This document shows positions 1 through 64,000 of a stretch of 64,000 bases of DNA, one piece after another. A model generated the notes under the pieces. The model saw only the letters and a program-made list of their open reading frames with translations, was not told the origin of the DNA and searched no databases. The stretch is from assembly GCF_003437035.1 (NCBI RefSeq), contig NZ_QSRL01000006.1:1-64000 (forward strand), read 5' to 3'. This DNA comes from Collinsella sp. TF08-11AT (lineage in GTDB: Bacteria > Actinomycetota > Coriobacteriia > Coriobacteriales > Coriobacteriaceae). Position numbers and translations under genes: made by a program. The stretch's first letter is position 1, and every line of letters starts with the position of its first letter.

Positions 1-69
1 CAAAAGTGCGTCTCGGCAATCTGGGGCCCGTCCCCTTTAGTATTTATAAATATGCAGGTCAGCGAGGTG
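1..69. other. Intergenic end of window
   Basis: Short AT-rich stretch downstream of xerD. No gene, hairpin or terminator could be supported in these bases. Confidence 0.4.
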
Positions 70-1011
70 CTAGCGATGTGCTAGCGGATGCGCCGCCAGA
101 TAGACCTCGGTCAGTTGCGTTCGGTCGACATGCGTGTAGACCTGCGTGGTCGAAATATCGGCATGGCCCAAAATCTCCTGCAGCACACGCAGGTCGGCAC
201 CGCCCGCGAGCATGTGGGTGGCAAAGGAGTGGCGCAAGGTATGGGGATGGAGTCCCACCAGCCCCACCTGGCGCCCGTAGCGCTCACAGATGGCATGGAT
301 GCCCTGGCGCGACAGGCGACGTCCGTTCTTATTTAAAAAGACCGCCGAGGTCTCGGTTCCGCGGGCATGGGCCGCCAAGCGAGAACGTCCCTCAGTTACA
401 TAGAGCGTCAGAGCTCGCGCCGCGCTTCCCACCAGTGGGGACAGGCGTTCCTTTGAGCCCTTACCGCGAACGAGTACAAAGCCATCGTCAATATGGATAT
501 CGCCCACATCGAGCCCAACCAGCTCACTCACACGCAAACCGCATCCGTAGAGCACTTCCAAGATGGCATGGTCGCGCAGTCCCATCTCGCCCTCGGGAAA
601 GTCTTGATCGAGCAGCGCCGAGACATCCTCCACCGATAGATACTCCGGCAAACGCTCAGCCTTTTTAGGCAGGCGCAACGCCGCCGTTGGATTTTGGGCC
701 ACAATCCCATCGCGCACCAAAAAGGCATGCAGGCCCTTCACGGCAGCAAGCGCGCGCTCCACCGAGGCGTCGGAATAGCCTCCGCCGCGGCGATCGGCGA
801 CAAAGCCCTCCACGACCTGACGGGTCACCTCTTCAAAAGACACAATACCCGCCCGCTCCAGATAGGCGCAGTACGTCGTCAGGTCACGACGATAGGCCAC
901 AATCGTGTTGCGCGCCAAGCCCCGCTCGACCGCGAGGTAATCGAGATACTCCCCCGCCGCCACGGCGAGCGACGAGGGAGTAGCTTCGGTATGTTCCTTA
1001 TTCGCCGGCAC
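70..1011 (-). CDS. xerD: Tyrosine recombinase XerD
   Basis: Site-specific tyrosine recombinase that, with XerC, resolves chromosome dimers at dif. The 313-residue length fits XerC/D. The N-terminal SAM-like core-binding domain covers about residues 15-105 (EYLDYLAVERGLARNT). The catalytic domain shows the family residues in order: Arg in CGLRVSELVGL, His-x-x-Arg in HTLRHSFATHM, His in LGHADIS and the nucleophile Tyr in TTQVYTHVD. The start is GTG, two bases after the pyrG stop (TAAGGGTG), so the gene is probably co-transcribed or translationally coupled with pyrG. XerD is preferred over XerC on overall look only; a lone Xer-type integrase is the alternative. Confidence 0.88.
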   Translation of the reverse strand: MPANKEHTEATPSSLAVAAGEYLDYLAVERGLARNTIVAYRRDLTTYCAYLERAGIVSFEEVTRQVVEGFVADRRGGGYSDASVERALAAVKGLHAFLVRDGIVAQNPTAALRLPKKAERLPEYLSVEDVSALLDQDFPEGEMGLRDHAILEVLYGCGLRVSELVGLDVGDIHIDDGFVLVRGKGSKERLSPLVGSAARALTLYVTEGRSRLAAHARGTETSAVFLNKNGRRLSRQGIHAICERYGRQVGLVGLHPHTLRHSFATHMLAGGADLRVLQEILGHADISTTQVYTHVDRTQLTEVYLAAHPLAHR

Positions 1012-1013
1012 CC

Positions 1014-2681
<1,668 letters not shown>

Positions 2682-2800
2682 TTACCTGCGCTTCCCGTAG
2701 AAGTTGTTTATCCACATCTTACGGGTCTTCATTGTAATACTCGCGCCGCGGACCGTCCGCATTTTTTCTCGCGTGCGATTGCATTTCTCAATCTTGAAAC

Positions 2801-2830
2801 AAAACGCCGCCCGGTTTCCCAGGCGGCGTC
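2801..2830 (-). terminator. Terminator of the winged-helix gene
   Basis: Inverted repeat CGCCGCC/GGCGGCG; on the minus strand it is followed by TTTTG. It sits 24 bases after the stop of the small winged-helix gene and separates it from pyrG. Confidence 0.75.
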
Positions 2831-2853
2831 ACTATGGCAAGGGTTACATGCTG

Positions 2854-3192
2854 CTATCGATCAGCAACCTCGTCCTCAAGCATTTCTTGAACGAGCATGC
2901 CGGTACGGACGCCCTCAAGATACCACTCACCACGTTCGGTGAGGCAAATGCCATTTGCAAGCTGACCGCCGTCGTCGCTATAACGCGAGACGACATCAAT
3001 CATACCTTCGGAATCCAAGCGATCGATTGCGGCGCGGGCACGATACGGCGAAACCCCCACGCGCTCGGCAAGCGTTTTGCGCGAGAAACCATACGGCCCG
3101 CCATTGTCTTCGGTTTGCTGGTCGATCTCCATCAACACCAGCACCTCGACACGCTTCATATCGTTGACACTCGCACGACCCTTGCCCGCCAT
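2854..3192 (-). CDS. Small winged-helix DNA-binding protein
   Basis: Predicted transcriptional regulator of 112 residues. The stretch FSRKTLAERVGVSPYRARAA is a helix-turn-helix followed by IDRLDSEGMIDVVSRY, the wing region of a MarR/GntR-like winged helix. The start at 3192 (MAGKGRASV) is chosen because GAGGAGG lies six bases upstream; an in-frame start 54 bases earlier has no such site. It is monocistronic, with its own terminator. No ligand domain is visible and target genes are unknown. A member of a small Actinobacteria-specific wHTH family is the best description. Confidence 0.75.
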   Translation of the reverse strand: MAGKGRASVNDMKRVEVLVLMEIDQQTEDNGGPYGFSRKTLAERVGVSPYRARAAIDRLDSEGMIDVVSRYSDDGGQLANGICLTERGEWYLEGVRTGMLVQEMLEDEVADR

Positions 3193-3386
3193 AGCAGCCT
3201 CCTCAAACCGAGCACGAGCATCTAACGCGCCGTGCGCGACCGACACACCTCACGATGGCAGGTAATATCCATCATGCGGCATCCCGCTAAGGATGAAACA
3301 GTTACGGTTATTGTATACCGCTCAAATTGTTTCTAGGCAGGTAAACAGCTATTTTTCGCCGAAATAGACGCTTTATTGATCAAAAA

Positions 3387-3413
3387 GCCGTACCGGGCGC
3401 TAACCCGATACGG
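3387..3413 (-). terminator. Terminator of the DUF1846 gene
   Basis: Stem GCCGTACCGGG/CCCGATACGGC with one mismatch. On the minus strand it is followed by TTTTTG, 35 bases past the DUF1846 stop. Confidence 0.8.
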
Positions 3414-3448
3414 CCAAAATGCAATGCAATTACCGCGGTGCTTCAAAC

Positions 3449-4930
3449 TTAGCGATGGAAGAAACCGCGGCGCTCAAACTTGGGCTCGCAGCACACGTTG
3501 ATGCCCAACTTGCGCAGTACCGTCTCGTCCGTCGGCGAGATAATCACGCTAAAGAAGGCATCGCAACCGCGCAGCTGCTCCAGGCCCGAAAGGACGCGAG
3601 CGGCCGTCTCACTCGTGGCCGAGGTGATCGACAGCGCCATAAGCGTCTCGTCGGTGTGGAGGCGCGGGTTTTTGCTGCCCAGGAAATGCGTCTTGAGCTT
3701 GCTGATGGGCTCGATCGCCTCATCGCTAATGACCTCGAGCTCAAGGTCGACGCCCGAGACATGCTTGAGGGCGTTCATAATGAGCGAACTTGCGGCGCCC
3801 AGGCGCGTGGAGGTCTTACCGGTCACCACGGAGCCATCGGGCATGACCATGGCACCCACGGGACCACCCGTCAGCTGCTCCCTGGTGAGGGCCGCCGAGC
3901 GCGCCGGTGAGTAGTTCTTATCGATGCCGGCTTTCTTCATAATAATCTTGAGACGGTCGACTTGCTCATCGCCCACGCCGGTACGGCGCACATTTTCGAC
4001 CGCGGTAAAGTAGCGGCGGACGATCTCCATCTTGGAAGCGTCGCGGCAGGCATCGTCATCGGTGATGGCAAAACCGACCATATTGACGCCCATGTCCGTA
4101 GGGCTCTGGTAGGGGCTCTTGCCCAGGATCTTTTCCATCAGGGCACGGACTACCGGGAAGGCCTCGACGTCGCGGTTGTAGTTGACCGTGGTCTTGTTGT
4201 AGGCCTCCAGGTGGAAGGAGTCGATGATGTTGGCGTCATCGAGGTCTGCCGTGGCGGCCTCGTAGGCAATATTGACCGGATGCGTAAGGGGCAGATTCCA
4301 AACCGGGAAGGTCTCGAATTTGGCATAGCCGGCGGCCGTGCCATGCTTGTGCTCGTGATAGAGCTGAGACAGGCAAGTGGCGAGCTTGCCCGAGCCAGGG
4401 CCGGGCGCCGTCACGACAACGAGCGGTCGGGTGGTCTCGACAAACTCGTTCTTGCCATAGCCGTCGTCGGACACGATCAGATCGACATCGTGCGGATACC
4501 CCTCGATGGGATAGTGCAGCTTGGCGGGAATACCGAGCGCGTTCAGGCGGTTGCGGAACACATCGGCAGCGGGCTGTCCAGCGTACTGGGTGATGACCAC
4601 GGCCGCGACAGCAAAGCCGTTGCCGCGGAACAGGTCAACCAGGCGCAGCACATCCTCGTCATAGGTAATGCCAAGGTCACCACGAGCCTTGTTTTTCTCG
4701 ATGTGGTTCGCGTTGATCGCGATGATAACCTCGACATCGTCGGCGATGCTCTTGAGCATGCGGAACTTGCTGTCCGGTTCAAAACCCGGCAGCACTCGGC
4801 TCGCATGATAGTCATCGAACAGCTTACCGCCAAACTCCAAATAGAGCTTGCCGCCAAACTGCGAGATGCGCTCCTTAATGTGAGCAGCCTGCAGCTCGAT
4901 ATACTTCGCGTTGTCGAAACCCTGGCGCAT
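3449..4930 (-). CDS. DUF1846 family protein
   Basis: Conserved bacterial protein of 493 residues that matches the DUF1846 family over its full length. Typical stretches are FDNAKYIELQAAHIKERI at the N-terminus, LYLEFGGKLFDDYHA, LVVVTAPGPGSGKLATCLSQ with a P-loop-like GPGSGKLAT near residue 178, and KSPYQSPTDMGVNMVGFAI. The family has been structurally studied but its reaction is not firmly known; a nucleotide-binding, kinase-like role is only suggested by the glycine-rich loop. It stands alone, with a terminator downstream and a TATAAT hexamer 40-50 bases upstream. Confidence 0.9.
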   Translation of the reverse strand: MRQGFDNAKYIELQAAHIKERISQFGGKLYLEFGGKLFDDYHASRVLPGFEPDSKFRMLKSIADDVEVIIAINANHIEKNKARGDLGITYDEDVLRLVDLFRGNGFAVAAVVITQYAGQPAADVFRNRLNALGIPAKLHYPIEGYPHDVDLIVSDDGYGKNEFVETTRPLVVVTAPGPGSGKLATCLSQLYHEHKHGTAAGYAKFETFPVWNLPLTHPVNIAYEAATADLDDANIIDSFHLEAYNKTTVNYNRDVEAFPVVRALMEKILGKSPYQSPTDMGVNMVGFAITDDDACRDASKMEIVRRYFTAVENVRRTGVGDEQVDRLKIIMKKAGIDKNYSPARSAALTREQLTGGPVGAMVMPDGSVVTGKTSTRLGAASSLIMNALKHVSGVDLELEVISDEAIEPISKLKTHFLGSKNPRLHTDETLMALSITSATSETAARVLSGLEQLRGCDAFFSVIISPTDETVLRKLGINVCCEPKFERRGFFHR

Positions 4931-4971
4931 GTATGGCTCCCGTCCCGTTTCGTAAATTAAGTTCCTACGCG

Positions 4972-4977
4972 ATTATA
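4972..4977 (-). promoter_or_regulatory. -10 hexamer for the DUF1846 gene
   Basis: Perfect TATAAT on the minus strand about 42 bases upstream of the ATG. No good -35 is visible at 16-18 bases, so this is a partial promoter call. Confidence 0.45.
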
Positions 4978-5090
4978 ACGGAGCCTGCCCCCCCCGATGC
5001 CCAGGCCATCAACAGGCACCAACCAAACACGCCCACCGCAACCGCCGGGGACCCGGGGTGGCTCATTTGGAACGGGAAACAAGGCACTCA

Positions 5091-5188
5091 GCACCAACAA
5101 TGAAAACGTCGCAGGTTGAGCATAAGCCAGCGAAAGCCCGCCAGAGTAGGCAAAGCGCCCCTGCACCAACAATGGAAAGCGCCGCAGG
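5091..5188. repeat. Imperfect direct repeat in intergenic DNA
   Basis: Two copies of GCACCAACAATGRAAACGYC-like sequence (5091-5117 and 5163-5188), each ending in GCAGG and about 72 bases apart. They lie in the 550-base gap between the DUF1846 gene and the YfcC-type carrier. A 95-codon minus-strand frame runs through the repeats but has no convincing ribosome site or known domain. Confidence 0.5.
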
Positions 5189-5234
5189 CAGAGGACGGAC
5201 AGCGAGCGCCGTCCAGGACGTACAAGTTGGCATG

Positions 5235-5276
5235 AAAAAGGCAAGGCATAGACCTTTTGGTCATGCCTTGCCTTTT
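5235..5276. terminator. Symmetric hairpin, possible bidirectional terminator
   Basis: Stem AAAAGGCAAGGCAT..GACC/GGTC..ATGCCTTGCCTTTT around a TTTT loop with one bulged base. T-tracts occur on both strands. No gene stop lies immediately upstream on either strand, so its parent transcript is unclear. Confidence 0.55.
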
Positions 5277-5318
5277 GAATGACAAATTGTCGTCCTGGGC
5301 GGCGCGCAGCGTCAACTG

Positions 5319-5345
5319 GTTGCGCGGTTCGTAGAACCGCGCAAC
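5319..5345. repeat. REP-like palindrome, copy 1
   Basis: Perfect 12-bp arms GTTGCGCGGTTC/GAACCGCGCAAC with a three-base loop. The flank GCAGCGTCAACTG also resembles the flank of the related palindrome at 33429-33456, and a half copy lies at 54264-54280. Confidence 0.7.
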
Positions 5346-5399
5346 ATAAGTGCGCCCCCTCCCGCGCACGGAACGGGAGGAGGCTAAAGGTAGGAGTCT

Positions 5400-5463
5400 A
5401 CCGGTGGGGTTACCCCACCGGACAGACGATGACCAGGTGATCCTTTACAGGATCGTCATGGTT
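5400..5463 (-). other. Paired hairpins downstream of the YfcC-type carrier
   Basis: CCGGTGGGG/CCCCACCGG with a two-base loop (5401-5421), and ATGAC..GATCCT/AGGATC..GTCAT (about 5429-5457). Both lie 25-85 bases after the carrier stop. Neither has a clear T-tract, so they may be mRNA 3'-end stabilisers or a weak terminator. Confidence 0.5.
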
Positions 5464-5486
5464 TCCGTGGGGTACCCAAGGGGTAC

Positions 5487-6965
5487 TTAGAGCATCACGC
5501 AAGCGACGGTCAGGATGATGGCGCAGACGACGGAGAGAGCGACGATGAGCTTAAGAGCAAACTTGAGCCAGGTCGTCCACTCGATCTTGGCCAGGGCAAG
5601 ACCGCCCATGATGGCGCCGGAGGTCGGGGTGAACAGGTTCACGACGCCGATGGCGGCGGAGAAGATCATGACCATGACCTCGGGCGAGAAGCCGAGCTTA
5701 ACAGCCAGCGGCCCCATGATGGGCATGGAGACAGTAGCCATACCGGAGGTCGAGGGGATTAGGAAGGACAGGCCGAAGTAGACCAGGAAGCTCATGGGAG
5801 CGAAGATCACGCCGGACAGGCCAGCCAGAGCATTGGCGGCAGCGTCGAGGACGTAGACGTCGAGGCCGGTGCTAGCCATGAGGACGGAGATACCACGGGC
5901 GAGGGCGATGACGAGGACAACGGACATCATGTCGGCAGCGCCGGTGATGAAGGTGTTGACGATCTGCTTCTCGGACAGGCCGCCGATAATACCGATCAGG
6001 ACAGCCATGAGGAAGAACCAGGTGGAAGCCTCGTCGAAGTACCACTGACCAATGGGCAGGCCGGTGATCAGGGCAGACCAGCCCTGAACGATGGCGTTAC
6101 CGTCGGCGTCATAGACAGCGCCAGCATCGAAGAAGTTGGCGACGCCCTCGTTAAGGTCGGCCAGCGGGATGAAGCCGACGATCATGACGACGAAGGTGAA
6201 GGCAAAGGCGATCAGAACACCCTTCTGACGACCGGTGAGCTTGACCTCCTTGTGAACCTCGGAAGCAGCCTTGCCGTGAGCCTCTTCGGCGTCCTTGAGC
6301 TCCTGCATCGAAAGGATGGTGGAACCCTTGTCAGCCTTGACCTTCTTGGCATAGCTCATGACGAAGAAGATGGACATGGCGGTGGTAACAATCCACAGGA
6401 CGGCACCGAGGCCGATGATGATGGACTGGTTGACCTCAATGCCAACGCCGGTCAGAGCGTCGACGGCAGCGCCGACGGCAAACGGGTTAACCGTGGAGCC
6501 GAGGCAGCCGCAGCCAGCGCCGAGCAGGACGGTTGCAGCGCCGACCATGGGGTCGAAGCCAGCAGCCATCATGGTAGCGGCGAGCAGGGCGTAGAAGGGA
6601 ACGGTCTCCTCGCACATACCATAGGTGGTACCACCGAGGGAGAAGATGAGCATCAGCACGGGAATGAGCATGATCTCATTGCCCTTAAGCTTCTGCACCA
6701 GAACGGCAATGCCGTTGTCCAGGGCGCCGGTCTCGGTCATCATGCCGAGGAAGCCGCCGAGGATCATAACGAAGAGGCAGACGGGCAGAGCGTCAGCGAA
6801 GCCCTTGACCGGGGCGGTGCAGAAATCGCTCAAGCGGGCAGCGGTAACCGCGCCACCGGACGTACCGGAGACGATAACGGTAACAACCGCGACGATTGCC
6901 AGCAGAGCAAGAAGAATGGTGAACGATGAAGGCATACCGCGCTTTTTCTTAGCGGTCTCAGTCAT
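5487..6965 (-). CDS. YfcC-family membrane carrier in the arginine cluster
   Basis: Integral membrane transporter of about 492 residues with roughly a dozen hydrophobic segments. The family markers are GGFLGMMTETGALDNGI, SLGGTTYGMCEETVPFYAL and FLIPSTSGMATVSMPIMGPLA, typical of the YfcC/AitC 'C4-dicarboxylate anaerobic carrier'-like family. Position after arcA and argF suggests it moves arginine, ornithine or citrulline in place of the usual ArcD; that is inferred from context. The start at MTETAKKKRG is chosen because AAGGGGGG lies nine bases upstream; the frame opens nine codons earlier without a ribosome site. Confidence 0.85.
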   Translation of the reverse strand: MTETAKKKRGMPSSFTILLALLAIVAVVTVIVSGTSGGAVTAARLSDFCTAPVKGFADALPVCLFVMILGGFLGMMTETGALDNGIAVLVQKLKGNEIMLIPVLMLIFSLGGTTYGMCEETVPFYALLAATMMAAGFDPMVGAATVLLGAGCGCLGSTVNPFAVGAAVDALTGVGIEVNQSIIIGLGAVLWIVTTAMSIFFVMSYAKKVKADKGSTILSMQELKDAEEAHGKAASEVHKEVKLTGRQKGVLIAFAFTFVVMIVGFIPLADLNEGVANFFDAGAVYDADGNAIVQGWSALITGLPIGQWYFDEASTWFFLMAVLIGIIGGLSEKQIVNTFITGAADMMSVVLVIALARGISVLMASTGLDVYVLDAAANALAGLSGVIFAPMSFLVYFGLSFLIPSTSGMATVSMPIMGPLAVKLGFSPEVMVMIFSAAIGVVNLFTPTSGAIMGGLALAKIEWTTWLKFALKLIVALSVVCAIILTVACVML

Positions 6966-7060
6966 AGTTCTCATCCCCCCTTCATAAATCATTTACTGAT
7001 CTCGCCCGAAGCGGCTCTTCCGTGCCGTGCATGTCGTTCGGTGCGAGATTTTTACCAGAC

Positions 7061-7096
7061 AAAAGTGCTCGGGGTGCGCAGCAATGCACCCCGAGC
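7061..7096 (-). terminator. Terminator-like hairpin after argF
   Basis: Stem GCTCGGGGTGC/GCACCCCGAGC, 11 bp, followed on the minus strand by ACTTTTG. It lies 16 bases after the argF stop. It may be partially read through to give the downstream carrier lower expression. Confidence 0.7.
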
Positions 7097-7112
7097 GAGA
7101 TGCTAGATGCTC

Positions 7113-8108
7113 TTACTTGAGCGTAGCGTACATGACAGCCTTGATGGTGTGCATGCGGTTCTCGGCCTCGTCGAAGACCTTGGAAGCGGGGCTCTCGAAG
7201 ACCTCGTCGGTGACCTCCTGCTCGGTGATGCCGAACTGCTCGCACTTCTCGGCGCCAATCGTGGTGTTGGTGTCGTGGAAGCTGGGCAGGCAGTGCAGGA
7301 AGATGGCACCCGGGTTGGCCATAGCCATGACCTCGGAGGTAACGCGATACGGGGTGAGCTGAGCGATGCGCTCGGCCCAGACCTCGTCGGGCTCGCCCAT
7401 GGAGACCCAAACGTCGGTGTAGAGAACGTCGGCACCGGTGACGCCGTCCTTGACGTCGGTGGTCAGCTTGATGGTGCAGCCGTTGGCCTCGGCGATGGGC
7501 TTGCAGGCCTCGATGACGTCGTCAGCGGGCATGCACTCCTCGGGGCCGCAGGCCACGAAGTTCATGCCGAGCTTGGAGCAGACGACCATGAGGGAGCGAG
7601 CGACGTTGTTCTTGCAGTCGCCCATGAAGACGAGGGTCTTGCCCTTGATGTCGTAGTTGAAGTTCTCCTGGACGGTCAGGATGTCGGCGAGCATCTGGGT
7701 GGGGTGCCACTCGGTGGTCAGACCGTTCCACACGGGCACGCCGGACTTAGCGGCAAGCTCCTCGACGTCGTCCTGGGCAAAGCCACGGAACTCAATGCCG
7801 TCATACATGCGGCCGAGAACGCGGGCGGTGTCCTCGATGGACTCCTTCTTGCCCATCTGCGACGAACCCGGATCGAGGTAGGTGACGCCCATGCCCAGAT
7901 CCATGCCGCCGACCTCGAAGGCGCAGCGGGTACGAGTGGAGGTCTTCTGGAAGAGCAGGACGATGTTCTTGCCCTCGAGATAGCGGTGAGGAACGCCGGC
8001 GCGCTTCATGTCCTTGAAGTTCTTGGAGAGCTTGAGCAGGTACTCGATCTCCTCGGTGGTGAGGTCGAGGAGCTTGAGGAAGCTACGGCCGGAGAGGTTA
8101 ACACCCAT
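7113..8108 (-). CDS. argF: Ornithine carbamoyltransferase
   Basis: Interconverts ornithine plus carbamoyl phosphate and citrulline plus phosphate. At 331 residues it has full family length. The carbamoyl-phosphate loop STRTRCAFE lies near residue 57, the GMDLGMG/DPGSSQMGKKES segment follows, and HCLPSFHDT near residue 272 is the ornithine-loop motif (usually HCLPAFHD). Its place between arcA and a carrier argues for the catabolic direction (the ArcB role), splitting citrulline made by arginine deiminase. No carbamate kinase gene lies in the window. The ribosome site is AAGGAT, a few bases upstream of ATG. Confidence 0.95.
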   Translation of the reverse strand: MGVNLSGRSFLKLLDLTTEEIEYLLKLSKNFKDMKRAGVPHRYLEGKNIVLLFQKTSTRTRCAFEVGGMDLGMGVTYLDPGSSQMGKKESIEDTARVLGRMYDGIEFRGFAQDDVEELAAKSGVPVWNGLTTEWHPTQMLADILTVQENFNYDIKGKTLVFMGDCKNNVARSLMVVCSKLGMNFVACGPEECMPADDVIEACKPIAEANGCTIKLTTDVKDGVTGADVLYTDVWVSMGEPDEVWAERIAQLTPYRVTSEVMAMANPGAIFLHCLPSFHDTNTTIGAEKCEQFGITEQEVTDEVFESPASKVFDEAENRMHTIKAVMYATLK

Positions 8109-8168
8109 GGTTCGTATCCTTTCGAAAAAGTGAATTACTAAAAAGTGGTGCCCGTTTGACGGGCGAAA

Positions 8169-8197
8169 CCGGTGCGGTTGTAGGGGGACCGCACCGG
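8169..8197 (-). other. Hairpin between arcA and argF
   Basis: Perfect 10-bp stem CCGGTGCGGT/ACCGCACCGG just past the arcA stop. It lacks a U-tract, so it more likely processes or stabilises arcA mRNA than terminates it. Confidence 0.5.
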
Positions 8198-8209
8198 AAC
8201 GTTAAAGAC

Positions 8210-9451
8210 TTAGAGGTCCTCGCGCCAGAAGGGCATGCTCATGCAGCGCGGGCCGCCGCGGCCGCGGGAGAGCTCGGCGGAGGGCACGACGAGAAGGTCC
8301 AGGCCCTCCTTGTACAGCACGTCGTTGGTGACGGTGTTGCGGGCGTAGACGCAGATCTTGCCGGGCTCGACGCACAGGGTGTTGGAGCCGTCGTTCCACT
8401 GCTCGCGGGAGGCCGCGATCGGGTCGCCGCCGCCGCAGGGGATCAGCTTGACCTGGTCGACGCCGGTGGCGTCCTCCAGGACGTGCTCGAGGGTGTCCTC
8501 GATCAGGCGGATGTTGACCTCGCCCGGGTTCTTGCCGGCGGTCAGCTCGTAGACGCGCAGGGTGCCCATGATGGCGGGGTGGATCGTGAACTTATCGACG
8601 TCGATCTGGGTGAAGACCGTGTCGAGGTGCATGAAGGCGCGCGAGACGGGGATGTCGAAGGCCAGGATGCGCTCGACCTTGGAGTCGGAGTTCCAGAAGA
8701 TGTTCTGGGCCATGACGTCGATGGCGGCCGCCTGGGTGCGCTGGGAGATGCCGACGGCGAGGGTCTTCTCGTTGATGTTCAGCACGTCGCCGCCCTCGGT
8801 GTGGAACTGGCAGTCGCGGCGGAAGTACAGGGAGACGTCCTTGTAGTCGGGGTGGTACTTGAAGACGTACTTGCCGTACAGGGTCTCGCGGTTGCGGGTG
8901 ACCGAGTACATGCGGTTGAGGTTGACGCCCTCGCCGACGACCGCGAACGGGTCGCGGGTGAAGTAGAGGTTGGGCATCGGGTCGATGATCAGGTCGGACT
9001 CGGACTCGGAGTTGACCAGGGAGTCGAGGGTCGTGGACGCCGTGAGGGGCATGTCGATCTCGGCCTTGGTCATGCCGGCCATGGTCTTCTTGACGAACTC
9101 GAGGTTGTCCTCGATGGAGTCCAGCTTCTCGCGGACGATCTGCGGCATGTGCTGGCCGCGGATGCCTGCCTCGGCGATGTACTGGTCGGTGAACTCGGCG
9201 CGGGCGCCGGGGACCTGGTCGAACACCTCTGCGACGAGGTTCTCGAGGTAGAGCACCTCCACGCCCTGGTCCCTCAGGATCTGGGCGAAGGTGTCGTGCT
9301 CCTGCTGCGCGACCTCCAGGAACGGGACGTCGTCGAACAGGAGTCGCTCGAGCTCGTCGGGCGGCAGGTTGAGGAGCTCGTCGCCGGGACGGTGCAGGCA
9401 GACCTTCCTGAGCTTGCCGATCTCGGAAGGCACGTGCAGACCTTTCGTCAT
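8210..9451 (-). CDS. arcA: Arginine deiminase
   Basis: Hydrolyses arginine to citrulline and ammonia, the first step of the ADI pathway. The 413-residue length is normal. Family motifs in order: FTRDPFAVVGEG near residue 170, HTEGGDVL near 215, MHLDTVFTQID near 276 and the C-terminal nucleophile Cys in RGGPRCMSMPFWRE. Codons are almost all C- or G-ending, more extreme than most neighbours, as expected for a highly expressed gene. AAAGGTAGGAGG precedes the ATG. It is the first gene of arcA-argF-carrier, behind a 510-base AT-rich control region. Confidence 0.96.
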   Translation of the reverse strand: MTKGLHVPSEIGKLRKVCLHRPGDELLNLPPDELERLLFDDVPFLEVAQQEHDTFAQILRDQGVEVLYLENLVAEVFDQVPGARAEFTDQYIAEAGIRGQHMPQIVREKLDSIEDNLEFVKKTMAGMTKAEIDMPLTASTTLDSLVNSESESDLIIDPMPNLYFTRDPFAVVGEGVNLNRMYSVTRNRETLYGKYVFKYHPDYKDVSLYFRRDCQFHTEGGDVLNINEKTLAVGISQRTQAAAIDVMAQNIFWNSDSKVERILAFDIPVSRAFMHLDTVFTQIDVDKFTIHPAIMGTLRVYELTAGKNPGEVNIRLIEDTLEHVLEDATGVDQVKLIPCGGGDPIAASREQWNDGSNTLCVEPGKICVYARNTVTNDVLYKEGLDLLVVPSAELSRGRGGPRCMSMPFWREDL

Positions 9452-9963
9452 GGCCTCCTACCTTTCTTTCGGGCCTTTCGGCCGAATCTCTCAGCACCCT
9501 TCCGTAACGGGTGCTGCTTACTGACAGCTCTAGTTATATCCAAATTCCAACCGCAATTCCACCTCGCCCCCGAACGGTCAACAAAGTTCGATGAACGGTA
9601 TATCGAATATGATTCCCCCATAATGCACTTCGGCGTTCTAAAGTAGCTTTTCTAAGGTAAACGCTCTTTTTTCTCAAAAATCATTCGCAATTACAACTCC
9701 AATCTTTCGATTAAGAATTGCATATCTACAACGGTTTTATGTATATAAATGACGCTTGTTTACGTTTCTGCCTGTATTCGATGATATTCAGCTATCTATC
9801 ATTCTTATTCACACATACTCAGCAGTTGAGTGAGGATCTAGACCGTTTTTCGCAACGCGACGGGCGTCAGCTCTATGGCTTGACAGCGTAAGAAGTAGGT
9901 TAAGATACCGTTCGCACAATACGTCCGTGCCACAAGTCGACTAAATTGAGACAATAGTGAATA
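9452..9963. promoter_or_regulatory. Divergent arcA/ppk control region
   Basis: A 510-base AT-rich gene-free stretch, unusual for this GC-rich window. Near arcA there is a leader hairpin AGCACCC/GGGTGCT (about 9493-9515) and a TATAAC -10-like hexamer (minus strand, 9533-9538). ATTC/GAAT half sites such as TGTATTCGATGATATTCA (about 9773-9790) loosely resemble an ArgR box; that is weak. On the ppk side TTGACA lies at 9880-9885. Confidence 0.5.
9880..9908 (+). promoter_or_regulatory. Putative ppk promoter
   Basis: Consensus -35 TTGACA at 9880-9885. The best -10 candidates are TAAGAT at 15-base spacing or AGATAC at 17-base spacing. It lies about 95 bases upstream of the chosen ppk start. Confidence 0.4.
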
Positions 9964-10002
9964 GTGTTAGGCAACCGTCCCCTGCGGGGACTGAACGGAC
10001 AG

Positions 10003-12456
10003 ATGCATATGCCGAGCAAAATCGAAAAAAAGCAAGCCGCCGCAAAGCTGCGCAAACCGCCGCGCGACTTCTCGTACACGCAGAACCGAGAGCTCAGCTG
10101 GCTGCGCTTTGATAACCGTGTGCTTGACGAAGCCTTCGACGAGACCGTTCCGCTGTTCGAGCGTCTAAAGTTCGTGTCGATCTTCGAGTCTAACCTCGAC
10201 GAGTTTCTCATGGTGCGCGTGGGCGGCCTGTCCGATCTGGCGGAGCTCAAAAAACAGCCTGTCGACAACAAGAGCAATATGACCGCCTCCGAACAGGTCG
10301 ATGCTGTCATGACCGAAATGCCCGGGCTCCTTACCCGATGGGAGTCCATCTTTAAGAGCATCGAGGGCAAGCTCGACACCCTAGGCGTTCACCGCGCTCG
10401 CATCGATTCGCTTACGCCCGAGGAGCGCACCTTTGTCACCCGCTACTTCCAGGCCTACGTGTCGCCGGTCATCTCGCCGCTGGTGATCGACCCGCGCCAC
10501 CCCTTCCCCAACCTGCGCAACGGCGCGCTCTACCTGGCCTGCGGCTTGGACGGCGTCACCGACGAGGAAAGTCTGCTGGGCCTGATCGAGATTCCCGCCT
10601 CGATGAACCGCGTGGTCGAGATCCCCTCGCCCACCGGCACCTACTCCTACATTCTGCTCGAGGACGTCATCCTCGCCTGCCTGGACAGCTGCTTTGGCTC
10701 CTATAAGCCGCTCGACCGCGCGCTCATCCGCGTCACCCGTAATGCCGATATCGACCCGGACGGCGAGGGCGTCGAGGAGGAAGAGGATTACCGCCAGCAC
10801 ATGAAGCGTATCCTCAAGAAGCGCCTGCGCCTGCAGCCGGTAGTGCTCGCCGTCTCGGGCTCACTCGAAAAAGCGACGCTCAAGACTATCCGCAAGGCGC
10901 TCGAGCTCCCGCGTCGCTCGGTCTTTACCTGCGATATCCCGCTCAACCTGGGCTATGTCTTTGGCATCGAGGGCAAGATTCCCGAGCACCTGCGCAACGA
11001 GCTGCTCTTTACGCCGTTTAAGCCGCAGCCCAATCCCACCATCGATATGACCCGCTCCATCCGCGAGCAGGTACTTCAGCACGACAAGCTGCTCTTTTAT
11101 CCCTATGAGGCTATGAACCCCTTCCTGGATCTGGTGCACGAGGCCGCCTACGACCCCGAGTGCATCTCACTGCGCATCACGCTCTACCGCGTGGCCAAGC
11201 AAAGCCGCCTGTGCGAGTCGCTGATCGATGCCGCCGAGAACGGCAAAGAGGTCACGGTGCTCATGGAGCTCCGCGCCCGCTTCGACGAGCAGAACAACAT
11301 CGAGTGGGCCGAGCGTCTGGAAGAGGCAGGCTGCACCGTCATCTACGGCTCCGAAGGCTTTAAGTGCCACTCCAAGATCTGCCAGCTCACCTATCGCGAG
11401 GGCATGGCGCTTACACGCCTGACGCTGTTGGGCACCGGCAACTTTAACGAGAAGACGGCCAAGCTCTACAGCGACTTTATGCTCATGACCGCCCACCCCG
11501 GCATCGGCGAGGACGCCAACTTGTTCTTCCGCAACCTGTCGCTGGGCAACCTGCGCGGCGATTACCGCTTCCTGGGCGTGGCGCCCGTGGGCCTCAAGCC
11601 GCTCATCATGCGCGGCCTGGATCGCGAGATCCAGCGCGCCCTCGCTGGCGAGCCAGCCCGTGTGTTCTTTAAGCTCAACTCGCTCACCGACCGCGAGGTC
11701 ATCGACAAGATCGCCGAGGCATCGTGTGCAGGAGTCCGCGTGGACATGATCATCCGCGGCATCTCATGCCTCAAGCCCGGCGTTCCGGGCAAGACCGAGA
11801 ACGTGCATGTCCGTTCTATCGTCGGGCGCTTTTTGGAGCATGCACGCGTTTACGCCTTTGGCGTGGACTCGGACATGATCTATCTGAGCTCGGCCGACAT
11901 GATGACGCGCAACACCGAGCACCGCGTGGAGATCGCCTTCCCCGTGCTCGACCCCACCTGCCGCGCGCTGGTGCACGAGTACATGGGCGTGCAGCTGCGC
12001 GACAACGTGAAGGCACGTAGCCTGACGAGCGACGGCACCTGGGTTCCCGTAGAGCGAAAAGAGGGTGAGAAGCCCTTTAACTCGCAGGAGTTCCTGTTGG
12101 AGCGCGCTTATCGCAACGCCGAGTCCGCAGCCGTGGCTTCGGAGCCCGTCGCCAAAGCAAAACCGGAATCCGCACCTGTTCTGGGCCCCAAGCCCAAGCC
12201 CCAGGCGGACGTTCCCAAGGTCCAGAAGGTCCAGGCAACCGTCATTGAACCCGACCTGGAATCCGAACCCGAGCCTGCGCCCCAGCCCCAGCCTCAGCCG
12301 CAGACCGTCAAGTCCGCGCCCCATGCAAGCGCCCGCCGCGAGAAACCCGCCGGCAAGACCAAGGCCATCGAGCGCCATCGCCCCGGCCGCGTGCGTATGG
12401 GTCTGGGCCTGATCGGCCTAGGCCTTAAGACGCTCATTACCGGCAAGACGAAATAG
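10003..12456 (+). CDS. ppk: Polyphosphate kinase 1 with extended C-terminal tail
   Basis: Builds inorganic polyphosphate from ATP. The N domain starts with YTQNRELSWLRFDNRVLDEA; the catalytic PLD-like domains carry the autophosphorylated His in GFKCHSKICQLTY near residue 456 and the GTGNFNEKTAKLYSDF motif. The conserved core ends near residue 700. It is followed by about 110 residues rich in Pro, Glu, Lys and Gln (EPEPAPQPQPQPQ), then a basic stretch and a short hydrophobic end (MGLGLIGLGLKTLI), not usual for PPK1. A GTG start 39 bases earlier is possible; ATG at 10003 is favoured because conserved sequence begins soon after. Confidence 0.92.
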   Translation: MHMPSKIEKKQAAAKLRKPPRDFSYTQNRELSWLRFDNRVLDEAFDETVPLFERLKFVSIFESNLDEFLMVRVGGLSDLAELKKQPVDNKSNMTASEQVDAVMTEMPGLLTRWESIFKSIEGKLDTLGVHRARIDSLTPEERTFVTRYFQAYVSPVISPLVIDPRHPFPNLRNGALYLACGLDGVTDEESLLGLIEIPASMNRVVEIPSPTGTYSYILLEDVILACLDSCFGSYKPLDRALIRVTRNADIDPDGEGVEEEEDYRQHMKRILKKRLRLQPVVLAVSGSLEKATLKTIRKALELPRRSVFTCDIPLNLGYVFGIEGKIPEHLRNELLFTPFKPQPNPTIDMTRSIREQVLQHDKLLFYPYEAMNPFLDLVHEAAYDPECISLRITLYRVAKQSRLCESLIDAAENGKEVTVLMELRARFDEQNNIEWAERLEEAGCTVIYGSEGFKCHSKICQLTYREGMALTRLTLLGTGNFNEKTAKLYSDFMLMTAHPGIGEDANLFFRNLSLGNLRGDYRFLGVAPVGLKPLIMRGLDREIQRALAGEPARVFFKLNSLTDREVIDKIAEASCAGVRVDMIIRGISCLKPGVPGKTENVHVRSIVGRFLEHARVYAFGVDSDMIYLSSADMMTRNTEHRVEIAFPVLDPTCRALVHEYMGVQLRDNVKARSLTSDGTWVPVERKEGEKPFNSQEFLLERAYRNAESAAVASEPVAKAKPESAPVLGPKPKPQADVPKVQKVQATVIEPDLESEPEPAPQPQPQPQTVKSAPHASARREKPAGKTKAIERHRPGRVRMGLGLIGLGLKTLITGKTK

Positions 12457-12466
12457 ACGTTTGTAG

Positions 12467-12512
12467 AAGCGCCCCGTATTTGAGGAATGCCCCAGATACG
12501 GGGCGCTTTTCC
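12467..12512 (+). terminator. Terminator of ppk
   Basis: Stem AAGCGCCCCGTAT/ATACGGGGCGCTT followed by TT, starting 11 bases after the ppk stop. Confidence 0.85.
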
Positions 12513-12557
12513 CTGCTACCATGGTTGCGGACAAGACCGCGAATGACAGGCAGGAAT

Positions 12558-13871
12558 ATGAAGCTCACTATAGAATCGATGACCTACGGCGCCGACGGGC
12601 TGGCGCACGCCGACAACGGCAAGGCCGTCTTTGTGCAGGGCGCCGTGGCAGGCGACACCGTCGAGGCCGAGATCGTGCAGGACGGCAAATCGTTCATGCG
12701 CGCCCGCACCACCGAGATTCTGGAGCCGAGCCCCGATCGCATTCAGCCCCCCTGCCCCTTCGTGGGCATCTGCGGCGGCTGCTCGTGGGGCAATCTCTCA
12801 CGCACGGCACAGCTCGCCGCCAAGGAGCAAAACCTGCGCTCCACGCTCGAGCGCATCGGCAAGTTCGCTCCCGAACAGGCGGATGAATTGGTACAGCCCA
12901 TCCGCCATACCAAGGACGACTGGGGCTACCGCAATAAAATCGAGCTGGAGCCGACCGTCGTCAACGGTCGCGTGCGCCTTGGCATGCACGGTGTCGACCC
13001 CAGCAAGATCGTGACCGTCGATTCGTGTCCGCTGTTCGATAAACGTTTTCCCAAGGCGCTCAAGTCGGTCGTCGGCGCGCTCAACTATCTGAGCGGCAGC
13101 CACGACCTAGGCCTGGAGCGCGTGGGCATTCGCGCCTCGCGTCGCACCAAGGCGCTCGAAATCGCGCTCTGGACGCCCACGGGCTCGTTTCCGCGCTCGC
13201 AGGTCTCGCGCGTGCTGGCAGACGCCGCACACCCCACGAGCATAGTGCGCGTTATGAGCAAGGGTGAGAAGAAGGCCCGCCGCGTCTCCAAGGTTGAGAT
13301 GCTCGCCGGCGAGGGCTCCTGGACCGAGAACATCGCCGACGGCCAGATGCGCCTTTCGGCCCCGTCGTTTTTCCAGGTCAACACCAAGGGTGCCGAGATT
13401 TTGATCGAGCTTGTCATGGAGGCGCTCGACCCGCAGGAAGACGAACTTGCCGTAGACCTGTATTGCGGAGCTGGAACCTTCACCCTGCCGCTCGCCCGCC
13501 GCTGCGACTTTGTTGCCGCTGTCGAGGCCTACGGACCGGCCGTACGCGACCTGCGCCGTAACCTAGAGATCAACAAACTCGATAACGTCGACGTCATCGG
13601 CGGCGACGCGGTGCGCGAGTTCCCCGATCAGGACGCCGATGTCCTGGTAGTCGATCCGCCACGCGCAGGCTTGGCGCCCGAGGCCATCGACCTCATCGCG
13701 AGCACGAGTGCCCGCGATGTCGCCTACGTGAGCTGCGACCCTGCCACCCTGGCGCGCGACCTTAAGCGCTTTGTCGAGGAAGGCACCTTCTCCCCCGTCA
13801 AGATCACACCGGTCGACCTGTTCCCGCAAACCTTCCACTGCGAAACCGTCGTCCACCTCAAGCGTAACTAG
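12558..13871 (+). CDS. rlmD: RlmD/TrmA-type RNA uracil-5-methyltransferase
   Basis: SAM-dependent methyltransferase that makes 5-methyluridine in 23S rRNA or tRNA. The N-terminal TRAM domain (about residues 1-60) is followed by an iron-sulfur cluster motif CPFVGICGGC and a further Cys in DSCPLF. The SAM fold carries DLYCGAGTFTLPLA, VVDPPRAG and the nucleophile Cys in YVSCDPATLARD. The start at MKLTIESMTYG is chosen because CAGGA lies just before it and homology begins there; the frame is open 26 codons further upstream. Which RNA position is modified cannot be told from sequence, so the symbol is a family label. Confidence 0.88.
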   Translation: MKLTIESMTYGADGLAHADNGKAVFVQGAVAGDTVEAEIVQDGKSFMRARTTEILEPSPDRIQPPCPFVGICGGCSWGNLSRTAQLAAKEQNLRSTLERIGKFAPEQADELVQPIRHTKDDWGYRNKIELEPTVVNGRVRLGMHGVDPSKIVTVDSCPLFDKRFPKALKSVVGALNYLSGSHDLGLERVGIRASRRTKALEIALWTPTGSFPRSQVSRVLADAAHPTSIVRVMSKGEKKARRVSKVEMLAGEGSWTENIADGQMRLSAPSFFQVNTKGAEILIELVMEALDPQEDELAVDLYCGAGTFTLPLARRCDFVAAVEAYGPAVRDLRRNLEINKLDNVDVIGGDAVREFPDQDADVLVVDPPRAGLAPEAIDLIASTSARDVAYVSCDPATLARDLKRFVEEGTFSPVKITPVDLFPQTFHCETVVHLKRN

Positions 13872-13906
13872 ACCGTTTGCCCAAGACCACGCCCGATGAT
13901 TTTTCT

Positions 13907-13954
13907 GGGACGGGGATAAAAAATTGTTCTGAATGATTATTTAATCCCCGTCCC
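13907..13954. repeat. GGGACGGGGAT palindrome beside the IS remnant
   Basis: Perfect 11-bp arms GGGACGGGGAT/ATCCCCGTCCC around an AT-rich 26-base loop. It lies between the methyltransferase stop and the left end of the IS remnant, five bases from the latter. It may double as the methyltransferase transcript end. Confidence 0.65.
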
Positions 13955-13959
13955 GAAAT

Positions 13960-14364
13960 TGAACCGCCCCCTCATTTCTTGGACATTAGAAATGGGGGGC
14001 TTCTTTATGGACGGGAAAGTCGGACACGACGCCACGCTGAGGACTCTTGCAGCAGAGTTTTGCGACAGGGGATACGGGCGCACCGAAGGCCGAAGGGCGC
14101 CCGGACCCGGCCGGGGCCGGCGGCGCGCGAGGGCGAGCTCTTGCGACGGAGCTGCTGCCCGGGCGCCTGAAGGACGAGTTCTACAGAAACCGGACGTGGC
14201 GGAGCTTCGAGGAGTTCAAGCGGGACCTCCACGCCTACACCGTTCACTGGAACAAGAGGAGGCGGGTTAAGCAAAAGGGACTGGCCCCGGAGGAGTTCCG
14301 AAATCAGTCCCCATGTGCGGCATAGGCCGCTAATTGGCCCGTCCAAGTATCGGGGCGCAGTTCA
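13960..14364 (+). mobile_element. Internally deleted IS3/IS150-like element
   Basis: About 405 bases bounded by imperfect terminal inverted repeats. The left end reads TGAACCGCCCCCTCATTTCT then TTGGAC; the right end on the other strand reads TGAACTGCGCCCCGATAC then TTGGAC, the TGAAC..TTGGAC form of IS150-group ends. Inside is the start of an orfA-like frame (MDGKVGHDATLRTLAAEF) joined to the last part of an orfB transposase. Most of the transposase is missing, so it is immobile by itself. No convincing target duplication is visible. Confidence 0.82.
14047..14325 (+). pseudogene. IS3-family transposase OrfB C-terminal fragment
   Basis: The last roughly 55 residues of this frame match the end of the IS3-type integrase domain: GRLKDEFYRNRTWRSFEEF, then YTVHWNKRRR and LAPEEFRNQS. 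The DDE catalytic core is absent. Upstream residues are low-complexity GC-rich sequence from the deletion joint, not transposase. It lies wholly within the two IS ends. Confidence 0.8.
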
Positions 14365-14411
14365 TTTCAGCGCCGCCCGAGAAAGCTAAACGCCTTCTGG
14401 CAGGTTGTCCC

Positions 14412-14490
14412 GGGCCGAGGGCGGCCACCTTGATCGCCCTCGGCCCTCACCCACCTCAACTGCTCCTCAATTACATAGAGCTGATTGAGG
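14412..14490. other. Two hairpins downstream of the PTS gene
   Basis: GGGCCGAGGGCG/CGCCCTCGGCCC (14412-14446, 12 bp perfect) and CTCCTCAAT/ATTGAGGAG (about 14462-14491). They follow the PTS stop on the minus strand. Neither has a U-tract; together they probably form the 3' end of the sugar operon mRNA. Confidence 0.55.
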
Positions 14491-14500
14491 AGGGCGCAAG

Positions 14501-15949
14501 CTAGTGGGCGCCTTCCTCCTCGTCGTTGGGTCGGTAGGTGATGAACTCGATAACAAAGGCCAGGACGGCGGAAATGAGCGAGGCGATGATCGCGAAGATC
14601 ATATGGGAGATCCCGGCGCCACCAGGGGTCCCGTCGATGAAGTTGAGCAGGTTGAAGACGCCGAGGCCGCCCGAGATGTACATGAGAGCGCCAGTCATTC
14701 CCACGATGGCGCCGCCCACGGCGGAGCTCAGGCATGCCACGACGAACGCGCGCTTGTTGGGGAGGGCGATGCCGTAGATGCCCGGCTCGGTGACGCCGAA
14801 GAAGAAGGCGGAGATCATCGCGGGAAGGGCGATGCCGCGGAAGCGCTCGTCCTTGTTTCTGAGGTACATAGCAAAGATGACCGCTCCGAGTGCGAACCCG
14901 TGGCCGATGGTGGCGGCGAGCACGCTATCGTGGCCGAGGGTGTTCAGGTTCATGATGGAGATGGGGATGAGGCTCCAGTGGAAGCCGAAGATGACGAGGC
15001 ACATCCACAGTCCGCCGACTAGGGCGCTGCCCAGGACGGAACCAACCACGGGGAGCTGGAAGATGAACGAGAACGCCGCGCTCAGCAGGTTGGTGATGAG
15101 GGTGGCCACCGGGCCGATGATGAGGTAGCCCAAGACGATGGAGACCGTCATCGTGGCGAGCGGGACAAGGAACATCTTGAGCGCAGCCGGCATCCAGCTC
15201 TTGAGCCAGCGCTCAAGGATAGAGCCGAACCACACCATGAGAAGGACGGGGATCACCGAGCTCACGTAGCCGGACACGGGCATGATGATGGGGATCCCGA
15301 GGGCGGTGGCGTACCACGAGAACGTGCCGGCCACGCCGAGGTCGATGCTGCCGAGCGCCTCGCCCGAGGTCAGGGCGACCATCGTCGGGTAGAGGAGCGC
15401 CACGCCGATTGCCACACCGGTGAACTCGTTCATGCGGAACTTGCGCGCGGCACTGAACGCCAGGGCGACGGGAAGGAAGTAGAAGAAGCCGTCAGCCACG
15501 GTGTAGAGCAGCGTGTAGAGGCCGTCGTTTGCAAAGTCCGGGACGAAGTAGGTGATGAGGGCAAGCAGTCCCTTCATGATGCCTGCGGCGGCAAGCGGTC
15601 CCAGGATGGGCTGGAAGATGCCAGAGATGAGGTCGATGATGACGGAGGCCACGGTCTTCTCGCCCTGGGGCTCGTCGTCGGCGCTTGCGCCGCTCGAGAA
15701 GTTGCCGGCCTCCAGGACCGCGTCGTAGACGTCCTCGACGATGTTACCCACGACCACCTGGTACTGGCCGTTGGCCTGGATGACCTGGATGACGCCCTTG
15801 AGGGCCTCGATCTTGGCCGTGTTGGCGCGGGACTCGTCCTTGAGCTTGAAGCGCACGCGCGTGATGCAGTGCGCGACGCTGGCGACGTTCTCAGCGCCGC
15901 CTACGTTCTCGAGTATGGATCTGGCCAGGTCGTCGTATTTTTCAGCCAT
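14501..15949 (-). CDS. PTS beta-glucoside-type transporter IIBC
   Basis: Membrane component of a sugar phosphotransferase system, 482 residues. The IIB domain has the phosphorylated Cys in ASVAHCITRVRFKLKDE near residue 28; the IIC domain with about ten membrane segments fills the rest, with the GVTEPGIYGIALPNK motif near 350. No IIA domain is fused and none is nearby, so IIA must be encoded elsewhere. It follows a GH1 6-phospho-beta-glucosidase by 31 bases, so it likely imports beta-glucosides such as cellobiose or salicin as 6-phosphates. AAGGAGAAAAT precedes the ATG. Confidence 0.92.
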   Translation of the reverse strand: MAEKYDDLARSILENVGGAENVASVAHCITRVRFKLKDESRANTAKIEALKGVIQVIQANGQYQVVVGNIVEDVYDAVLEAGNFSSGASADDEPQGEKTVASVIIDLISGIFQPILGPLAAAGIMKGLLALITYFVPDFANDGLYTLLYTVADGFFYFLPVALAFSAARKFRMNEFTGVAIGVALLYPTMVALTSGEALGSIDLGVAGTFSWYATALGIPIIMPVSGYVSSVIPVLLMVWFGSILERWLKSWMPAALKMFLVPLATMTVSIVLGYLIIGPVATLITNLLSAAFSFIFQLPVVGSVLGSALVGGLWMCLVIFGFHWSLIPISIMNLNTLGHDSVLAATIGHGFALGAVIFAMYLRNKDERFRGIALPAMISAFFFGVTEPGIYGIALPNKRAFVVACLSSAVGGAIVGMTGALMYISGGLGVFNLLNFIDGTPGGAGISHMIFAIIASLISAVLAFVIEFITYRPNDEEEGAH

Positions 15950-15980
15950 TATTTTCTCCTTAGTGATATTGCCCGGGTGG

Positions 15981-18513
<2,533 letters not shown>

Positions 18514-18539
18514 TCGGCTCCCTTCCGTCTGCTGTCTTG

Positions 18540-18562
18540 CAGACGCACATCTCGTGCGTCTG
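18540..18562 (-). promoter_or_regulatory. Leader hairpin 2 of the DMT gene
   Basis: Perfect 9-bp stem CAGACGCAC/GTGCGTCTG with a five-base loop, ending just upstream of the GGAAGGGAG ribosome site of the transporter. It may affect ribosome access. Confidence 0.5.
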
Positions 18563-18630
18563 TTCCCTGCAGTCGGAAGGTGGGCTCGTGCGGTCTTCTG
18601 GCGGTGCATGTGGCACCTGCTGCCAAGACG

Positions 18631-18666
18631 AAAAAAGCCACGCAACCGACTGCTCGGTTGCGTGGC
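18631..18666 (-). terminator. Terminator in the leader of the DMT gene
   Basis: Perfect 12-bp stem GCCACGCAACCG/CGGTTGCGTGGC and six U's on the minus strand. It lies 118 bases upstream of the DMT start with no gene before it on that strand, so it is placed like an attenuator. It could instead end a transcript from an unseen upstream RNA. Confidence 0.75.
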
Positions 18667-19013
18667 AAAAAGGTGGCTAGCGCCCAGAAAAGTCCACGCG
18701 TTTTTAGACTGGGACAAAGTACTACAACAGGTGAGATTCTGTCAAGAAAAACCGAGGAAAAAAGCGAGCCTCTGCCCGCCGTACCTGTGGCGGTCGTTCC
18801 CCGAACGGGGCGGTGCTGTTGGGGACTGTCTCGATCTGTAACAGTTGGGGCTAGTTTTGGTCGATGGATGTTACAGATTGAGATTGTTGAGGATGGGTGG
18901 GGGTAGCTAATTCGGACGGGGCTATTTTAAACATTGGGAAATCGAGCGTGGCAAGCGGAGGTCTTCGGGGTATAAGACGGCTAATTGTATGCCGTTTTTT
19001 GAAAGGAACCCTT
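18667..19013. other. Gene-free region before DJ-1 gene
   Basis: No coding sequence supported. It contains a 10-bp inverted repeat ATCTGTAACA/TGTTACAGAT (18834-18843 and 18869-18878, 25 bases apart), a possible operator. TATAAG near 18970 is a weak -10 for the downstream gene. Confidence 0.4.
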
Positions 19014-19556
19014 ATGCCCAGCGTTGCCGTTCTTGCCGCCGATGGCTTTGAAACGATTGAATGCCTGACCATGGTCGATGTCATGCGTCGCGGCGGCGTG
19101 CGCGCCACGCTCGTCTCGATCATGCCCACGCGCGAGGTCGTAAGCTCGCTGCAGATTCCCGTAACCTGCGACGTACTCTTTGACGAGATTAACTTTAACG
19201 AGTATGACTGCGTCGTGCTGCCCGGCGGTCTGCCCGGCGCCACCAACCTGCGCGCCGACCAGCGCGTCTGCGACGTGGTCTGCGAGTTCGCCGCGACCAA
19301 GCACGTCGCCGCCATCTGCGCCGCCCCGTTTATCCTGGGTGAGCTCGACCTGCTCGAGGGGCGCCACGCCACGTGCTTCCCTGGCTTTGAGAAAAGCTTC
19401 CCCAAAGGCGCCTATACCGGCGAGAAGGTTACGCAAGACGGCAACATCATCACCGCCAGCGGCATGGCCCAGTCGCTCCCCTTTGCGCTTGAGCTGCTGC
19501 GCACGCTCGCCGGCGACAAGGCCGTCGAGAAGGTCGCCGAGGGCATTCAGCTATGA
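19014..19556 (+). CDS. DJ-1/PfpI family protein
   Basis: YajL/DJ-1-type protein of 180 residues; family members protect proteins from glyoxal damage or act as redox-sensitive chaperones. It begins SVAVLAADGFETIECLTMVD with the conserved Glu, and the reactive Cys sits in HVAAICAAPFIL near residue 102. VLPGGLPGATNL and ITASGMAQSLPFALEL are family signatures. The start at 19014 is set by AAGGA seven bases upstream. Its last four bases overlap the start of the Maf gene (ATGA), so the two are translationally coupled. Confidence 0.9.
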   Translation: MPSVAVLAADGFETIECLTMVDVMRRGGVRATLVSIMPTREVVSSLQIPVTCDVLFDEINFNEYDCVVLPGGLPGATNLRADQRVCDVVCEFAATKHVAAICAAPFILGELDLLEGRHATCFPGFEKSFPKGAYTGEKVTQDGNIITASGMAQSLPFALELLRTLAGDKAVEKVAEGIQL

Positions 19557-20134
19557 TTTTGGCTTCGCAATCACCGCGCCGCATCGAGTTGATGCGCGAG
19601 GCGGGCTATGACATTCGCATCATTCCTGCCGATATCGACGAAACGCCGTTTGATGGCGAGGCCCCGCTTACGCTCGTTGAACGCTTAGCACGCGCCAAAG
19701 CCGCCGCCGTTGCCGCCGAGCATGCCGAGCCCAATGAGCTGACGGTCGCGGCCGACACCATCGTCACCTTTGACGGCAAGATTCTGGGCAAGCCGGCAAC
19801 CGAGGACGAGGCGCGTACCATGCTCCGTGAGCTTTCGGGCCGCACGCACCAGGTCGCAACCGGCGTCTGCATCGTTAAGGCAGGCGATACGGCCGCCCCA
19901 CATGCCGCCGAGAGCCTGTCCTTTGTCGATGTGACCGACGTGACGTTCTACGAGCTCACCGACGAGCAGATCGAGCACTACGTCGCCTCGGGTGAGCCCA
20001 TGGACAAGGCCGGCGCCTACGGCATTCAGGGCACAGGAGGACGCATGCTCGTGCATGATATATCGGGCGACTTCTATAACGTGGTGGGCCTACCCATCGC
20101 TCGCGTCGCGCGCGCGATTCAAAAGCTCTCGTAA
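19553..20134 (+). CDS. maf: Maf nucleotide pyrophosphatase
   Basis: Nucleoside triphosphate pyrophosphatase (Maf/YhdE family) that removes non-canonical or excess pyrimidine nucleotides as monophosphates. The 193-residue protein starts ILASQSPRRIELMREAGYDI with the conserved S-x-R-R. Other motifs are VAADTIVTFDGKILGKP with the catalytic Asp near residue 67, SGRTHQVATGVCI, and DKAGAYGIQGTGGRMLV. It overlaps the DJ-1 gene by four bases and is followed by a terminator. Confidence 0.94.
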   Translation: MILASQSPRRIELMREAGYDIRIIPADIDETPFDGEAPLTLVERLARAKAAAVAAEHAEPNELTVAADTIVTFDGKILGKPATEDEARTMLRELSGRTHQVATGVCIVKAGDTAAPHAAESLSFVDVTDVTFYELTDEQIEHYVASGEPMDKAGAYGIQGTGGRMLVHDISGDFYNVVGLPIARVARAIQKLS

Positions 20135-20142
20135 TTGCATCT

Positions 20143-20165
20143 GGCGCTGGGTATCCCCCAGCGCC
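20143..20165 (+). terminator. Terminator-like hairpin after maf
   Basis: 9-bp stem GGCGCTGGG/CCCAGCGCC with a five-base loop, followed by TACAATTTT, eight bases after the maf stop. Confidence 0.65.
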
Positions 20166-20235
20166 TACAATTTTGGCGTACCGTACGGATCCCGACCGGG
20201 CACATGGCGCGGCGGAAAACCGATAGGAGTTAAAC

Positions 20236-21237
20236 ATGGATACACTGCTCGAGGCCATTGACGTCTGCGATGTCGATGGCTTTTGCTATGGCAACTATAC
20301 GGACGAGGAGGCCGGCACCGGTTGCACCGTAATCGTGGCACCCGAGGGCGCCACCGGCGGCGTTGACGTTCGCGGCGGTGCTCCAGCATCGCGCGAAACC
20401 GACCTGCTGCGACCCGAGAACACCGTCGACAAGGTCCACGCCGTCTGCCTTTCGGGCGGATCGGCCTTTGGTCTGGAGGCCGCAAGCGGCGTCGCCCGCG
20501 AGCTCGAGAGCCGCGGCATCGGCCTTCCCGTCGGCCCCACGCAGGTGCCTATCGTGTGCTCCAGCTGCATCTTCGACCTCGCCTTTGGCGATCCCACCGT
20601 GCGCCCCGACATAGAAGCCGGCATCGCCGCCGTGCGCGAGGCACTCGACAACACCCCCACCACACTCGAGCAGGGCAATGTAGGTGCCGGCACCGGTGCT
20701 ACCGTAGGAAAGCTCATGGGCCCCGCCACCTGCATGAAGGCCGGCCTTGGCGCTGCCGCCGTGGCGCTCGGCCCTGTCAAGGTGGGTGCCGTGGTCTCGG
20801 TCAACGCCTGCGGCAACGTCGTCGACCCGACCACGGGCGAGTGGGTAGCCGGCATGCGCGCCGCAGCCGATAGCGACCAGATCGTCGACATGGAGCTCGC
20901 CGCTTTTGCCGCCGCCGGCTCTATGCAGATGCCGCTCGACCGCACCAACACCACCATCAGCTGCATCGTCACCAACGTGGAACTCACTAAGGCCCAGGCC
21001 ACCAAGGTCTCCCAGATGGCAGCAGACGCCTACGCGCACGCCATTCGCCCCACGCATACCACCAACGACGGCGACACCATCTACACCCTTGCCAGCGGCA
21101 AACTGGGCGCCCAGGCAAGCGCCGCCGTTCCCCTAGACCTGCTGGGCATGCTCGCCGTAAGGGCCCTGGAAACCGCCATCGTAAATGGAGCCAAAACCGC
21201 CAAAACCTCCCACGGCATCCCCGGCGCCGCGAGGTAA
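20236..21237 (+). CDS. P1/S58 family peptidase (DmpA-like)
   Basis: Ntn-type hydrolase of 333 residues in the DmpA/NylC P1 family, which self-cleave and then act as aminopeptidases or amidases. Signs are CLSGGSAFGLEAASGVAREL near residue 71, NVGAGTGATVGK near 148, and DRTNTTISCIVTNVEL near 236, where self-processing before a Thr (239 or 240) exposes the nucleophile. No signal peptide is visible, so it is probably cytoplasmic. TAGGAG lies seven bases before the ATG. Substrate is unknown. Confidence 0.87.
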   Translation: MDTLLEAIDVCDVDGFCYGNYTDEEAGTGCTVIVAPEGATGGVDVRGGAPASRETDLLRPENTVDKVHAVCLSGGSAFGLEAASGVARELESRGIGLPVGPTQVPIVCSSCIFDLAFGDPTVRPDIEAGIAAVREALDNTPTTLEQGNVGAGTGATVGKLMGPATCMKAGLGAAAVALGPVKVGAVVSVNACGNVVDPTTGEWVAGMRAAADSDQIVDMELAAFAAAGSMQMPLDRTNTTISCIVTNVELTKAQATKVSQMAADAYAHAIRPTHTTNDGDTIYTLASGKLGAQASAAVPLDLLGMLAVRALETAIVNGAKTAKTSHGIPGAAR

Positions 21238-21249
21238 TCTCACTCGTCC

Positions 21250-21378
21250 GTCGGTCGGAGGCGGGCGGGCATTACGTTTGCTGCTCTACAGTCCTATGCA
21301 AGACGAAGGCCACATTAAGTGGCCTTCTTTGCATGCGGAACTCGCGACAAACGTAATGCCCGCCCGCCTCCGACCGAC
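21250..21378. repeat. Long-arm palindrome A with conserved core
   Basis: Outer arms of 31 bases (21250-21280 and 21348-21378) are perfect complements. Inside, stem ATGCAA/TTGCAT and a 9-bp stem GAAGGCCAC/GTGGCCTTC close a five-base loop. Read on the minus strand the core is AGTTCCGCA - stem - TTAAT loop - stem - AGGACTGT, the same as palindrome B. It also lies where a terminator for the P1 peptidase gene would be, but with no U-tract after the outer stem. Confidence 0.8.
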
Positions 21379-21429
21379 TTCCAACCTTATTCTTTTCAGC
21401 TCAGGCCCCTGTGTACCGCGCGTCTAAGG

Positions 21430-21630
21430 TCTTCAAATTCAACTAACCTGACAATCGATTCATATAGCAGAGGCCCCTTGGCCGTTAGTTTGATACAAGT
21501 TCCGCACGAGCCGGAAAGCACTTAATGTGCTTTCCGTGCGAGCAGGACTGTTCGCAGTAGCAAACTAAAGGCCAAGGGGCCCAGTCAACCTAACAGCAGC
21601 GATTACTCGGCAGTTAGTTGAATTTGAAGA
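21430..21630. repeat. Nested palindrome B with conserved core
   Basis: Core arms 21472-21492 and 21561-21581 pair over 21 bases with one mismatch. Inside are AGTTCCGCA, a 9-bp stem GGAAAGCAC/GTGCTTTCC closing a TTAAT loop, and AGGACTGT. Further out an 18-base perfect inverted repeat (21430-21447 and 21613-21630) extends into the last codons of the glycosyltransferase gene, so that gene's 3' end is duplicated in inverted orientation beyond the palindrome. Confidence 0.8.
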
Positions 21631-22645
21631 TCTTTGAGGCAAGACGGTATAGGCCGAGTGTGGTTTTGTCTCCGGCACGACCGCGGAGGTTAGTGAAGAA
21701 GCCGACCACGCCGTAGCGAGCACGACGATACATGCGCTCGTCGTAGGCCTTTAAATCGCTCCATAGCGTCTTCAGGCGCTCATCGGCGAAATCCTCGTCG
21801 GAAAGCTTGGTGAGCACCGAGCAGATCGCCATCATCATGGTGAAGTAGCCCATCATGTACGAACGCAGACGCGACGACTCGACATCGCTGTACAGGTGGT
21901 ACGACTCCATCATGATACGCGTAACACGGAACTGCTGGTCCAGACGCTTGACCATCGTGGCCTCGTTGACACTCTGGCCCTCGCGACCGATAAAGTAGCG
22001 ATAGAGGTCGATGTCGGCGTAGTACATGGTCTTGCAACGCGGCAGCGGCACGTAGGCGTAGATGTTGTCCACATAGAACGTGTGCGGCGGCATGGGCAGG
22101 TTGGACTCGCGCAGCACATCTGTGCGATAGCACAGGCTGTGCATGAGCAGATTCTGGTCCAAACGGAAATGGCCGATCTGGTCCCAGGTAAAGATCTTTT
22201 TTCGCGGCAGGGCAAACTTGTAACCAATGGCAGTATGAGTACCCTCGTAAACCTTCTCGTACACGTAGTTCGAGATAAACAGGTCAACGCGCTGGTCGCG
22301 CTCTTCAAAGCCGCGCAGAATCGACAGCATGGTCGAAAGGGCAGCGCCGTCAAGCCAGTCGTCCGAGTCGACAACCTTGTAGTAGGTGCCCTGCGCCTCG
22401 CGCAGACCCGAAAGGACGGCAATACCGTGACCGCCATTCTCCTGGTGCACCGCGCGGATGATTCCAGGATAACGGGCCTCCCACTCGTCGGCCTTGGCGG
22501 CCGTCTCGTCCTTGGAGCCGTCGTCCACCACGATAATCTCGATATCGGTGGCGAAATTGCTCCCCTCCAAAATGGAGGTGATGCAATGGTCCATGTCCTT
22601 GGCGGCGTTATACGAGGGAATACCGAATGTTATGACTTTATGCAT
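21614..22645 (-). CDS. Family 2 glycosyltransferase
   Basis: GT-A fold glycosyltransferase of 343 residues. It begins HKVITFGIPSYNAAKDMDHC and has nucleotide-sugar motifs IEIIVVDDGSKDET near residue 42 and YYKVVDSDDWLDG (DXD-like) near 88. It probably adds a sugar to a surface glycan. The start at 22645 is inside the end of the UDP-galactopyranose mutase gene (8-base overlap), so the two are coupled and galactofuranose may be the donated sugar; that is inference. A start 18 bases earlier is possible. The C-terminus lies inside palindrome B. Confidence 0.85.
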   Translation of the reverse strand: MHKVITFGIPSYNAAKDMDHCITSILEGSNFATDIEIIVVDDGSKDETAAKADEWEARYPGIIRAVHQENGGHGIAVLSGLREAQGTYYKVVDSDDWLDGAALSTMLSILRGFEERDQRVDLFISNYVYEKVYEGTHTAIGYKFALPRKKIFTWDQIGHFRLDQNLLMHSLCYRTDVLRESNLPMPPHTFYVDNIYAYVPLPRCKTMYYADIDLYRYFIGREGQSVNEATMVKRLDQQFRVTRIMMESYHLYSDVESSRLRSYMMGYFTMMMAICSVLTKLSDEDFADERLKTLWSDLKAYDERMYRRARYGVVGFFTNLRGRAGDKTTLGLYRLASKIFKFN

Positions 22646-23840
22646 GGCAGGCGATAATCTCATCCGAAAGATCGAGGGCGGAATTGGTCACGGCGTCCAT
22701 ATCGTAGTAACGATACTCGGCCAGACGACCCACCGGGTGGAAGTTCGTCAGGTTCTGGACGCGCTCAAGATAGCGCTCATAGAGCTCACGGTTCTCGGGC
22801 TCAAGAATGGCGTAGTACGGCGTCTCGCCCGAGCCGGGCGTATAGGCCTTGGAGTACTCCTTCATGATGGTGGTCTTGCCGGGCAGGACCTGACCAGTCA
22901 TGTTCTTGAACTCGGTGATACGCGTGTAATCCTCGCTCGTGGTGTAATTGACGGTGCCCACAGGCTGGAACTGGTCCATATCGAGCGTCTCGAACTTCAT
23001 ATCGAGCGTACGGTACGGCAGAGCGCCCAGGTCGAGGTTGAACAGCTCATCGAGCGGACCGGTATAAACGATCTCGCCGCCATAGACCTTACCGTCGATC
23101 TTGACGGTGGTCTCGTCGATCTCGAAGAGGTCGCGGGCGTCCACGTCGCAGAACACATCAATCAGATCGTGGTCGAGCATATGCTCGAACAGCGCGGTAT
23201 AGCCGTCCTGCGGCATGCCCTGGAAGGGAGCCTGCGGGAAGTAGCGGTCATCATCGCCCACAAAGATGGGAACGCGGCCGGTGATCGAGGGGTCGATCTG
23301 ATCGGGCGTCTGGCCCCACTGCTTCATGGTGTAATGCAAAAAGACGTTCTCGTAGACGTAATCGGCGACCTCGGCAAGATCCGGGTCGTTCTTCTTACGC
23401 AGCTCCATGATGGGCACCTTGACATCCTTGCCAAAGGTCTCCACGAGCTTCTGATACAGCTCCTCGCCGCGCTCGTCACCAAAGGCGAGCTTGAGACTCG
23501 CATGGTTGAAAGGCACGGGCATAAGGGTGCCGTTGATGTTGGCGAGCACCTTGTGCTGATAATCCGTCCACTTGGTAAAGCGCGACAGGAAATTGTGCAC
23601 GCGCTCGTTAAAGGTGTGATAGATATGCGGACCGTACTCGTGGACCAGGATTCCGGCCTCGTCAGTGCAGTCATAGGCATTGCCCGCAATGTGGCTACGG
23701 CGCTCCAAAACGGCAACACGATAGCCGATGGTCTCGGCAAGACGGCGGGCGCAAACGGCACCGGCATATCCAGCACCGACGACAATCATGTCGTACGCGC
23801 CGGCGTTAAAGCCTTCAGGCAGGCCTGAGGTAATCTGCAT
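22638..23840 (-). CDS. glf: UDP-galactopyranose mutase
   Basis: Flavoenzyme converting UDP-galactopyranose to UDP-galactofuranose for cell-surface glycans. The 400-residue protein has the FAD Rossmann motif DMIVVGAGYAGAVCARRLAE near residue 17, then RSHIAGNAYD and YGPHIYHTFNERV, and GLF-domain features VNYTTSEDYTRITEFKN and EPENRELYERY. AAGGAGTATCG precedes the ATG. First gene of a two-gene operon with the glycosyltransferase. Confidence 0.95.
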   Translation of the reverse strand: MQITSGLPEGFNAGAYDMIVVGAGYAGAVCARRLAETIGYRVAVLERRSHIAGNAYDCTDEAGILVHEYGPHIYHTFNERVHNFLSRFTKWTDYQHKVLANINGTLMPVPFNHASLKLAFGDERGEELYQKLVETFGKDVKVPIMELRKKNDPDLAEVADYVYENVFLHYTMKQWGQTPDQIDPSITGRVPIFVGDDDRYFPQAPFQGMPQDGYTALFEHMLDHDLIDVFCDVDARDLFEIDETTVKIDGKVYGGEIVYTGPLDELFNLDLGALPYRTLDMKFETLDMDQFQPVGTVNYTTSEDYTRITEFKNMTGQVLPGKTTIMKEYSKAYTPGSGETPYYAILEPENRELYERYLERVQNLTNFHPVGRLAEYRYYDMDAVTNSALDLSDEIIACHA

Positions 23841-23918
23841 CGATACTCCTTGTCAAAAGCCACGGGCTCGTTAGCTGGGCTTTTCTCGAACATTCTTCGA
23901 GACATATTTATCAGAGCG

Positions 23919-23944
23919 ATTATAGCGCTAATGCGTCCTATAAT
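23919..23944. promoter_or_regulatory. Divergent -10 hexamers for glf and pta
   Basis: TATAAT on the minus strand at 23919-23924 (toward glf, 78 bases from its ATG) and TATAAT on the plus strand at 23939-23944 (toward pta, 128 bases from its ATG). No strong -35 is visible for either. The two promoters would overlap back to back. Confidence 0.55.
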
Positions 23945-23997
23945 GAGCTTGCCACACAAGGAAAGCTCAAGCACCGCGGCGTACATAATTGAAAGGT

Positions 23998-24018
23998 AAA
24001 CCCGCTAGCAGCGGGTTT
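23998..24018 (+). promoter_or_regulatory. Leader hairpin of pta
   Basis: Perfect 9-bp stem AAACCCGCT/AGCGGGTTT with a three-base loop, then ATTCG, in the pta 5' leader 53 bases before the ATG. It has terminator shape and could act as an attenuator. Confidence 0.5.
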
Positions 24019-24071
24019 ATTCGTGAACAGCCGGGCGCCTGGAGCTTAGCGAAACGCTTGCAAGGAGTAAC

Positions 24072-25052
24072 ATGAGCGATTTCCTAAACCGTATGAAGTC
24101 TGCCGCCAAGGCCGACCTTAAGACCATCGTCCTGCCCGAGGGCGAGGATCCGCGCACCATCGTCGCGGCCAACAAGATCATCGAGGAAGGCCTGGCCAAC
24201 ATCGTCATCCTGGGCGATCCCAACGAGATCAACGTCCCCGGCGCCACCGTCATCGATCCGCGCAACGCCGAGAAGCACGAGGAGTACGCGCAGAAGTTTG
24301 CCGAGCTCCGCGCCAAGAAGGGCGTTACCATCGAGCAGGCTCGAGCCCAGGTGATGGACGCCACCTACTTTGGCACCATGATGGTCAAGATGGGCGATGC
24401 TGACGGCCTGGTCTCCGGCGCCTGCCACTCTACCGCCGACACCCTGCGCCCCGCGCTGCAGATCCTCAAGACCGCCCCGGGCACAAAGCTGGTCTCGGCC
24501 TTCTTCGTGATGTGCACCGACACCCCGCAGTTCGGCACCGACGGCACGCTGATCTTCGCCGACTGCGGCCTCAACATCAACCCGTCCTCCGACGAGCTAT
24601 CCGAGATCGCCATCGCCTCCGCTCACTCCTGGTCCACCTTTATGGGCAGCGTCGAGCCGCACGTGGCCATGCTTTCCTACTCCACCATGGGCTCCGCCGG
24701 CGGCGAGGTCGCCAAGAAGGTCCAGGAGGCCGTTAAGTTCTGCAAGGAGAAGGCTCCCGAGCTCGCCATCGATGGCGACCTGCAGCTCGACGCCGCCATC
24801 GTTCCCACCGTCGCCCAGCTCAAGGCCCCCGGCTCCTCCGTTGCCGGCAAGGCCAACGTGCTTGTGTTCCCCGATCTCGAGGCCGGCAACATCGGCTACA
24901 AGCTGGTCCAGCGCTTCGCCGGCGCCGACGCTTACGGCCCCATCCTGCAGGGCATCGCCAAGCCGGTTAACGACCTTTCGCGCGGCTGCTCTGCCGACGA
25001 CATCGTGGGTGTCGTAGCCATCACCGCCGTCCAGGCTCAGATGGCTGAGTAG
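24072..25052 (+). CDS. pta: Phosphate acetyltransferase
   Basis: Interconverts acetyl-CoA and acetyl phosphate; with acetate kinase it yields ATP and acetate. The 326-residue protein is the short (class I) form with only the catalytic domain: LKTIVLPEGEDPRTIVAANKI at the N-terminus, DADGLVSGACHSTADTLRP near residue 117, and SYSTMGSAGGEVAKKV near 206. AAGGAG lies five bases before the ATG. The two acetate kinase genes lie just downstream on the opposite strand, convergent with it. Confidence 0.95.
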   Translation: MSDFLNRMKSAAKADLKTIVLPEGEDPRTIVAANKIIEEGLANIVILGDPNEINVPGATVIDPRNAEKHEEYAQKFAELRAKKGVTIEQARAQVMDATYFGTMMVKMGDADGLVSGACHSTADTLRPALQILKTAPGTKLVSAFFVMCTDTPQFGTDGTLIFADCGLNINPSSDELSEIAIASAHSWSTFMGSVEPHVAMLSYSTMGSAGGEVAKKVQEAVKFCKEKAPELAIDGDLQLDAAIVPTVAQLKAPGSSVAGKANVLVFPDLEAGNIGYKLVQRFAGADAYGPILQGIAKPVNDLSRGCSADDIVGVVAITAVQAQMAE

Positions 25053-25067
25053 CGGACGCACTCGCCC

Positions 25068-25199
25068 GAAGGCCGTACGGGCTAACCCCTGAAAACGTCC
25101 CCGACCAATGAAACGCCCCCGTTCTGCTCCTTCGGAGCTACGAACGGGGGCGTTTCTGGTTCTGCGGAATGTTTTCAGGGGTTAGCCCGTACGGCCTTC
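25068..25199. repeat. Long-arm palindrome C after pta
   Basis: Perfect 29-base outer arms (25068-25096 and 25171-25199). Inside is a 14-bp stem AAACGCCCCCGTTC/GAACGGGGGCGTTT capped by GCTCC/GGAGC. On the minus strand the inner flanks read ATTCCGCA and GGGGAC, like AGTTCCGCA and AGGACTGT of palindromes A and B. It begins 16 bases after the pta stop and probably serves as its transcript end. Confidence 0.75.
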
Positions 25200-25349
25200 T
25201 ACTGCTACGAAGCATTCAGAGCATCTGGAGTGGACGGCGGCTTGGCTACGAGCTGGGGCTGAGGATCTGAATGGATGGGTGTCGTTGCTGGGAGCGCAGG
25301 CGTTACTGGTGATGATCACTTTGGGACTGGAATTTCCGCCTGCTAGCAA
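25200..25349. other. Gene-free stretch between pta and ackA
   Basis: About 150 bases without a supported gene, hairpin or repeat, between palindrome C and the ackA terminator. Confidence 0.4.
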
Positions 25350-25383
25350 AAAGGCCTCCTGAGCTGCTGCTCAGGAGGCCTTT
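25350..25383 (-). terminator. Terminator of the first ackA
   Basis: 15-bp perfect stem AAAGGCCTCCTGAGC/GCTCAGGAGGCCTTT with a four-base loop, T-rich on both strands, 22 bases past the ackA stop. Confidence 0.85.
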
Positions 25384-25405
25384 CGTTCAATCGCAAGCGA
25401 ACGCA

Positions 25406-26584
25406 CTAGTTATTCGCGGTCAGACGCTCGACGTCGTGGGCGATCATGTATTCCTCGTCGGTGGGGATGACCATGACCGTGACGGCGGAACCGGCGGCGC
25501 TGATGACCTGCGGACCGTTGCCCACGGCCTCGCGGTTCTTGTTGTTGTCGATGCGCACGCCCAGCCACTCGAAGCAGTCGCAGAAGGCCTTGCGGATCGA
25601 CCAGTCATTCTCGCCGATGCCGGCGGTAAAGGTAATGGTGTCGACGCCCGCCATGGAAGCGATCATGGAGCCGGCCTGCTGCATGGCCTTGTAGGCGAAC
25701 ATATCGAAGGCGAGCAGGCAGCGCTCGTCGCCCTCGGAGGCGCGCGTACGGATGTCACGGGCGTCGTTGGAGATGCCCGAGATGGCAAGCAGACCAGACT
25801 GCCTGTTCATCATGTCATCGACTTCCTGGTAGCTGTAGCCGCCCTCGCGCTGCAGGTAGCACACGGTAGCCGGGTCAATGGAACCACAACGGGTGCCCAT
25901 CATCAGGCCGTCGAGCGGCGTGAGACCCATCGTGGTATCGCGGCATACACCGTCCTCGATGGCGGCAAGCGAGGCGCCGTTGCCCAAATGGCACGAGAGC
26001 AGGCGGTGGCAGCGCGAGCCCAGGATCTCCTTGGCCATCATCCACTCATAGCGGTGACTCGTGCCGTGGGCACCGTACTTGCGCACGTGGTACTTGTCGC
26101 ACACGTCCTTGGGCAGCGCGTAGGTGTAGGCGACCTCGGGCATGGTCATGTGGAACGAGGTGTCGAAGACGGCCACGTTGGGCAGCTCCGGATACTTCTC
26201 GCGGCAATATTCGATTGCCGCGGCCTCGCCGTAATTGTGCAGCGGGGCGAGCGGAGCAACCTCGAGGATCTTAGCCATGACCTCATCGTCGACGACCGCG
26301 GAATCATCGAAGTGCCAGCCACCCTGAACGATACGGTGGCCGATGCCATCGATCGTAAAGTCGGTCTTCTCGAGCTCCTCGAGCACGCGCGCAATGGCGC
26401 AGCGATGATCGGGAAAAGGAATCTCCTCGGTCTGCTTGGCACCACCGTTCTCGGAGTGGCCAAAGATGCCCATGTCCGAGCCGATACGCTCGCAGTTGCC
26501 CTTGGCGAAAACCTCGCGGGTATCGGTATCCAAAAGCTGATATTTAAGGCTCGAGCTGCCGGCGTTGACAACAAGTACGTTCAT
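25406..26584 (-). CDS. ackA: Acetate kinase, copy 1
   Basis: Transfers phosphate between acetyl phosphate and ADP, giving ATP and acetate. The 392-residue protein keeps the ASKHA motifs of the family: VVNAGSSSLKYQL at the N-terminus, GHRIVQGG with the substrate Arg, KYGAHGTSHRY, LSCHLGNGASLAAIEDG, MGTRCGSIDPA, SGISNDARD and FTAGIGENDWSIR. These match characterised AckA enzymes except Q for H in HRIVQGG. It lies 164 bases downstream of a second ackA, with a terminator between, so each has its own transcript. This copy carries the canonical active-site residues. Confidence 0.95.
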   Translation of the reverse strand: MNVLVVNAGSSSLKYQLLDTDTREVFAKGNCERIGSDMGIFGHSENGGAKQTEEIPFPDHRCAIARVLEELEKTDFTIDGIGHRIVQGGWHFDDSAVVDDEVMAKILEVAPLAPLHNYGEAAAIEYCREKYPELPNVAVFDTSFHMTMPEVAYTYALPKDVCDKYHVRKYGAHGTSHRYEWMMAKEILGSRCHRLLSCHLGNGASLAAIEDGVCRDTTMGLTPLDGLMMGTRCGSIDPATVCYLQREGGYSYQEVDDMMNRQSGLLAISGISNDARDIRTRASEGDERCLLAFDMFAYKAMQQAGSMIASMAGVDTITFTAGIGENDWSIRKAFCDCFEWLGVRIDNNKNREAVGNGPQVISAAGSAVTVMVIPTDEEYMIAHDVERLTANN

Positions 26585-26651
26585 GAGACTCCTTTGCAGT
26601 GCGATACGGTCGGCGCAGACCCCTTAAGGCGGCCGTATGTTAATAAGAAGT

Positions 26652-26668
26652 TATCACAACTTGATAAA
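26652..26668. promoter_or_regulatory. Possible operator upstream of ackA copy 1
   Basis: Inverted repeat TTATCA-CAACT-TGATAA about 70 bases upstream of the ATG, in the AT-rich spacer between the ackA genes. Regulator unknown. Confidence 0.35.
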
Positions 26669-26703
26669 TAGCTATCAGGCATATCGCCCAACGAGTTCAA
26701 AAG

Positions 26704-26736
26704 AGGGGCTGAACGGCGCTCGGTCGTCCAGCCCCT
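26704..26736 (-). terminator. Terminator of the second ackA
   Basis: 8-bp stem AGGGGCTG/CAGCCCCT with adjoining GAGGGG/CCCCTC pairing, followed on the minus strand by CTTTTG, just past the ackA copy 2 stop. Confidence 0.75.
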
Positions 26737-26748
26737 CCCCTCTTGCAA

Positions 26749-27927
26749 TTACTTGCCGTTGACGATGCGCTCGACGTCGGAAGCGATCATGAACTCCTCG
26801 TCCGTGGGGATGACGAAAATCTTGACCTTGGAATCCTTGGCAGACAGGCACCAAGCGCCGTCACCACGCAGGGCGTTGCGGGCATGATCCATCTTGACGT
26901 CCATAAAGGCCAGGCGGTCGGCAACGCCGGCGCGGACGGCCGGAGCGTGCTCGCCGATGCCGGCGGTAAAGACCAGGGTGTCCATACCGCACATAGAAGT
27001 GGCCATCTCGGCAGCCTTGGCGGCAATCTTGTAGACAAACATGTCGAAGGCGAGCTGAGCCTCGGGGTCGCCAGCGGCAGCGAGCTCCTCGACGTTGCGG
27101 CAATCGTTGGTCTTGCCACCGGTCACAGCCAAAAGGCCGGACTTCTTGTTCATCATCTCGTCAACCTCGTCGAAGGTGTAGCCGCCCTCGCGCTGCAGGT
27201 AGCACACGGTAGCCGGGTCGATGGAGCCACAGCGGGTGCCCATCATGACGCCGTCAAGCGGGGTGAGACCCATGGTGGTGTCCATGCACTTGCCGTCCTC
27301 GATGGCGCACAGGGAGGCACCGGAACCGATGTGGCACACGACGACCTTGCGGGCCCCGCCGTTGGTCATCTCGGCGACCTTCTTGGAGATGTAGCGGTAG
27401 CTGGTGCCGTGGGCGCCGTACTTACGAATGTGCAGCTTGTCGCAAACATCCTTGGGCAGAGCGTAAGTCTTGGCGACCTCGGGCATGTTGAAGTGGAAAG
27501 CGGTGTCATAGACCGTGACGTTGGGCAGGTCGGGATACTGCTCCAGGCAGTACTCGATAACGTTGGCCTCGGGGTTATTGTGCAGCGGGGCGAGCGGAGC
27601 AACCTCGCGGATCTTGGCGAGGACGTCCTCGTCGACGAGGGAGGAATCACCGAAGTACCAACCGCCCTGAACGATACGGTGGCCGATACCCTCGATCTTG
27701 ACGCCGTTGGCCTCGAGGTCCTTCAGGACGACCTCGATGGCGACCTTGTGGTCGGGGAACTCGATGTTCTCGGTCACCTTCTTGGAGCCGTTGGCAGCGT
27801 GGGTGAAGGTACCGCCGGTAAAACAGACGCGCTCGCAGGAGCCCTTTGCGGACACCTTGTGGGACTTGGTATCGATGACCTGATACTTAAGGGTCGAAGA
27901 TCCTGCGTTGACGACCAGAACGTTCAT
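26749..27927 (-). CDS. Acetate kinase paralogue, copy 2 with altered active-site motifs
   Basis: Second acyl-phosphate kinase of the AckA family, 392 residues, clearly paralogous to copy 1 along its whole length. It keeps VVNAGSSTLKYQV, GHRIVQGG, MGTRCGSIDPA and the D-C-R of the NDxRD segment. It differs at positions usually fixed: HLGNGAS reads HIGSGAS, HGTSH reads HGTSY, and GIGEN reads GIGEH. It may be a slower acetate kinase or one tuned to another short acyl phosphate; sequence cannot decide. It has its own terminator, so it is regulated apart from copy 1. Confidence 0.88.
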   Translation of the reverse strand: MNVLVVNAGSSTLKYQVIDTKSHKVSAKGSCERVCFTGGTFTHAANGSKKVTENIEFPDHKVAIEVVLKDLEANGVKIEGIGHRIVQGGWYFGDSSLVDEDVLAKIREVAPLAPLHNNPEANVIEYCLEQYPDLPNVTVYDTAFHFNMPEVAKTYALPKDVCDKLHIRKYGAHGTSYRYISKKVAEMTNGGARKVVVCHIGSGASLCAIEDGKCMDTTMGLTPLDGVMMGTRCGSIDPATVCYLQREGGYTFDEVDEMMNKKSGLLAVTGGKTNDCRNVEELAAAGDPEAQLAFDMFVYKIAAKAAEMATSMCGMDTLVFTAGIGEHAPAVRAGVADRLAFMDVKMDHARNALRGDGAWCLSAKDSKVKIFVIPTDEEFMIASDVERIVNGK

Positions 27928-27980
27928 GTGTCTCCCTACTAACAGGCGGTGTGGCGCCGCCAGGTTACATACGCTTCAAT

Positions 27981-28014
27981 AATAAACCCAAACGCCCTCG
28001 CGCTCGGGTTTATT
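27981..28014 (-). terminator. Terminator of the MFS gene
   Basis: 9-bp perfect stem AATAAACCC/GGGTTTATT, 33 bases past the MFS stop, followed on the minus strand by ATTG. Confidence 0.6.
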
Positions 28015-28047
28015 GCGTTGATATATAAGTTATCGGTGCCCAAATAC

Positions 28048-29208
28048 TCATGACCTTTGGCTTGTAAGACGAAATAGCGCGGGGATATACACAAGGGAAG
28101 AAATCCCGAGCGCGACAAGCAATACGACTCGAATGCCCGCAACGCTACTCAACACAGCGTTGAGCAGATAGAAAAGAACGGCACCCACCGCCACCATCTG
28201 GCTTTGAACCGAAATCAGTGAACAGCGCATCGAAGAATCGGCTGCCTTTTGAAAAATTGAGTATTTAATTGGAGCAAATAACGAGTACGCAACCGTCTGC
28301 AGCACATAGAACACGGGCAGCAAATTAGCCGGAGTAAGGGGGATCAAAAACAAAGCTGTCAATACTAAGCGAACGATGCCGCAAATACGCGCAAAGCGGC
28401 CCTTGTCGACATGAGCAATCGCACAGGGCACAATAAGTCCCATGGAGGCCGAGGCAAGGAGCTGAACCGCAATGGTCACACCCGAAGCGACGGCATTCAT
28501 TCCGCGACCCGCAAGCAGCAGTGAGAAAAAGTCTTCCAGGGCGACAAAAGCAAATGCCTGAGAACAGTCCATGACGAACGCCGAGCGAAGCGTGCCATTG
28601 CCCGCAATGGCAGTCCAAATCATCCTCGGGCTAATTTGGCTCATAGAAGCCGCAGCGCTACCTTTCCCTTTCGTTTCGGGAATGCAGGCAACGACAAGTA
28701 TCGTCAATACCATCGCAAAGATATCGGCCGAAAGACCGATGAAATATGCACCTTCTGACGAGATGAAGCCGCCCACACACGCGGAAAGAGCATAAGATGC
28801 GTAAAAGACGAATCGCTCAACCACATTAAGCCTAACGAGCTGATCTTGGGAGACGGAATCGATATAGATTGCCTCAATAGAACCGCTCACGCATGCGACG
28901 GCAAAACCCTTGAGGGCAAACGCACCTATCAAAAGCAGAGGAGATCGTATGAGGAGCAGGGCAGCGTAGTATCCGAGCATTCCCGCGATACCCACCAGGC
29001 CACTTATCTTTCGCCCAAATCTATCGGCGATATAGCCGGTAGGAATCTCGAGAGCAAATTTGCTTACCTGGTACGCAATCATCATGCCAGAAATCGCTAC
29101 CATCGAAAGCCCGACGAACTCAAGGTAAACCGTCAAAAAATACAAAATGGTGCTGAAGTTCGACAGAAAAACGAACGTCATATAAAGCAAAACCGTACGG
29201 TTTTTCAT
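28048..29208 (-). CDS. MFS transporter
   Basis: Major facilitator superfamily protein of 386 residues with about 12 hydrophobic helices. The loop 2-3 motif appears as GYIADRFGRKISGLVG near residue 66 and the second half starts after a loop near residue 190. It resembles multidrug or unknown-substrate efflux carriers. The start MKNRTVLLYM is chosen because GGAGG lies seven bases upstream. It follows a LysR-type regulator by 119 bases on the same strand, which suggests control by that regulator. Its base composition is less GC-rich than neighbours, hinting at later acquisition. Confidence 0.85.
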   Translation of the reverse strand: MKNRTVLLYMTFVFLSNFSTILYFLTVYLEFVGLSMVAISGMMIAYQVSKFALEIPTGYIADRFGRKISGLVGIAGMLGYYAALLLIRSPLLLIGAFALKGFAVACVSGSIEAIYIDSVSQDQLVRLNVVERFVFYASYALSACVGGFISSEGAYFIGLSADIFAMVLTILVVACIPETKGKGSAAASMSQISPRMIWTAIAGNGTLRSAFVMDCSQAFAFVALEDFFSLLLAGRGMNAVASGVTIAVQLLASASMGLIVPCAIAHVDKGRFARICGIVRLVLTALFLIPLTPANLLPVFYVLQTVAYSLFAPIKYSIFQKAADSSMRCSLISVQSQMVAVGAVLFYLLNAVLSSVAGIRVVLLVALGISSLVYIPALFRLTSQRS

Positions 29209-29327
29209 GCTCCGCCCTCCAAGAGTCAGCAATCTAAATCGGAATCTTGGAAAAGCATGAGGGCAAAGCTGTCAGCTATGTGTTACAAGGCGTCAATAAT
29301 CACTTGACGTCTCGAAGCCAATTAATT

Positions 29328-30218
29328 TCACGAAGCAAGATGACGCAATAGGTGCAGAAAAACCGTCTGGTGTCGATCAGTCCAGGAATTTTGCCGATAG
29401 CAAAAGTAGATAGGCAAGGTTACATCACGCGAACCTTCAATGGAGTACTCACTCACTTCTGACCCATCCGATGCGAGAGAGGACCCAGACAAACTCAATA
29501 TCAATCCCCCAGCTTGAAGAAACTCAGTCTGAGCCCTGCTTCCGTATTCAACATCACGGAAGCGAAAATTGACGAGCTGGGCTTCAGGGCATTGGTTAAT
29601 AGCATTGAGACAGGGTGACAAATTAATGGGAACAGCGAGCCTGCCGCCCAGTAACTCGCGAATGGTCATGGCGCCCACAGATTGATGACCCGCTGGGCAT
29701 GAAAGAACCTTGAGCTCCTTTTCACCCAAATATTTTGAAGAAAGGACGCTGTCCCGTGGTTCCTCGAATGAGATAGCCGCATCCGAAATGCCAAGCACAA
29801 GTGATTCAAAGCATGTAGCCGTTGGCTGATGCCACACATCAAGGTGAATCTGAGGGTGCGAACTCTCAAACGAGTCGTACCAGTTTTCGTCAAAAAGACG
29901 CCCCCGCCCATGAAGGCAGGGGGCGTAAAGACGAAAATGATCGTCGGGCAAGACGCCGTCATCCCTCGATTGAGCGTACTTTTTGAGATCGTCGACTTGT
30001 GCCAAGATCACGCGTGCACGACGCGCAAATTCTCTGCCCGACGGAGACAAAACAGCCTCCCCCGCCGATCGGTCGAGCAAAACAATCTGATACTCAGATT
30101 CCAACTTTTTGATTGCCGACGAAACGGCCTGCGGGCTCACATGAACGGCGCGAGCTGCCTTGCGCACGCCGCCATAGTTCGCTACCGCTTGAAGGTATTC
30201 GAGTTGAGAAAGCTGCAT
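29328..30218 (-). CDS. LysR-type transcriptional regulator
   Basis: 296-residue regulator. The N-terminal winged helix-turn-helix reads LSQLEYLQAVANYGGVRKAARAVHVSPQAVSSAIKKLE. The rest is a periplasmic-binding-protein-like effector domain. Co-inducer is unknown. Like the MFS gene after it, it uses more A/T-ending codons than the surrounding housekeeping genes, so the two may form a small acquired unit. The stop is followed by a weak hairpin with CGTCAA/TTGACG arms (about 29288-29306). Confidence 0.88.
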   Translation of the reverse strand: MQLSQLEYLQAVANYGGVRKAARAVHVSPQAVSSAIKKLESEYQIVLLDRSAGEAVLSPSGREFARRARVILAQVDDLKKYAQSRDDGVLPDDHFRLYAPCLHGRGRLFDENWYDSFESSHPQIHLDVWHQPTATCFESLVLGISDAAISFEEPRDSVLSSKYLGEKELKVLSCPAGHQSVGAMTIRELLGGRLAVPINLSPCLNAINQCPEAQLVNFRFRDVEYGSRAQTEFLQAGGLILSLSGSSLASDGSEVSEYSIEGSRDVTLPIYFCYRQNSWTDRHQTVFLHLLRHLAS

Positions 30219-30259
30219 AGATTACTCCAAAGGCAGCCAAGTCGACGGGCTACGCGCCC

Positions 30260-30595
30260 TCAGATGAGGTTCTCGCCCAGGTTTTTGCCGCCGAGGACAT
30301 GCATGTGGAAGTGCATGACGGTCTGGCCGGCATTGACGCCCTTGTTGGAGATGACGCGGAAACCGTCCTCCAGACCCTTGGCCTTGGCGACCTCCTGGAT
30401 GGCGTGAGCCATGGCGCCCATGGTCTCGGCCGGCACGTTGTCGGCGATGTCGCTGTAGTGCTTCTTTGGGATCACGAGCGTGTGGACCGGCGCCTGGGGG
30501 TTGAGGTCGTCGAACGCGATGACCTGGTCGTCCTCATAGACAACGGTCGAGGGGATCTCGTGGTTGGCAATTTTGCAGAAGATGCAATCACACAT
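30260..30595 (-). CDS. HIT-family nucleotide hydrolase (HinT)
   Basis: Purine nucleoside phosphoramidase-type HIT protein, 111 residues. It begins CDCIFCKIANHEIPSTVVYEDD with zinc-type cysteines, and the histidine triad is HFHMHVLGG near the C-terminus. The start at 30595 is set by AAAGGA eight bases upstream. It follows xseA and xseB on the same strand (50-base gap after xseB) and probably shares their transcript. Confidence 0.93.
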   Translation of the reverse strand: MCDCIFCKIANHEIPSTVVYEDDQVIAFDDLNPQAPVHTLVIPKKHYSDIADNVPAETMGAMAHAIQEVAKAKGLEDGFRVISNKGVNAGQTVMHFHMHVLGGKNLGENLI

Positions 30596-30644
30596 GGCTG
30601 GTTCCTTTCTCACAGACCAAGGTAATTATATTTGGTCGGGATGG

Positions 30645-30911
30645 TTAGAACGAGAGGTTGTCGTCCGTGTTGGCGGCTTCGCCGTCGGCGAGCACGTCGT
30701 TGCCGTCGACGTCCTTAAGGAGCACCGAGACCTTCTGCTCGGCATCGGACAAGCGGGTGCGCAGGCTTTTGAGGAGCTCGACGCCGCGGGTATAGCTCTC
30801 GAGCGACTCCTCGAGCTCCATATCGCCCGACTCCAAGCTGCGGATAATGAGCTCCAACTCCTGAGAAGCCTGCTTGTACGTAAGCTGCTCAACCGGGGTC
30901 TTCTCTGCCAT
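30645..30911 (-). CDS. xseB: Exodeoxyribonuclease VII small subunit
   Basis: 88-residue helical subunit that assembles with XseA to degrade single-stranded DNA. Family signature: LTYKQASQELELIIRSLESG and MELEESLESYTRGVELLKS. It lies 42 bases after xseA in the same direction. The acidic C-terminal tail is not conserved in the family. GGAAAGGAAA precedes the ATG. Confidence 0.92.
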   Translation of the reverse strand: MAEKTPVEQLTYKQASQELELIIRSLESGDMELEESLESYTRGVELLKSLRTRLSDAEQKVSVLLKDVDGNDVLADGEAANTDDNLSF

Positions 30912-30953
30912 ATCTGTTTCCTTTCCTAAGAGTCTATCACTGTGAAACGCGGC

Positions 30954-32432
30954 CTACTCGACCGCATTGACGGTTGCCGACACGTTGCCGTCCGCCATGC
31001 GCACGCGGATGGCGTCGCCCGGCTTAAAGGTCTTGGCGCTCGTAGCCACACCATCATCGCTGTACGCGATGGAGTAACCGCGGGCAAGCACCTTGAGCGG
31101 CGACAAGGCATCGAGCGAGGCTGCCGCACGGCCCAGGTCGGATGCGGGTTTGCTGAGCATCGTACGTCCCTGATGCTCCAGACGGGAACTCGCGAGCGTG
31201 ATCGCATGGCGCTTGCCATCGAGCCCCGAGGTGCTTGCGATCAAGCGCTCGGGCAGACGCTCGAAGTTGGAGCGGAATGTCCCGACCGAGCGTACTATGG
31301 CGCCCGACAGGCGATCGGCAGTCAGCGCAAGCTCCGATTCGCGACGCTCGACCATAAATGTGGGGTCGTTGAGGCACGGGCGACACGCAGCGGCATCGAG
31401 CGCATCACCCAAGCGAGCCGTATAGGTATCCCAGGCACGGCGACCGCGCTGATCGAGCATCTCCAGGTCGACCTGGGCCGACCCAATCATCGATGCCATC
31501 GCGGCACCCAGACGCTGATGGCGCGCCTCGAGCACGTCGGCCAACTCCGTCATAGCCGGCGCCACCGATTCTGCCGCTGCCGTGGGCGTGGAGGCGCGAC
31601 GGTCGCTCACCATGTCGCAGATCGAGGTATCGGGCTCATGCCCAATACCCGTCACCACAGGCACGGGACAAGCCGCCACCGCACGAGCAAGCTCCTCGTC
31701 GTTAAAGGTCATGAGGTCCTCAAAGGAACCGCCGCCGCGCACCAGCAAAATGCAATCGGGCGCCGGCGTAATGGCGGCGGCGCGGCGCAAGCCTTCAATA
31801 AGCTCCGCCGGCGCACCCTCGCCCTGGACCTTTGCACCCACGCAGACAAGCTCGACGAGCGGGTTGCGACGGCGCAGCGTACGCTTGACGTCGTCGATTA
31901 CGGCGCCCGAAAGCGAGGTGACGACCGCCACGCGCGAGCAAAACACCGGGATGCGACGCTTGCGTGCCTCGTCCATCAGGCCCTCGCGGCGTAGCTTTTC
32001 GGCCAACTGAGCCACCTGCTGACGCAGCAAGCCCTCCCCCGCCAGCGAGAACGAGCGGGCAACGAAGCTCATGCGACCCGTAGGCTTGTAGAGATTGAAA
32101 CTGCCCCTAAAGCTCACCTGCATGCCATCACGCAGATCGAAGGTACGCTTAAGGTAGGCGCCCTTCCAGATGATGCAGTCGACGGCCGCCGAGTCGTCCT
32201 TGATTTGGAAGTAGCAGTGGCCGCTTCGGGCATTGGGACCGCGGAAACCCGTGACCTCGCCCAGAACGCTCAGCTGCGGAATGGCATCGAGCGCACCGGC
32301 AGCGATCTCCACCGCTTGGCTCACGCTGAGCTCTTTGCGCTCCTGCTCGTCCGATCCGTCGAACTCGGCGGAAACGGCATTGCCGGTTAGATTCCAGCCT
32401 GCCACGCAGCCCCCTTTCGTCATCGTGCACAT
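30954..32432 (-). CDS. xseA: Exodeoxyribonuclease VII large subunit
   Basis: Large subunit of the bidirectional single-strand exonuclease. The N-terminal OB-fold contains SVSQAVEIAAGALDAIPQLSVLGEVTGF, then GHCYFQIKDD and GSFNLYKPTGRMSFV. The central catalytic region has RIPVFCSRVAVVTSLSGAVIDDV, LLVRGGGSFEDLMTFNDEELARA and VVTGIGHEPDTSICD. The start is uncertain: two ATG codons 9 bases apart follow GGAGCCC. The protein is slightly longer than average at 492 residues. First gene of xseA-xseB-hinT. Confidence 0.93.
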   Translation of the reverse strand: MCTMTKGGCVAGWNLTGNAVSAEFDGSDEQERKELSVSQAVEIAAGALDAIPQLSVLGEVTGFRGPNARSGHCYFQIKDDSAAVDCIIWKGAYLKRTFDLRDGMQVSFRGSFNLYKPTGRMSFVARSFSLAGEGLLRQQVAQLAEKLRREGLMDEARKRRIPVFCSRVAVVTSLSGAVIDDVKRTLRRRNPLVELVCVGAKVQGEGAPAELIEGLRRAAAITPAPDCILLVRGGGSFEDLMTFNDEELARAVAACPVPVVTGIGHEPDTSICDMVSDRRASTPTAAAESVAPAMTELADVLEARHQRLGAAMASMIGSAQVDLEMLDQRGRRAWDTYTARLGDALDAAACRPCLNDPTFMVERRESELALTADRLSGAIVRSVGTFRSNFERLPERLIASTSGLDGKRHAITLASSRLEHQGRTMLSKPASDLGRAAASLDALSPLKVLARGYSIAYSDDGVATSAKTFKPGDAIRVRMADGNVSATVNAVE

Positions 32433-32474
32433 GGGCTCCGGCCCTGCGCTAATTCAAATCCAACACATAGTACA

Positions 32475-32504
32475 GCGCCGCGGGGACACAAATCCCCGCG
32501 GCGC
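32475..32504 (-). terminator. Hairpin after the zinc peptidase gene
   Basis: 11-bp perfect stem GCGCCGCGGGG/CCCCGCGGCGC, 17 bases past the peptidase stop. It has no U-tract on the minus strand (followed by TGTACT), so termination may be inefficient. Confidence 0.6.
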
Positions 32505-32520
32505 CCGTCGGTCCCACTTG

Positions 32521-33225
32521 TTATCGGTTGGAGTTTCTGTTGTAACGAGCCATAAGATAGAGCAGCTGAATGATCGAAGTGAGCGCTGCGGCCACATAGG
32601 TAAGCGCGGCCGCTGTCAGCACCTTCTTGGCACCGTTGACCTGCTTGGAGCTCATGCCCGACTGCTCGATGTACGCCACGGCGCGGCGGCTGGCATCAAT
32701 CTCGACCGGCAGCGTAACCAGTTGGAACAGCACGCTAAACGAGAAGAAGATCAGCGCGAGGGTCGTGAGCCCGGCAATGTTCATAAACAGGCCCAAGAGC
32801 AACACGATGGTCCAGGTGTTCTGGGTAAAGTTGACGACCGGCACGAGGGCGGTGCGAACCTTCATCATGGCGTAACCGCTTTGGCGCTGGGCGGCATGGC
32901 CCGCCTCGTGGCAGGCGACGGCAACGCTTGCGACCGACCCGCCCGAACGGTTGGCGTCCGAGAGATACAGGTTATTGTCCTGCGGGTTGTAATGGTCGGT
33001 GAGCTCGCCGGCGACACCCTTGATACCCACGGCGTTGCAGCCGTTGGCGTCGAGCATGCGGCGAGCGACCGTGGCGCCCGTGTCGCCGTCCGAGCGAACC
33101 TTGGACCAGGTTTTGTACGTCGAGTTGATATAGTTCTGTGCGGCAAGGCCAAGCACTGTGCAGACAAGAACAACCAGCAGGTACAGCGGGTCGATGCCAA
33201 AGCCGTAACCATAGTAATAGGGCAT
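32521..33225 (-). CDS. YugP-type membrane zinc metallopeptidase
   Basis: Neutral zinc metallopeptidase of 234 residues. It starts PYYYGYGFGIDPLYLLVVLVC with a membrane segment, and the zinc site HEAGH lies in VAVACHEAGHAAQRQSGYA near residue 105. Three or more further hydrophobic segments follow (NTWTIVLLLGLFMNIAG, TLALIFFSFSVLFQLV). The start at 33225 is set by GGAGG eight bases upstream. The family is widespread; substrates are unknown. Active site probably faces the cytoplasm. Confidence 0.9.
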   Translation of the reverse strand: MPYYYGYGFGIDPLYLLVVLVCTVLGLAAQNYINSTYKTWSKVRSDGDTGATVARRMLDANGCNAVGIKGVAGELTDHYNPQDNNLYLSDANRSGGSVASVAVACHEAGHAAQRQSGYAMMKVRTALVPVVNFTQNTWTIVLLLGLFMNIAGLTTLALIFFSFSVLFQLVTLPVEIDASRRAVAYIEQSGMSSKQVNGAKKVLTAAALTYVAAALTSIIQLLYLMARYNRNSNR

Positions 33226-33313
33226 GCGAATTCCTCCGAATCGAGTTACACGTTGGAGGCATTCTACCCACTCGACTGACCAGCAAATCAACATCGATGT
33301 TTTGGCAATGTCA

Positions 33314-33417
33314 GCGAAAACGGTCGAGAGCGAGCAAGGTGACGTGAAAGAGAAGCGTCGCGTACTTTGGTACGCGAGCGACGATTGAACGTCAGATTGC
33401 CGCTCTCGGCCGTTTGC
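33314..33417. repeat. Nested palindrome R1
   Basis: Outer arms (33314-33345 and 33389-33417) pair over about 25 bases with a few bulges. The core holds GCGTAC/GTACGC closing a CAAA-type loop, flanked by TGACG/CGTCA. Read on the minus strand, 58 bases match palindrome R2 (38853-38910) at 47 positions. It fills the gap between the zinc peptidase and rnd genes. Confidence 0.75.
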
Positions 33418-33428
33418 AGCGTCGAGCT

Positions 33429-33456
33429 GTTACGCGGTTTGGTAAAACCGCGTAAC
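33429..33456. repeat. REP-like palindrome, copy 2
   Basis: Perfect 12-bp arms GTTACGCGGTTT/AAACCGCGTAAC with a four-base loop, seven bases past the rnd stop. It is closely related to the palindrome at 5319-5345, including the GCAGCGTC flank. May also be the rnd transcript end. Confidence 0.75.
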
Positions 33457-33463
33457 TATATAC

Positions 33464-34597
33464 CTATAGCAATTCAATTTTGCCGTCCTTCACCGTCAGC
33501 CCCATATTGCCCGAGAGCAGATCGTCCAGGCGCGAACCCACAAGCTCAAAACGCCAGCCTTCGCGCAGGGGGCTCTGCTCGGGATGCTCAATATAGTCGG
33601 CCAGGTCATCGCGCGAGGCAATGACCGAGGTCGCCACGCCCGAGCGTTCGGCAACCAGGCGGATGAGCGCGTACATCAGGTCCGTCACGCTCTCCAACTC
33701 CGGAGAGATCTGGCGATGCCCGCGCACCATGAGCGGCAGGCGATCGTGCGGGCAGCTTGCGCCGCGCTTGATAGCCATGAGCGCACCGTCCACGTCGCGC
33801 TCCCCCAGCTGATCGGTGCCGCGGATGCTGCGGAACTCCTCAACGCGCACGGGATTGCGCTTAACGAGCGCAAGCAGCGTGTCGTCGGACATGACCCACT
33901 TGCGCGGGATGTTACGGCGCTCGGCGCGGTCCTCGCGCCAGGCGGCGAGCTCGCGCGCGATGCCCAGCTGGTGGCGGCTGCACGAGTTGATGCGCTTGAC
34001 CTTGCGGAACGCCTCGTGGCGATCGGCGCGATAGTGCGACTCGTCAGTCAGCGGGCGCAGCTCGTCGAGCACCCAGTCCACGCGACCCAGCTCGCGCAGG
34101 CGGCTCATCATCTCGGTATAGGCAACGATCAGGTACTTGACGTCATCGATCGCATACTCAATCTGCTTATCGGTCAGCGGGCGGCGCGACCAGTCGGTCA
34201 GCGACTCGGTCTTGGGCAGCGATACGCCGCAGAACGTCTGGACAAGCGCGCCATACGAAATCTGCTGACGCTCGCCCAAAAAGGCGGCGGCCACCTGCGT
34301 GTCAAAAATGGGACGCGGCAGTACGCCTACGGTATGGAGCATGACCTCCATATCCTGCGAGCACGCGTGGAAGACCTTGGTCACGCTCTCGTCGGCCATA
34401 AGCTCGGCCAGCGGCGATAGGTCGTCGATTACCAGGGGATCGACCGCTACGCTCTCGGCAGGGGTGGCAATCTGGACCAAACACAGACGTGGATGGAACG
34501 TGCGCTCGCGCAAAAACTCGGTATCGACGGCAATCGCGTCGAACTCACGGGCGCGCTGGCAAAAGTCGAGTAGAGCCTGATGTGTGGAAATGTACAT
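33464..34597 (-). CDS. rnd: Ribonuclease D
   Basis: 3'-5' exoribonuclease of the DEDDy family that trims tRNA precursors. 377 residues. Exo motifs: AIAVDTEFLRERTFHPRLCLVQIA (Exo I), KVFHACSQDMEVM (Exo II) and IEYAIDDVKYLIVAY with the Tyr of Exo III. An HRDC domain follows (ELAAWREDRAERRNIPRKWVMSDD). The start MYISTHQALLDF is preferred by homology; the frame opens 12 codons earlier and neither site has a strong Shine-Dalgarno. Confidence 0.9.
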   Translation of the reverse strand: MYISTHQALLDFCQRAREFDAIAVDTEFLRERTFHPRLCLVQIATPAESVAVDPLVIDDLSPLAELMADESVTKVFHACSQDMEVMLHTVGVLPRPIFDTQVAAAFLGERQQISYGALVQTFCGVSLPKTESLTDWSRRPLTDKQIEYAIDDVKYLIVAYTEMMSRLRELGRVDWVLDELRPLTDESHYRADRHEAFRKVKRINSCSRHQLGIARELAAWREDRAERRNIPRKWVMSDDTLLALVKRNPVRVEEFRSIRGTDQLGERDVDGALMAIKRGASCPHDRLPLMVRGHRQISPELESVTDLMYALIRLVAERSGVATSVIASRDDLADYIEHPEQSPLREGWRFELVGSRLDDLLSGNMGLTVKDGKIELL

Positions 34598-34695
34598 ATC
34601 AACCCATCGAATAAGGTTAGGCCCGAAAAACACGGGTAGGATATCGGCATTGCCTTACAACTATACTCGGTTAGTCACAGAACGGGAACGTAAGT

Positions 34696-35613
34696 ATGCG
34701 CTGCCTTATCATCCACAACCCGGCATCGGGCCCCAGCTCAGATGAAATCTACGCATTCACGCACGCCCTCGCGCAGGGCGGCGACGAGGTCGTGATGCGT
34801 TTTATCGGTGATGGCATGGAGCCCGAGGACGCCGTGGCAGACGTGCGCGAGTTCGACCGCGTGGTCGTTTCGGGCGGCGACGGCACTGTCTCCAACGTGC
34901 TCGACCAGATGCGCGGGTGCGGTGTCCCCACGCTCGTCTTCCCCTCCGGCACAGCCTGCTTGTTCTTTAACAACATCGGTAATGCCCCCGAGGCAGCGGC
35001 GCTTGCCAAGGCTTGCCGCGCCGGTCGCACGGTCAAAGTAGACATGGGCGAGCTCTTTTGGCTCGACGAGGACGGCAACGAGAAGCGCCACGGCTTCATC
35101 ATCATCGCCGGCTCGGGCTTTGACGCTGAGATTATGATGAAGGCCGCCCCCACTAAAAACGACATCGGCGAGATCGCCTACTTCCTCTCTGCGCTCGCCA
35201 CGCCCAACCCTACGGTAGCGCACTTTGCGATTGAGCATGACGGCATTGTCGAGGAGCTCGACGGCATCTGCTGCATGGCCGGCAACACCTCGGTCATCCA
35301 AAACGACATCAACCTGTTCCCCGACTGCCGCATGAACGATGGCATGGTCGACATTGCGGTCATCGAACCCGTGCGCACCGTGCAGCTGCTGCCTACTGTG
35401 ATCACCGCTGCGCTTGACCCCGCCGGCAAGGTACTCGGGCGCCCGCAGTTCAAAATCATCCAGACCAAGGAAGCCAAGATCACCTGCACGCCGTCGTTGG
35501 GCATGCAGTTCGATGGCGAGATCATCTCCAGCAACTCGGGCGTCTTTGGTGCCCGCGCACTTCCGCAATGCCTCGACCTCATCGTCGACGAATTCTCCCC
35601 GCTCGGAAAATAG
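34696..35613 (+). CDS. Diacylglycerol-kinase-family lipid kinase
   Basis: YegS/DagK-type lipid kinase of 305 residues. The ATP-binding loop is RVVVSGGDGTVSNVL near residue 56, with the nucleotide contact FPSGTACLFFNNI after it; the second domain contains SGFDAEIMMKAAP and ends in FDGEIISS. It probably phosphorylates diacylglycerol to phosphatidic acid or a related lipid at the membrane. Its stop overlaps the AGGAGG ribosome site of a 30-codon membrane protein, so the two are coupled. Confidence 0.9.
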   Translation: MRCLIIHNPASGPSSDEIYAFTHALAQGGDEVVMRFIGDGMEPEDAVADVREFDRVVVSGGDGTVSNVLDQMRGCGVPTLVFPSGTACLFFNNIGNAPEAAALAKACRAGRTVKVDMGELFWLDEDGNEKRHGFIIIAGSGFDAEIMMKAAPTKNDIGEIAYFLSALATPNPTVAHFAIEHDGIVEELDGICCMAGNTSVIQNDINLFPDCRMNDGMVDIAVIEPVRTVQLLPTVITAALDPAGKVLGRPQFKIIQTKEAKITCTPSLGMQFDGEIISSNSGVFGARALPQCLDLIVDEFSPLGK

Positions 35614-35622
35614 GAGGACCCC

Positions 35623-35715
35623 ATGAACGACAATCCCCTGCTCGGCTTTATCGTCATCGTTTTGGCCATGCTCGTCGGCTATGCGATCAACGTGATCCAC
35701 CGCCGGAAGAAGTAA
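35623..35715 (+). CDS. 30-residue single-span membrane protein
   Basis: Very short gene with a strong ribosome site (TAGGAGGACCCC) that begins at the stop of the lipid kinase gene, so translation is coupled. The product has a polar start (MNDNP), one hydrophobic helix of about 20 residues (LLGFIVIVLAMLVGYAINVI) and a basic end (HRRKK), giving a predicted N-out/C-in anchor by the positive-inside rule. A U-rich terminator follows 37 bases on. No family is recognised; it might modulate the lipid kinase or the membrane. Confidence 0.65.
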   Translation: MNDNPLLGFIVIVLAMLVGYAINVIHRRKK

Positions 35716-35751
35716 AACCACATTGGCATGATATTCATCCGGTTATCGACT

Positions 35752-35796
35752 CTCCCGCTGTTTATGCAAATTCTAAACAGCGGGAGAGTTTTTTTG
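35752..35796 (+). terminator. Terminator of the lipid kinase operon
   Basis: 12-bp stem CTCCCGCTGTTT/AAACAGCGGGAG followed by AG and seven T's. Strong intrinsic terminator. Confidence 0.9.
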
Positions 35797-36020
35797 AGTA
35801 TTGTCTGGTGCTTTATTCCACTGCAGTAAATGCAGGGTGCCTTTATTTAACTAAAGCTACAAAATGAGTATTCTTATCCGCTCATCGCATATTTTATGAC
35901 ACTCATCGAGTATTTCATCGAATCTAGTGAATACTCTTTAGACTTCCGATAGGCTAATAGATGTATTTATTAGCTGAAATCCTGCACGGTTCCGCGGGGT
36001 TTCAACGGTTGGGAGGGATT
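35797..36020 (+). promoter_or_regulatory. Upstream region of the C69 dipeptidase
   Basis: AT-rich 220-base stretch with no gene. It holds GAGTATTTCA/TGAATACTC arms ten bases apart (35908-35917, 35928-35936) and a further TGAGTATTC at 35865-35873, possible operator sites. Confidence 0.4.
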
Positions 36021-37823
36021 ATGAGGCTTACTCATCCCGTCAACACGCTCAAGAAGCTTGGCTGCGGCCTTGCATTCGGAGCTGCGGCCATTATGGCCAT
36101 GCCGACCTCGGCACTCGCTTGCACCCAGATCTACATGGGCAGCAAACTCACGGCGGACGGCAACACGTACTACGGCCGCGCAGAGGACTTTAGCACACGC
36201 TATATCAAGCACTTTGGCATTGAGCCTGCGCACAAGGACGGTAGCAAGTACACCTCGCTCGAATCCGGCTTTGAGTACAAGTCCACGGGCCCCACGTATC
36301 GCTACACCTTCGTTCGCGACAACCCCTCTCAGTGGGAAGATCGCTATGACGCTTATTCCGAGGCTGGCATCAACGAGAAGGGCGTCTCCTGCTCTGCCAC
36401 GCTGAGCACCTCCTACAACGAGAAGGCTGAGGAGGCCGATCCCCTCACCGAGGAGACCGGCATCGGTGAGTACAACTACGCCAGCGTCATCTTGGGCGAG
36501 AGCGCCACGGCCCGCGAGGGCGTCGAGCTCCTCGGAAGTCTGGTCGATGAGCAGGGCATCTGCACCAACGACCAGATCATCATCGCCGACAACAACGAGA
36601 CCTGGCTGTTCGCCGGACTTTCTGGCCATCAGTGGATTGCCATGAAGCTCACCGACGACATCGCCTCGGTCAACCCCAACATCGGCAACCTTAACTACAA
36701 GGTTAACCTCGACGACACCGAGAACTGCCTCCACTCCAAGGACATTCAGACCATGCCCGAAGAAAAGGGCTTTGCCAAGTACTTCGATGACGGCCAGTTC
36801 GACGTTGCCCAGACCTACGGTGAGGAAATTAGCGAGCAAGCCATGCATTCTTGGTCGCGCTATATCCAGGGCCGCGATTACTTCATGGCTCCGCTTGCCG
36901 AGGGCACCGACTACGAGATCGTTAAGGACGAGCGCGAAGATGCTCGCGCCACGACCGGCGCCCTGGTCCACGAGATGCAGCCGCTGTTCTTCCAGCCCGG
37001 CAAGTCCGACTGGAACACCTTTGAGATGATCCGCAGCTTTGCTACTCGTGGCGAGAATGTCGCCGGCCTCAACGCCAACACCGACGGCGCCTATGCCATT
37101 GGCTCCAACCGCAACACCGAGATCCACACCTTCCAGATCCGTCAGGGCATGGACCCCGAGATCGCGACCATTCAGTGGGAGATGCTCTCCAACGCCGAAT
37201 TCTCCGTCGCCATCCCCTTCTACTCCGCACTGCTCACCGAGGTCAGCCCCTACTTCAGCGATCAGGATGTCTCCTTCGATCACTGCGAAGAGGAAGACGT
37301 CGTGAACAACGAGGAGCCCAAGAACTCCATCAACTACGTCCTCATGGACATCAACACACTCGCCTATGAGAACCGCGACCACTGCGCCACCGGCGTCCGC
37401 GCCTATCTCGACGCCCTGCAGAAGGAACTCATCGAGCAGAACCTAACCGTCGACGATGCTATGCAGGCCACTGAGGGCACCGAGGCCCGCACCGCCCTGG
37501 CAAACAAGGCCGGCAAGGCTGCCACCAAGAACACCTACCTCAAGTGCAAGGCTATGCTCGAGGAGATGCGTGACTACCTCAAGGAGGAGGATTTCTCCGA
37601 GGAGTTCGTCCCGAGTGACTACGATGCCGACAACGATTGCCTGGTCGAGTCCATCACCTACGCCGACGAGGCCCTCTCCGATGAGGACGTTGCCGAGCCC
37701 GAGGTTAAGGAAGAGGCAACCGAGGAGAAGTCCGAGGGCAACAACATGGCCGCCATGGCCGTTGGCGCCGTCGTCATCATCGGTGTCTGCGGCTTCGTGC
37801 TCTATCGTCGCAAGAAGGCCTAA
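36021..37823 (+). CDS. Membrane-anchored C69 dipeptidase
   Basis: Secreted Ntn-hydrolase dipeptidase of 600 residues. A signal sequence (LKKLGCGLAFGAAAIMAM then PTSALA) ends just before CTQIYMGSKLTADGNTYYGR, so the nucleophile Cys would become the mature N-terminus, as the C69 family requires. The body contains SCSATLSTSYNEKAE, NETWLFAGLSGHQWIAMKL and EPKNSINYVLMDI. A C-terminal acidic linker leads to a membrane helix (MAAMAVGAVVIIGVCGFVLY) and RRKKA, anchoring it at the cell surface. The start is set by GGGAGGG seven bases upstream. Likely degrades peptides for nutrition. Confidence 0.92.
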   Translation: MRLTHPVNTLKKLGCGLAFGAAAIMAMPTSALACTQIYMGSKLTADGNTYYGRAEDFSTRYIKHFGIEPAHKDGSKYTSLESGFEYKSTGPTYRYTFVRDNPSQWEDRYDAYSEAGINEKGVSCSATLSTSYNEKAEEADPLTEETGIGEYNYASVILGESATAREGVELLGSLVDEQGICTNDQIIIADNNETWLFAGLSGHQWIAMKLTDDIASVNPNIGNLNYKVNLDDTENCLHSKDIQTMPEEKGFAKYFDDGQFDVAQTYGEEISEQAMHSWSRYIQGRDYFMAPLAEGTDYEIVKDEREDARATTGALVHEMQPLFFQPGKSDWNTFEMIRSFATRGENVAGLNANTDGAYAIGSNRNTEIHTFQIRQGMDPEIATIQWEMLSNAEFSVAIPFYSALLTEVSPYFSDQDVSFDHCEEEDVVNNEEPKNSINYVLMDINTLAYENRDHCATGVRAYLDALQKELIEQNLTVDDAMQATEGTEARTALANKAGKAATKNTYLKCKAMLEEMRDYLKEEDFSEEFVPSDYDADNDCLVESITYADEALSDEDVAEPEVKEEATEEKSEGNNMAAMAVGAVVIIGVCGFVLYRRKKA

Positions 37824-37843
37824 GGCCCTCATGTCCTAACTGA

Positions 37844-37892
37844 GCGGGCAAGGCAGCAATGGCAGCCTCGCCCGCTTAACCCGCCTTTTTGG
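37844..37892 (+). terminator. Terminator of the C69 dipeptidase
   Basis: Stem AGCGGGC..GGC/GCC..GCCCGCT with further pairing inside, then CCCGCCTTTTTGG. It starts about 20 bases after the stop. Confidence 0.65.
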
Positions 37893-37898
37893 CCGACG

Positions 37899-37926
37899 GG
37901 AAACCCACGGGAAACCCGGGAAACCC
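37899..37926. repeat. GGGAAACCC tandem repeat
   Basis: Two full GGGAAACCC units (37899-37907, 37910-37918) and a GGAAACCC unit directly after. Each unit resembles a G-C-closed palindrome. Followed by an AAATCTTTTT/AAAAAGATTT hairpin (about 37932-37953) upstream of the Trp leader promoter. Confidence 0.6.
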
Positions 37927-37950
37927 GCCTGAAATCTTTTTAAAAAAGAT

Positions 37951-37980
37951 TTCCCCGCACACACTTCGCTGTGCTATAGT
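37951..37980 (+). promoter_or_regulatory. Putative promoter of the Trp leader
   Basis: TTCCCC and TATAGT hexamers 18 bases apart, ending 58 bases before the leader-peptide ATG. The -35 is weak, so the call is tentative. Confidence 0.4.
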
Positions 37981-38038
37981 GCAACGCAACAGCAACTAGG
38001 TGCGACCGCGCCACGGCATCACGAAAGGAGCCACCAAC

Positions 38039-38107
38039 ATGAAGAACACGATGAAGTCTCTCAACAACTGGTGGTGGCGTGATGCGAATACGATCGGTCG
38101 ACAGTGA
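38039..38107 (+). CDS. Trp leader peptide with three tandem Trp codons
   Basis: 22-codon leader ORF with AAAGGAG eight bases before its ATG. Codons 11-13 are all TGG (38069-38077), within the sequence NNWWWRDANTIGR. Such runs mark peptides whose translation senses charged tRNA-Trp in transcription attenuation. The stop lies 37 bases before an intrinsic terminator and the next gene is an ECF transporter S component. Bases GGCGTGA after the Trp codons (about 38076-38082) can pair with TCACGCC at 38113-38119, giving the expected 1:2 stem. No trp biosynthetic gene follows; the controlled genes are transporter genes. Confidence 0.88.
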   Translation: MKNTMKSLNNWWWRDANTIGRQ

Positions 38108-38144
38108 GTCCCTCACGCCTGTTTTTGCGCTCTAGGTGATTGGA

Positions 38145-38175
38145 AGGCCTCCGGTTTCGACCGGGGGCCTTTTTC
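38145..38175 (+). terminator. Attenuator terminator before the ECF operon
   Basis: 10-bp stem AGGCCTCCGG/CCGGGGGCCT (one G-U pair) with loop TTTCGA, then TTTTT. It lies between the Trp leader peptide and the S-component gene. A competing antiterminator could use TCACGCCT (38113-38120) with AGGTGA (38134-38139); this part is weaker. Confidence 0.85.
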
Positions 38176-38251
38176 TATCTCGAGCCCGATCGCATTCGCA
38201 TCACGCGCCTCCGCTTTTCTCTTGCAATCCCCTTCCGAAAGGATTTTCACC

Positions 38252-38824
38252 ATGTCTCAGAACACCACCGCCACCCAGCCCCGCACCGTCCAGACCGCCG
38301 ATCGCGGCAAACTCGATGTCCGCGCCCTCGTCCTGCTCGCCATCCTGCTCGCCGCCGGCTTCATCCTCAACTTCACCGTCGGCAAGGCAATCTCGGGCAT
38401 CTCGGGCGGCATGATCAGCCCCGAGTTCATCATCTCGGCCTTCTGCCTCACCATCCTGGTCGTTCGCCCCAACATCGGCCAGGCGCTCGTCATTGGCCTC
38501 ATCTCGGCTGCCGTGATCCAGATCACCACCACTTCGCCGTTCGTCGATTTTGCCGCCGAGGGCATCGCCGCCATGCTCATGGCCGGCATCGTCAACGCCG
38601 CCGGCAAGAACGGTCAGGTTAAGCCTGCCGTCGCCATCGTCGCTACCTTCGTGACCACCTTTGTCTCCGGCGTCATCTTCATGGTTATCAAGATGGCCAT
38701 GCTTGGCGTGGTCGGCGAGCTCGCCGCCGCTATGTTGCCCGTCGTCGCCATGACCGCCGTCTTTAACGCCATTCTGGTCGGCGCCCTCTATCTGCCCATT
38801 CAGAAGGCCCTGAAGCTCAACTAA
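38252..38824 (+). CDS. ECF transporter S component, predicted tryptophan-specific
   Basis: Small membrane protein of 190 residues with five or six hydrophobic helices, the size and shape of an energy-coupling-factor substrate-binding subunit. Helices include LVLLAILLAAGFILNFTVG and AVAIVATFVTTFVSGVIFMV. It does not match the known vitamin S-component motifs I can recall. The substrate call comes from the Trp leader and attenuator upstream plus the ECF ATPase and EcfT genes downstream. The start at 38252 is chosen because GAAAGGA lies eight bases upstream; a TTG 30 bases earlier is in frame. Confidence 0.82.
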   Translation: MSQNTTATQPRTVQTADRGKLDVRALVLLAILLAAGFILNFTVGKAISGISGGMISPEFIISAFCLTILVVRPNIGQALVIGLISAAVIQITTTSPFVDFAAEGIAAMLMAGIVNAAGKNGQVKPAVAIVATFVTTFVSGVIFMVIKMAMLGVVGELAAAMLPVVAMTAVFNAILVGALYLPIQKALKLN

Positions 38825-38833
38825 CCTGCTCGG

Positions 38834-38928
38834 CTTTACGAGCCACCCCATCTTGGCGTTCATTCGTCGCTCGCGTACCCAAGTACGCTTCGCTCCCCTT
38901 TCGCGCCAACCTGGGGCCCCTCGTAAAG
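38834..38928. repeat. Nested palindrome R2
   Basis: CTTTACGAG/CTCGTAAAG outer arms, then CCCCA/TGGGG, then TTGGCG/CGCCAA, and an inner GCGTAC/GTACGC closing a CCAA loop. The core of 58 bases matches palindrome R1 at 47 positions while the outer arms differ. It sits between the S-component and EcfA genes. Confidence 0.75.
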
Positions 38929-38973
38929 CGTCTCCGCACTCCACCAGCAAAGACTGTCCCAAACAGCTAGCTC

Positions 38974-39017
38974 TTGGGGACGTTCTTAAACGACTAGTCA
39001 TTAAAGAACGTCCCCAA
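38974..39017. repeat. GGGGACGTTCTT palindrome before ecfA
   Basis: 14-bp perfect arms TTGGGGACGTTCTT/AAGAACGTCCCCAA around a 16-base loop with a central ACTAGT. It ends 19 bases before the ecfA ATG, next to its ribosome site, so it could attenuate or help tune the downstream genes. Confidence 0.7.
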
Positions 39018-39035
39018 TGACTATGAAAGGTATCC

Positions 39036-40787
39036 ATGGAAACGATCATCAACGTCGACGATGTCTCGTTCTCCTATGGCACGCAGACCGAGCGGGCGCT
39101 CAGCCACATCTCGCTCAGCGTGAACAAGGGAGATTTCATCGGCATCATCGGGCCCTCGGGCGCCGGCAAGTCCACGCTTGCCGCCTGCCTGTCGGGTGCC
39201 GTGCCCCACCACTACACCGGCACGTTCTTTGGGGCCGTCATGGTTGACGGCCACGACACCTGCGAAGCCTCGCTCACCGACGTGTCGCAAATCGTCGGCA
39301 GTGTGCTGCAGGATATCGACACGCAGATGGTCGCTTCGGTCGTCGAGGATGAGATGCTCTTTGGCCTCGAGAACTTTGGCGTTCCCCACGACCAGATCGA
39401 GCAGCGCGTGAGCGAAACGCTCGAGACCGTCGGCATCAGCGACTTGCGCGACCGCGAGATCGCCACCCTCTCGGGCGGACAGAAGCAAAAGGTAGCCATC
39501 GCCGCCATCCTCGCCATGCGTCCGCGCGTCTTGGTTCTCGACGAGCCCACCGCGGCACTCGACCCCGCCAGCTCCACATTGGTCTTCGAGACGCTGCGTG
39601 AGGCAAACCGCGCACTTGGAATTACCATCGTCGTCGTTGAGCAAAAGGTCGCCCTGCTCTCGGAGTACTGCAACCGCGCGCTCGTGCTCAACCATGGCGA
39701 AATCGCGCTGCAGGGCGAACCACACGAGGTCTTCGCGCATACCGACGAGCTCCGTGCCATCGGCGTCGACTGCCCTCGCGTCACGCGTATCTTCAATAGC
39801 CTCGAGGCCGATGGCCTGGTAAGCGGTACCCCTTGCTTGGATGTCGACGAGGCCGAGCGCCTGATTTCGGGCATCGTCGACCCCGCACACGCGGCCAGCG
39901 AAGCCCAGGCGCCCGCCGGCTCCCCGCATGCACCGTCGTTGCGCCCTCATGCCAAGGACGCCGAGCCCGTGCTCACCTTCGATCACGTTGAGTTTGCCTA
40001 TCCCAATGGCGGCGCCGCCGTCCACGACCTTAGCCTGACGCTCTATCCTGGCGAGCTCGTGGGCATCGTCGGCCAAAACGGTGCCGGCAAGACCACGCTC
40101 ACCAAGCTGCTCACAGGCCTGCTCAAGCCCGCCTCGGGCAGCGTGCGCGTCACGGGGCTGGACACCGCAGCCGTTCCCACGAGCCGCATCGCCCGCGAAG
40201 TCGCAACCCTCTTCCAAAACCCCGACCGCCAGATCTGCAAGGATACCGTACTCGACGAGGTCGCTTTTGGCCTAGAGCTTGCCGGCATCGACCCTGCCGA
40301 GGCTCTGCGTCGCGCTCGACTCGTTATCGACCGCTTTGGCCTGCCTGCCGATGAGGCACCTTTCTCGCTTTCGCGCGGCCAGCGACAAATGGTGGCGCTT
40401 GCCTCCGTCGTAGTTGTTGAGCCCAAGATCGTCGTGCTCGACGAGCCCACGAGCGGCCTTGATTACCGCGAGTGCATGACCGTCATGGAAACGGTGCGCA
40501 CCATGGCCGAGCGCGGCTGCGCCGTGATTATGGTCTGTCACGACATGGAAGTCGTTTCCGACTTTGCCGAGCGTATCGTAGTAATGGCCGACGGTCGCAT
40601 CCTCGACCGCGGCCGCACGCACGAGCTATTCTCGAATATCGATCTCATGCGGCGTGCCTACGTGGAGCCTCCCCAGGTTATTGAACTCTCGCGCCGTCTG
40701 GCATCTTCCGTCTCGCCCGCTTTTGCACAGGTGAGCGAGGTCACCGATATCGTTCGCATTACCGAGGAGATGGTCCACCGTGGTTAA
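39036..40787 (+). CDS. Fused double ECF ATPase (EcfA1-EcfA2)
   Basis: Two complete ABC ATPase domains in one 583-residue chain. Domain 1 has Walker A IGPSGAGKSTLAA near residue 36, signature LSGGQKQKVAIAA and Walker B VLVLDEPTAALD. After an Ala/Pro-rich linker (about 285-310) domain 2 has GQNGAGKTTLTKL near 346, signature SLSRGQRQMVALA and IVVLDEPTSGLD. It powers the ECF transporter with EcfT, whose gene overlaps its end by eight bases. GAAAGG lies upstream of the ATG. The fused form replaces the usual pair of separate ATPases. Confidence 0.94.
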   Translation: METIINVDDVSFSYGTQTERALSHISLSVNKGDFIGIIGPSGAGKSTLAACLSGAVPHHYTGTFFGAVMVDGHDTCEASLTDVSQIVGSVLQDIDTQMVASVVEDEMLFGLENFGVPHDQIEQRVSETLETVGISDLRDREIATLSGGQKQKVAIAAILAMRPRVLVLDEPTAALDPASSTLVFETLREANRALGITIVVVEQKVALLSEYCNRALVLNHGEIALQGEPHEVFAHTDELRAIGVDCPRVTRIFNSLEADGLVSGTPCLDVDEAERLISGIVDPAHAASEAQAPAGSPHAPSLRPHAKDAEPVLTFDHVEFAYPNGGAAVHDLSLTLYPGELVGIVGQNGAGKTTLTKLLTGLLKPASGSVRVTGLDTAAVPTSRIAREVATLFQNPDRQICKDTVLDEVAFGLELAGIDPAEALRRARLVIDRFGLPADEAPFSLSRGQRQMVALASVVVVEPKIVVLDEPTSGLDYRECMTVMETVRTMAERGCAVIMVCHDMEVVSDFAERIVVMADGRILDRGRTHELFSNIDLMRRAYVEPPQVIELSRRLASSVSPAFAQVSEVTDIVRITEEMVHRG

Positions 40788-41526
40788 CGTCATCGACTAT
40801 ATGCCGGGCGACACACTGCTGCACCGCTTGAACCCGGTCGTCAAACTGGGCCTTGCCGCCGCCATCATCATCGGCATCTTCCTGTCCGACACCTACGTGG
40901 CGCTGTTGGGCTTTTTGGCACTCACCCTCGCACTGGGCGCCTATGCCGGTGTCGTCGACCGTCTGCTCTCGCTACTCAAGCTGCTGATTCCGCTCGCACT
41001 TATCATGCTGGTGCTTCAGCTGGCCTTTATGCGCGACGGCAACATAGTGTGGGGCTTTATCACCGACACGGGCCTCATTACCGGATCGAAGGCCTGCCTA
41101 CGCCTGTTGGGCGTGGCGCTGCCACTCATCCTCATGCTTATGGTGACCAAGCTCAACGACCTCGCCAACGCCTGCGTCGAGGTGCTGCACGTGCCGTATC
41201 GCTATGCCTTCACCTTTACCACGGCGCTACGCTTTGTGCCGGTGTTTGGTCAGGAGATGAACGCCATCATGGAAGCGCAGACCGCACGCGGCGTCGAGTA
41301 CGACACCAAGAAACCCATCAAGAAGCTTAAGCTCATGCTGCCACTGTGCGTGCCACTGCTCATCTCGAGCGTGGGCAAGACCGATGCCACAGCCTTGGCG
41401 GCAGAACAGCGCGGCTTCTATCTGCGTACACGCGCCAGCTCGTACAAGCGCTACCCCATCAAGGGCCTGGACATCGCCGTGCTCATCGTCAGCATCGCCC
41501 TCATCGCCATCGGCTTCCTGTTCTAG
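40780..41526 (+). CDS. ECF transporter transmembrane subunit EcfT
   Basis: CbiQ/EcfT-family membrane coupling protein, 248 residues, with four to six hydrophobic helices. The cytoplasmic helices carry the coupling motifs AQTARGVEYD near residue 167 (the A-R-G of EcfT) and AAEQRGFYLRTRASSYK near 206. It joins the ATPase to the S component. GTG or TTG is not needed; a start codon at 40780 overlaps the ATPase gene. A strong terminator follows. Confidence 0.92.
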   Translation: MVNVIDYMPGDTLLHRLNPVVKLGLAAAIIIGIFLSDTYVALLGFLALTLALGAYAGVVDRLLSLLKLLIPLALIMLVLQLAFMRDGNIVWGFITDTGLITGSKACLRLLGVALPLILMLMVTKLNDLANACVEVLHVPYRYAFTFTTALRFVPVFGQEMNAIMEAQTARGVEYDTKKPIKKLKLMLPLCVPLLISSVGKTDATALAAEQRGFYLRTRASSYKRYPIKGLDIAVLIVSIALIAIGFLF

Positions 41527-41555
41527 TTCGCCACCGGCAGCAACCGCCCAACGCA

Positions 41556-41592
41556 AAAGGCCTCGGCTCGCACCAAACGAGCCGAGGCCTTT
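41556..41592 (+). terminator. Terminator of the ECF operon
   Basis: 15-bp perfect stem AAAGGCCTCGGCTCG/CGAGCCGAGGCCTTT with a seven-base loop. It begins 29 bases past the EcfT stop and is T-rich on both strands. Confidence 0.88.
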
Positions 41593-41624
41593 ACTGTTTC
41601 ATCAGATAAAACCTACCAAAATTA

Positions 41625-41645
41625 ACCTGTCCCTTTTTGACAGGT
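41625..41645. repeat. ACCTGTC palindrome with GGGACAGGTT
   Basis: 7-bp arms ACCTGTC/GACAGGT seven bases apart, six bases past the racemase stop on the minus strand. Its minus-strand sequence contains GGGACAGGTT, the motif in the loops at 55420-55453 and 56634-56665. Confidence 0.6.
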
Positions 41646-41651
41646 CGGAAG

Positions 41652-42398
41652 CTAGAGGCGGTAGGGGGCGCCGCTGCGGATGATGGATTCGCGCACCAGG
41701 ACATCCATGGCATCGAGGGTGATCTCGGGCATCTCTCGATACTTCTGCAGCACCGATAGCTCGGTGCAGGCCAGAATGACACGGTCGCAGCCGCTACGGG
41801 CGAACTCCCACATCACGCGGTCGAACTTATCCATATCGGGCTCACGTCCGGCTTTCACATCATCGTAGATAAGCGACATCACATCGTTCTGACGTTTCTC
41901 GCTGGGATAGACGACCTCAACACCCGCAGCCTCGCATTCGCGGCCGTAGACGCCCGCGCCCACGGTTCCGTCGGTGCCCATAATGCCAATCTTGTGCACC
42001 GGCTCGGCCGGCATACTCAGGTTGGGGTCGAACTCGCACTCCCCCATCACCGCACCCGCAAGGGCATAGCGCACCGACTCACGCGGCATGTGGATAATCG
42101 GCACCTTCGTAAACGACTGGATCTGGTCGTAGAAGTAGTGCGACGTGTTGCAGGGAATGGCAATGTGCGCACAGCCCAGCGACTCGAGTGCCTGGGCACA
42201 CTCTTTCATGGTCGCCAGCAGCTTGGCATGCTCGCCGGTCTTAATGGCAAGCGTGCGGTCGGGCATGGTCGACTTGGAGAGCACCACCATGTCGATATGT
42301 TCCTGATCGCAGGCAGCAGCCGTATGGCGCACCACCTGGTCGTAGTAATACGACGTGGCCTCGGCGCCCATGCCGCCGATAACTCCCAGCTTTTCCAT
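41652..42398 (-). CDS. Aspartate/glutamate racemase family protein
   Basis: Cofactor-independent amino-acid racemase of 248 residues. The two catalytic cysteines are in HIAIPCNTSHYFYD near residue 83 and DRVILACTELSVLQ near 195. It starts EKLGVIGGMGAEATSYYYDQVV, typical of aspartate racemases. The start is fixed by AAGGAGG; the frame is open 28 codons earlier. It follows an ATP-grasp protein resembling D-aspartate ligase after 84 bases, so it most likely makes D-Asp for the peptidoglycan cross-bridge. Glutamate racemase activity cannot be excluded. Confidence 0.88.
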   Translation of the reverse strand: MEKLGVIGGMGAEATSYYYDQVVRHTAAACDQEHIDMVVLSKSTMPDRTLAIKTGEHAKLLATMKECAQALESLGCAHIAIPCNTSHYFYDQIQSFTKVPIIHMPRESVRYALAGAVMGECEFDPNLSMPAEPVHKIGIMGTDGTVGAGVYGRECEAAGVEVVYPSEKRQNDVMSLIYDDVKAGREPDMDKFDRVMWEFARSGCDRVILACTELSVLQKYREMPEITLDAMDVLVRESIIRSGAPYRL

Positions 42399-42482
42399 CG
42401 CCGCCTCCTTGGTGACGCCCACGCAATTGCTCGCATCATACCCGCGCCCGTCCGATGCAAGCCGGGCGGGCGCCGCGCTCAT

Positions 42483-43739
42483 CTACTTGTAATACGTCTT
42501 GAACAGCTTAAAGTGACGCAGCTTGGTGTGCCACATGCGCAACCAGCGGTTAAAGACAAAATCGCCCTTCATAAACGAAGGATCGGCAGCCTTGCCCTCC
42601 TTGGCCAGACGGTGTGCCTTCGCACGCAGCTCGGGGTCCTTGACATACTTGTCAACGACGCCCATGGGGACGACCATCCACAGCGCCTCGTCCTGCGCCG
42701 TCACAAACTCCGGTTCAAACGGGCGGTTGAACACATACTCGTCCACCACATACTTGGCAACGTTAAAGCCGCTGTTGGTGACGTAGTAGTTGCTGCGGCC
42801 TTGGCGCGTGTTGAAATCGAAGAACTTAAACGAGCCGTCGCGCTCGTCGTACTTAACGTCAAAGTTGGAATAGCCCACAAAGTGAAGGTCCTCGAGCAAC
42901 TTGCGCACGCCGCCCATGAGCTCGTCATTGGGCTCGGTGATGATACAGGCGTGGTTGCCGACACCGTGAGGCTGATGCTCCTCGAGCAGCACATGGCCCA
43001 GGCACATCATGCGCACCTTGCCGTTGCGGTCGGAATAGCTGGTGAGCACGCGCATGTACTCGTCGTTGCCGGGCACGCGATCCTGCAAGATCAAATCGTC
43101 GGTGTAGCCGCTGGCATACGAATCGCGAATGACCTGTTCCAGCTCGGCGCGGTCGGCAATCTCATAGGCCTTCTTCTGGCCCTCGAACTCGTGCTGCCAC
43201 CACATGATGCCATCAGAAGGCTTCAGAATCATCGGGTAAGGAAAATCGATCTGGTCGAGCACTTCGGCAGGCGCCTCACCCTGGGCATTGAGCATCGCCA
43301 TGGTGAAGGTAAAGGTATGCGGATAAGGCACGCCATGCTTCTCGCACAGCTCGTAGAAGATCTCCTTCTTCTGGCACTGCTCGAGCATGCTGTAGGGCGC
43401 GTAGGGAGCGACGATGTTATCCGCCAGCTCATGGGCATCCTTGGCCTGAGCCACGAGGGCAACGTAGTTGTCGCCACAGCCCACAAGGACAATCGTCTTG
43501 TCGGCATGCGCTTGGGCAATGCCGTTGACGGTCTTGAGCATCACGGGCATGGTGTCGATATCCACGTTGGGCGTGTAGTCGATAATCTGGCTGCGGTACG
43601 CGGGACCCGTCTGGTACTTGCCAAAGACCAGACTCTTGACCTGGTACTCCTCGTAGAAGGCGCGCGCCACCGAATAGGCGTTGATGTCGCCACCGAGCAG
43701 CACGGGAATGAACTCGCGCTCTGTAAATTGCAATGCCAT
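42483..43739 (-). CDS. ATP-grasp ligase, D-aspartate-ligase-like
   Basis: ATP-grasp enzyme of 418 residues. The N-terminal domain starts REFIPVLLGGDINAYSVARAF; the grasp domain has PYPMILKPSDGIMWW near residue 167, then LILQDRVPGNDEYMRVLTSY and RMMCLGHVLLEE, and the metal-site stretch FKFFDFNTRQGRSNYY near 305. This layout matches my recollection of the Enterococcus faecium D-Asp ligase, which adds D-Asp to the side chain of the stem peptide. The neighbouring Asp/Glu racemase supports that. Other carboxylate-amine ligases share the fold, so the substrate is inferred. Confidence 0.8.
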   Translation of the reverse strand: MALQFTEREFIPVLLGGDINAYSVARAFYEEYQVKSLVFGKYQTGPAYRSQIIDYTPNVDIDTMPVMLKTVNGIAQAHADKTIVLVGCGDNYVALVAQAKDAHELADNIVAPYAPYSMLEQCQKKEIFYELCEKHGVPYPHTFTFTMAMLNAQGEAPAEVLDQIDFPYPMILKPSDGIMWWQHEFEGQKKAYEIADRAELEQVIRDSYASGYTDDLILQDRVPGNDEYMRVLTSYSDRNGKVRMMCLGHVLLEEHQPHGVGNHACIITEPNDELMGGVRKLLEDLHFVGYSNFDVKYDERDGSFKFFDFNTRQGRSNYYVTNSGFNVAKYVVDEYVFNRPFEPEFVTAQDEALWMVVPMGVVDKYVKDPELRAKAHRLAKEGKAADPSFMKGDFVFNRWLRMWHTKLRHFKLFKTYYK

Positions 43740-44131
43740 GGAAACTTCCTATCATGAACTGCCCACACAACGGGCGGTCTTTGCGCAACTGATTTATTCT
43801 AGCGTGCCAAGCCGCCGACGCCAAAGCTCCACCGTATCTATGGCAATCGACGTAATCGTCCAGCACGAAGGCCGCACTCACCGCGATGGGACCTTGTAGT
43901 TGCAAAACCCCACGTGAGGGCAACTTTTACAGCCAAAACCCTCACAAACAGGGTGCCGTAACGTTAAAGTTGAACTCTATGGTTTCTCAACAATTCACCA
44001 TTCCCGCAGGTCAAGGCCAAAGCCTCAAGTTCAACTTGACCCTTTAGAACCTTTAAGGTTCAAGTTGAGGTCGAAAGCAGTAGTAGAATACACCTCGACC
44101 AATAACCTACGATTGATTGCAGAGGGACTGG
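43740..44131. promoter_or_regulatory. Palindrome-rich region before the secreted wall protein
   Basis: About 390 bases without a gene. Near its right end are AAGTTGAAC (43967-43975), the palindrome CAAGTTCAACTTG (44026-44038), AACCTTTAAGGTT (44048-44060) and TTCAAGTTGAGG (44059-44070). These overlapping sites just before the gene look like a multi-site operator. Confidence 0.5.
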
Positions 44132-45265
44132 ATGCAGCATTCGAACCATCGCACCGCAGCGCTCATCGCGTCGAAGCCGGCTCGTATCATCACGAGCGCC
44201 GCGCTCGCCGTCGCGCTGACGGCCACGCCGATGCTCTCCCCCGTCGCGGCCTATGCCGCCTCGCAGGCAACGCAGGATCAGCTTTCCGCAGCCCAGCAGA
44301 AGATCGAAGCCGCCACGAGCGCCTACAACGACGCCCGCACCAAACTCGATGACCTGCAAAAGCAGATTGACTCCAATGAGGCAAGCATCGAGGAAATCGA
44401 GGCTAAACTTCCCGAGCAGCAGGCCAAGGCAAGCTCCGCCATGCGCGATCTGTACAAGTATCAGAAAGGCACCAATCCCATCGTGAGCTTCCTGGTCAAT
44501 GCGCAGAGCCTGGGTGAGTTCATCACGACCTGCAAATACACCAACCAGATCACGAGCTCGAGCGTCGACGAGATCGAAGAGCTCAATAATATGCAAACCG
44601 AACTCGAGCAGAACAAGGCCGAGCTCCAGCAGGCCAAGTCACAGCTTGAGGCAGAGCAGAAAAACGCCGAGGATGCGCTGGCGCAGGCCCAGCAGCTCCG
44701 CAGCGAGGCACAGGCAAAAGCCGAGCAGGAAAATGCCGCCGAGCTTGCCAAGCTTGAGGCCGATAAGGCCGCTGCCGCCGAGAAGCTCTCGGGCGAGGGC
44801 GTAAGCGGCGGCAATTCCAGCAGCCAGGCCACCAACACCAACACCACCATAGACACCACGGTGAACAACTCCAATACCGGTAGTTCCGATTACGATTCGT
44901 TCATTAATGAGTGGACGAGCCGCATCGACAATTATCTCGCCGGCTCCCCCATGGCAGGCCAGGGCTATAACTTTGCCGTCGCCGCTTGGAATACCGGTGT
45001 CGACCCCCGTTGGTCCCCCGCCATCGCCTGCATCGAGAGCACCAAGGGTGCTTATTGCGCCAATTCTTACAACGCCTGGGGCTGGAGTGCCCGTGGCGGC
45101 GGTTGGCGCAGCTTTGGCAGCTGGAGCGAGGGCATCTCCGCTCACGTTGCCTATCTGGGCGCCAACTACGGCTCCACCCTTACCCCGGCAGCGGCCAAAA
45201 AGTACTGCCCGCCCACGTGGCAGGACTGGTACAACAAAGTCGCCGCTCAGATGAACCGCATCTAG
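44132..45265 (+). CDS. Secreted coiled-coil protein with lysozyme-like C-terminal domain
   Basis: 377-residue secreted protein. A signal peptide ends near PVAAYA-ASQA (about residue 43). Residues 45-230 form a long charged coiled coil (QATQDQLSAAQQKIEAATSA onward) of the PcsB/CwlO N-terminal kind. A Ser/Asn/Thr-rich linker leads to a 110-residue C-terminal domain with FAVAAWNTGVDPRWSPAIAC, ESTKGAYCANSYNAWGW and WSEGISAHVAYLG, resembling SLT/lysozyme-like or glucosaminidase folds; the Glu in IESTKG is a candidate catalytic residue. Probable peptidoglycan hydrolase in division or wall growth. AGAGGGA precedes the ATG. Confidence 0.82.
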   Translation: MQHSNHRTAALIASKPARIITSAALAVALTATPMLSPVAAYAASQATQDQLSAAQQKIEAATSAYNDARTKLDDLQKQIDSNEASIEEIEAKLPEQQAKASSAMRDLYKYQKGTNPIVSFLVNAQSLGEFITTCKYTNQITSSSVDEIEELNNMQTELEQNKAELQQAKSQLEAEQKNAEDALAQAQQLRSEAQAKAEQENAAELAKLEADKAAAAEKLSGEGVSGGNSSSQATNTNTTIDTTVNNSNTGSSDYDSFINEWTSRIDNYLAGSPMAGQGYNFAVAAWNTGVDPRWSPAIACIESTKGAYCANSYNAWGWSARGGGWRSFGSWSEGISAHVAYLGANYGSTLTPAAAKKYCPPTWQDWYNKVAAQMNRI

Positions 45266-45275
45266 GTGCAACTGC

Positions 45276-45303
45276 AAAGGGCCCCAATGGGGCCCTTTCT
45301 TTT
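45276..45303. terminator. Bidirectional terminator
   Basis: 10-bp perfect stem AAAGGGCCCC/GGGGCCCTTT with a three-base loop, then TCTTTT. It lies between the converging wall-protein and kinase genes. Confidence 0.85.
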
Positions 45304-46690
45304 AGGTAGCGGAGGTATCGACGACGCCGGTCGCATTGGCAACCGCGACTATGACGATCATGCATAGGAGCAGCACACCCAATGCCTTGAGCCAGAGTTT
45401 CGCGAGTTTCTTGCCGCGATAGCTGTCGAGCAGTACGAATCGCCGACGAAGACGGCGCTTATCGAGCAGCGCAAAATGCATAAGCACCATAAGGCCATCG
45501 ACAAAGAAAAAATACTCGATTATGAGAAGCCACGTCGGGTAGCCTTGGTTTGCTCCCGTGGGGTGAAAGACGGCAAAGTGACTTCCGGCAAAGAACACAA
45601 GTAGCGAGAAGCAGACAAGCGTATTCCAAATGCGCCCCAGAGACTCCGGAACGCGAGAGAGCAGACCGCATGCAGCGGAGGCGGCAGGCCTAGGAAGCCC
45701 TGCGGGGTTCTGGAGCCCTTGGGGCGTCAACACCGTCTCCGAGGCCGGAGTACGGACAGGCGCAGGCGCAGGAGGCCGCACGGGGCGACTCAGATCGTAT
45801 GCCGCGCGCGTAGCCCGTCCCAACGCTTCCGCACTCGCAAAACGCTTAGCCGGGTCGAGCGCCATCGACATGCAGATGACATCGGCAAGTGGAGTGGGAA
45901 TGCCACGCGCCTCGCATTGCTCGCGCATGTCGAGCCCTGGTTTAGGGTCGATTCCCGTCAAGCAGAAGAACAACAGGGCGCCAAGTGCGTAGACGTCGCT
46001 GCGCACACTCGTCTGCCCAAACCCATACTGCTCGGGCGGCGCATAGGGTCGCGTGCCAAACTTGACGGTGTCGGCATCGGCGCCATCGCGCCATACGCGC
46101 GCGATCCCCAAGTCGATAATCACCAGCGATGAAAACGTCAGGCCCTCATCGAGCGTACGGCTCGCACCTGTCACGATGATATTCGATGGCTTGAGGTCGC
46201 GATGGATCACCGGCGCCGACGTCTCCCCCGCCATTGCAAAACCGGCATGGAGCTCGCCCACGGCGTCGCAAAGGGCAGGATACAATTCACATGCATAATC
46301 GGGGGTGGCTCCCAGACGGTCCACCAGCACCCCGAGCGTCTCTCCTTCGATATATTCCATAACCACGTTAAGCTCGTCGCCCACACGACGGCAATCGACG
46401 ATTCTGGGCAGGTGCTCAAAACGCCTGCCCGCCCGTTGAGCGGCAAACAGACGCTCGTATGCCCCGCCGATTTGAGCCGAAGCATCGATGCGTTTACGGA
46501 CAAAGGGGCCGAGCGAACCACCGCCGGTTCCTTCAAAGTACACGAGCTCAGTTGTTTCAACGGACGAGCGCTTAAGTACACGCTCCACGCGATAGCTGTC
46601 GTCGCGATCGAGCGACGCCAGGTGCTCGGCAAGCGCTGCGGTCAGCTCGTCATCGGGATATGTTGGGGTCTGAGTATCCATAGCCTCCAT
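45302..46690 (-). CDS. Membrane-anchored serine/threonine protein kinase
   Basis: Hanks-type kinase of about 462 residues. Visible motifs: VIHRDLKPSNIIV (catalytic loop) near residue 160, VIIDLGIARVWRDG (DLG in place of DFG), and GTRPYAPPEQYGFGQTSVRSDVYALG (activation and APE-like segment). The glycine-rich loop is atypical. After a Pro-rich linker come two hydrophobic segments (TLVCFSLLVFFAGSHFAVF and LLIIEYFFFVDGLMVLM) and a final one near the C-terminus. No PASTA domain. The start is uncertain: ATG codons at 46711, 46693, 46690 and 46681, none with a well-spaced ribosome site. It follows an HTH gene and an FxLYD gene. Confidence 0.88.
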   Translation of the reverse strand: MEAMDTQTPTYPDDELTAALAEHLASLDRDDSYRVERVLKRSSVETTELVYFEGTGGGSLGPFVRKRIDASAQIGGAYERLFAAQRAGRRFEHLPRIVDCRRVGDELNVVMEYIEGETLGVLVDRLGATPDYACELYPALCDAVGELHAGFAMAGETSAPVIHRDLKPSNIIVTGASRTLDEGLTFSSLVIIDLGIARVWRDGADADTVKFGTRPYAPPEQYGFGQTSVRSDVYALGALLFFCLTGIDPKPGLDMREQCEARGIPTPLADVICMSMALDPAKRFASAEALGRATRAAYDLSRPVRPPAPAPVRTPASETVLTPQGLQNPAGLPRPAASAACGLLSRVPESLGRIWNTLVCFSLLVFFAGSHFAVFHPTGANQGYPTWLLIIEYFFFVDGLMVLMHFALLDKRRLRRRFVLLDSYRGKKLAKLWLKALGVLLLCMIVIVAVANATGVVDTSAT

Positions 46691-46779
46691 CATAGCGCAG
46701 GGCGCAGACACCCCATGGCATCCGCGCCCCGTTCGTTTGCATCGTTGTTCGGCAGCTCCGCCGGCTCAGATATCAGCCG

Positions 46780-47202
46780 CTAACTCACCGTCTCCTCGCC
46801 AAAGCGATACAGCTCCTCGTTGACCTTTTGGAGGCTACACCCGCGATCGATGCAAAAGATGATAATCGCATCACGGCGATCCTTACAGTTAAGGACGCTT
46901 ACCCCGGCAGCCGTCAGCGCACGGTTGGTCTCTTTGAGCGTCAGCGCCATCGCAAAGGCAATCTGCAGCACCTTATTGCGACTCGGGTGACGCGCACCAG
47001 TAAAGATCTGATAGCCAAAGGTCTCATTGAGATCGGCCATACGAACCACGCGCGAACGCTCCAAGCCCTTTTCCTGCAGCAGCTGCTTCAGATAGTCCGA
47101 AAGCGACGGGGCGGCAAAGTCGTGCTCCCTGATATAGCCATCGATGTTCGGCGCATCGAGAAGCTCGTTGAGCAACTCCTCGGTCAGCTTTTTATCGGGC
47201 AT
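46780..47202 (-). CDS. HTH protein upstream of the kinase
   Basis: 140-residue protein with an XRE-like helix-turn-helix: SLSDYLKQLLQEKGLERSRVV followed by LNETFGYQIFTGARHPSRNKVLQIAFAM, the layout of a phage-repressor-type fold. The C-terminal half (RDAIIIFCIDRGCSLQKVNEEL) is unassigned. It lies between the FxLYD gene (32 bases) and the kinase gene (about 90 bases), all on the minus strand, so a shared operon is likely. It may bind DNA or serve as a kinase substrate; both are inference. Confidence 0.75.
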   Translation of the reverse strand: MPDKKLTEELLNELLDAPNIDGYIREHDFAAPSLSDYLKQLLQEKGLERSRVVRMADLNETFGYQIFTGARHPSRNKVLQIAFAMALTLKETNRALTAAGVSVLNCKDRRDAIIIFCIDRGCSLQKVNEELYRFGEETVS

Positions 47203-47234
47203 ACGACTTCACCTCCCCCAGTGCATGCAACATG

Positions 47235-47678
47235 CTAGAAACCGCTTACGTCCGAACGCTCCCAGCTAGCAACCTGGTCGGGAGACACCGTACCCAGCGC
47301 CTCGAACTTCCAGGAGCCGCCCGCCTTCAGATGATTGGTGTTTGCAAGAGCCGTTCCAACCTGGTTGCCATCGGCATCATACAGAACATACTCAATCTGA
47401 ATGTAGCTCTTTTCCTTGTCCGTGTTATTGGTCAGCGTGCCCGTGATCTTATAGGTAAACTGATTGGAAGTGTCTTCAGCCTCGTCAGCAATGGTATACG
47501 GTTCTTGCGGTTCTTTTTGCTCCTCAGCCTGCTGTGTCATCTCGGCAGGTTTTGCCGAATCGCTCGCAGACGAATCGGTTGAGTTGCCGCCCATAGAGCC
47601 CACGGCACCGACGATAACCAGCACCACGATGATGCCTAGGACAATCTTGCCGATCGGCTTCTTTCCCTCTTTTGCCAT
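47235..47678 (-). CDS. FxLYD-domain membrane lipoprotein-like protein
   Basis: 147-residue protein with one N-terminal membrane helix (IGKIVLGIIVVLVIVGAVG), a Ser/Glu/Gln-rich linker and a C-terminal FxLYD-type beta domain (FTYKITGTLTNNTDKEKSYI then VLYDADGNQVGTAL and WKFEALG). It is probably an extracytoplasmic protein of unknown role. The ribosome site AGGAAGG is buried in a perfect 14-bp hairpin. First gene of the FxLYD-HTH-kinase run. Confidence 0.8.
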   Translation of the reverse strand: MAKEGKKPIGKIVLGIIVVLVIVGAVGSMGGNSTDSSASDSAKPAEMTQQAEEQKEPQEPYTIADEAEDTSNQFTYKITGTLTNNTDKEKSYIQIEYVLYDADGNQVGTALANTNHLKAGGSWKFEALGTVSPDQVASWERSDVSGF

Positions 47679-47683
47679 TATTC

Positions 47684-47737
47684 ATCCTTCCTACGATCCG
47701 GCTACCGTGCCGGCACACAGCACATCGTAGGAAGGAT
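47684..47737 (-). promoter_or_regulatory. Shine-Dalgarno-sequestering hairpin
   Basis: On the minus strand ATCCTTCCTACGAT pairs perfectly with ATCGTAGGAAGGAT over 14 bp, across a 26-base loop with its own CCGG/CCGG pairing. The second arm contains the AGGAAGG ribosome site, seven bases before the FxLYD ATG. Folding would block translation start. It could be a thermosensor, a protein-bound switch or an operator. Confidence 0.8.
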
Positions 47738-47841
47738 TGAACTTGAATTCATTAGCTGAGAGCTAAGGTTGCGGTAAACGGCCAATGCAGTTGTCCAAGC
47801 GCCGAGCAAACGCACTTTGCGCGACCGTCTGCCAGTGGTGA

Positions 47842-48165
47842 TCAACCCACCGTGACGGATTCCCCGGTAAAGGCACTGATCATCAACAGGACAAAGAAAA
47901 CAAGGTAGCTGACACTCAGCAGGTACGCAATGATTAGAAAGATGACCCAGCCGACATTGGTTTTACCGTCGGCACGGCGTCGCTCGCGATTGCGGCAGAG
48001 CCAAATCGTCACGCCGATGGCAGTGATAAACAGTACGAGTGCCGCCGCAGCCAGCCCAGCAAGCGCAAACATCACGCCAATGCTCACAGCAATAACCGGG
48101 AGCAGCAGCAAGCCGCACCCACACCCACCAGGACTATACACGGCAGACTGTCGGCGTCGCTTCAT
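47842..48165 (-). CDS. Small membrane protein, two to three spans
   Basis: 107-residue protein of unknown function. A short basic start (MKRRRQS) and a GGCGCG Cys/Gly stretch precede hydrophobic segments LLLLPVIAVSIGVMFALAGLA, ALVLFITAIGVTIWL and a C-terminal VIFLIIAYLLSVSYLVFFVLL. A start ten codons earlier overlaps the antitoxin stop. It lies 29 bases after higA and may be carried with it. Confidence 0.6.
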   Translation of the reverse strand: MKRRRQSAVYSPGGCGCGLLLLPVIAVSIGVMFALAGLAAAALVLFITAIGVTIWLCRNRERRRADGKTNVGWVIFLIIAYLLSVSYLVFFVLLMISAFTGESVTVG

Positions 48166-48194
48166 CGCCGCGCCACCCCCATCATCTCTGAGCA

Positions 48195-48536
48195 CTACAG
48201 TGCGATGGCCTGCTGAACAGGAACGATCTTATCGAGTTCCGGTTCGATCCGCCTTTTCTCGGCCTCAAGGTCAAACGCCATCTGAGCGCGCAGCCAATAA
48301 CCATCCGTCAGGCCAAAATAACGGCAAAGACGGAGGTCGGTGTCGGCCGTCACGCGACGTTTTCCCAAGACAATCTGCCCGATACGCTGAGCCGGAATCC
48401 CGGTCTCTTTCGCAAGGCGATATTGAGAAATGCCCATGGGAACAAGAAACTCCTCTTTGAGAAGCTCACCAGGAGTCACTGGCGACAGCAAATCGGCCGA
48501 GGTCTCATCACTTGTGATAATCGACGATTTCGACAT
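48195..48536 (-). CDS. higA: HigA-type antitoxin
   Basis: 113-residue antitoxin with an XRE HTH: TPGELLKEEFLVPMGISQYRLAKETGIPAQRIGQIVLGKR, the classic HigA/VapI start, followed by LCRYFGLTDGYWLRAQMAFDLE. It binds and neutralises HigB and represses the operon. The start MSKSSIITSDE is chosen because AGGAG lies ten bases upstream; it overlaps the higB end by 29 bases. Confidence 0.9.
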   Translation of the reverse strand: MSKSSIITSDETSADLLSPVTPGELLKEEFLVPMGISQYRLAKETGIPAQRIGQIVLGKRRVTADTDLRLCRYFGLTDGYWLRAQMAFDLEAEKRRIEPELDKIVPVQQAIAL

Positions 48537-48789
48537 TCCAAGCCATCTCCTGTCTCCACTCAAAACAGACCCGATAGCGCTCGTTAACACGGATGCTATA
48601 TTGCCCGGCACGATCGCCCTTCAAAGCTTCCAGGCGGTTGCCCGGTGGAACGCGAAGATCATCAAGCGAAGCACAAACCTGCAGTTGGCGAATCTTCCTC
48701 AACGCAACACGCTCAAAGGGCACGAACTTCCTGACCCGCACACCCATGGCAAAGCGTTCGGTATCCTCATCTTTATACGATGCAATCAT
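48508..48789 (-). CDS. higB: HigB-type toxin (RelE superfamily)
   Basis: 93-residue RelE/HigB-like mRNA interferase. It has KFVPFERVALRKIRQLQVCASLDDLRVPPGNRLEALKGDRAGQYSIRVNERYRVCFEW, the ordinary HigB pattern with basic residues and the terminal W-x-x-x..VEIVDYHK strand. The toxin gene precedes the antitoxin gene, as usual in higBA. AAGG lies eight bases before ATG. Operator palindromes lie just upstream. Confidence 0.9.
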   Translation of the reverse strand: MIASYKDEDTERFAMGVRVRKFVPFERVALRKIRQLQVCASLDDLRVPPGNRLEALKGDRAGQYSIRVNERYRVCFEWRQEMAWNVEIVDYHK

Positions 48790-48800
48790 AGTATCGCCTT

Positions 48801-48846
48801 ACGTTAGTAACGTCAAACGTTTCTATAGACTTACATCTCTATTATA
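48801..48846 (-). promoter_or_regulatory. higBA promoter and operator
   Basis: TATAAT on the minus strand at 48841-48846. Between it and the ATG are ACGTT-AGT-AACGT (48801-48813) and AAACGTTT (48815-48822), likely HigA sites overlapping the transcript start. Confidence 0.6.
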
Positions 48847-48891
48847 TCGTACGTTTGTTCGTATTTTCTAGAACAAATAGTCCTTCACGCC

Positions 48892-50079
48892 TTAGTCAAG
48901 CAAAAGCAGTCGTTTGTAGACATCGAGACCTTTGAGCAGGATTTCCTCGTCAAAGAGCATGGTATCGGTATGCAGAGCGCTCGTGGCATAGGCGGGGCAG
49001 CCATCCGAATCGCTCGGGTTTTCTTGACCCTCCGGCACGCCCGTGCCCAGCAAGAAGAACACGCCCGGCAGATGACGCTGATAGAACGCGAAATCCTCGG
49101 CGATTAGCAGCGGCTCGTCCACAAGTTGCAGCTCGGACAAGGCAGGCGCAATGTGGGCGAACAGCTCGGGGTCGTTATCGACCGGCGGATAGCCCTCGGC
49201 AAAGTCGAGGTCGTACGTGCAGCCTGTTGCGGCGCAGGCCTCGTCCAACACGCGGCGCACGCCCTCGCGCGCACGGTCGAACATACCGTCCGTAAACACG
49301 CGCAGGCTGCCCGCGACATGGGCCTCCCCCGCCACCGCATTGCAGACGGTGCCAGCCTGCAGCAGGCCGAACTTACCAATGCAGGGCTCGTCGGTACCCA
49401 ACTCGTCCATGAGCGCGCGCTCGGAAACCAAGAACTTGGCCGCTGCCAGCGCGGCATCATGCGATTCCTCGACCGGAACACCGTAGGTCTTGGCGATATG
49501 GATGCTCGCGCCATGGATATGAATGTGCGTCTCGCTTGAGCGCGCCAGCAGCGGACCGGAACAGCTCGCCAACGTTTTCGCAGGCAGGTCGGGCCATACG
49601 TGGAAGCCAAAGATGCGATCCGCCCCGTAGCGCTCGAATACGCCGCTCTCACACACCGTCTTGGCGCCACCGGTCGTTTCCTCGGCCGGCTGAAACACAA
49701 AGAGCACGTTGCGCTTGATGGCGCCCGGCTGCTCACGAATCGTGCGGTCGACAAAAGTCGCCGCCGCGAGCGCCATGGCCATGTGACCGTCGTGACCGCA
49801 CGCATGCATCCTACCGGGATGGGTCGAGGCAAAGGCCGCGCCCGTTGCCTCCGCGATGGGCAGGGCGTCCATGTCGGCGCGAATCGCCGTGGCATGCGCG
49901 GCGCCCGTGCCGGCATCGAAGAAAGCGCAGACGCAGCTGGGGCACGGATGGGTCACCTCGCAGGCGAGCGGGGCGAGCACGCCCTCGATATAGGCGATGG
50001 TTTGCGGAAGATCGAAGTCGAGCTCCGGAATGCGATGGAGATCGCGGCGATAGCGACGGAGTTCTTGGAGCTCGGTCAT
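48892..50079 (-). CDS. M20 amidohydrolase, candidate N-acetyl-diaminopimelate deacetylase
   Basis: M20D peptidase-family deacylase of 395 residues. Metal-site motifs are IRADMDALPIAEATG, MHACGHDGHMAMALA near residue 97 and FQPAEETTGGAKTV with the catalytic Glu. Family members include N-acyl amino acid amidohydrolases, IAA-amino acid hydrolases and the DapL/YkuR N-acetyl-LL-DAP deacetylases. Because the acetylase-route genes dapA, dapB and dapH lie next to it, divergently across a lysine riboswitch, deacetylation of N-acetyl-LL-DAP is the best guess. The start is set by AAAGGA six bases upstream. Confidence 0.8.
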   Translation of the reverse strand: MTELQELRRYRRDLHRIPELDFDLPQTIAYIEGVLAPLACEVTHPCPSCVCAFFDAGTGAAHATAIRADMDALPIAEATGAAFASTHPGRMHACGHDGHMAMALAAATFVDRTIREQPGAIKRNVLFVFQPAEETTGGAKTVCESGVFERYGADRIFGFHVWPDLPAKTLASCSGPLLARSSETHIHIHGASIHIAKTYGVPVEESHDAALAAAKFLVSERALMDELGTDEPCIGKFGLLQAGTVCNAVAGEAHVAGSLRVFTDGMFDRAREGVRRVLDEACAATGCTYDLDFAEGYPPVDNDPELFAHIAPALSELQLVDEPLLIAEDFAFYQRHLPGVFFLLGTGVPEGQENPSDSDGCPAYATSALHTDTMLFDEEILLKGLDVYKRLLLLD

Positions 50080-50228
50080 AAAGGTTCCTTTCATAGGTGC
50101 GCGCCAGTTACCGTCTTATTGTGCCGCAAGATTGCCGCACCCTTGTTTCTAGCATATCCCTGCATTTTTTAAACGTTATATACGAATACTCTTGTTTGGT
50201 AAAGTGCAACGTGGTAGGGTCGTTACCA

Positions 50229-50376
50229 CTTGATAGAGGCGCGGGCACGATGAGCCGCGGGCGAGTCGGCAGACTTTGACCCCGCGGGGAGGTGAAACCC
50301 GCCGAACTGGGTTTTTCGGGCACGAACAACCTGGTGGGCCTGCGGGAAACACCCGCAGGACTGTCTGCAGCAATGC
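50229..50376 (+). ncRNA. Lysine riboswitch (L box)
   Basis: About 150 bases with the L-box conserved stretches in order: GATAGAGGCGCGG at the 5' side, GGGGAGGTGAAACCCGCCGA (about 50286-50305) for the P2 region, a CCTGCGGG/CCCGCAGG stem (about 50338-50358), and GGACTGTCTGC at the 3' side. It lies in the leader of lysA-dapA-dapB-dapH. By family knowledge, lysine binding shuts off expression. Exact ends are approximate. Confidence 0.88.
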
Positions 50377-50381
50377 GGGAG

Positions 50382-50446
50382 CGCTATCCGGACATTGGGT
50401 CCACGCTATGCGGATTCGATGCGCAGATGGCGCCGTCTGGATAGCG
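50382..50446 (+). promoter_or_regulatory. Expression platform of the lysine riboswitch
   Basis: CGCTATCCGGAC (50382-50393) can pair with GTCTGGATAGCG (50435-50446) over 12 bases with one G-U. The right arm abuts the GAGG ribosome site 10 bases before the ATG. No U-tract follows, so control of translation start is likelier than termination. Confidence 0.6.
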
Positions 50447-50459
50447 AGGTTTACGGGAC

Positions 50460-52769
50460 ATGGCATTGATCCCCAGCGAAGCGTATGCGGCCAAGCAGCC
50501 GTTTGTGGACAAGGAGACGCTCGAGCATATCGTCGAGCAGTTCCCCACGCCGTTTCATCTATACGACGAGGCGGGCATCCGCCGCAACATGCAAGAGGTG
50601 CGCGACGCCTTCGCATGGAACCCGGGCTTTAAGGAATACTTTGCCGTCAAAGCCAATCCCAACCCGGCGCTCATCTCCATCCTCAACGAATACGGCTGCG
50701 GCTGCGATTGTTCGAGCTATACCGAGCTCATGATCGCCCGCTCGCTGGGTATCACCGGCCACGACATCATGTTCTCGTCCAACGACACGCCGGCGGCGGA
50801 CTTTGCCCTTGCAGATAAACTGGGCGCCATCGTAAACTTTGACGACATCAGCCACATCGAGTTCTTTGAGCGCGTCGCAGGCCCCATCCCCAAGACGGTC
50901 AGCTGCCGCTTTAATCCGGGCGGTCTGTTCCAGCTCTCCAACGGCATCATGGATAACCCCGGCGACTCCAAATACGGCATGACCACCGAGCAGCTCTTTG
51001 AGGCCTTTCGCACGCTCAAGGCCAAGGGCGCCGAGGACTTTGGCATCCACGCATTCCTTGCCAGCAACACCGTCACAAACGACTACTACCCCAAGCTCGC
51101 GCGCATCCTCTTTGAGCTTGCCGTGCGCCTGGAGCGCGAGACCGGCGCACACGTCGCCTTTATCAATCTGTCCGGCGGCGTCGGCATCCCCTACCTGCCC
51201 GAACAGCAGGCCAACGATATCCATGCCATCGGCGAAGGAGTGCATGCGGCCTACGACGAGATTCTGGTTCCCGCCGGCATGGGCGATGTGGCAATCTGCA
51301 CCGAGATGGGCCGCTTTATGATGGGCCCCTACGGCTGCCTGGTCACCAAGGCCATCCACGAGAAGCAAATCTACAAGGACTATATCGGTGTCGACGCAAG
51401 CGCCGTCGATCTGATCCGCCCTGCCATGTATGGCGCCTACCACCACATTACGGTGATGGGCCAGCCGGGTGGCTCCGACAAGACCGCGGCGCCTGTCACA
51501 AACACGTACGACATTACGGGCAATCTGTGCGAGAACAACGACAAGTTCGCCATCGACCGCGAGCTACCGCGGGTCGACATGGGTGATGTGCTCGTGATCC
51601 ACGATACCGGCGCGCATGGTTACTCCATGGGCTACAACTACAACGGGCGCCTGCGCTCCGCCGAGGTGCTGCTGCGCCCCGATGGCTCGGCCGACCTTAT
51701 CCGCCGTGCCGAGCGCCCGGGCGATTACTTTGCCACGCTCGACGTGCTGCCGTGCGGCCGCGAGCTGCTGGCCAAGTCGCGCGCCGAAAGTGCCCGCCAT
51801 CGTGCCCAGGACGAGCGCCTGGCGGTCGCCGCCCAATGGAACAAGCGCATCCAAATCGCGAGAGCGAAGGAGAAGAACATGGACATCCGCAATCTCGAGG
51901 GCTCAATCGTCGCCCTTGTGACGCCGTTTAAAAAAGACGGCAGCGTCGACTTTGACGCACTCGAGCGCCTTATCGATTTCCACCTGCAAAATGGCACCGA
52001 CGCCATCCTCACCCTGGGCACCACCGGCGAGAGCGCCACGATGACCGACGACGAGGACAACTCCGTTGTCGCCGCGGTGGTCAAGCAGGTTGCAGGCCGT
52101 GTCCCCGTCATCGCCGGCTCGGGCTCCAACTCCACGCAGACCATGCTCACCAAGTCGCTCACCTATCAGGGCCTGGGCGCCGACGGCCTGCTGCTCATTA
52201 CCCCCTACTACAACAAGTCCAACGAAGAGGGCATCTACCAGCACTTTAAGACCGTTGCCGATGCCGTAGATATCCCCTGCATCCTGTACAACATCCCCGG
52301 CCGCTGCGGCTGCGGCATCAGCGAGCGCAACGTAGAGCGCTTGGCCGCGCACCCCAACATCATGGGTATTAAGGAAGCCTCGGGCAACGTCGCCTACGCG
52401 GCCAAGATCGCTCACCTGCTGTCCGACGACTTCCGCATGTACTCAGGCGAGGACGCACTTACCGTACCGCTCATGAGCCTGGGCGCCTCGGGCACCATCA
52501 GCGTGTGGGCAGACATTCAGCCGCAGCTCGTGCACGACATGTGCCGCGCCTATCTGGACGGTGACGTGGAGCGCGCCCGCGATATCCAGATTGCCGGCCA
52601 GCCGCTCATCAACGCCCTCTTTAGCGAGGTCAACCCCATCCCCGTCAAGGAAGCACTCGCCCAGATGGGTATGATCGAAGCCAACTACCGCATGCCGCTG
52701 TGCCCCATGGCAGACGACACGCGTTCCGCACTTACCGATGCTCTGAAGGGAGCTGGTCTGCTTGATTAA
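50460..52769 (+). CDS. Fused diaminopimelate decarboxylase and dihydrodipicolinate synthase
   Basis: One uninterrupted 769-codon frame. Residues 1 to about 455 are a LysA-type PLP decarboxylase: YFAVKANPNPALI with the PLP Lys, INLSGGVGIPYLPEQ, CTEMGRFMMGPYG, GNLCENNDKF and VIHDTGAHGYSMGYNYNGRL. After a linker (QIARAKEKN) residues 474-769 are DapA: VALVTPFKKDGSVDF, GTTGESATM, the catalytic Tyr in YNIPGRCG and Lys in MGIKEASGN. It would catalyse both the first committed and last steps of lysine synthesis. An internal ATG at 51879 has AAGGAG six bases upstream, so separate DapA could also be made. Controlled by a lysine riboswitch. Confidence 0.93.
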   Translation: MALIPSEAYAAKQPFVDKETLEHIVEQFPTPFHLYDEAGIRRNMQEVRDAFAWNPGFKEYFAVKANPNPALISILNEYGCGCDCSSYTELMIARSLGITGHDIMFSSNDTPAADFALADKLGAIVNFDDISHIEFFERVAGPIPKTVSCRFNPGGLFQLSNGIMDNPGDSKYGMTTEQLFEAFRTLKAKGAEDFGIHAFLASNTVTNDYYPKLARILFELAVRLERETGAHVAFINLSGGVGIPYLPEQQANDIHAIGEGVHAAYDEILVPAGMGDVAICTEMGRFMMGPYGCLVTKAIHEKQIYKDYIGVDASAVDLIRPAMYGAYHHITVMGQPGGSDKTAAPVTNTYDITGNLCENNDKFAIDRELPRVDMGDVLVIHDTGAHGYSMGYNYNGRLRSAEVLLRPDGSADLIRRAERPGDYFATLDVLPCGRELLAKSRAESARHRAQDERLAVAAQWNKRIQIARAKEKNMDIRNLEGSIVALVTPFKKDGSVDFDALERLIDFHLQNGTDAILTLGTTGESATMTDDEDNSVVAAVVKQVAGRVPVIAGSGSNSTQTMLTKSLTYQGLGADGLLLITPYYNKSNEEGIYQHFKTVADAVDIPCILYNIPGRCGCGISERNVERLAAHPNIMGIKEASGNVAYAAKIAHLLSDDFRMYSGEDALTVPLMSLGASGTISVWADIQPQLVHDMCRAYLDGDVERARDIQIAGQPLINALFSEVNPIPVKEALAQMGMIEANYRMPLCPMADDTRSALTDALKGAGLLD

Positions 52770-53502
52770 GACCGTCATTATGGGAACGGGCCGCATGGGC
52801 TCGCTCATCCGCACTACCGCCGAAGGCATTGCCGACGCCTCCGGGCAGCCCGTTTTTGATATCGTGGCCCAGATCGGTTTTGACCTGTCCGAGCTCGAGA
52901 GCGCCCCGGCAGCCGACGTCATCATCGACTTCTCGAACGTCGTGACCTTCGATGCCGTCGTCGCCTATGTCGAGCGTACAGGCGCCGCGTTGGTCTCGGG
53001 CACCACGGGCTACACACCCGATCAGATGGACCGCCTGCGCGAGCTTGGTCAGAACGTCCGCGTCATGCACTCCGGCAATTACTCCATCGGTATCGCAGCC
53101 CTGCGTCATCTGGTAGCACAGGCCACACGCGAGCTGCCCGGCTTTGACTGCGAGATTGTCGAGACGCACCACAACCAAAAGGTCGACGCTCCCAGCGGCA
53201 CCGCCAAGCTGCTACTCGACGCCGTGGTCGAGGCCGAGCCAGAGGCTGGCTATCATCCCGTCTACGGTCGCGAGGGCATGTGCGGCGTTCGCGATCCCAA
53301 GGAAATCGGCATGCACTCGCTGCGCGGCGGCACCGTCGCCGGCGTACACGAGGTGAGCTTCTTTGGCCAGGACGAGGAGGTCACGCTTAGCCATCGCGCT
53401 ACGAGCCGCCAGATCTTTGTCAACGGCGCTCTGGCCGCCGCTCAAAAGCTCGTCGCCCGTGAACCCGGCTTCTATACGTTCGACCAGGTCATGTTTGCCT
53501 AA
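52762..53502 (+). CDS. dapB: 4-hydroxy-tetrahydrodipicolinate reductase
   Basis: NAD(P)H-dependent reductase that makes tetrahydrodipicolinate. 246 residues. The Rossmann start is IKTVIMGTGRMGSLIRTT; IIDFSNVV and SGTTGYTPDQM follow, and the substrate motif is EIVETHHNQKVDAPSGTAKLL near residue 130. The start is TTG at 52762, overlapping the dapA stop by eight bases, with AAGGGAG upstream; hence translation is coupled. Confidence 0.95.
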   Translation: MIKTVIMGTGRMGSLIRTTAEGIADASGQPVFDIVAQIGFDLSELESAPAADVIIDFSNVVTFDAVVAYVERTGAALVSGTTGYTPDQMDRLRELGQNVRVMHSGNYSIGIAALRHLVAQATRELPGFDCEIVETHHNQKVDAPSGTAKLLLDAVVEAEPEAGYHPVYGREGMCGVRDPKEIGMHSLRGGTVAGVHEVSFFGQDEEVTLSHRATSRQIFVNGALAAAQKLVAREPGFYTFDQVMFA

Positions 53503-53541
53503 CCAGGTATCAACCGAATCCGCCCAAAGGAGAGATAGCAA

Positions 53542-54261
53542 ATGAGCAACGCAGCCGAGATGGATGCCCAGGAGATTATCAATTACATCGCCACCGCGCC
53601 TAAAAAGACGCCTGTCAAGCTGTATGTGCGCGAGAAGCCCGGCATGAAGGTTGCCTGGGGCGATGCGCACGTCTACGGCGGCCGTCGTGGCAAGACCGTC
53701 TTTGGCGACTGGGATGAGCTCAAGGCCATCCTCGATGCCAATGCCGATTCCATCGATTACTACGATGTGGAGAACGACTGCCGCAACTCCGCCGTGCCCA
53801 TGCTCGACCTCAAGGGCATAAACGCCCGCATTGAGCCGGGCGCGATCATCCGCGACCGCGTCGAGATCGGTGACCGCGCTGTCATCATGATGGGCGCCAT
53901 CATCAACATCGGCTCCGTTATCGGCGAGGGCTCCATGATCGATATGGGCGCCGTGCTGGGCGGCCGCGCCACCGTGGGCAAGAACTGCCACATCGGCGCC
54001 GGTACCGTGCTGGCAGGCGTCGTTGAGCCCGCGAGCGCCACGCCCGTCATCATCGAGGATGATGTCATGATTGGCGCCAACGCCGTGGTCCTGGAGGGCG
54101 TGCGCGTGGGCAAGGGTGCTGTCGTTGCCGCCGGCGCCGTATGCGTCGAGGACGTCCCCGCCGGCGCCGTCGTGGCCGGTGTCCCCGCCCGCGTCATCAA
54201 GATGCGCGATGAGAAAACCGACAGCAAGACCGGCCTCGAAGAGGGACTACGTCAGCTTTAA
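53542..54261 (+). CDS. dapH: Tetrahydrodipicolinate N-acetyltransferase
   Basis: Acetyl-CoA-dependent enzyme of the acetylase branch of the DAP pathway. 239 residues. The N-terminal cap reads [21 protein letters not shown] and [15 protein letters not shown]; the left-handed beta-helix has hexapeptide repeats ([20 protein letters not shown] onward, then [16 protein letters not shown] and [12 protein letters not shown]). Length and start match DapH rather than the succinylase DapD. AAGGAGAG precedes the ATG; 39 bases after dapB. Confidence 0.95.
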
Positions 54262-54263
54262 TA

Positions 54264-54280
54264 GTTACGCGGTTTTACCA
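54264..54280. repeat. REP-like half palindrome
   Basis: Seventeen bases (GTTACGCGGTTTTACCA) identical on the other strand to one arm and loop of the palindrome at 33429-33456. The matching arm is missing. It starts two bases after the dapH stop. Confidence 0.6.
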
Positions 54281-54282
54281 AG

Positions 54283-54312
54283 AAGGCCGAAGCCCCAAAG
54301 GGCTTTGGCCTT
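54283..54312 (+). terminator. Terminator of the lysine operon
   Basis: AAGGCCGAAGCCC/GGGCTTTGGCCTT stem with one mismatch and a short loop, then TTCG, 21 bases after the dapH stop. Confidence 0.8.
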
Positions 54313-54339
54313 TTCGTTACGGTCAATCTACTCGAGCCG

Positions 54340-55344
54340 CTATCGATTCTCGATGCTGCCGATATTCTTGAGCTCGATGGAGATGAGGCCGTTGGGTTCG
54401 TTGACGAACTCGATGTACTCGGAGTTCGAACCCATCTCGGCCGGGAAGCTGATCTCGATACCCGTATCGGTACGAATCTTATGATTGCGCACCGCCGCGC
54501 GCTCGACCTGCTTGCGCTCCACGGGAACGCGCTCGGGAACCTTCTCCTCGGTCAGTGCCGCGCGCACACTTTCCTTGATGACCGGTTCGTCCTCAAAGAC
54601 CTCATCGACGATATCCCAAGGCGGAAGCTCCTCGTCATCCTCGACCTTCTCGGCCACAGCGGCCTTAACCTTGGCGAGCGCCACGGCCGTGTTGGCGCCG
54701 TGCTCCTCGGCGACTTCCTCGACCACACGCGTCACGGTGTCGATGACCTCCTTGCCAGATACGCCCGTGTCGCACTGCAGCAGGCCATCGGGAATGAGCA
54801 TGCGGTCTTCGCCGGCAATCTTGCGCTTCTTGTCTACGTAGCCGATCTCCATGGTGCTCGCGCGCACGATGGCATAGCTCGGCACCTTCTGCGAGGGGTT
54901 CGGCAGGATAGCGTAATGGCGCGCGATGTCGTTGCGCACCTCCCCCTCCTCGCGGCCCACTTCGTGCATAAAAGCCTGCTTGGAGCCCAGCAGCATCACG
55001 GCAAACCAGCGGGCATCCTCATCGTCGTCAAAATCGGCCACGAGCACGTCGGTGGACTCGGCTTTCTCGGCTTTGGTGAGCTCGGAGGAGATAAACTCCG
55101 CAATCTGCTGCGACAGGTCCACGAACTCGCGCTCGCCAAAGAAATAGCCCTTGAGCTCGCCGCCAAACGCAGAGTTCTCGGCAAACGTGGCGCGTTTATT
55201 GTCGGCCGAGGTACGTGCGCGGCGCAGATGCGTGGTCACGAAGTTGCGCACGGTACGACTCTCGATATCGAGCTCGCGCTGGCTCATAACGTTGACGGCA
55301 GAGTCAAAGTCCAGGATATGCAGAATCGCGTGATTGATTTTCAT
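54340..55344 (-). CDS. YejK/NdpA-like nucleoid-associated protein
   Basis: 334-residue protein that matches the 37-kDa nucleoid-associated family over most of its length: INHAILHILDFDSAVNVMSQ at the start, FFGEREFVDLSQQIAEF, then VLVADFDDDEDARWFAVMLL and KVPSYAIVRASTMEIGYVDK. The C-terminal third is charged (EEVAEEHGANTAVALAKVKA), then a beta-rich end. Probable DNA binding; exact role in Actinobacteria is unknown. The start MKINHAIL is favoured because GGAA lies nine bases upstream. Confidence 0.82.
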   Translation of the reverse strand: MKINHAILHILDFDSAVNVMSQRELDIESRTVRNFVTTHLRRARTSADNKRATFAENSAFGGELKGYFFGEREFVDLSQQIAEFISSELTKAEKAESTDVLVADFDDDEDARWFAVMLLGSKQAFMHEVGREEGEVRNDIARHYAILPNPSQKVPSYAIVRASTMEIGYVDKKRKIAGEDRMLIPDGLLQCDTGVSGKEVIDTVTRVVEEVAEEHGANTAVALAKVKAAVAEKVEDDEELPPWDIVDEVFEDEPVIKESVRAALTEEKVPERVPVERKQVERAAVRNHKIRTDTGIEISFPAEMGSNSEYIEFVNEPNGLISIELKNIGSIENR

Positions 55345-55419
55345 ATACGGCATTCCGTTCTAGATCGATTTCGGCACGAACCAGTATAGCGGTCGAGCCC
55401 TCCCCGAGCGCATCGAAGA

Positions 55420-55453
55420 TTGGTGCATCGGGGACAGGTTGCTTTGCACCAAT
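55420..55453. repeat. GGGGACAGGTT-loop palindrome, copy 1
   Basis: Arms TTGGTGCA/TGCACCAA enclose a loop with GGGGACAGGTTGCTT. It lies three bases past the Mbeg1-like gene stop. A 22-base inverted copy occurs at 56634-56655, upstream of the same gene. Confidence 0.75.
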
Positions 55454-55455
55454 GG

Positions 55456-56616
55456 CTAGCGCAAGAGCTCGGACTGCCAAGCCTCGAGCTGTTCTGCCAG
55501 ACTCTTACCGGCGGCGGACATGTCGATCTGGGGTCGTTTGGGCAGCAGTGCGCGCTTAAGGATTGCCACGATGGTCTGCGAGACAAAGCGTCGTGTATCC
55601 TTGTCGAAACCTTGCGCAGTCTGGAGCATCACGGGCAGGCTCTCGCGCAGATTCCCAGCGATATCCGCAAACCGCTCAGCACCCGTAGCCTCAAACACGG
55701 AGAACAACGCATCTACAAAACGCTCGCGCTCGCTAGGCCCCACTGCAAGCAGCATCTCGCGAATGGAGCCATCAACGTATCGAGCACCGGCGGACAGGCG
55801 CTCACAGTACACGAAGTCGCGACCATCAACCACCCAGCTAAAGGGATTGTGCTGCAGCAGGCTGAACTCGGTGCTCTCAACGATGGCATAGTCCTCCTGC
55901 GTCTCGAACATCATGCCAAAGATCGACGACCGAGGTAGCGTCTTATCGATGCGGCCGGAAAGATCGGCAAAGGCGTTGCCGTTCAGAAACTCCTCGACGA
56001 AGCCAGGACCATCATGGGAATACACCCGTTCGATTCGCTCACGGGCGACATCGGAGCACATCGCCGCACCGTACACCGCAAGGTTTCCACCCTTGGAATG
56101 ACCTCCGCACAAAAGTGGCCCGTCAATCGCATCCACCGCCTCGTCCACATAACGCGCCGCGGATTCCTGGGCCGGCACAGGACACCGGAATGCCATGTTA
56201 AAGTCCTCTTTCCAGCCCACAATCGTACTGTCGGTCCCCCGGAAGGAAAGATAGCTAAACCCCGCCGGAAATCGGAACGTCATAGCCGCAAACTGCTCCG
56301 TCGTCTCGGCATTACTCACGGTACGATAGCCGCAAACACGAACGCCACGGAAGCGAGGGCTTGCTGCCACAGCCTCCAACAAGGCCCTGCTCCCCTCCGG
56401 ATCCCACAGGTCGCCAATCATGTCCCGATAGCACTCGGCACGCAGCAGCTCGCGTACGTCCAGTCCCTGCCAGCCGGTAAGCTCCGGCATATCCCCCGGC
56501 AAACGCAGATATGACAGCCATGCAAACACCAGGCTATCAACCGCGCAGAACGACCGTTCCTCAAACGGATCAAACGCCGTCTGGGCATAGGTCAAAAAAT
56601 TAGGCGAATCCGACAT
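55456..56616 (-). CDS. Mbeg1-like alpha/beta hydrolase (DUF2974)
   Basis: 386-residue protein of the Mbeg1-like lipase-fold family. Signs are FSYLSFRGTDSTIVGWKEDF and the nucleophile elbow LCGGHSKGGNLAVYGA with Ser in G-H-S-K-G-G near residue 175; IERVYSHDGPGF and the region near VESTEFSLLQHNPFSW follow. Substrate unknown; esterase or lipase activity is the family guess. The start MSDSPN is set by GGGAGAG upstream. The gene is bracketed by two inverted copies of a palindromic repeat and its upstream space is only about 50 bases from the ldh terminator. Confidence 0.82.
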   Translation of the reverse strand: MSDSPNFLTYAQTAFDPFEERSFCAVDSLVFAWLSYLRLPGDMPELTGWQGLDVRELLRAECYRDMIGDLWDPEGSRALLEAVAASPRFRGVRVCGYRTVSNAETTEQFAAMTFRFPAGFSYLSFRGTDSTIVGWKEDFNMAFRCPVPAQESAARYVDEAVDAIDGPLLCGGHSKGGNLAVYGAAMCSDVARERIERVYSHDGPGFVEEFLNGNAFADLSGRIDKTLPRSSIFGMMFETQEDYAIVESTEFSLLQHNPFSWVVDGRDFVYCERLSAGARYVDGSIREMLLAVGPSERERFVDALFSVFEATGAERFADIAGNLRESLPVMLQTAQGFDKDTRRFVSQTIVAILKRALLPKRPQIDMSAAGKSLAEQLEAWQSELLR

Positions 56617-56633
56617 GGCTCTCCCATCAACAA

Positions 56634-56665
56634 TGGTGCAAAGCAACCTGTCCCCCCTTGCACCA
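56634..56665. repeat. GGGGACAGGTT-loop palindrome, copy 2
   Basis: Arms TGGTGCA/TGCACCA around a loop whose minus strand carries GGGGACAGGTTGCTT. Bases 56634-56655 are the perfect inverse of 55430-55451. It lies 17 bases upstream of the Mbeg1-like ATG. Confidence 0.75.
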
Positions 56666-56668
56666 AAA

Positions 56669-56700
56669 AGGCGCCCGGGTCGCGTGGACCCAGACGCCTT
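56669..56700 (-). terminator. Terminator of ldh
   Basis: Stem AAGGCGCCCGGGTC/GACCCAGACGCCTT with a few mismatches; on the minus strand it is followed by TTTTTGG. It starts 30 bases after the ldh stop. Confidence 0.78.
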
Positions 56701-56730
56701 CATTGTAGCTTGCTGGCAAACGAGCCTAAT

Positions 56731-57681
56731 CTAGCAGGAGAAGTCGACGCTGTCGATGATGTCCTTGAGGGCCTTTGCAGAGGCGGTGAGCTCATGCTGC
56801 TCGTCATCGTTCAGCGGCACGGGGACGCGGCAGACGACGCCGTCGCGGCCGACGACGGTCGGCATGGAGATGGCAAGATCGGACAGGCCATACTCGCCCA
56901 CCATGAGCGAGGAGACGGGCAGAACGGTCTGCTCATCGCGCATGACGGCGGTGCAGATGCGCTTGACGGCCATGGCGACGCCATAGTAGGTGGCGTGCTT
57001 CTTCTCGATGATGGTGTAGGCGGAGTTCTTGACGTCCTCGGCGATGCGCTTCTCGGCAGCCTCATGCTCCAGATGACCGTGAAGCTCGCAGAAAGTGTTC
57101 AGCGGCACGCCGGCAACCTGGGCGCTGGACCAAGCGACAAACTCAGAGTCGCCGTGCTCACCCATGACATAGGCCTGGACATCGCGCGGGTCAACCTCGA
57201 CGTGGGCACCAAGCATCTGCTGCAGACGGCCAGTGTCGAGCACGGTGCCGGAGCCGATGACATGGCCCTCGGGCAGGCCGGACATCTTGATGGCGGCATA
57301 GGTCAGAACATCGACCGGGTTGGAGACAATGAGCAGAATGCCGTCGAAGCCAGACTTCTTAATCTCGGGAATAATGGACTTAAAGATGTTGACGTTCTTG
57401 TTGACCAGGTCCAGACGGGTCTCACCGGGCTTCTGGGCAGCGCCAGCGGTGACGACGATCATGGCGGCGTCGGCGACATCGGAATAATCGCCGGCGTAGA
57501 TCTTCATCGGCTCGGCAAACGTCATGCCGTGCGCGATATCCAGGGCCTCACCCTCGGCGCGGTTCTTGTCCACGTCGATGAGGACCATCTCGGAGAACAG
57601 ACCGCTCTGCATCAGCGCGAACGCCGAAGACGAACCGACGAAACCGCAGCCGACAATAGCGACCTTCTTCTCGTTAACCAT
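56731..57681 (-). CDS. ldh: L-lactate dehydrogenase
   Basis: Reduces pyruvate to L-lactate with NADH, renewing NAD in fermentation. 316 residues. The NAD fold begins KKVAIVGCGFVGSSSAFALM; LIDVDKNRAEGEALDIAHG follows. Catalytic His lies in YVMGEHGDSEFVAWS near residue 178 and the substrate Arg in GSGTVLDTGRLQ. The frame is open far upstream, but GGGAG six bases before MVNEKKV fixes the start. Malate dehydrogenase is less likely from the overall pattern. A 5' hairpin at 57710-57740 may be leader or an upstream terminator. Confidence 0.93.
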   Translation of the reverse strand: MVNEKKVAIVGCGFVGSSSAFALMQSGLFSEMVLIDVDKNRAEGEALDIAHGMTFAEPMKIYAGDYSDVADAAMIVVTAGAAQKPGETRLDLVNKNVNIFKSIIPEIKKSGFDGILLIVSNPVDVLTYAAIKMSGLPEGHVIGSGTVLDTGRLQQMLGAHVEVDPRDVQAYVMGEHGDSEFVAWSSAQVAGVPLNTFCELHGHLEHEAAEKRIAEDVKNSAYTIIEKKHATYYGVAMAVKRICTAVMRDEQTVLPVSSLMVGEYGLSDLAISMPTVVGRDGVVCRVPVPLNDDEQHELTASAKALKDIIDSVDFSC

Positions 57682-57709
57682 TAGAAACTCCCATCTCTCT
57701 CTCCACAAA

Positions 57710-57740
57710 CAAGCCACCCGGGAACGACCCGAGCGGCTTG
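57710..57740 (-). other. Hairpin between the aminotransferase and ldh
   Basis: Stem CAAGCC..CCGGG/CCCG..GGCTTG with small bulges; on the minus strand followed by TTTG. It could end the aminotransferase transcript or sit in the ldh leader. Confidence 0.5.
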
Positions 57741-57884
57741 TCGTAATCCCAATACATCCAATCGGAACTTTGATTATGCTCCTATTCGCAGCCAAAAATC
57801 GACCGTTTACCGAAATTGTTTGCAGGATTCGTAAAATAACTGTACGAAATCGGTTTCGAGCTATTGACGAGTCGAAACAGGTTT

Positions 57885-59048
57885 CTAATACAGACCCGCC
57901 TCGCGGATGGCCTCGACAGCCAAAGCAATCTGATCGGGCGGCAGGACCAGCGCCATGCGCACGTGCCCCTCGCCCGAAGGACCAAAGCTCGCGCCCGGCG
58001 TCACCACAACGCCGGCCTTCTCCATGAGCTCCTCGCAAAACGCCATGGAATCGGTGCGACCACCGGGAAGCTTGGCCCACACAAACATAGAGCCATGCGC
58101 GTTGGGACGCTCCCAGCCCAGGCCCTCAAGACCGTCGCACAGGGCATCGCGGCGCTCCTGGTACTTCAGACGCTGCGCCTCGACCTCATCGCGCGGACCG
58201 TTCAGGCAGGCGATAGCAGCCTTCTGGATCGGGAAGAACATACCAAAGTCGATCTGGCCGCGCAGCTTGGCAAAGGCCGAGACCACATCCTCGCGACCGA
58301 CCAAAAAGCCGATACGCGCACCGGTGACGTTAAACGACTTGGAGAGCGAGAAGAACTCAACGCCCACCTCGAGCGCGCCGGGATACTGCAAGAAGCTGCC
58401 GCCCGGCTCGCCGTCGAACACGATGTCGGAGTATGCGTTGTCGTGAACGATGAGCAGGTCGTGCTCGCGGGCGAAAGCGATGATCTCCTCGTAGACCTCG
58501 GGCGTGCCCACCGAGCCCACCGGGTTGGCGGGCAGCGACACAATCATGTACTTGGCACGATCGGCCACCTCGGGATCGATACCCGCCACATAGGGCAGGT
58601 AATTGTGCTCCGCCACCAGCGGATAGTACTCGAGCTTGGCATCGGCGATCTTGGCACCTGCCTCAAAGACCGGGTAGCACGGATCGGGAACCAGAATGGT
58701 GTCACCCGGATCGAGCAGGGCAAGGCCCAAATGGCCAACGCCCTCCTGCGTGCCGTTGCACGACTGCACCATAGACGGCGTAATGCCCGAAACGCCAAAG
58801 CGACGCTCGTAGTAATCGCACACGGCTTGCTTGAGTTCGGGCAGGTCGCGCAGGGCATACTTCCACATCTCGGGGTCCTGGGCCGCTTGCGTGAGCGCCT
58901 CGACCACGTGGTCGTACGGCTTAAAGTCGGGCGTGCCCACGCTCATGTTGTAAATGGTCTTGCCCTGAGCCTTCAGCGCAAGCAGTTTGTTGTTGAGCGA
59001 GGCGAAGACCTCCGCGCCAAAGCGGTCGAGACGCTGCGATGCCTGCAT
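57885..59048 (-). CDS. Class I/II aminotransferase, candidate DAP-pathway enzyme
   Basis: PLP fold-type I aminotransferase of 387 residues. Motifs: MSVGTPDFKPYDHVVEAL at the start, CNGTQEGVGHLGLALLDPGD, VSLPANPVGSVGTPEV with the Asn, VHDNAYSDIVFDG and the PLP Lys in EFFSLSKSFNVTGARIGFLVG near residue 235. The only step missing between DapH and the deacetylase is an N-acetyl-LL-DAP aminotransferase, and this gene lies within 4 kb of that operon; an alanine/aspartate aminotransferase or the direct LL-DAP aminotransferase are alternatives. The start is set by AAAGGTGG. Confidence 0.82.
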   Translation of the reverse strand: MQASQRLDRFGAEVFASLNNKLLALKAQGKTIYNMSVGTPDFKPYDHVVEALTQAAQDPEMWKYALRDLPELKQAVCDYYERRFGVSGITPSMVQSCNGTQEGVGHLGLALLDPGDTILVPDPCYPVFEAGAKIADAKLEYYPLVAEHNYLPYVAGIDPEVADRAKYMIVSLPANPVGSVGTPEVYEEIIAFAREHDLLIVHDNAYSDIVFDGEPGGSFLQYPGALEVGVEFFSLSKSFNVTGARIGFLVGREDVVSAFAKLRGQIDFGMFFPIQKAAIACLNGPRDEVEAQRLKYQERRDALCDGLEGLGWERPNAHGSMFVWAKLPGGRTDSMAFCEELMEKAGVVVTPGASFGPSGEGHVRMALVLPPDQIALAVEAIREAGLY

Positions 59049-59067
59049 GGTGCCACCTTTCGATATG

Positions 59068-59098
59068 AAAAACGCGGCGCTCCGACAAGAGCGCCGCG
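59068..59098 (-). terminator. Terminator of nadE
   Basis: 10-bp perfect stem CGCGGCGCTC/GAGCGCCGCG with a six-base loop, then TTTTTC on the minus strand. It is only 20 bases before the aminotransferase start, so it may also act in that gene's leader. Confidence 0.85.
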
Positions 59099-59165
59099 CG
59101 ATACGGGCCATCAGATTGCAAAAGTGTAACGCTTGCACCCGCTGTTTTGGTTCAATTTGGCAACC

Positions 59166-61154
59166 TTAGTCCATCGGATTGAGCGCGTCAATCTGGGCGA
59201 GCCACAGGCGCGAGCTGGCGTCACTCGGCATGCGCCAATCGCCGCGCGGGCTGAGCGTGACCGAACCCACCTTGGGGCCATCGGGCAGGCAGCTGCGCTT
59301 AAACTGCTGGGCAAAGAAGCGACGGTAGAACGTACGCAGCCACGTGTGAACGGTCTTGACGTCGTAGGCGCCCTCGAAGCTCTTGAGCGCCATGCGGTAG
59401 ATCTTGCCCGGCTCAAAGCCAAAACGCAGCAGGTAGTAGAGGAAGTAGTCGTGCAGCTCGTACGGGCCCACCAAATCCTCAGTCTTCTGCGCAATCTCGC
59501 CGTCGCCCGTGGGCGGCAGAAGCTCGGGGGACACCGGCGTATCGAGGATATCGAGCAAGACCTCGGCAATACGCCCGCCAAAAACATCAGCGGCATAGCG
59601 CACCAGATGGCGCACAAGCGTCTTGGGCACGCTCGCGTTGACGGCGTACATGCTCATGTGGTCGCCGTTGTAGGTAGCCCAGCCGAGCGCCAGCTCCGAC
59701 AGGTCGCCCGTGCCGATGACAAAACCGCCGGCCTGATTGGCCAGATCCATCAGAATCTGCGTACGCTCGCGGGCCTGGCTGTTCTCGTAGGTCACGTCCT
59801 GCACGGCCGGATCGTGCTCAATGTCCTTGAAGTGCTGCTCCACGGCCGCGTGGATCGAAACCTCGCGGAAGCTCACGCCAAGGTCGCGAGCGAGCGACTC
59901 GGCATTCGACTTGGTGCGATGCGTCGTGCCAAAGCCGGGCATGGACACGGCCGTGATACCGGTGCGCGGCAGCCCCAGTGCATCGAAGGCGCGCACGGTC
60001 ACAAACAGTGCCAGCGTGGAGTCCAGGCCGCCCGAAAGACCGATGACTGCAGCCTTGGTGCCCGTATGGGCCAGGCGGGTCTTGAGGCCGGCGGTCTGCA
60101 GGTCGAGGATGGTCTCGCAACGCTCGGCAAGGTCACCATGGTCGGCCGGCACAAAGGGCGCGCGGGGGAAGACACGGTCGATGCCGAGTGCATCGCGCAG
60201 GACAGGTTCGTCTGTCAGCACGCCCTCAAAAGAGAACTCAACGGTCGTGGCCTCCGGCGCATCGTCCGCGCGCGTCCACGTCGTCGAGCGACGGCGCTCG
60301 GCAACCAGGCGGTCGAGGTCGACATCGGCCACCGCCATATCGCAGGTGAGCAGCTTGGTAGCAGCGAGCTTCGAGCCGTTTTCATAGATAAGGTTCTCGC
60401 CCGCAAAGACCATGTCGGTCGTGGACTCACCCTCGCTCGCGTCCGCGTAGGCATAGGCGCAGTACAGGCGTGCGCTCTGATTGGAGATGAGGCTGCGGCG
60501 GTAATCTGCCTTGCCGATAATCTCGTCCGAGGCAGACGGGTTGAGGATCACCGTGGCACCTGCAAGCGCCATCTCGGTCGAAGGGGGCGCCGGTACCCAC
60601 AGGTCCTCGCACACCTCGACACCCAGCACCAGATCCTCGGCACCCTCATCACAGCAGCGGTAGACAAGTCCCGAGCCAAGCGGCACCGGACCCTGACCGG
60701 CAAATTCAACCCACACGGGATCGGCGGGCGCCGGAGCAAACCAGCGGCGCTCATAGAACTCGCCGTAGTTGGGCAAATATTTCTTAGCCGTAAGGCCCAA
60801 AAGCTCGCCCGCACAGCACACGGCGGCGCAGTTGTAGATGTTTTCGGCCACTGCAACGGGAAGGCCGACGGTAAAGACGATCGGCAGCTCACGGGTTTCA
60901 TCGAGGATAAACTCAAGCGCCGCCTCGCAGGCATGCAGCAGTGTGCGGTTATGGAATAGATCAGCCGCGGTATAACCAGTCAGGTTAAGCTCGGGCAGCA
61001 CGAGCGCACGAACGCCGCGCTCGGCAGCCTCGCGAACAGCCGCCAGCGCAACCTCGGCATTGCCCTCGACATCGGCCACGCGAATCTTGGGCGAGGCCGC
61101 TGCCACGCGCAAAAAACCGTCGTTCTCAACTTGACCGTTTAGAAAATCGTTCAT
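59166..61154 (-). CDS. nadE: Glutamine-dependent NAD synthetase
   Basis: Final step of NAD synthesis, 662 residues, two-domain form. The N-terminal nitrilase-type glutaminase has ALVLPELNLTGYTAADLF (Glu), AKKYLPNYGEFYERRWF (Lys) and GVEVCEDLWVPAPPS (Cys near residue 175). The C-terminal synthetase has VIGLSGGLDSTLAL near 320 and GTGDLSELALGWATYNGDHMS. The start is set by GGAG five bases upstream; the frame opens 25 codons earlier. Ends with its own terminator. Confidence 0.95.
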   Translation of the reverse strand: MNDFLNGQVENDGFLRVAAASPKIRVADVEGNAEVALAAVREAAERGVRALVLPELNLTGYTAADLFHNRTLLHACEAALEFILDETRELPIVFTVGLPVAVAENIYNCAAVCCAGELLGLTAKKYLPNYGEFYERRWFAPAPADPVWVEFAGQGPVPLGSGLVYRCCDEGAEDLVLGVEVCEDLWVPAPPSTEMALAGATVILNPSASDEIIGKADYRRSLISNQSARLYCAYAYADASEGESTTDMVFAGENLIYENGSKLAATKLLTCDMAVADVDLDRLVAERRRSTTWTRADDAPEATTVEFSFEGVLTDEPVLRDALGIDRVFPRAPFVPADHGDLAERCETILDLQTAGLKTRLAHTGTKAAVIGLSGGLDSTLALFVTVRAFDALGLPRTGITAVSMPGFGTTHRTKSNAESLARDLGVSFREVSIHAAVEQHFKDIEHDPAVQDVTYENSQARERTQILMDLANQAGGFVIGTGDLSELALGWATYNGDHMSMYAVNASVPKTLVRHLVRYAADVFGGRIAEVLLDILDTPVSPELLPPTGDGEIAQKTEDLVGPYELHDYFLYYLLRFGFEPGKIYRMALKSFEGAYDVKTVHTWLRTFYRRFFAQQFKRSCLPDGPKVGSVTLSPRGDWRMPSDASSRLWLAQIDALNPMD

Positions 61155-61287
61155 GCGAGCTCCAGCACATCCGTTAGCCGCAACGAGCGGCGGCGATATA
61201 GTCCGCCTCCATTGTACTGTCAAGTTCAATCAGCACAGATGGGACAAGCTCATGATTAAAATTGGAAAAGAGAAGCCGGGATGACGT

Positions 61288-61566
61288 TTAGCAGTAGAAC
61301 GAGATCTCGTCCACAAGGAAAAATGCCTTCCATTTAGAGCAAATCAATTCATGCTGAGCGGCGATGATTTCACAGAGGTCATCAAGCGTGCTCCGGGGGA
61401 TCTTCGCTTTGTTATTAGCGACAATGCAGCCACCTCTTCGAGTCAGCCAGATTTTGGCCGAGTTATCTGAAGGCGCCCCCTTGCAAACATGGACATGGAT
61501 TGGCTCGCCCGCTTCATTGGACCAAAAGAAGACCCGATAGCCGCCAATAAGAAAAAGGCTAGGCAA
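61288..61566 (-). CDS. DUF4160 family protein
   Basis: 92-residue protein matching the DUF4160 pattern: SLFLIGGYRVFFWSNEAGEP, then IHVHVCKGAPSDNSAKIWL and a C-terminal half without known motifs. Such genes usually pair with a second small gene (DUF2442) in presumed toxin-antitoxin-like units. Here its start overlaps the end of a 93-codon gene by eight bases. Function unknown. Confidence 0.78.
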   Translation of the reverse strand: MPSLFLIGGYRVFFWSNEAGEPIHVHVCKGAPSDNSAKIWLTRRGGCIVANNKAKIPRSTLDDLCEIIAAQHELICSKWKAFFLVDEISFYC

Positions 61567-61840
61567 CTTTAGCTCCTCCGTTTGCGGCGTAGCGATACAG
61601 CAGATGGGCGTTATTGCTCAGAAAAGTCTCAAAACCTCGCTTCTCCTCGTCGGTAAAACGCCCCTCCCACATGGTCCAATTGTAAGAAGGCAGCTCGCAA
61701 CGAGCGGAGTCGAAACCCTCTGCCGTCGGTCGTTCAAAATGCACGATGACCTTTTCGATATCGCCATCTGTGATCAGGTCAGAATGAATGACCTCGGTAC
61801 CATCTTCGAATGTCATATACGGGTACATCACGTAAACCAC
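61559..61840 (-). CDS. Small partner protein of DUF4160
   Basis: 93-residue hypothetical protein, overlapping the DUF4160 gene. It begins MYPYMTFEDGTEVIHSDLI and contains EKVIVHFERPTAEGFDSARC, beta-rich, then a helical end (EKRGFETFLSNNAHLLYRYA). It occupies the place of DUF2442 in DUF4160 pairs but I cannot match it to that family. No enzyme motifs. Start choice MVYVMYP is uncertain; MYPYMTF is four codons inside. Confidence 0.65.
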   Translation of the reverse strand: MVYVMYPYMTFEDGTEVIHSDLITDGDIEKVIVHFERPTAEGFDSARCELPSYNWTMWEGRFTDEEKRGFETFLSNNAHLLYRYAANGGAKVA

Positions 61841-61865
61841 CTCGCAATCATTAATTCAGTTTAGC

Positions 61866-62010
61866 ATCAAGCTAGTGCACCAATGATAGCAAGCCCCCTT
61901 GATGAGTTGATGGCATCTGTTGCCAGCACGATCGACGGCGGTCCGGATTGTTGGGCCCGGCCATAATCGACCGCCACGAAGCGTTCATCCGCAGGTGCGT
62001 GGCATAGCGC
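61866..62010. other. Short gene-free stretch
   Basis: About 145 bases between the DUF4160 pair and the AEC carrier; nothing of note was seen. Confidence 0.4.
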
Positions 62011-62919
62011 CTAGAACACTAGCTGAGACAAGGACACTATCGCTGGCATAGTGAACATAGACAGAAGGGTGGTAACACAGACTGTTCCACATGCATATCG
62101 ATAGTCCTTATTATGCTGCTGGGCAAAGATAGCTACATTCGCGCCGGTGGGGGTCGCAGCCGCAATCAGCAGCGCCATCTTAATTGACCTATCACATGGA
62201 AAGAGACATAGGAACAGGAGCGAAAGAATCGGAATGACAAGCAGCCTGACCGATGAGACGGCAAACAAGCTTTTCGCCCTCAGGAGCGCCATCAAATCAG
62301 ACTGGGCAAGATAGATACCGAGAGTCATCATTGCTAGCGGAGTGTTGAGCCCCGAGATATACGAAAGCACTGACTGTGCCAGAGGGACCGTTGGGACACG
62401 AAGGATAAAAATCAAGAAACCGCCCAATAAAGCCATGACCATTGGACTTGTCAGGATCGCTTTAGGACTCATACATTTTTTAGACCCCGACAGCAGATAC
62501 TGCCCGTATGTCCATTGCATGGCATTGAGAAGAGCGATCATGCACGTGATGAAAAACACGGCATCTTTTCCAAGCGCCGCTTCAACAAGGGGTATTCCCA
62601 CAAATCCAGCATTCGAGAATGCCGCAGCAAAAATGTCGATGGGACGGCCCCTGAACAACAGGCGGGCAACAACGCAAGCGAGCAACAACATCGCCGCCGA
62701 CAGCATTAAGGTCATTCCCAACTCATACATCCTCTGAAACGAATACTCAATCCAAAATGATTTGAGAATGATTGCGGGAATCACAAGGTTGATGAGCAAC
62801 TTTCCGAATTCTATTGCAGCCTGCTCGCTCAATATGCCCAAGCGGTTTAGAGCGTAGCCCATTCCCATGAGCAAAAACATGATAAGGACTTGTTGGATGA
62901 GAGGTTCAATGATTGACAC
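62011..62919 (-). CDS. AEC-family membrane carrier
   Basis: Auxin-efflux-carrier-family transporter, about 302 residues, with around ten hydrophobic helices in two five-helix bundles. Family marks are GMGYALNRLGILSEQAAIEFGKL, AFSNAGFVGIPLVEAALGKD with the N-x-G-F-x-G-I-P motif, and AATPTGANVAIFAQQ. Bacterial members carry malate, malonate or unknown anions. GTG at 62919 with GGAG eight bases upstream is preferred; an ATG at 62952 has a poor site. It lies 25 bases after the ceramidase-like gene and may belong to its operon. Confidence 0.85.
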   Translation of the reverse strand: MSIIEPLIQQVLIMFLLMGMGYALNRLGILSEQAAIEFGKLLINLVIPAIILKSFWIEYSFQRMYELGMTLMLSAAMLLLACVVARLLFRGRPIDIFAAAFSNAGFVGIPLVEAALGKDAVFFITCMIALLNAMQWTYGQYLLSGSKKCMSPKAILTSPMVMALLGGFLIFILRVPTVPLAQSVLSYISGLNTPLAMMTLGIYLAQSDLMALLRAKSLFAVSSVRLLVIPILSLLFLCLFPCDRSIKMALLIAAATPTGANVAIFAQQHNKDYRYACGTVCVTTLLSMFTMPAIVSLSQLVF

Positions 62920-62977
62920 AATACATGCTCCGTATAATCCTGACCGGTTCATCTACCACGATGGTCTATAGCGCCTG

Positions 62978-64000
62978 CTATAGCGCGGCACCGACCGCCT
63001 GAATGATTCGCGCAACGAACGCCTCGGCAACCCCGCGCGGCGTTCGCGAGTTGTAGGTTTCAAAATACTTGCCGTAGTCTTCCTGAGGCACAAGGTAGTT
63101 GCAGTACGTGTTCGCATAGCCGATAACAAAGACGTTGTATTGGCTAAACGCCCTCTTAAAATCCAAGCCTAATGTGCTACACGTATCGCATGGCATCGTG
63201 ATAAAAATGCAGTTACCAATTACCGCAAACTGGCTCGGAAGCTCAAGCTCGATTTTCCCCATCGAGAGCTTAAGCTGTTGCCGCTTAAGGAGAAGGTCTC
63301 GCATCGGGCTCGCATCCATAGCCTCTATCCGATTGGTCATCTCGATCCAATCCGGATCTGTTTTTGCATCGTAGACACTCTTCATGCTGATAGAGCCCCA
63401 ACGCGGAGTATCAACTCTGAGTGCCGCGCGCTCACGCTTGGATTCAATTTGAGCGCAAAGTTCGTTAGCCGTACGCTCGAGTTCGGCAACTCCCTCCCCT
63501 TGCCGATAGAAACGCGTCGACACATCCCCGCACGTTCCGTTGACGCAAAGTACAGGACAGCCATATTTCCTCTCCAAACGCTGCCTGACATGCCCAATCA
63601 AATCAGCAGAGAGGACGGCGCTTTTCCCATTAAGGATGGTAGGATGAGCGGACATGAACAGCATTTTTCCAATTGGGCGACCGCCTTGAGCGTCCTCAAA
63701 CGAGAAAATACTTACCTGTTTATCGGCCGGACCGCCCTGAACATTTCGATTCCCGTACAGTCCCTCGATGCCTAACGTCTCCATCGATACGGTCGCCTTC
63801 GACCTGGACGCCCATGCAGATACCGCCGCCTCGGTAGCCAAGCCAATCAAATCACTCGTCAATTCGGTTTCAGGTAACGTGTCCTCGTAGGCAAGCTTAA
63901 AATAGCATGGTGCAGAATGGGTATGAATGCATGCGACGACGATATTGCTCGAATCGATGCCCGTTTTTGACGATACGGCGTTCTTGACCGAAAGGGAAAA
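62978..64000 (-). CDS. Neutral/alkaline ceramidase-like protein, 5' end outside window
   Basis: Partial CDS: the frame stays open to the window edge, so the true start lies beyond 64000. The visible 340 residues match the ceramidase N-terminal domain family: VVACIHTHSAPCYFKLAYED (a T-H-S-x-P signature) near the edge, MLFMSAHPTILNGKSAVLSAD, VNGTCGDVSTRFYRQGEGV with N-x-x-x-G-D near 130 residues on, and GYANTYCNYLVPQEDYGKYFE at the end. The zinc-type His and the nucleophile region are present in part. It may act on N-acyl lipids; the natural substrate is not known. No stop breaks the frame. Confidence 0.78.
   Translation of the reverse strand, partial: FSLSVKNAVSSKTGIDSSNIVVACIHTHSAPCYFKLAYEDTLPETELTSDLIGLATEAAVSAWASRSKATVSMETLGIEGLYGNRNVQGGPADKQVSIFSFEDAQGGRPIGKMLFMSAHPTILNGKSAVLSADLIGHVRQRLERKYGCPVLCVNGTCGDVSTRFYRQGEGVAELERTANELCAQIESKRERAALRVDTPRWGSISMKSVYDAKTDPDWIEMTNRIEAMDASPMRDLLLKRQQLKLSMGKIELELPSQFAVIGNCIFITMPCDTCSTLGLDFKRAFSQYNVFVIGYANTYCNYLVPQEDYGKYFETYNSRTPRGVAEAFVARIIQAVGAAL

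Follow-up and report, generated by a model that had tools for sequence, protein, structure and literature searches.

The two long palindromes which lie side by side in the window, that is, the whole analysed stretch of 64,000 nucleotides from Collinsella sp. TF08-11AT, are both copies of one family of interspersed hairpins that has no match in Rfam. A sequence-only reading had noticed two palindromes sharing a core, and this observation is real. We suggest that the element is a non-autonomous interspersed hairpin which would be recognised as folded single-stranded DNA, would enter beside gene edges and would have its arms built by template switching. We give this interpretation not quite an even chance.

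Both palindromes are sited between two convergent genes, a Peptidase_S58 family gene on the + strand (20236–21237), which ends before A, and a family 2 glycosyltransferase gene on the − strand (21614–22663), which ends before B. Palindrome A (21250–21378) starts 12 nt past the end of the Peptidase_S58 gene and carries its core on the − strand (21290–21341). Its outer arms (21250–21280 and 21348–21378) are complementary at 31 of 31 positions, just as had been read from the letters. Palindrome B (21472–21581) carries its core on the + strand (21499–21549). Its arms had been given as paired in 20 of 21 positions. They are indeed paired, but they are slightly longer, with 25 nt on each side (21472–21496 and 21557–21581) and 92% complementarity. 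In opposite orientation A and B have the same inner design, as had been described. In full it consists of GTTCCGCA, a middle module (TGCAAA/GTCTTGCAT in A, CGAGCC/GTGCGAGC in B), an apical stem with its loop (GAAGGCCAC-TTAAT-GTGGCCTTC in A, GGAAAGCAC-TTAAT-GTGCTTTCC in B) and AGGACT. The 9-bp stems of both pair fully and differ at four positions, each of which is compensated. The core pattern AGTTCCGCA-N(15-30)-TTAATGTG has two matches in the window versus none in 100 shuffles, and the folding energies of A and B lie 10–15 SD below those of shuffles.

The element is present many times in G001, the genome nearest to the window in our comparison set. We aligned 25 copies, 23 of them from G001, with the motif itself being part of the selection. 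Common to these copies are TTCCGCA, AGGACT, the TTAAT loop, an apical stem and one of a few middle modules; the 6-nt middle stretch between AGTTCCGCA and the apical stem comes in three main versions, to which A adds a variant. The invariant parts of the element are GCGAGTTCCGCA and AGGACTG, which make internal loops around a 3-bp helix, and the arms and the apical stem are variable and covary. As we interpret it, the element is defined by a strand-specific fold. When the core(+) strand is folded, the 3-bp helix TCC/GGA lies between two conserved internal loops, the outside one formed by GCGAG.. opposite ..TGnnnGAGC and the inside one by GCA opposite A. A kink-turn was considered by eye as a candidate reading of the inside loop. 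The fold is capped by the variable stem–loop and closed by variable arms of about 20–55 bp.

The covariation was tested statistically on the 25-copy alignment, as the sequence-only reading had proposed. Standard pairs fill 92.5% of the 550 cells of the 22 tested pairs, and changes on both sides are seen in 14 pairs versus a shuffled mean of 10.9. The covariation score is 0.455 versus 0.162 for shuffled alignments, and it is at most 0.162 when the pairing is slid. One of the five covariation measures, the number of further pair types, gives no excess (26 versus 26.7 shuffled). The stems thus vary by compensated substitutions, and the contrary outcome, stems kept as simple sequence without compensatory change, is not what we find.

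That reading had also known no named family for the palindromes, and we arrive at the same result. At the gathering threshold no family of Rfam 15 matches the element in the window and none covers the element in 18 other loci. At a relaxed threshold there are only weak hairpin matches, such as mir-4859 with a score of 43.1 versus the 100 needed. Elsewhere in the window Rfam identifies a lysine riboswitch (50226–50394, + strand, RF00168, 80.2 bits). We found no account of this core in the titles and abstract openings of the mostly open-access literature searched.

A scan with a covariance model, likewise proposed beforehand, yields further copies in large numbers. The model R1 matches 40 of the 43 genomes of the genus and 15 of the 246 genomes in a sample of the phylum, six of these 15 being of the same genus. 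The match counts take in both strands of the same hairpin. For genome G002 we therefore subtracted 28 opposite-strand and four weak matches from the 65 listed, which gives about 33 copies. These show no replication-strand bias, with 18 on the leading and 15 on the lagging strand. One weak third copy (27.9 bits) in this genome lies inside an inverted pair (1636239–1636321) and is perhaps a decayed or variant element.

To look beyond Coriobacteriia we scanned with the core pattern GCGAGTTCCGCA-N(14-44)-GAGGACTGT, which gave at least 120 stretches. Among the matches listed, 80 have titles; 60 of these carry names which we take to be those of Coriobacteriia (Adlercreutzia, Olsenella, Enterorhabdus and others), one is an uncultured actinobacterium and 19 belong to other groups, namely MAGs of Bdellovibrionales, Myxococcales, Chloroflexi, Gemmatimonadetes, Dormibacterota, Singulisphaera, Lachnospiraceae, other Actinobacteria and a few more. 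The 120 loci listed hold 130 pattern matches, of which 115 have enough flanking sequence and 101 are non-redundant (the named set). Arms above the 99% level of mismatched flanks are present in 102 of the 115 copies, and a core stem of at least 5 bp in 83 of the 101 named copies versus 9% of mismatched halves. In 16 genomes picked for having a match, three of them Coriobacteriia, we counted 66 matches to a shorter pattern and none to its reversal; 13 of the 16 hold two or more copies. Since the scan demanded the exact core bases, variation of the core is outside its scope, and it shows that these bases recur, not how far they vary.

We inspected 37 loci of the pattern scan. Arm scores of 15.5–27.5 were found in Bdellovibrionales, Myxococcales, Chloroflexi, Gemmatimonadetes, Dormibacterota and a planctomycete (Singulisphaera), with a second core in Gemmatimonadetes scoring 9.0. 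The Lachnospiraceae copies keep the core and have arm scores of just 5.0–9.5. Matches in Sinorhizobium (8.0), Acidobacteriia (6.5) and nzgw201 (5.0 and 6.0) are without well-paired arms and may be due to chance. Eight of the 37 loci are viral contigs; we discard these as probably chance matches because their arm scores are all 5.0–6.5. Binning errors in the MAGs are possible, but as several groups carry the element they are unlikely to be the full explanation. Two of the loci have particular arrangements. A Lachnospiraceae copy (Acetatifactor MAG, L348, position 6394, + strand) lies between two genes which, judged from their sequence, we take to resemble trpD and trpC. In a Gemmatimonadetes MAG (L381, 785–895) two cores of the same direction stand about 75 bp apart, and after them the end of the arm recurs as short direct repeats.

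The behaviour of arms and core is best seen at fixed sites. At the DUF711 site, loci from 30 of the 43 matching genomes were inspected by eye. The element is present in 22 of 22 close relatives and is cut by the contig end in L138 and L140. The close relatives show two arm types; G002 combines both in a chimera, its two arms being of different type. Four further genomes (G030, G040, G020 and G014) have the element at the same place and in the same orientation with other arms and another stem, and in four of the 30 loci (G041, G042, G036 and G013) a plain hairpin stands in its place. The window's own site is legible in 11 close loci. Here A has one arm type in five loci, another in five, and is chimeric in L080. 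B has two arm types, and its apical hairpin is lost in L064. At a third site both arms are legible in 11 loci, and three of these (L101, L103 and L105) are chimeric. G002 has an inverted element with other arms at the L019 site and retains only half of the element at the L006 site. The arms are thus subject to recombination and to loss of pairing. Most of them are nevertheless perfect or close to it, and core and position persist. The idea put forward from the letters, a repeated structured element or a mobile palindrome which keeps its core and rebuilds its arms, is supported by the many copies, and the proposed comparison of syntenic sites lets us see different arms around the same core at the same site directly.

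Movement can be judged from the same sites. Both flanks could be mapped for 21 of the 23 G001 sites, and 20 of these 21 hold the element in G002, with a different gap length at one of the 20 (L013). Recent movement therefore appears to be rare. No clean empty site or excision was encountered among the sites inspected. Over longer times the element seems to have spread separately, because none of nine sites from G028, G038 and G017 (six with both flanks mapped) coincides with an element of G002. Four loci of low-copy species (L041, L042, L044 and L049) fall on three G002 sites; L046, L056 and L058 do not. Many Collinsella-like genomes offer near-matched sites with different or chimeric arms and damaged elements, so that the rate and the mechanism of arm rebuilding are directly measurable.

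The element has a preferred orientation relative to genes. Among the 26 G002 elements with parsable arms, a stop codon lies within 50 nt of the 3′ side of the core in 14 and of the 5′ side in one (p 0.001), and the smaller gap is on the 3′ side in 20. Similarly, in 63 of the 77 named copies for which a gene is called on both sides, the gap on the right is the smaller one. Within 90 nt to the right, the nearest gene has its end beside the element in 50 of the 101 named copies and its start in 18. Genes which start beside copies include leuS, cysS, ffh, recO, rapZ and those for a serine dehydratase and a GHMP kinase resembling homoserine kinase. Of 23 close pairs among the matches listed in six genomes, 21 are (−,+), none (+,−), one ++ and one −−, counting typed matches only and leaving out one weak G002 match. 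Since the 3′ side usually adjoins a gene, be it with its start or its end, and the pairs are almost all (−,+), the orientation goes more with the edge of the gene than with the way it is transcribed. In tandem gene contexts the mRNA reads the core either way, with 33 −− and 24 ++ contexts among the 101 named copies and 12 each among the 33 in G002.

A rival reading sees in the element an RNA-level 3′-end or leader element, a hairpin that terminates, protects or regulates the transcripts of the adjacent gene. We consider such a role unlikely, though a serious contender. In its favour are the stop codons on the 3′ side in G002, the frequent inverted close pairs (the two convergent genes around A and B have one copy each), the copies just before the starts of the genes named above and the plain hairpins at the DUF711 site, which by eye look like terminators. 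Like intrinsic terminators, the element can be a GC-rich hairpin directly after a stop codon, and in some relatives a terminator-like hairpin holds the same place. Unlike them, it has a conserved internal loop, has copies in leaders as well and is without a consistent U-tract (in 14 gene-end copies the following 12 nt contain 4.0 T on average, a figure that comes without a control), which weakens a terminator role. Two terminator-like sites, with 1.0 expected, overlap one arm of A and one of B; the loop limit of 8 in this search means that it cannot test whole palindromes. Further against a role in the mRNA stands that the tandem contexts present the core to transcription in both directions.

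The wobble pairs bear on the same question. In the arms of the 101 named copies, mismatches read on the core strand are GU in 114 and AC in 23 cases; as 41 of the 114 GU are at one shared position, the ratio is 73 versus 23 without it. In the −− context, where the mRNA is the other strand, there are 42 GU versus 6 AC (26 versus 6 without the shared position), and in the ++ context 27 versus 5. Selection at the level of the mRNA should reverse the ratio in the −− context. The wobble bias keeps to the core strand whichever way transcription runs, and this speaks against a role at the level of the mRNA. Within the Collinsella-like sets the bias is weak or nil, with 17 versus 11 (p 0.34) and 37 versus 22 (p 0.07), and with 18 versus 17 in 53 and 45 versus 31 in 102 copies. 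As paralogues share ancestry, the wobble counts are not independent and their force is limited. The sequence-only reading had left the choice between selection on RNA and on DNA undecided; the strand-fixed asymmetry, weak in the genus itself, leans indirectly towards the DNA level.

An independent small RNA, read from the core(+) strand and running into the neighbouring gene as its leader or as an antisense transcript, would account for both the strand-specific wobble and the orientation to genes. Against it, promoter-like sequence in the reading direction is not in excess on the 5′ side: the forward promoter score is higher in 44 and lower in 52 of the 101 named copies, higher in 15 and lower in 29 of the 47 copies of the Collinsella-like set, and no promoter-like site was found in 20900–21900. 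We therefore regard a small RNA as decidedly improbable.

Beyond the arms, a second concentric inverted repeat is sometimes found. In the window it encloses B with 28 nt at 89%: the left half (21420–21447, + strand) is an inverted copy of the 3′ end of the − strand gene, and the right half (21613–21640, − strand) consists of the final codons and the stop of the adjoining gene. The outer repeat of this site is also present in G002, where it ranks at the top against mismatched-flank controls. Altogether seven of the 26 G002 elements have an outer repeat above the 95% level of 650 mismatched-flank comparisons, with 1.3 expected; five of the seven have p ≤0.0015, and the other 19 elements have no significant outer repeat. 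In four of the seven, the 3′ coding end of the gene next to the element is part of the repeat. At 451440–451535 of G002 there is a perfect outer inverted repeat of 17 bp which by eye appears to include the coding end of its neighbour. In a Bdellovibrionales MAG, a tRNA gene has its end within an outer repeat of 28 bp. The named set shows a modest excess: 14 of its 101 copies are above 95% and four above 99%. The spacers between the inner arms and the outer repeat are non-complementary, so that a single fold-back event does not explain the outer repeats.

Short motifs also recur at the feet of the arms. GAG precedes the 5′ arm in 36 of the 101 named copies versus 14 far away, and in 7 versus 5 of the 47 Collinsella-like copies. 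CGAG follows the 3′ arm in 16 versus 3 named and 6 versus 1 Collinsella-like copies. These two motifs point to a possible second conserved loop beyond the arms. GGAC is found at the outer feet in 12 versus 3 and 7 versus 0 copies, respectively.

We suggest that the element could arise and persist in the following way. The core(+) strand would be recognised, when single-stranded, by a putative, widely shared enzyme of the host or of a mobile element. The element would enter next to gene edges with a preferred orientation, its 3′ side towards the gene. Template switching during replication at the hairpin would then make the arms and restore their pairing after mutation or recombination, and it might sometimes place an inverted copy of the adjacent gene end on the opposite side of the element. 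It is documented that template switching can create and repair stems and can yield perfect stems and multibase compensatory changes (PMC8794818, consulted in part). The hairpins described there by Monttinen and Loytynoja (2022) are like ours in that they have perfect stems and several compensatory changes at once; unlike ours they result, as far as the consulted part of that paper goes, from a mutation process acting on any hairpin, whereas here a shared core is central in many genomes.

It is also conceivable that the hairpins are neutral, template switching alone keeping the arms paired and the core being recognised by nothing. This would explain the perfection of the arms and the low wobble of the Collinsella-like copies without selection, and it fits with mispaired chimeric arms being tolerated. 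We nevertheless hold it to be improbable, as identical core bases come back in many copies from several phyla, surrounded by different stems, a statement on recurrence and not on rates of change because the scan required these bases. That a core of about 19 bases recurs while the stems are replaced suggests that something recognises it. Covariation is usually taken as proof of a functional RNA. Here the covariation is strong, yet the strand and context data point away from the mRNA; the family thus lends itself to testing whether such a covariation signal can be imitated by template switching.

Nearest in habit are the REP repeats (PMC3733652, PMC8266576, PMC2817692, each consulted in part). 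Like REP, BIME and REPIN sequences, which are reported in the portion of the review available to us as short palindromic extragenic repeats of several phyla, often in inverted pairs at gene 3′ ends (PMC3733652), our elements are interspersed extragenic palindromes, form inverted pairs and lie mainly downstream of genes. The element resembles REP repeats but is without their defining features. What is conserved in our element is an internal loop. Only a minority of copies has a foot tag, the arms are long and differ between copies as well as between the same sites of relatives, and no resident RAYT is required.

Membership in the GTAG or CGTC superfamilies of REP repeats moved by RAYT transposases would have some support besides habit. 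Of the 101 named copies, 15 have GTAG near the 5′ foot, versus three of 101 far controls, and 11 GTAG stand at one fixed offset before the 5′ arm, so that a subset may carry the tag. Y1_Tnp genes (PF01797) are present in 13 of the 22 genomes searched. They are missing, however, from G017 (23 matches), G215 (37 matches) and the low-copy genomes G097, G120 and G064, all of which carry copies, and the two Y1 genes of G002 lie tens of kilobases from the nearest element. GTAG is seen in only three of the 47 Collinsella-like copies. CGTC is likewise a minority, with 6 of 101 and 6 of 47 at the 5′ foot and 13 of 101 and 1 of 47 at the 3′ foot (far controls 4 and 16 of 101). Moreover, REPs are described as 20–40 bp long in the available portion of the review (PMC3733652), according to which CGTC repeats are also without a dedicated transposase. 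These absences already largely refute membership, which we consider highly improbable.

Reverse transcriptases of group II introns or retrons were tried as another partner and rejected: PF00078 is found in four of 11 genomes and is missing from G002, G017, G064, G286, G290, G294 and G287. As Y1 transposases and reverse transcriptases are missing from genomes which carry copies, neither tracks the element, and no mobilising enzyme tracking it was found among the genomes searched for these two. Short Y1 transposase genes of 167 aa occur fourfold in G007, with the same score, and once each in G024 and G001.

We tentatively propose, at somewhat less than an even chance, that the family represents a third cross-phylum superfamily of bacterial palindromic repeats. 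It would be marked by an internal loop in folded single-stranded DNA instead of a foot tag, would be served by a putative shared enzyme, and its arms would be rebuilt continually by template switching, some of them from the flank of a gene. A comparable use of folded DNA is known from the attC sites of integrons, which are strand-specific folded DNA with arms free in sequence. The present element shares these properties with attC sites as they are generally described; unlike them, its copies stand single or paired beside genes.
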